A DNA stretch of 16,729 nucleotides from assembly GCA_007125415.1 (NCBI GenBank), contig SLDH01000118.1:1-16729 (forward strand). Direction: 5' to 3'. Source of the stretch: Roseovarius sp. GTDB taxonomy: Bacteria > Pseudomonadota > Alphaproteobacteria > Rhodobacterales > Rhodobacteraceae. Shown here one piece after another: positions 1-16,729 of the stretch; within the stretch, counting starts at the first letter, position 1; the number at the start of each line of letters is the position of its first letter. The position numbers were made by a program, and so were the translations under genes. The notes beneath the pieces were generated by a model. That model saw only the letters and a list, made by a program, of their open reading frames with translations. It was not told the origin of the DNA and searched no databases.

Positions 1-50
1 AGCCACCAACCTTGCAGGAAAGCTTCGAAAAATTCGTTAATGATTTTTAT

Positions 51-65
51 TGACTGATTTAGTCA
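51..65. promoter_or_regulatory. RirA/IRO-like iron operator upstream of the ferric-binding protein gene
   Basis: A perfect 5-5-5 palindrome, TGACT-GATTT-AGTCA, lies 48 bases before the start codon at 114. It fits the TGA-N9-TCA form of iron-responsive operators known for RirA-type regulators in alphaproteobacteria. A closely related palindrome stands before the ferric permease gene (9403-9419); the two 15-base cores share 12 positions. Position and shared occurrence argue for iron-dependent repression. Which regulator binds (RirA, an IscR/Rrf2 relative or another) cannot be told from this window. Confidence 0.65.
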
Positions 66-97
66 GAATTTGCTCCAATCCTGATAAATAAACTCGG

Positions 98-104
98 AAA
101 AGGA
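98..104 (+). promoter_or_regulatory. Ribosome binding site of the ferric-binding protein gene
   Basis: AAAAGGA stands 9 bases before the ATG at 114 and supports that start. Confidence 0.6.
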
Positions 105-113
105 AATGATTCG

Positions 114-1142
114 ATGAAACCTCTCTTTACGGCCCTCGGGCTCGGCATAGCCTTCGGCGCGCTCACCGCGATGGTGGCCCCAGCCTTCGCGCAGCAGGTC
201 AATGTCTATTCCAGTCGGCACTATGATACCGACGATGCGCTCTATGACAGGTTCACCGAAGAGACCGGCATTTCCGTGAACCGGATCGAGGCCCAGGCGG
301 ATGAGCTCATCGCGCGCATGCTGGCCGAGGGGGCGAACAGCCCGGCGGATGTGCTGATCACGGTCGATGTCGGGCGCATGGAACGCGCCGAGGCAGAGGG
401 GCTCTTGCAACCCTACACCTCGGAAGTGATCGAAAGGCGGGTTCCGGCCCATCTGCAACATCCCGACAAGCTCTGGTACGGGGTGGCGCAACGCACCCGG
501 ATCATCTTCTACTCCAGGGATCGCGTGGAAAACCCTCCACAAACCTATGAGGCCCTTGCGGATCCGGTTTATGAAGGGCGTATTTGCATCCGCTCGTCCT
601 CAAACGTCTATAACCAGTCCCTCCTCGCCTCCCTCATCGAAGTGCATGGCGAAGAAACCGCAAGGGACTGGGCCACGGGCATCGTGAACAACATGGCACG
701 CCCCCCGCAGGGCGGTGATACCGACCAGTTGCGAGGCATCGTTTCGGGCGAATGTGATATCTCGGTGGCCAATCACTACTACTTCGCCCGGAGCCTCGTC
801 CGCAATGTCGATGGGCTGACCGGTTCGACCGACGAGATCGGCTTGGTCTGGCCCAACCAGTCCGATCGTGGCACCCATGTTAACCTGACAACAGCAGGGA
901 TGGCGGCCAACGCCCCCAATTCGGAGAACGCGCTCACCTTGCTGGAATTCCTCACGGGGGCCTATGCCCAGGGTCACTTTGCCAGCCAGAACCATGAATT
1001 TCCGGTGATCGACGGCGTCGAGACAACAGAGGCCGCGGCATCGCTGGGAACATTCAAGCCCGACACCACAACACCCACAGCGTCCTTCGTCGCAAACGCC
1101 CCGATAGCACAGTCAATCTTCAACGAAGTCGGCTGGGACTGA
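114..1142 (+). CDS. fbpA: Fe(3+) ABC transporter substrate-binding protein (FutA/FbpA/AfuA type)
   Basis: Periplasmic binding protein of a ferric-iron importer: it captures Fe(3+) and passes it to the inner-membrane permease. The 342-residue length is normal for the family. Residues 1-26 form a signal peptide (charged start, hydrophobic core, cleavage after AFA). The mature protein opens with the family motif VYSSRHYDTD (residues 31-40), which holds the first ligand tyrosine. Y166 in SNVYNQS and the double tyrosine Y222-Y223 in ANHYYFARS match the other iron-ligand tyrosines of FutA proteins. C158 and C214 could form a disulfide. The gene stands alone, with an iron-type operator at 51-65 in front and a hairpin terminator behind. 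The partner permease is probably the minus-strand gene at 7686-9335. Family assignment is firm; Fe(3+) rather than another ligand is inferred from the tyrosine set and the operator. Confidence 0.92.
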   Translation: MKPLFTALGLGIAFGALTAMVAPAFAQQVNVYSSRHYDTDDALYDRFTEETGISVNRIEAQADELIARMLAEGANSPADVLITVDVGRMERAEAEGLLQPYTSEVIERRVPAHLQHPDKLWYGVAQRTRIIFYSRDRVENPPQTYEALADPVYEGRICIRSSSNVYNQSLLASLIEVHGEETARDWATGIVNNMARPPQGGDTDQLRGIVSGECDISVANHYYFARSLVRNVDGLTGSTDEIGLVWPNQSDRGTHVNLTTAGMAANAPNSENALTLLEFLTGAYAQGHFASQNHEFPVIDGVETTEAAASLGTFKPDTTTPTASFVANAPIAQSIFNEVGWD

Positions 1143-1162
1143 TCGGCCGCACACCCTGGATC

Positions 1163-1197
1163 AAGGCCCGCGCAGAGATCGGCTGCGTGGGCCTTTT
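1163..1197 (+). terminator. Rho-independent terminator after the ferric-binding protein gene
   Basis: AAGGCCC (1163-1169) pairs with GGGCCTT (1189-1195), and inside it CGCA (1171-1174) pairs with TGCG (1184-1187), with one mismatch between the two stems and a 9-base loop. The stem runs into TTTT (1194-1197). It lies 21 bases after the stop codon, so it should isolate the iron gene from the downstream cluster. Confidence 0.75.
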
Positions 1198-1207
1198 CGC
1201 GTTCCCT

Positions 1208-1230
1208 CCTTCTTCTCGGCGAAAATACCC
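1208..1230 (-). repeat. Degenerate copy of a Rhodobacteraceae-type intergenic element
   Basis: Read on the minus strand this stretch has GGGTATTT, a short C/G-rich middle, then AGAAGAAGG. It matches the 3' half of the element at 15285-15334 (GGGTATTT, CCGGCCA, AGAAGAAAC) with one gap and a few mismatches. The hairpin half of the element is not recognisable here. The rest of the gap from 1198 to 1445 shows no other supported feature; a 10-base palindrome GGACCGGTCC lies at 1348-1357. Confidence 0.4.
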
Positions 1231-1445
1231 AAAAGACCCCTGCAATACGCGATCCCGGCTCACCTGCCCCGCCATGTTCTCCATCAGCGCCGCCGACCAA
1301 TGCAGATCGACCGGTCCGGCCGCCCCAGAACATCTCGCGCTCTGTCGGGACCGGTCCTGCCAATGTCGGCGACAGACAAGATCGAGCCCGCCGCACACTT
1401 CAGATATGCCCGCAAACCGCTGCGCTTCCTTCAGAAAGGCTGAAA

Positions 1446-2342
1446 TTGGCGATCAAGATCGAGATGCTCCGCTGTTTTCGCACCGTGGCCGACCATGGCA
1501 GCCTCGCGGAGGCGGCCAGTATGCTCGGGCGGACACCCTCCGCCGTGTCGATGATGCTCAAGCAATTCGAGGATCATATCGGCGCGCCGCTCTTCGAGAC
1601 GGCGCGCAAATCCCGTCTGACTCCGCTGGGCGAGATGATCCTTGCCGAAGCGCACCGCGAATTGTCGCATTTCGACCGCACGGTCTCGGCCATCGAGGGG
1701 CTCAGCAAGGCCGAGCAGGGGCATGTCCGCCTCGCCGTCACACCCTCTGTGGCTCAGGCCGTCATGCCGCCCATCCTGCGCTGCTATCTTCGGCAACATG
1801 CCGGTGTGTCCGTCGAAATGATCGACACCGACAGCCAGTCCGTCTGCCGCGAACTGACCACCGAGCGCGCCGATATCGGCATCGGCAGCCTGCCTCCCAT
1901 GCCGGGTTTCGAGCGCAATCTTGCCTTCACCGATGCGTTCGGCGTGGTTAGCCCCCGTGACCATCCCCTCACCAGGTCATGTAGAGGGCTCAGATGGGCA
2001 GATCTGGCCGAACACCGGTTCATCGCCAACGGCCTGTGCAGCCATGTGACCGATGAGGCATTTCAGCCGATCCTCGACGCCTCACAATTGATGATCCGCA
2101 ACACCACCTCGATCTTCAGCCTCGTGCGCGCGGGCCTCGGGATCACGCTTCTGCCAGAGTTGTCCATGCTCAAGGGTCATGACGGCCTGGCCTTCCTGCC
2201 GCTCGCCGATAGCACCGTGCGCCGCGAGGTCTGGGTCGTCACGCCACCCGCCTACATGCTCACCCCCGCTGCCCGGGCGCTCGCTCAGGCGATCCGGCAG
2301 GTGGATTATGCGGCATTGCGCCCATCTCTTCAGAAATCCTGA
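1446..2342 (+). CDS. LysR-family transcriptional regulator
   Basis: DNA-binding regulator of 298 residues, the usual LTTR length. An N-terminal winged helix-turn-helix covers about residues 5-62, with the family pattern FRTVADHGSLAEAASMLG, then TPSAVSMMLKQFE, and ending in the wing around ARKSRLTPLG (residues 53-62). Residues from about 92 form the periplasmic-binding-protein-like effector domain, starting GHVRLAVTPSVA and containing a typical SLVRAGLGITLLPEL segment. The start is TTG at 1446, backed by AGAAAGG at 1433-1439; an ATG at 1464 would cut into the helical N-terminus. It stands upstream of and on the same strand as the aldehyde dehydrogenase gene with a 78-base gap, so it probably regulates this cluster; many LTTRs are instead divergent from their targets. 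The effector is unknown. Confidence 0.9.
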   Translation: MAIKIEMLRCFRTVADHGSLAEAASMLGRTPSAVSMMLKQFEDHIGAPLFETARKSRLTPLGEMILAEAHRELSHFDRTVSAIEGLSKAEQGHVRLAVTPSVAQAVMPPILRCYLRQHAGVSVEMIDTDSQSVCRELTTERADIGIGSLPPMPGFERNLAFTDAFGVVSPRDHPLTRSCRGLRWADLAEHRFIANGLCSHVTDEAFQPILDASQLMIRNTTSIFSLVRAGLGITLLPELSMLKGHDGLAFLPLADSTVRREVWVVTPPAYMLTPAARALAQAIRQVDYAALRPSLQKS

Positions 2343-2409
2343 AGCTGTCTCAAATATTTCTCGTTTGCCTTGATTTCACCGATGTGACAGCCAAGGAAAA
2401 GCTGGAGCG

Positions 2410-2414
2410 AGGAG
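2410..2414 (+). promoter_or_regulatory. Ribosome binding site of the aldehyde dehydrogenase gene
   Basis: AGGAG lies 6 bases before the ATG at 2421. The 78-base gap behind the LysR gene also holds the AT-rich palindrome AAATATTT (about 2350-2357), which could be part of a LysR site, but no clear T-N11-A dyad pair could be assigned. Confidence 0.6.
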
Positions 2415-2420
2415 TGAACG

Positions 2421-3872
2421 ATGGCGCAAACCCATGACAATCTGATCGGCGGCGCCTGGGTGTCGGGCCCCAAGACAGTGGAAAACCGCAACCCGTCGGA
2501 CATGGAAGACCTGATCGGCCTTTATGCGCAGGCCAGCGCCAGCCAGCTTGATGAGGCCCTTGCCGCGGCCCGCAGCGCACAGGCCGAATGGGCCACCTAC
2601 GGGCTTGAGCGCAAGCAGTCAGCACTCATGGCAATCGGCACGGAACTGATGGCCCGGGCCCAGGAGCTTGGCGCGCTGCTCAGCCGCGAAGAGGGCAAGC
2701 CGCTGGCCGAAGGCCGCGGCGAGGTCTATCGCGCCGGGCAGTTCTTCACCTATTACGCCCATGAAGTGCTTCGCCAACTCGGCGAGAATGCCGACAGCGT
2801 GCGCCCGCAGATCGAGGTGGATGTCAGGCGCGAACCGGTGGGCACTGTGGCGGTCATCAGCCCGTGGAACTTCCCCACAGCCACCGCGAGCTGGAAGATC
2901 GCCCCCGCGCTGGCCTATGGCAATGCGGTGATCTGGAAGCCTGCCAACCTCACCCCCGCCTCGGCGGTAGCGCTGACCGAGATCATCGCGCGCCAGGATA
3001 TCCCGGCGGGGCTTTTCAACCTCGTGATGGGCGCGGGCCGCGATGTGGGCCAGCGCCTTGTGGAAAGCCCCATGGTGGAGGCCATCTCCTTTACCGGCTC
3101 GGTGCCCGTGGGCAGGCAGATTGCAGCGGCCGCCGTGCAGAACCTCACCCGTGTGCAGATGGAAATGGGCTCGAAGAACGCGCTGGCGGTGATGGAGGAT
3201 GCCGATCTCGATCTGGCCGTTGCAGCAGCGCTCGGCGGTGCCTTCGGCGGCTCGGGGCAGAAATGCACCGCCTCCTCGCGCCTCGTGGTGCATGCGGCCA
3301 TCCATGATGCCTTCGTGGAGAAACTGGTGGCCGGCGCGCGCGCCATGAAAGTGGGCCACGCGCTGGAGCCCGACACGCAGATGGGGCCCGTGGTGTCGCA
3401 AGAGCAACTCGCGGCCAATCTGCGCTATGTGGAACTGGGCAAATCCGAAGGGGCGGAACTGGCCTGCGGCGGCACGCGGCTCAGCCTGTCGCATGACGGG
3501 CATTACATGTCGCCCGGAGTTTTCCTTAACACAACCAACAAAATGCGTATCAACCGCGAGGAAATGTTCGCGCCGCTTGCGGCGGTCATCCGGGTGGATG
3601 ACTATGACGAAGCTCTGCGGGTCGTCAATGACACGCCTTTCGGCCTGACCTCCGGCATCATCACCCGCAGCCTGGCCCGCGCCACTGATTTCCGCCGCCG
3701 GGCCCGCACCGGGGTTGTCACCGTGAACCTGCCTACGGCGGGCACGGATTATCACGTGCCCTTCGGCGGGCGCGGCCAAAGCTCCTTCGGCCCCCGTGAG
3801 CAGGGCATCCACGCGCGCGAGTTCTACACCACGGTCAAGACCGCCTATATCGCCGCCGGAGACCCCGCATGA
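2421..3872 (+). CDS. NAD(P)-dependent aldehyde dehydrogenase, 2-oxoglutarate-semialdehyde dehydrogenase-like
   Basis: Oxidises an aldehyde to its carboxylate with NAD(P)+ in the cytoplasm. The 483 residues give a full-length ALDH. Landmarks: PWNFP (148-152) with oxyanion N150; WKPA with cofactor-binding K173; FTGSVPVG (224-231) at the dinucleotide loop; general base E248 in QMEMGSKN; nucleophile C282 in GSGQKCTASS; and the EEMFAP motif with E381. The overall pattern (MEMGSKNALAV, the PFGGRGQSSFGPREQG region, the YTTVKTAY tail) is closest to 2-oxoglutarate-semialdehyde (2,5-dioxopentanoate) dehydrogenases of sugar-acid and hydroxyproline catabolism as I remember them. That substrate is inference; ALDH membership is firm. 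Its stop overlaps the next start by ATGA (3869-3872), so it is translationally coupled to the M19 gene. Confidence 0.93.
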   Translation: MAQTHDNLIGGAWVSGPKTVENRNPSDMEDLIGLYAQASASQLDEALAAARSAQAEWATYGLERKQSALMAIGTELMARAQELGALLSREEGKPLAEGRGEVYRAGQFFTYYAHEVLRQLGENADSVRPQIEVDVRREPVGTVAVISPWNFPTATASWKIAPALAYGNAVIWKPANLTPASAVALTEIIARQDIPAGLFNLVMGAGRDVGQRLVESPMVEAISFTGSVPVGRQIAAAAVQNLTRVQMEMGSKNALAVMEDADLDLAVAAALGGAFGGSGQKCTASSRLVVHAAIHDAFVEKLVAGARAMKVGHALEPDTQMGPVVSQEQLAANLRYVELGKSEGAELACGGTRLSLSHDGHYMSPGVFLNTTNKMRINREEMFAPLAAVIRVDDYDEALRVVNDTPFGLTSGIITRSLARATDFRRRARTGVVTVNLPTAGTDYHVPFGGRGQSSFGPREQGIHAREFYTTVKTAYIAAGDPA

Positions 3873-4864
3873 GCTATCGCATCGATGCGCTGCAATATGC
3901 CAACTGGTCGGAAAAGATCTTCCGGCAGATGCGCACGGGCCGGGTGGATGCGGTGCATGTCACCATCGCCTATCACGAAACCTTTCGCGAGACCGTGCTC
4001 AACATGGAGCGCTGGAATCGCTGGTTCGAAACCTGGCCCGACCTGATCATGAAGGGGCGGTGGGCGGGCGATGTGCGCCGTGCGCACGAGACCGGACGCA
4101 CCGCCATCTTCTTCGGCTTCCAGAACCCCTCGCCCATGGAGGATGATATCGGGCTGGTCGAGATCCTGCATGATCTCGGCGCGCGTTTCATGCAGTTGAG
4201 CTACAACAACCAGTCCCTGCTGGCCACGGGCTGCTACGAGGCCGAGGATCCGGGGCTTACCCGCATGGGCAGACAGGTGATCCGCGAGATGAACCGCGTG
4301 GGGCTGGTGATCGACATGTCTCACTCGGCCGATCGCTCCACCATCGAGGCGGCGGAGCTTTCCTCTCGCCCCATCACCATCACCCACGCCAACCCCCATG
4401 GCTGGCACCCTGCCCTGCGCAACAAGCGCGACGATGTAATCCGCGCGGTGGTCGAGCATGGCGGCATGATGGGCTTTTCGCTTTATCCGCATCACCTGAA
4501 GGACAAATCCGCCTGCACGCTGGAGAGTTTCTGCGCCATGGTGGCGGGGGCCGCCGAGCGCTTTGGCGTGCGGCATTTCGGCATCGGCTCGGATCTCTGT
4601 CAGGATCAGCCCGACAGCGTGGTGGAATGGATGCGCACCGGGCGCTGGTCGAAGGAGCTCGATTATGGCGAGGGCTCAGCCGCGGCCCCCGGCTTTCCGC
4701 CGCAACCCGACTGGTTTCGGGACAATCGCGATTTCGACCGTCTCGAGGCGGGCCTGCGCGCCGTGGGCTTTGACGCGAGCGAGGTCGCGGGGCTCATGGG
4801 CGATAACTGGTATCGATTTTTTGAAGAGAACTTCGCCCCGCAGGAGCAGCGGGATGACCGCTAG
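3869..4864 (+). CDS. M19 (renal/membrane dipeptidase) family protein with altered metal site
   Basis: Member of the M19 branch of the amidohydrolase superfamily, 331 residues, cytoplasmic (no signal peptide). Conserved M19 features: IDMSH with H152, THANP with H173, ALRN with R184, GIGSD with D242, and the C-terminal GDNWYRFFEENF, like the family's GxNxxRxxE end. Two features of true dipeptidases are missing: the N-terminal HxD metal motif is replaced by IDALQYANW (residues 5-13), and the glutamate bridging the two zincs appears as Q85 in GFQNPSP. The same replacements occur, as far as I remember, in the 'dipeptidase' next to the dimethylglycine demethylation genes of Pseudomonas, so this is a separate subfamily whose substrate may not be a dipeptide. 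It is coupled to the ALDH by an ATGA overlap. Family call is firm, activity unknown. Confidence 0.85.
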   Translation: MSYRIDALQYANWSEKIFRQMRTGRVDAVHVTIAYHETFRETVLNMERWNRWFETWPDLIMKGRWAGDVRRAHETGRTAIFFGFQNPSPMEDDIGLVEILHDLGARFMQLSYNNQSLLATGCYEAEDPGLTRMGRQVIREMNRVGLVIDMSHSADRSTIEAAELSSRPITITHANPHGWHPALRNKRDDVIRAVVEHGGMMGFSLYPHHLKDKSACTLESFCAMVAGAAERFGVRHFGIGSDLCQDQPDSVVEWMRTGRWSKELDYGEGSAAAPGFPPQPDWFRDNRDFDRLEAGLRAVGFDASEVAGLMGDNWYRFFEENFAPQEQRDDR

Positions 4865-5270
4865 CAGGATGCTGAAGAAGCCCGGCTCGCCCGGGAATCA
4901 TGCGCAAAACCGGGGAACTGTTCGGCGCTGCGCCAACCACTTGTCTGGCCCGGTGACACCCCGGGCCGCGCCCGACCCTCCCCCCGGAGGGCGCTCTGGC
5001 GATGATGCGCATCACACTGACGGCATTTATGCTTTTGGGCGATACGCATGGAACTGGCGTTGCGATGCGCCCCCCAGGCTCGGGCGCGGCACTCATGGCG
5101 CAGGAACGCGTGTTGGAAGGTGGACCAGTTTCCCGTTCGGGCATGACCGGAATTCCTCTTTCAGAATCCCTCTGGAAAATCCGGCACCCTGCCGGGCTCT
5201 GCAGTTTCCCGATGCCCGGGCAGGGAGGAAACCCGATTTGGCGCGACATGCCATGGATGAGAGCCACCCC

Positions 5271-5302
5271 GCGGCGAGATGGCGCTTGCAGAGCGTCGCC
5301 GC
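5271..5302 (+). promoter_or_regulatory. Nested stem-loop just before the ribosome binding site
   Basis: GCGGCGA (5271-5277) pairs with TCGCCGC (5296-5302), and inside it CGCT (5283-5286) pairs with AGCG (5292-5295) around a 5-base loop; five unpaired bases lie on the left side only. The stem ends 18 bases before the AGGAG at 5321. It could influence translation of the 563-residue gene. Function is inference. Confidence 0.4.
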
Positions 5303-5320
5303 TCGGACAAGATACGCAAC

Positions 5321-5325
5321 AGGAG
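5321..5325 (+). promoter_or_regulatory. Ribosome binding site fixing the start at 5332
   Basis: AGGAG stands 6 bases before the ATG at 5332. It decides for this start against the in-frame ATGs upstream (from 5002), none of which has such a site. Confidence 0.7.
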
Positions 5326-5331
5326 TTTGCC

Positions 5332-7023
5332 ATGGAACAGAGCCCAAGCCTTGCAATCCCTCCCCGTGATCCGGCGACGGTCATGCGGTTGGCGCGCATG
5401 GGCTCGTTCCATCAGTCGCGCCTTTCCTTCATGCGGGTATTGCTGCGCCGCCTGGCCAGCGAGCACTGGCAGTTCGAACAGCGCAGCTTCGAGATAGATT
5501 CGCGCGGCGTGGGCCACGCGGTTTATACCGCCCATGGGCCCGAGCGCAGCTATTCGCTCATCGCCTTTGCCAATGACCTGCCCCCGGAAAAACGCTCGGA
5601 CCGGGTGATCGCCACCGAGTGGGACGCGACCTTCGCCCTCTTTGACGGCCTGCCCGACGCCGCGGATATCGAGCGGCTGCGCCAGCATGTGCCGAAGCAG
5701 GAGGCCGGGCGCATCAGCGCGCGCGAATTGTCGCTGAGCCGCGCCAACCGCTCGGTGCGGCTATGGGATCACGTGATCGAGGCGCTGAGCGCGGGTCGCC
5801 AGCCCGATGCCGCAAAGGTGGGCGAGGTCGGCTATCTGATGCGCACCACCGCGGTCTATGGCTCGGGCAAGTTCGGCGCGGCGGATCGTGAGATGATCGC
5901 GGAGCGGCCCGAATTTCGCGCACCCTTTCAGGTCGAGATGCTGGCGGTCTATCTCATCCGGTCCTTCGTGATGGATCTGGTCGAGCATATGGCGCGGATG
6001 CGCGCCCCCGAGACCGCCGTGCCGCTTGACCCGGCGCTGCGGCGCAGCTTCGGTATCGGCAATTCCACGGGGCTCGGGATGGCCCCCTTTCTGATCACTC
6101 ACCCGGTGCTGATCAACAATTGGATCGCCGCGCGCGAATGGGCGCTGGCGCGAGTGCGCTCCCTGCCAATGGCGAGCGAAGAGGACGCCCGCATCTTCCG
6201 GAAATTTGCTGCCCGCGCGCACCTCCACGCCGAACGATGGACTTCCGAACACCCCCTGCAGATCACCAGGCTCAAGGCGCTGCGCACCGATATGGCCCGC
6301 CTAGAAGCGCATCTGGGCGACGCTGATCTGACCAGCGACATGCCGTGGAACCGGCTCTGGCGCTGGGGCGGGAACACGCTTTCGCTGGAAGGGCAGGAGC
6401 AGCTTGCCTCGCTTTTGCTCGAGCCCTACGGCAGCATCGTCGATGGGCTTTCGGAATGCATGTACGCCGACGAACAGGACGCCTGGCGCATCGACGGGGC
6501 GATGTCCTGCGCCGAGATGCGTGCCATCCTCGAGAGTGTCTACGCCTGGGCGCTGGCTATCGACTGGTCCGCCCGCACAGCGCAGGCGCGCGTCTGGTAT
6601 ACCTCCGAGGCCAAGCTCGAGCCGCGTGTCGGTGAACGTTTTGACGAGCCGATCGAGCCTTACGAACAACCGCTATGCCCGGGGCGCGATGCCGCACGGC
6701 TCCATGCCGATCTGCGGGGGCTGGACGGCCCCCTCGCCGCCTTCCTGCTGCGTTACCCGCAACATCGCCACATTGCCCGACGCGCCCAGATCGCCGCGCG
6801 CCACCCCTATGCGGAGATCCGCGACAACACGATCGATGCGGAAATGCTGCCAATCGATCTGCTACGCGCCAAGCTCAGCTTTTTCGGTGCCTGCCAGTTC
6901 GACCCGCGCTCGGACCGGTGGCTGCGCATCAACATGTATCAAAACGCCCCTTTCCCGGCGGAGCTTGCAAGCCTCGGCCCGGAAGACTGGAGCTATCCCG
7001 ACCTGGCCCAGGCGGCGGAATGA
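5332..7023 (+). CDS. Uncharacterised 563-residue protein paired with DUF3726
   Basis: I do not recognise a named domain. The protein is 563 residues, with no signal peptide and no evident membrane segment; a hydrophobic stretch near LAVYLIRSFVMDLVEHM is amphipathic rather than a clear span. It begins MEQSPSLAIPP and enters a likely conserved part at MGSFHQSRLSFMRVLLRRL. Strikingly aromatic, motif-like blocks follow: FANDLPPEKRSDRVIATEWD, GIGNSTGLGMAPFLITHPVL, MPWNRLWRWGGNTLSLEGQE, and a C-terminal FFGACQFDPRSDRWLRINMY. Such spaced Trp/Asn/Asp/Gly blocks suggest an enzyme rather than a structural protein; that is inference. Its TGA overlaps the ATG of the DUF3726 gene (7020-7023), so the two products are probably made together and may form a complex. 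The upstream extension to 5002 is rejected. Confidence 0.85.
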   Translation: MEQSPSLAIPPRDPATVMRLARMGSFHQSRLSFMRVLLRRLASEHWQFEQRSFEIDSRGVGHAVYTAHGPERSYSLIAFANDLPPEKRSDRVIATEWDATFALFDGLPDAADIERLRQHVPKQEAGRISARELSLSRANRSVRLWDHVIEALSAGRQPDAAKVGEVGYLMRTTAVYGSGKFGAADREMIAERPEFRAPFQVEMLAVYLIRSFVMDLVEHMARMRAPETAVPLDPALRRSFGIGNSTGLGMAPFLITHPVLINNWIAAREWALARVRSLPMASEEDARIFRKFAARAHLHAERWTSEHPLQITRLKALRTDMARLEAHLGDADLTSDMPWNRLWRWGGNTLSLEGQEQLASLLLEPYGSIVDGLSECMYADEQDAWRIDGAMSCAEMRAILESVYAWALAIDWSARTAQARVWYTSEAKLEPRVGERFDEPIEPYEQPLCPGRDAARLHADLRGLDGPLAAFLLRYPQHRHIARRAQIAARHPYAEIRDNTIDAEMLPIDLLRAKLSFFGACQFDPRSDRWLRINMYQNAPFPAELASLGPEDWSYPDLAQAAE

Positions 7024-7664
7024 GCTGGTCACTGGGCGAAATCGAAAGCCTTTCCCGCAAGGCCACGCGCGGGGCGGGATACCTCTGGGGCCATGCGGAG
7101 GAGGCGGGCAAGGCCGTGCGCTGGCTCTGTGCCGCGGGCCTGCCGGGCGAGACGGCGCTCGCGGGGTTGCTGCAACACAATGATGGCCAGCCCTATGAGC
7201 AGATTCGTCCGGTCGATACCTCGGCCATGCCGTGGCAGGCGCGGGGCGGTGCGCTCTGCCCGCTCGCCAGCGGCGCGGCCCTGTGTGATCTGGCGGAGCC
7301 TGGGTTTGACGCGGCACTGGCGCGGGTGGGTTTTCCGCTGTTATTGCTCCCATACGTCGTGATTGCCGCCGACATGACCAAAGCCCCGCTGCGCGTTGTA
7401 TGGCAGGGGGTGACCATCACCCGCAACGCGCAAGGCACATACATGCAAGCCGCACCCGATGCGCTCAACCCGATCGAGGCGCAGATGCTGCGCGTCAGCC
7501 CCGCGCCGGATCACGCGGGCACGCGCCTCAGACGCAGCTATCGTGCCGAGATCGACGCGCCCAGTGCCGAGATCCTCGCAAAGTTCGCCCATCGCACCTA
7601 CGCGCCTGAAACCGAAGAAAGCCGCCTTTCCGGTGCTGGTGCCGGGCTTACCGACAACGATTGA
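7020..7664 (+). CDS. DUF3726 domain protein
   Basis: A 214-residue cytoplasmic protein that fits the DUF3726 family: the opening MSWSLGEIESLSRKATRGAG, then GYLWGHAEEAGKAVRWLCAA, is the typical N-terminus as I remember it. No catalytic motif is known to me for this family. It contains four cysteines, three of them in similar LCxL/LCAA settings (residues 37, 80 and about 89). It is coupled by an ATGA overlap to the preceding 563-residue gene and ends 21 bases before the convergent permease gene, with no clear terminator between them. Context suggests a subunit or partner of the preceding protein in the pathway run by the ALDH and the M19 protein. Family call rests on recall of the pattern; function is unknown. 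Confidence 0.78.
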   Translation: MSWSLGEIESLSRKATRGAGYLWGHAEEAGKAVRWLCAAGLPGETALAGLLQHNDGQPYEQIRPVDTSAMPWQARGGALCPLASGAALCDLAEPGFDAALARVGFPLLLLPYVVIAADMTKAPLRVVWQGVTITRNAQGTYMQAAPDALNPIEAQMLRVSPAPDHAGTRLRRSYRAEIDAPSAEILAKFAHRTYAPETEESRLSGAGAGLTDND

Positions 7665-7685
7665 ACCATGATCGGCTCGGGCGGA

Positions 7686-9335
7686 TCAGCTCGGGCGCGG
7701 GACCATCCGCGTCGCCTTTCCGCCGCCTGCGAGGGTCCAGCAGAGCAGCATGACGGGCAGGAGCCCGAAGGCCCCCAGCGCAAGCGAGGGGACCGCCGCC
7801 TCGAAGAGCCGCTCATCCGCCGCCAGCCTGTGGGCCTGCACCGCAAGGGTCTGAAAATTGAAGGGATGCAGGATCATCGTGGCCGGCAATTCCTTCATGA
7901 CATCCACGAATACGATGAGAAGTGCTGTGAACACCGAGGTCCGCGCCACCGGCAGATGCACCCGCCAAAGCATGCGCGGTGCCCCCTGCCCGAGCGAGCG
8001 GGCCACCGCATCGTAATGCGCCGGCACCGTGGCCATGCCGCTGTCGTAAGCGTTGAGAGCAGCCGCCATGAAGCGCACGAAATAGGCCATGATCATCAGC
8101 CAGATCGAGCCGGTGATCAAAAGCCCCGTGCTGATATCGAAGCGCGCCCGCATGAATGCGTCTATGGCATTGTCAAGCGCGCCTGCAGGCATCACCAGCC
8201 CCACCGCGATCACCCCGCCGGGCACCGCGTAGCCCAGCGAGGCGATCACCACCATGGCGCGCGCTGGCCGCCCCGGGCGGGTCCGCGCGTAGAAGCCGAT
8301 CACAACCGCGCCTGCAACAGTCAACACGGCCGCGATGGACGCAAGCGTCAGCGAGTTTGTCATGAATTGCAGATAGCGCGGCGAAAGCAGAGACTGCCCC
8401 GATCCCCAGGCCATGATGCTCAGCATGATCACCGGGATGAGAAACCCCAGAAGCACCGGGATCAGGCAGATCATCATCGCGCCGAATCCGGCTAGGCCCC
8501 GGAGCCTCGGGCGCTCGGCCCTGTCAAAGCGCATGCCCTGCCCCGCCGTGCGCGCTTTGCCGCGCTGTGCCCGTTCCAACCCCGCCAGCAGCAGCGCAAA
8601 CATCAGCAGGCACAGGGCAAGCTGTGCTGCGGCGGGCCGATCACCCAATGAGAACCAGCTCTGATAGATGCCCGTGGCGAAGGTCGGGACATTGAAGAAT
8701 GAGACAGTGCCGTAATCGGCAATGGTTTCCATGATCGCCAGAAGCGCGCCTCCCGCAATGGCCGGGCGCGCCATGGGCAGAGCCACACGCCAGAACGCTT
8801 GCATCGGTGTGAGCCCAAGGGTGCGCGCCACAAGAAAGGCATTGGCGCTTTGCTGTTTGAACGAGGCCCGCGCCAGCAGATACACATAAGGATAGAGCAC
8901 GATGCTCAGCATCGCGGCCGCACCACCGATGCTGCGGACATTGGGAAACCAGTAATCACGCGGACCCAGTCCCGTCAGATCGCGCAGAAGTGTCTGCACC
9001 GGGCCGGGATGGTCCAGAAGATAGGTATAGGCATAAGCCAGCACGAAGGCCGGAAAGGCCAGCGGCAGGGCCAGCGCCACTTCCAGCAATTTCGCACCTG
9101 GAAAGCGGTAAACCGTCACCAGCCACGCGGTCACGCTGCCGATCACGGCCGTGGAGGTACCGACAATCACCACGAGGATGAGCGTGGTGATGGTATAGCG
9201 CGGCAGAACGCTCGACAGGACATCGCGCCATGTCGAGAGATCACCCGTCAGCGCCGCCGCAGCGGCGGCCACAATCGGCACGATGCAGATAACGACAGCA
9301 AGCCAGGACAGGATCGAAAGGAGGCGCTCTGTCAT
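7686..9335 (-). CDS. fbpB: Fe(3+) ABC transporter permease (FbpB/AfuB type, two-lobed)
   Basis: Inner-membrane permease of 549 residues with two fused permease lobes of about six membrane spans each, as in FbpB/AfuB/SfuB. Each lobe has a cytoplasmic EAA loop that docks the ATPase: around residues 165-190 (ARTLGLTPMQAFWRVALPMA) and 440-465 (ARSLGQGAPRMLWRVHLPVA). KELPATMILHPFNFQTLA (481-498) is typical of ferric and related permeases. The frame is open back to 9422, but the start at 9335 is chosen because AAGGGA lies 8 bases upstream and the peptide then begins with a normal hydrophobic span; the longer form would translate straight through the operator at 9403-9419. It convergently faces the DUF3726 gene. 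The partner binding protein is probably the gene at 114-1142; no ATPase gene is present here. Confidence 0.92.
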   Translation of the reverse strand: MTERLLSILSWLAVVICIVPIVAAAAAALTGDLSTWRDVLSSVLPRYTITTLILVVIVGTSTAVIGSVTAWLVTVYRFPGAKLLEVALALPLAFPAFVLAYAYTYLLDHPGPVQTLLRDLTGLGPRDYWFPNVRSIGGAAAMLSIVLYPYVYLLARASFKQQSANAFLVARTLGLTPMQAFWRVALPMARPAIAGGALLAIMETIADYGTVSFFNVPTFATGIYQSWFSLGDRPAAAQLALCLLMFALLLAGLERAQRGKARTAGQGMRFDRAERPRLRGLAGFGAMMICLIPVLLGFLIPVIMLSIMAWGSGQSLLSPRYLQFMTNSLTLASIAAVLTVAGAVVIGFYARTRPGRPARAMVVIASLGYAVPGGVIAVGLVMPAGALDNAIDAFMRARFDISTGLLITGSIWLMIMAYFVRFMAAALNAYDSGMATVPAHYDAVARSLGQGAPRMLWRVHLPVARTSVFTALLIVFVDVMKELPATMILHPFNFQTLAVQAHRLAADERLFEAAVPSLALGAFGLLPVMLLCWTLAGGGKATRMVPRPS

Positions 9336-9343
9336 TCTGGAAG

Positions 9344-9349
9344 TCCCTT
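9344..9349 (-). promoter_or_regulatory. Ribosome binding site fixing the permease start
   Basis: AAGGGA on the minus strand stands 8 bases before the ATG at 9335. No comparable site precedes the in-frame ATG at 9422. Confidence 0.6.
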
Positions 9350-9402
9350 GCCACCGTGCAACCCGGGCTTGGTAGACCAGAGCGAGACAGGCTTCAATAT
9401 CT

Positions 9403-9419
9403 CCGACTGATTTTGTCGG
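9403..9419. promoter_or_regulatory. Second iron-type operator, upstream of the ferric permease
   Basis: CCGAC-TGATTTT-GTCGG is a perfect 5-base-arm palindrome. Its 15-base core (9404-9418) matches the operator at 51-65 at 12 of 15 positions; the outer pair changes together from T/A to C/G, giving CGA-N9-TCG, so symmetry is kept. Read in the direction of the permease, TTGCCG lies just before it and GATATT or TATTGA just after, spaced 15 or 17 bases, so the operator would sit inside the core promoter, as expected for a repressor site. Confidence 0.6.
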
Positions 9420-9422
9420 CAA

Positions 9423-9773
9423 TCACTGTCTTCTGTGGAAAGACCGGAAAAATGCCCGGATATCACATGCCGACCCCAGAAAACTGTTCAAAGTTCAATT
9501 GCCCTTCTTGAGATATGGAAAATAGCTTTCGGACATGGTGCGGGGAGCGACGTTGGAGAAGTGGGAGGGAAGGCTGTGAGAGACTTTCGTCCTTCAGGCG
9601 CGCCTCTCTCGACAAAATATTGAAAACAAATATATCTATTCTGAAGGGTCTTGATAACGCGCCCCCGGTTCCGGATACGGAAGGGCCAGGAAACCGCGGG
9701 GGTTGAAGGCTCTATTGGATTTTGCTCTTTTGTCGTATATTGATGATAGACCGAGGCGAAGACCAAAAAAACC
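9423..9773. other. Long non-coding stretch between the permease operator and the terminator
   Basis: No gene is supported in this part. It is more AT-rich than the rest of the window, notably 9610-9640. Two candidate plus-strand promoters can be read: TCGACA (9609-9614) with TATATC (9631-9636), spacing 16, and TTGGAT (9715-9720) with TATATT (9736-9741), spacing 15. A GC-rich foldable element lies at 9663-9702: CCCCCGG... against ...CCGCGGGGG, enclosing TTCCG-gata-CGGAA. It does not fold as a tRNA. Confidence 0.4.
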
Positions 9774-9804
9774 AAAGACCACGGCCGCAGTCCGGCGGTC
9801 TTTT
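9643..9804 (+). ncRNA. Candidate small RNA or attenuated leader
   Basis: A transcript from the candidate promoter at 9609-9636 would start near 9643 and end at the terminator at 9774-9804 (about 160 bases); from the promoter at 9715-9741 it would be about 57 bases. GGTCTT at 9647-9652 could pair with AAGACC at 9759-9764 or with the left arm of the terminator, which would allow alternative folds. The call rests only on promoter-like boxes and a terminator placed 47 bases before a gene; no known RNA family was recognised. Confidence 0.3.
9774..9804 (+). terminator. Strong, bidirectional terminator-like hairpin before the Nudix gene
   Basis: AAAGACC (9774-9780) pairs with GGTCTTT (9797-9803), with further inner pairing of CGG (9782-9784) to CCG (9792-9794). 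The 3' side is TTTT; the 5' side is preceded by a run of A (AAAAAAACC), so the minus strand also shows a T-run. It ends 46 bases before the Nudix start codon, which makes it either the end of a small RNA or an attenuator. Confidence 0.65.
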
Positions 9805-9850
9805 GTCAGGCAGAACAGGCGATCAGGTGAAGCAAAGACCGATCACACTC

Positions 9851-10285
9851 ATGAGCGCGAGCAAGCGTGACGTTCGGACGCAGTTCGCGGCCATATGCTA
9901 CCGTGTGTTGCGCGACAAGCCAGAGGTGCTGCTCATCAGCAGCCGCCGCTCGCGGCGCTGGATCATTCCCAAGGGCTGGCCGATGGATGGCAAGACCCCC
10001 ACGGAATGCGCGATGGCCGAAGCGTGGGAAGAAGCGGGCGTGATCGGGCGGGTACATCCCAGATGCCTTGGCCTGTTTTCATATCTCAAGGAAATGGATG
10101 AAGGCGAGGCGAACCTGCCCTGCGTGGCGATGGTTTATGCTGTCCGGGTCAAGAGCCTTGCCAAGGACTATCCGGAAGCGAATGAACGCCAAAGACGCTG
10201 GTTCCGCCCCAAACGCGCCGCCGAACGTGTGGACGAGCCAGAACTCGCGCATCTTCTGCAGAAATTCGATCCGTCGCTTCTTTGA
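9851..10285 (+). CDS. Nudix hydrolase
   Basis: A 144-residue pyrophosphohydrolase-fold protein acting in the cytoplasm on an unidentified nucleoside diphosphate-X compound. It starts with the usual strand RTQFAAICYRVLRDKPEVLLI and has RRWIIPKGWP before the Nudix box. The box spans residues 42-64 with the core AEAWEEAGV; compared with the canonical GX5EX7REUXEEXGU, the first E is K and the R is A. The metal-binding EE pair is intact, and similar replacements are usual in the alphaproteobacterial members I recall. The frame is open back to 9722, but that part contains the terminator hairpin and is not protein-like. The ATG at 9851 has a weak ribosome site; a GTG at 9827 is an alternative start. 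Substrate unknown. Confidence 0.88.
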   Translation: MSASKRDVRTQFAAICYRVLRDKPEVLLISSRRSRRWIIPKGWPMDGKTPTECAMAEAWEEAGVIGRVHPRCLGLFSYLKEMDEGEANLPCVAMVYAVRVKSLAKDYPEANERQRRWFRPKRAAERVDEPELAHLLQKFDPSLL

Positions 10286-10370
10286 ACTGCGGTACGAGCG
10301 CGCGCTCTTGATTTTCGCCTCGCTTGACGCAACTATTGCCACGCATCACAGCGCATAATCGAGCAGCCGC

Positions 10371-10805
10371 ATGATAACCTTTGCCTTGAAATGCGAAAAC
10401 GGCCACAATTTCGACAGTTGGTTCCAGTCATCCGCAGCCTTTGACACGCTCAAGGGCTCGAACATGATCACCTGTCCGGTCTGTGGCTCGACAGCGGTCG
10501 AGAAGGCGGTGATGGCGCCGCGACTGCAGGACAGCAGCAAGGCGACATCCGCAAGCATGCCTGCCCCGCCGCGCCTGTCGGACGATCCGCAGCGTGCGGC
10601 ATTGGCCGAGATGCGGCGCAGGATCGAGGCGGAATCCGATTATGTCGGGGTGAAGTTCGCGCAGGAGGCGCGCGATATGCATGATGGCCTCATCCCGATG
10701 CGCGCCATCTATGGCGAGGCGAAGCCGGAAGATGCCAAGCGGCTGATCGAGGATGGCGTCCCGGTGGCGCCCCTGCCCTTCACACCCGGCCGCAAAGCCA
10801 ACTGA
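10371..10805 (+). CDS. DUF1178 family protein
   Basis: A 144-residue cytoplasmic protein of the DUF1178 family, common in alphaproteobacteria and of unknown function. The N-terminus looks like a zinc ribbon: C8 and H12 in LKCENGHNFDSWFQS and C35/C38 in ITCPVCGS. A variable, proline-rich linker (about residues 50-70) follows, then the conserved C-terminal part with ALAEMRRRIEAESDYVG and IYGEAKPEDAKRLIEDGVPV. It is separated from the Nudix gene by 85 bases and from the SDR gene by 14 bases, so it probably shares a transcript with the SDR. Confidence 0.88.
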   Translation: MITFALKCENGHNFDSWFQSSAAFDTLKGSNMITCPVCGSTAVEKAVMAPRLQDSSKATSASMPAPPRLSDDPQRAALAEMRRRIEAESDYVGVKFAQEARDMHDGLIPMRAIYGEAKPEDAKRLIEDGVPVAPLPFTPGRKAN

Positions 10806-10819
10806 CCAAGGACAAGACC

Positions 10820-11464
10820 ATGCATGTCGTGATCACAGGGGCCAGTCGCGGGATCGGTCGCGCGCTTGCGCGGGACTACGAGGAAAGGGGCGCGCGCGTG
10901 ACAGCCACCTCACGCAGCGGCGAGACGGGCGTCACACTCGACGTGACGGACCTCGCGCAGCATCGCCGACTGGCTGAGGCGCTTGCCGGGCAGCCTGTCG
11001 ATCTTCTTGTCTGCAATGCAGGGGTTTACCTTGAGAAGGAAGATGACATTGAAACGGGCTACCCGCCCGAGATGTGGGAAGAGGCTTTCGCCACCAATGT
11101 CACGGGCGTGTTCCTGACCATTCAGGCACTCCTGCCCCATCTGCAGGCCGCGCAGGCCCCGAAAGTGGCGATCATATCAAGCATGATGGCCTCGCAATCC
11201 CGCGCACCGGGCGGCAGCTACATCTACCGCGCCTCGAAGGCGGCAGCGCTCAACTTGGGGCGCAATCTGGCACAGGACTTCACGTCAATGGGCATTGCCG
11301 TGGGCATCTATCATCCCGGCTGGGTCCGCACGGAGATGGGCGGCGATGAAGCCGATATCAGCGAGGAAGAGGCCAGCACCGGCCTGATCGCGCGTTTCGA
11401 TGCCCTGTCGATGGCCACGACCGGCTGCTTCGAGACATGGGACGGCCGCGCGCATCCGTTTTAG
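10820..11464 (+). CDS. Short-chain dehydrogenase/reductase (SDR)
   Basis: NAD(P)-dependent oxidoreductase, 214 residues, at the short end of classical SDRs. Cofactor-binding TGASRGIG is at residues 6-13, an acidic DVTD at 41-44, CNAG at 65-68, structural N93 in ATNVTG, catalytic serine in the ISSMMAS segment (about 120-125), and the active-site Y136-x3-K140 in IYRASKAAA. HPGWVRTEMGG (165-175) follows as usual. The last about 30 residues are shorter than in many relatives, and the type resembles the C-factor-like or 'SDR family' proteins. ATG at 10820 is preceded by AAGGAC. Substrate unknown. Confidence 0.9.
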   Translation: MHVVITGASRGIGRALARDYEERGARVTATSRSGETGVTLDVTDLAQHRRLAEALAGQPVDLLVCNAGVYLEKEDDIETGYPPEMWEEAFATNVTGVFLTIQALLPHLQAAQAPKVAIISSMMASQSRAPGGSYIYRASKAAALNLGRNLAQDFTSMGIAVGIYHPGWVRTEMGGDEADISEEEASTGLIARFDALSMATTGCFETWDGRAHPF

Positions 11465-11625
11465 AGAGCAGGTTGCACCTGATCGGGTTCAGCGGTTTCC
11501 CGGTACCAGGGCATGCGGCCGCCGGGATGGACGGCACGACGCCTTGCATAAGGAAGGCCCGTCCCGCTTGCCCTTCGCGCACAACCCGCATAAACCGCGC
11601 CGGACAATATTGGTGAGGCTGGCGC
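11465..11625. other. 161-base gap before lysC, no defined element
   Basis: The gap begins with CAGGT-tgc-ACCTG (11469-11481), a small 5-base-pair hairpin. It contains the 11-mer GCAGGTTGCAC (11468-11478), also found before ptsP at 12908-12918. GAGG at 11615-11618 is the ribosome site of lysC. No terminator T-run or clear promoter was found. Confidence 0.35.
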
Positions 11626-12864
11626 ATGCCCCTTCTCGTGATGAAATTCGGCGGCACATCCGTCGCCAATATCGACCGGATCCGCCGCGCCGCGAAACGC
11701 GTGGGCGTGGAGGTGGCGCGCGGCTATGATGTGATCGTCATCGTTTCGGCCATGTCGGGCAAGACCAATGAACTGGTGGGATGGGTCAACGAAACCGCTC
11801 CCTTCTATGATGCGCGCGAATATGATGCGGTGGTCAGCTCGGGCGAGAATGTCACGGCGGGGCTCATGGCGCTCACGCTGCAGGAGATGGATGTGCCCGC
11901 CCGAAGCTGGCAGGGCTGGCAGGTGCCGCTGAGGACCAATTCCGCCCATTCGGCCGCGCGTATCGAAAGCATCCCCACCGAGAATATCACGTCGAAATTC
12001 GCGCAGGGCATGCGCGTGGCCGTGATTGCCGGGTTTCAGGGCATCTCGCCCGAGAACCGAATCACGACACTGGGGCGCGGCGGCTCCGACACCACTGCCG
12101 TGGCCTTCGCCGCCGCCTTCGGAGCGGAGCGGTGCGACATCTACACCGATGTGGATGGGGTTTACACCACCGACCCCCGCATTGCCTCCAAGGCGCGCAA
12201 ACTGGACCGGATCGCCTTCGAGGAGATGCTGGAACTGGCTTCGCTCGGAGCCAAGGTGCTGCAGACCCGTTCGGTCGAACTGGCCATGCGGTACAATGTG
12301 AAGTTGCGCGTGCTCAGCAGCTTCGGGGAACAATCGGACGAGGCGGGCACATTGGTCTGCTCCGAGGAGGATATCGTGGAATCGAACGTCGTGAACGGCA
12401 TCGCCTATAGCCGCGATGAAGCAAAGATGACCCTTGTCTCGGTGGCCGACCGCCCCGGGATCGCCGCCGCCATTTTCGGGCCGCTTTCGGATGCGGGTGT
12501 CAATGTGGACATGATCATCCAGAACATTTCGGAGGAAGGCCGCACCGACATGACCTTTTCCTGCCCGGTCGATCAGGTAAAACGCGCCGAGAGGGCGCTG
12601 AGCGAAGCCAAGGCGGCCGGCGAGCTCAATTTTCACGATCTGATCGCGGATACGGATGTGGCCAAGATCTCGGCCGTGGGCATCGGCATGCGCAGCCAGT
12701 CGGGCGTGGCGGCCAGGATGTTCAGGACACTCAGGGATGAGGGTATCAACATCAAGGTCATCGCAACCTCGGAGATCAAGATCTCCGTGCTCATCGATCG
12801 CAAATACATGGAACTGGCCGTGCAGGCGCTCCATGATGCGTTCGAACTGGAAAAACCGGGCTGA
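11626..12864 (+). CDS. lysC: Aspartate kinase
   Basis: Phosphorylates L-aspartate with ATP, the first committed step to lysine, methionine, threonine and diaminopimelate. The 412-residue length is normal for the single-function enzyme. The kinase domain has KFGGTSV (7-13), SAMSGKTNEL (41-50), SSGENV (71-76), and the nucleotide loop GRGGSDTT (150-157), followed by DIYTDVDGVYTTDPR. Two C-terminal ACT domains follow, about residues 266-330 (VSVADRPGIAAAIFGPLSDAG) and 346-405 (ISAVGIGMRSQSGVAARMF), which bind feedback inhibitors, usually lysine and/or threonine. GAGG lies 7 bases before ATG. ptsP follows on the same strand, 151 bases on. Confidence 0.97.
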   Translation: MPLLVMKFGGTSVANIDRIRRAAKRVGVEVARGYDVIVIVSAMSGKTNELVGWVNETAPFYDAREYDAVVSSGENVTAGLMALTLQEMDVPARSWQGWQVPLRTNSAHSAARIESIPTENITSKFAQGMRVAVIAGFQGISPENRITTLGRGGSDTTAVAFAAAFGAERCDIYTDVDGVYTTDPRIASKARKLDRIAFEEMLELASLGAKVLQTRSVELAMRYNVKLRVLSSFGEQSDEAGTLVCSEEDIVESNVVNGIAYSRDEAKMTLVSVADRPGIAAAIFGPLSDAGVNVDMIIQNISEEGRTDMTFSCPVDQVKRAERALSEAKAAGELNFHDLIADTDVAKISAVGIGMRSQSGVAARMFRTLRDEGINIKVIATSEIKISVLIDRKYMELAVQALHDAFELEKPG

Positions 12865-12871
12865 CGGCCCG
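12857..12871 (+). terminator. Weak hairpin at the lysC stop codon
   Basis: CGGGC (12857-12861) pairs with GCCCG (12867-12871) around TGACG, which contains the stop codon. It is followed by AATTT only, so termination here is doubtful and read-through to ptsP is possible. Confidence 0.25.
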
Positions 12872-12903
12872 AATTTGCATCATTGATCGGCGCAGGCGCG
12901 CAT

Positions 12904-12987
12904 GACGGCAGGTTGCACGACGCAGACGGCAGTTTGTCGTTTTCATGCTGCGCAACCTGTGATTTAACCGGTCCGGCCCGAAAGGGC
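12904..12987 (+). promoter_or_regulatory. Inverted repeat and GNRA hairpin in the ptsP leader
   Basis: CAGGTTGC (12909-12916) is complementary to GCAACCTG (12952-12959). In an alternative fold CGCAG (12921-12925) pairs with CTGCG (12948-12952), giving a right arm paired over 12 bases with a 5-base bulge on the left. An 8-base direct repeat GACGGCAG occurs at 12904-12911 and 12925-12932. A second hairpin, GCCC-GAAA-GGGC (12976-12987), has a GNRA tetraloop. Both stand before the ribosome site at 13000-13005. It may be a leader RNA structure or a protein-binding site; the role is not known. Confidence 0.45.
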
Positions 12988-12999
12988 ACTCCGGCACCT

Positions 13000-13005
13000 G
13001 AGGGG
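13000..13005 (+). promoter_or_regulatory. Ribosome binding site deciding the ptsP start
   Basis: GAGGGG stands 10 bases before the ATG at 13016. The in-frame TTG at 13007 lies only one base behind the site and is therefore unlikely. Confidence 0.6.
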
Positions 13006-13015
13006 ATTGGCGCGG

Positions 13016-15259
13016 ATGCCAGAAAGAGGCGAAACCGAAAGCCGCAGACTTCTGGGGCGTCTGCGCGAAGTCATGGCCGAGGACGCGGCCGGGCAGGCCC
13101 GTCTGGACCGGATCACCCAGCTCATCGCCGAAGAACTGCATTGCGATGTCTGCTCGATCTATCTGTTTCGGAACGCGGATACGCTGGAGCTTTGCGCCAC
13201 GATGGGGTTGAACCCCGAGGCTGTCCACCAGACGCGGATGCGCCTTGGCGAAGGGCTGGTCGGGCGTGTGGCGCGCAAGGGACAGATCATCAACACCCAT
13301 GACGCACCGGGCACGCGCGGCTTTCGCTACATGCCCGAAACCGGCGAGGAGGCCTATGCCTCGTTTCTCGGCGTGCCGATCCAGCGCCTCGGCGAAATGC
13401 TGGGCGTACTGGTCATCCAGTCCAAGGATGCACGGACCTTTTCCGAGGATGAGACCTACGCGGTCGAAGTGGTGGCGATGGTACTGGCCGAGATGACCGA
13501 ACTGGGGGCGTTCGTGGGGGAAGGTGCCGCGCTGTCGGCGCGCCACCAGCAGCCGGTTCTCTTCAACGCCACGATCGGGCAGGAAGGCACCGCAAAGGGC
13601 CATGTCTGGCTGCACGAGCCGCGCGTTGTCGTCACCAATCCCATCGCTGATGATCCCGCGCGCGAGCTGGAGCGGCTGAAAGAAGCCGTGGAAACGCTGC
13701 GTGTGGGTGTTGATCGTATGCTGTCGACCGCGGCGAATGGGGACAAGGAACAACTGGAGGTGCTCGAAACCTACCGCATGTTCGCCAATTCCAAGGGCTG
13801 GATGCGGCGCATGGAGGAGGACATCAACCTCGGCCTTTCGGCAGAGGCAGCGGTGGAAAAGGAACAATCCACCGCGCGGGCGCGGTTGGGGCAGGTCACG
13901 GATGCCTATCTGCGGGAGCGGCTCCATGATCTGGATGATCTCTCCAACAGGCTGCTGCGCATCCTGACCGGCCAGGGCGAAGAAACGGGCGCGGAGATGC
14001 CTGCCGACCCCATTCTGATCGCGCGCAATATCGGGCCTGCGGAATTGCTCGACTATGGGCGCAGATTGAAAGGCATCGTGCTGGAGGAAGGCTCTGTCGG
14101 GTCGCATGCCGCGATTGTCGCGCGTGCCCTCGCGATTCCGCTGGTCATCCAGGCGGCCCGGATCACCAATGAGGCGCTGAACGGTGATCTGATCCTCGTG
14201 GACGGTGATCAGGGCGTGGTGCATCTGCGCCCCGATGACACCATCACCAATGCCTTTCGCGACAAGATGGCGATGCAGGCACAGGCGCAGGAACGCTATG
14301 CCTCGATCCGCGAGAAACCCGCGGAAACGCGCTGCGGACGACGGATCGCGTTGCACATGAATGCCGGGCTGATGGCCGATCTGCCCTCCCTGGGCAGTTC
14401 CGGCGCCGAGGGTGTCGGGCTCTTTCGCACGGAACTTCAGTTTCTCATCCGCAGCAAGATGCCCCAGCGCGGGGAACTGTCGGAACTTTATGCGCGGGTG
14501 ATGGATGCCGCCGGGGACAAGCGGGTTGTGTTCCGGACACTCGATATCGGCTCCGACAAGGTACTGCCCTACATGAAGGCGGTGGATGAGCCCAACCCGG
14601 CCATGGGCTGGCGGGCGGTGCGGGTGGCGCTGGACAAGCCGGGGGTCATGCGGATGCAGCTGCAGGCCCTTCTGCGCGCCGCGAAAGGCCGGCCACTCTC
14701 GGTGATGTTTCCCTTCATTGCGCAGATGGAGGAATTCAGCATGGCACGCGCCGAAATGGACAAGGCTCTGGCGCGCGAGCGCATCCTTGGCCACCCCCTG
14801 CCCGAAGACCTGAAGGTGGGGGCGATGCTGGAGACCCCGTCGCTGGCCTTCGCGCCCGACAAATTCTACCGCGATGTGGATTTTCTCTCGATCGGGGGAA
14901 ATGACCTCAAGCAGTTCTTCTTCGCCGCCGACCGGGAGAACGAGCTGGTTCGGCGGCGCTATGACACGCTGAACGTGAGCTTCCTCAGTTTCATCGAACG
15001 GATCGTCGAGCGCTGTGCGCGCACCGCGACGCCACTGTCCTTTTGCGGCGAGGATGCAGGACGCCCCGTCGAGGCTGCCTGCATCGCCGCCATCGGGTTG
15101 CGCACATTGTCGATGCGTCCCGCCTCGATCGGACCAGTCAAATCCATCCTGCGCCGCAGCAATCTCGATGAGTTGCGCAAGGTCATTCACGATTCGCGAC
15201 ACCGCGGCGATCAGTCCGTGCGCCCGGCAGTGATGCAGTATCTCAAGGAAAAACTCTGA
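13016..15259 (+). CDS. ptsP: Phosphoenolpyruvate-protein phosphotransferase, nitrogen PTS enzyme I (EI-Ntr)
   Basis: First component of the nitrogen-related PTS relay: it autophosphorylates from PEP and passes phosphate to NPr (PtsO). The 747 residues match GAF-bearing EI-Ntr. The N-terminal GAF domain covers about 28-163 (ELHCDVCSIYLF to EVVAMVLAEMTELG) and distinguishes it from sugar-PTS enzyme I. A coiled helical region binds NPr. The phosphorylated H364 lies in GSVGSHAAIVARALAIP, with VG where TS is common. The PEP-binding barrel has GAEGVGLFRTE (463-473), FRTLDIGSDK, FLSIGGNDLKQFFFAADREN (623-642; GG in place of the usual GT), and catalytic C677 in FCGEDAG. It follows lysC; partners PtsO and PtsN are not in the window. 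Confidence 0.95.
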   Translation: MPERGETESRRLLGRLREVMAEDAAGQARLDRITQLIAEELHCDVCSIYLFRNADTLELCATMGLNPEAVHQTRMRLGEGLVGRVARKGQIINTHDAPGTRGFRYMPETGEEAYASFLGVPIQRLGEMLGVLVIQSKDARTFSEDETYAVEVVAMVLAEMTELGAFVGEGAALSARHQQPVLFNATIGQEGTAKGHVWLHEPRVVVTNPIADDPARELERLKEAVETLRVGVDRMLSTAANGDKEQLEVLETYRMFANSKGWMRRMEEDINLGLSAEAAVEKEQSTARARLGQVTDAYLRERLHDLDDLSNRLLRILTGQGEETGAEMPADPILIARNIGPAELLDYGRRLKGIVLEEGSVGSHAAIVARALAIPLVIQAARITNEALNGDLILVDGDQGVVHLRPDDTITNAFRDKMAMQAQAQERYASIREKPAETRCGRRIALHMNAGLMADLPSLGSSGAEGVGLFRTELQFLIRSKMPQRGELSELYARVMDAAGDKRVVFRTLDIGSDKVLPYMKAVDEPNPAMGWRAVRVALDKPGVMRMQLQALLRAAKGRPLSVMFPFIAQMEEFSMARAEMDKALARERILGHPLPEDLKVGAMLETPSLAFAPDKFYRDVDFLSIGGNDLKQFFFAADRENELVRRRYDTLNVSFLSFIERIVERCARTATPLSFCGEDAGRPVEAACIAAIGLRTLSMRPASIGPVKSILRRSNLDELRKVIHDSRHRGDQSVRPAVMQYLKEKL

Positions 15260-15284
15260 GCGCTGGCTCGGGGTCTGGGCCGAT

Positions 15285-15334
15285 GAGGGGCGCTGCCCCT
15301 CAAACTCCCCGGGGTATTTCCGGCCAAGAAGAAA
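15285..15334 (+). repeat. Rhodobacteraceae-type intergenic element with hairpin
   Basis: GAGGGGC-gct-GCCCCTC (15285-15301) is a 7-base-pair hairpin with a 3-base loop. It is followed by AAACTCCCCGGGGTATTT and then CCGGCCAAGAAGAAA. The layout matches an element I know from many roseobacter intergenic regions (hairpin, CTCCCCGG, GTATTT, GGCCAAGAAGAA). It lies between the convergent genes ptsP and ecsC-like, so it may serve as a bidirectional terminator. A degenerate half-copy is at 1208-1230. Confidence 0.55.
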
Positions 15335-15346
15335 CCAAAAGCCGGA

Positions 15347-16114
15347 TCAGGCGCGCGAGAGCGGCGTTGCGGCACGGCGGCGGAAGTCGGTGAGCAGCGC
15401 GGCGTGATCCATCCCCGCATCGATGGCCAGCCGCCGCAACCCGAAATGCACATGCGCCATCTGCTGATAATAGCTGGTATAGGCGTAATTCGTCGCGGCC
15501 CCCGCAGCCGCCCCCAGAATCGGGACCGTCTGCGCGGCGAGTTTCTGGCCCAGCACCGTGCCGAGGCGCGGCGCCACCCGGAGGATCAGACGGTTCAGGG
15601 CCACGCCGGTCACGGTCATGCGGGTGCCCAGAAAGGCGATATCCGAGCCATCATCGTGATCGAGCGGGCCGGCCGCACCGAAGACCTGTATACAGTCGAA
15701 CTGCACACCCCGCTCGGCGGGGTCGAACCCATGCTCCACCGATACATCCTGAATGGCGCGCAAGAGGATGGTGGTCGTCACCGGCAGTTCCGCCATCGCC
15801 GTGGGAAGCCCGCCGAAGCCCCCCGCCGCACCCATCGCCGTGGTCACGGCCCGACTGAGCCAGGCGGGTTGGCCATTGACCAGATCGCGTGAATTGTTGG
15901 CGGCATGCATCGCCAGACGCAGCGCCTGTTCGGTGCCGTCGCCCAGCCGTGCGCGCAACTCGGGAGGCAACCTGTCGAGCAGGTTTTCGGCCTGTCCGCC
16001 GATCAGGTTGAGGACCTGAATGCCTGCATTGCCTGCGCGAGCATGGCGGCGGACCAGCGCGTCGAGCCGTTCATCGACAACTTCGGGAGGCAGCGGCCGG
16101 GCAAGAAGTTCCAT
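15347..16114 (-). CDS. EcsC family protein
   Basis: A 255-residue protein fitting the EcsC family (named after the third gene of the Bacillus ecs operon), whose biochemical role is not settled. Typical segments are an N-terminal helical region, a glycine-rich stretch TTAMGAAGGFGGLPTAMAELPVTTTILLRAIQ in which amphipathic or membrane-associating helices are likely, and a C-terminal QTVPILGAAAGAATNYAYTSYYQQMAHVHFGLRRL. No signal peptide is seen. ATG at 16114 has AAGGAG 5 bases upstream. The GNAT gene ends 51 bases before it on the same strand, which suggests one transcript. It is convergent to ptsP. Confidence 0.85.
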   Translation of the reverse strand: MELLARPLPPEVVDERLDALVRRHARAGNAGIQVLNLIGGQAENLLDRLPPELRARLGDGTEQALRLAMHAANNSRDLVNGQPAWLSRAVTTAMGAAGGFGGLPTAMAELPVTTTILLRAIQDVSVEHGFDPAERGVQFDCIQVFGAAGPLDHDDGSDIAFLGTRMTVTGVALNRLILRVAPRLGTVLGQKLAAQTVPILGAAAGAATNYAYTSYYQQMAHVHFGLRRLAIDAGMDHAALLTDFRRRAATPLSRA

Positions 16115-16165
16115 GGAGGCTCCTTCATCTGACTGCGCATAAGATCGGTTGGATTGATGCCGGTT

Positions 16166-16669
16166 TCAAGCATCCCGCGTGACGCGCCCGGCAACACCGC
16201 TCCAGCCGCCGGGTATGAGATCGAGCCCGAGCACCCGCTCGGGATTGGTGGGCGGGGGCATCTCGACATCCTCCAGTCGCGTGAAGCCGAAGCGCCCATA
16301 ATAGGGCGCATCACCCACCAGCATCGCCCGCGTCCAGCCCTCGGCCGCGGCACGCTCGAGGCTTTCGAGGATCAGCCAGCCCCCCAGCCCCTCCCCCTGA
16401 TGGGTGGGGTGCACCGCCACGGGCCCCAGCAGCAAGGCGCGGTCGGCAGACCCTGCGCGCCCCGGGTCCACCCGCACCGGCCAGAAGCGGATCGCGCCGG
16501 CCAGACTTCCAGCCTCGTCACGGGCCACCATGCACAGGCCTGAGACGGGCGCCACACCGTCACGCAGGCGGTAGGAAGACAGCGCCTCGCGCCCCGGAGC
16601 GAAACACAGATCGAAGAGCGCTTCGACCTCCCACCAATCCTCGGGTGTTTCGGATGTCATTTCGATCAC
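16166..16669 (-). CDS. GNAT family N-acetyltransferase
   Basis: Acetyl-CoA-dependent acyltransferase, 167 residues with the GTG start at 16669. Conserved GNAT pieces are the LLLGPVAVHPTHQGEGLGG segment, where strand beta4 leads into the acetyl-CoA loop (HQGEGLG for Q/RxxGxG/A), then LVGDAPYYGRFGF, the typical C-terminal motif of YhbS-like members. GTG is chosen because AGGG lies 8 bases upstream; ATG at 16660 is an alternative, and the frame runs open to the window edge at 16729 with no support for a longer form. Acceptor substrate unknown. It precedes the EcsC gene in a likely operon. Confidence 0.88.
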   Translation of the reverse strand: MIEMTSETPEDWWEVEALFDLCFAPGREALSSYRLRDGVAPVSGLCMVARDEAGSLAGAIRFWPVRVDPGRAGSADRALLLGPVAVHPTHQGEGLGGWLILESLERAAAEGWTRAMLVGDAPYYGRFGFTRLEDVEMPPPTNPERVLGLDLIPGGWSGVAGRVTRDA

Positions 16670-16677
16670 GTGCGGTG

Positions 16678-16681
16678 CCCT
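16678..16681 (-). promoter_or_regulatory. Ribosome binding site supporting a GTG start
   Basis: AGGG on the minus strand stands 8 bases before the GTG at 16669. The ATG at 16660 would leave 17 bases, too far. Confidence 0.45.
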
Positions 16682-16729
16682 ACCGAAATTTGGCTGGTCC
16701 TGCGCGTAGCATGGGCCTAAGCGTTGCAC

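Follow-up and report, generated by a model that had tools for sequence, protein, structure and literature searches.

The window, by which we mean the whole 16,729-nucleotide stretch of Roseovarius sp. DNA analyzed here, carries a LysR-type regulator gene followed on the same strand by four genes encoding an aldehyde dehydrogenase (ALDH), an M19-fold protein, a 563-residue protein (X563), and a DUF3726 protein (Table 1). The coordinates confirmed the layout described in the initial annotation, with four same-strand genes behind a LysR gene in two pairs, each with a 4-base overlap at 3869–3872 (ALDH/M19) and 7020–7023 (X563/DUF3726). The pairs are separated by a gap of 467 nt, which holds a BCCT transporter gene in 21 of 82 clustered loci; a search of the window's gap detected no BCCT remnant. 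The gap does contain a 32-base repeat with 11 copies in the genome at up to 3 mismatches, compared with 0 for the reversed control. This repeat is GC-rich, and a 37-base match at 97% occurs in another Roseovarius (L012:15498-15534).

Table 1. Features of the gene block in the window.
Feature	Position	Strand	Basis or remark
LysR-type regulator	1446..2342	+	TTG start as listed; heads block; Pfam LysR_substrate and HTH_1
ALDH	2421..3872	+	Pfam Aldedh (PF00171), E 3.4e-154
M19-fold protein, putative amide hydrolase	3869..4864	+	Pfam Peptidase_M19, E 4.9e-72
Interspersed 32-base repeat, between both gene pairs	4963..4994	+	Repeat search of genome
X563 (563 residues; large unnamed family)	5332..7023	+	No Pfam family
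DUF3726, partner of X563	7020..7664	+	Pfam DUF3726, E 2.8e-21

Flanking the block are an ABC solute-binding protein gene (SBP_bac_6; 114–1142, + strand) and, on the other side, a convergent two-domain ABC permease gene (7686–9422, − strand), as if the block lay between parts of one transporter. The nearest NCBIfam models to the SBP_bac_6 protein, 2-aminoethylphosphonate and thiamine binding proteins, scored under cut-off.

The ALDH scored 514 bits against PF00171 (cut-off 23). Its nearest NCBIfam models are 2,5-dioxovalerate and ketoglutaric semialdehyde dehydrogenases, all under cut-off; for a 2,5-dioxovalerate dehydrogenase identity, the score was 474 bits versus a cut-off of 750. The M19 protein belongs to the Peptidase_M19 fold family (243 bits, cut-off 26), and its initial description as altered was borne out by an alignment of 26 members, in which the HxD metal-motif site is Leu8-Gln9 and the bridging-Glu site is Gln85, both invariant. 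The HxD motif and the bridging Glu, which we take to be the canonical dinuclear metal ligands of M19 dipeptidases, are absent from all 26 aligned members; His173 is conserved in every member and His152 in nearly all. The nearest PDB sequence is the M19-fold amidohydrolase 2i5g (E 2.6e-52), presumably from Pseudomonas aeruginosa, with which the protein shares a GFQN stretch. We regard the M19-fold protein as a putative amide hydrolase.

X563 belongs to a family of at least 7,998 homologous entries. Its structure model is confident and had no match to a solved structure among the fold matches listed, and X563 may have a fold for which no related structure has been solved. A fold search identified DUF3726 as a shortened Ldh_2 fold, with 214 residues versus about 313–361 in the matched Ldh_2 chains. 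The Ldh_2 family comprises type-2 malate/lactate, ureidoglycolate, and piperideine-2-carboxylate reductases, and its dehydrogenases presumably rely on a catalytic His. DUF3726, in contrast, falls short of the full length and has no conserved His, none being invariant or nearly invariant among 66 sequences. The fold assignment derives from the fold search and not from hhalign, which aligned 43 N-terminal columns of DUF3726 and Ldh_2 with a probability of 38.5. The DUF3726 profile gave a single match in the PDB (E 0.64), which was taken as chance, and the name DUF3726 was not found in the literature searched.

The distribution of the genes was surveyed in 149 genomes drawn from Rhodobacterales, a sample less biased than the 82-locus clustering. 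X563 occurred in 93 genomes at 100 places. DUF3726 was found by Pfam in 81 genomes at 84 places (one DUF3726 genome, G043, scoring under the Pfam cut-off), and in 84 of 84 it lay within 500 nt of X563 on the same strand, in support of the proposal that the two proteins act together. Close M19 orthologues, counted after dropping 3 of 97 places at 30–34% identity, all in X563-negative genomes (G014, G066, G081), were present in 91 genomes. Close ALDH orthologues were present in 61, with at most 10 first-look candidates scored per genome (at most 5 for soxA) and with 18 of 79 places at 50–58% identity dropped, a step that takes out 7 genomes, among them 5 X563-negative ones (G040, G046, G066, G098, G105). 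All genomes with a close M19 or ALDH orthologue were X563-positive, and none of the X563-negative genomes among the 149 held DUF3726 or a close orthologue of M19 or ALDH. Across the 149 genomes the association of X563 with DUF3726 (Fisher p 1.6e-29) and with M19 (Fisher p 3.6e-39) exceeds chance, although common ancestry of the genomes inflates such p values.

We also checked whether X563 and DUF3726 occur mostly apart from the other two genes, and they do not: DUF3726, M19, and ALDH all lay near X563 at 53 of the 100 places, DUF3726 and M19 at 21, M19 only at 11, DUF3726 only at 10, and none at 5. Some blocks are split, the partner genes lying elsewhere in the genome in several cases. A DUF3726 relative stood directly 3' of X563 in 13 of 13 loci inspected (profile E 1.5e-15 or better), drawn from 7 genomes among the 12 that have X563 but no DUF3726 match by Pfam, together with 6 more divergent loci. 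The clustered set comprised 82 sequences, namely 80 kept from 94 loci bearing X563 relatives, plus the window and L001, which overlaps it. The DUF3726 ORF cluster occurred in at least 75 of them, M19 in 64, ALDH in 44, LysR in 34, and BCCT in 21; these counts are lower bounds, given that some of the contigs are short and that greedy ORF selection missed the DUF3726 of the window itself. The four genes are one functional module, as the initial annotation had supposed in treating them as one conserved pathway, and X563 is probably the main subunit of a two-subunit enzyme. Eight bins labelled Acidimicrobiales (L055, L057-L061, L063, L070) carry M19-X563-DUF3726 without an adjoining ALDH, at 59–64% X563 identity, through gene transfer or misbinning. 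In L069 and L071, X563 adjoins genes for a pyruvate:ferredoxin-oxidoreductase-type TPP enzyme and a ferredoxin.

More distant X563 copies, at about 30% identity and with a divergent partner protein encoded directly after every one, were found in Sinorhizobium pSymB, Bosea, Ensifer, Mesorhizobium, and the haloarchaeon Natrinema. A profile search returned 208 proteins, with many haloarchaeal by name among the best 120 of the 208. Neighbors of the Sinorhizobium pSymB copy are M19, polyamine-type ABC genes, an aminotransferase, and SSADH. The distant pairs on rhizobial plasmids (L085, L087, L127) and in Natrinema (L086) have IclR-type or other regulators, with M19 and ABC or BCCT transport nearby and SSADH and RidA in some; these likely represent sister pathways for other substrates. 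Trigonelline was considered for the S. meliloti pSymB copy and rejected: according to the excerpt of PMC4207669, the wild type grows on trigonelline and a strain lacking pSymA does not, so pSymB alone is insufficient for this growth. The gene stcD is located on pSymB in the excerpted text of PMC12239276.

A fifth enzyme, Ldh_2, accompanies the module. At E ≤ 1e-50 it was present in 90 of 93 X563-positive versus 10 of 56 X563-negative genomes. Comparison of DUF3726, ALDH, and Ldh_2 coordinates placed 29 of the 30 Ldh_2 copies with 51–64% identity to the Aminobacter query after DUF3726 and one (G118) next to ALDH; copies at 34–46% identity are mostly unlinked to the block, as is the copy in the window's genome (contig C17). 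Plasmids of Tritonibacter and Phaeobacter porticola carry the order LysR/ALDH/M19/X563/DUF3726/Ldh_2, in which a BCCT gene separates M19 from X563. Transporter genes follow Ldh_2 in Alisedimentitalea (BCCT) and in Aminobacter, Pararhizobium, and the unverified 'Roseateles' XES5 (ProXWV). The Ldh_2 region after DUF3726 in Phaeobacter inhibens DSM 17395 (L082, ~16321–17482) consists of two separate, unannotated ORFs, whereas the gene is whole in P. porticola.

On P. inhibens pPGA1_262 the block adjoins genes for a tetramer annotated as sarcosine oxidase. Such a tetramer adjoins X563 in eight loci (L159-L166), in line after Ldh_2 in L165; L159 matches the P. porticola plasmid and may therefore be the same organism. 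Among the matches listed, homologues of the pPGA1_262 alpha subunit from the order form one class at 63–88% identity, with at least 60 places, and another at 60% or below. All seven first-class tetramer loci fetched beside gmaS matches also had MgsA- and MgsC-like genes. Maximum-likelihood trees place the X563-linked alpha subunits (a label that includes L167, whose tetramer is ~19 kb from X563) among the gmaS-linked ones and separate four class-2 (putative sarcosine oxidase) sequences at 100/99; the branch uniting the side of N-methylglutamate dehydrogenase (Mgd) has 87/98 in a 28-row tree. L125 and L134 are long-branched and stayed unplaced, and the second tree omitted L125 and L126. Sarcosine oxidase was rejected as the identity of the tetramer: the NCBIfam soxA and soxB models scored above cut-off but do not separate the tetramer from Mgd; the tree and the gmaS/mgs linkage make the distinction. 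An AraC gene adjoins the tetramer beside the block, much as the AraC gene tmaR adjoins mgdABCD of Ruegeria pomeroyi in the excerpt of PMC13390433. The window's genome has gmaS and a tetramer, both on other contigs, this tetramer and its same-genus relatives being assigned to the Mgd side by the tree alone, without gmaS linkage. Co-occurrence of X563 with gmaS is moderate (40 of 93 X563-positive versus 11 of 56 X563-negative genomes). Since the tetramer groups with the gmaS/mgs-linked Mgd, the output of the module is likely N-methylglutamate.

We consider it probable that this LysR-linked block serves the catabolism of an N-methylated cyclic carboxylate of the betaine type, homarine (N-methylpicolinate) being the likeliest substrate and N-methylglutamate the output. 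The nitrogenous carboxylic acid anticipated in the initial annotation as the substrate class is thereby supported in an N-methyl, betaine-type form. Between homarine (7 C) and N-methylglutamate (6 C) a single carbon of the ring would be lost, in keeping with this reading. A 2026 report cited in PMC13390433 (Nat Microbiol, doi 10.1038/s41564-026-02313-7) is said to give Mgd a part in homarine catabolism. Homarine would enter through a betaine transporter, and X563 with the Ldh_2-derived DUF3726 would attack and open the ring. ALDH could then oxidize the resulting semialdehyde, the M19 protein hydrolyze the remaining amide, for example an N-formyl group, and Ldh_2 reduce an imine or double bond; Mgd would convert N-methylglutamate into glutamate and methylene-tetrahydrofolate. 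We infer this order of steps, and the protein at each, beyond what gene linkage provides. The trigonelline tgn genes of Acinetobacter presumably act on an N-methylpyridine carboxylate as well and would pass through N-methylformamide-type intermediates; that system uses a flavin monooxygenase pair, whereas X563 and DUF3726 have no Pfam match to such families.

The 2026 Nat Microbiol study reportedly describes a homarine operon of environmental bacteria, named homABCDER, which is also said to occur in SAR11 and SAR116. The block plus Ldh_2, with five enzyme genes and a LysR gene, would fit that name. The Mgd link (L159-L166, the Phaeobacter plasmids, and the trees) and the occurrence in Rhodobacterales are further apparent likenesses. 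The window differs in having its Ldh_2 outside the block, on another contig (C17). We infer that the block is probably identical with this operon and its pathway already described, which makes the initial view of an undescribed pathway doubtful; a putative two-subunit enzyme, X563-DUF3726, stands at the center of this pathway. Literature searches by gene and pathway words gave no paper on the gene cluster among the matches listed, and for homarine gave only papers mentioning it, one with the 2026 citation.

Several neighbors count against homarine. GcvP or GcvT adjoins M19 or ALDH in L042, L044, L105, and L140 (ALDH in L140), and L054 has MTTB, a homocysteine methyltransferase-family gene, and DAO/GCV_T genes. 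These point to the glycine betaine–dimethylglycine–sarcosine–glycine branch, where the module would act on a larger betaine to release either N-methylglycine or glycine, leaving the rest of the breakdown to neighboring demethylases and glycine cleavage. The betaine transporters would suit that branch too, as would L125, with its tetramer annotated as sarcosine oxidase and PurU and FolD near the block. We nevertheless find it unlikely: the tetramer in eight genomes groups with the gmaS/mgs-linked Mgd and not with class 2, that of L125 is long-branched and unplaced, and Ldh_2 gets no obvious role. Hydantoinase genes near the block in L067, L086, L125, and L147 likewise point elsewhere than homarine.

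Mgd linkage is left unexplained if the substrate is hydroxyproline, as initially suggested, 3-hydroxyproline, or (hydroxy)proline betaine, which we judge improbable. Of the 82 loci, 8 have Pro_racemase genes downstream and 9 have Ldh_2, but none has both clusters. The ALDH is nearest to 2,5-dioxovalerate dehydrogenase models, though under cut-off, and Sulfitobacter has possible D-hydroxyproline oxidase-like genes. Conserved racemase, oxidase, and deaminase neighbors were sought and only scattered ones were found, the oxidase and deaminase partners not being conserved. It is more improbable still, to the point of being hardly credible, that ALDH-M19 and X563-DUF3726 are two separate systems standing side by side. 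Five genomes (G032, G102, G104, G126, G136) do have ALDH and M19 as a pair at a great distance from X563, but all five carry both halves, and the confinement of close ALDH and M19 orthologues to X563-positive genomes argues against independence.

X563-DUF3726 may represent a novel class of two-subunit enzymes that open or reduce betaines of the N-methylpyridinium type, in which a fold still absent from the PDB is combined with a partner descended from a shrunken Ldh_2; the haloarchaeal and rhizobial relatives at ~30% identity would then perform the same chemistry on other betaines. We offer this tentatively, at somewhat less than even likelihood. Homarine is described in the literature as a common marine phytoplankton osmolyte. 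If the homarine reading is true, an unnamed family and a DUF would constitute the enzyme that starts homarine breakdown, and their genes would serve as markers from which homarine carbon and nitrogen flux could be read in genomes.
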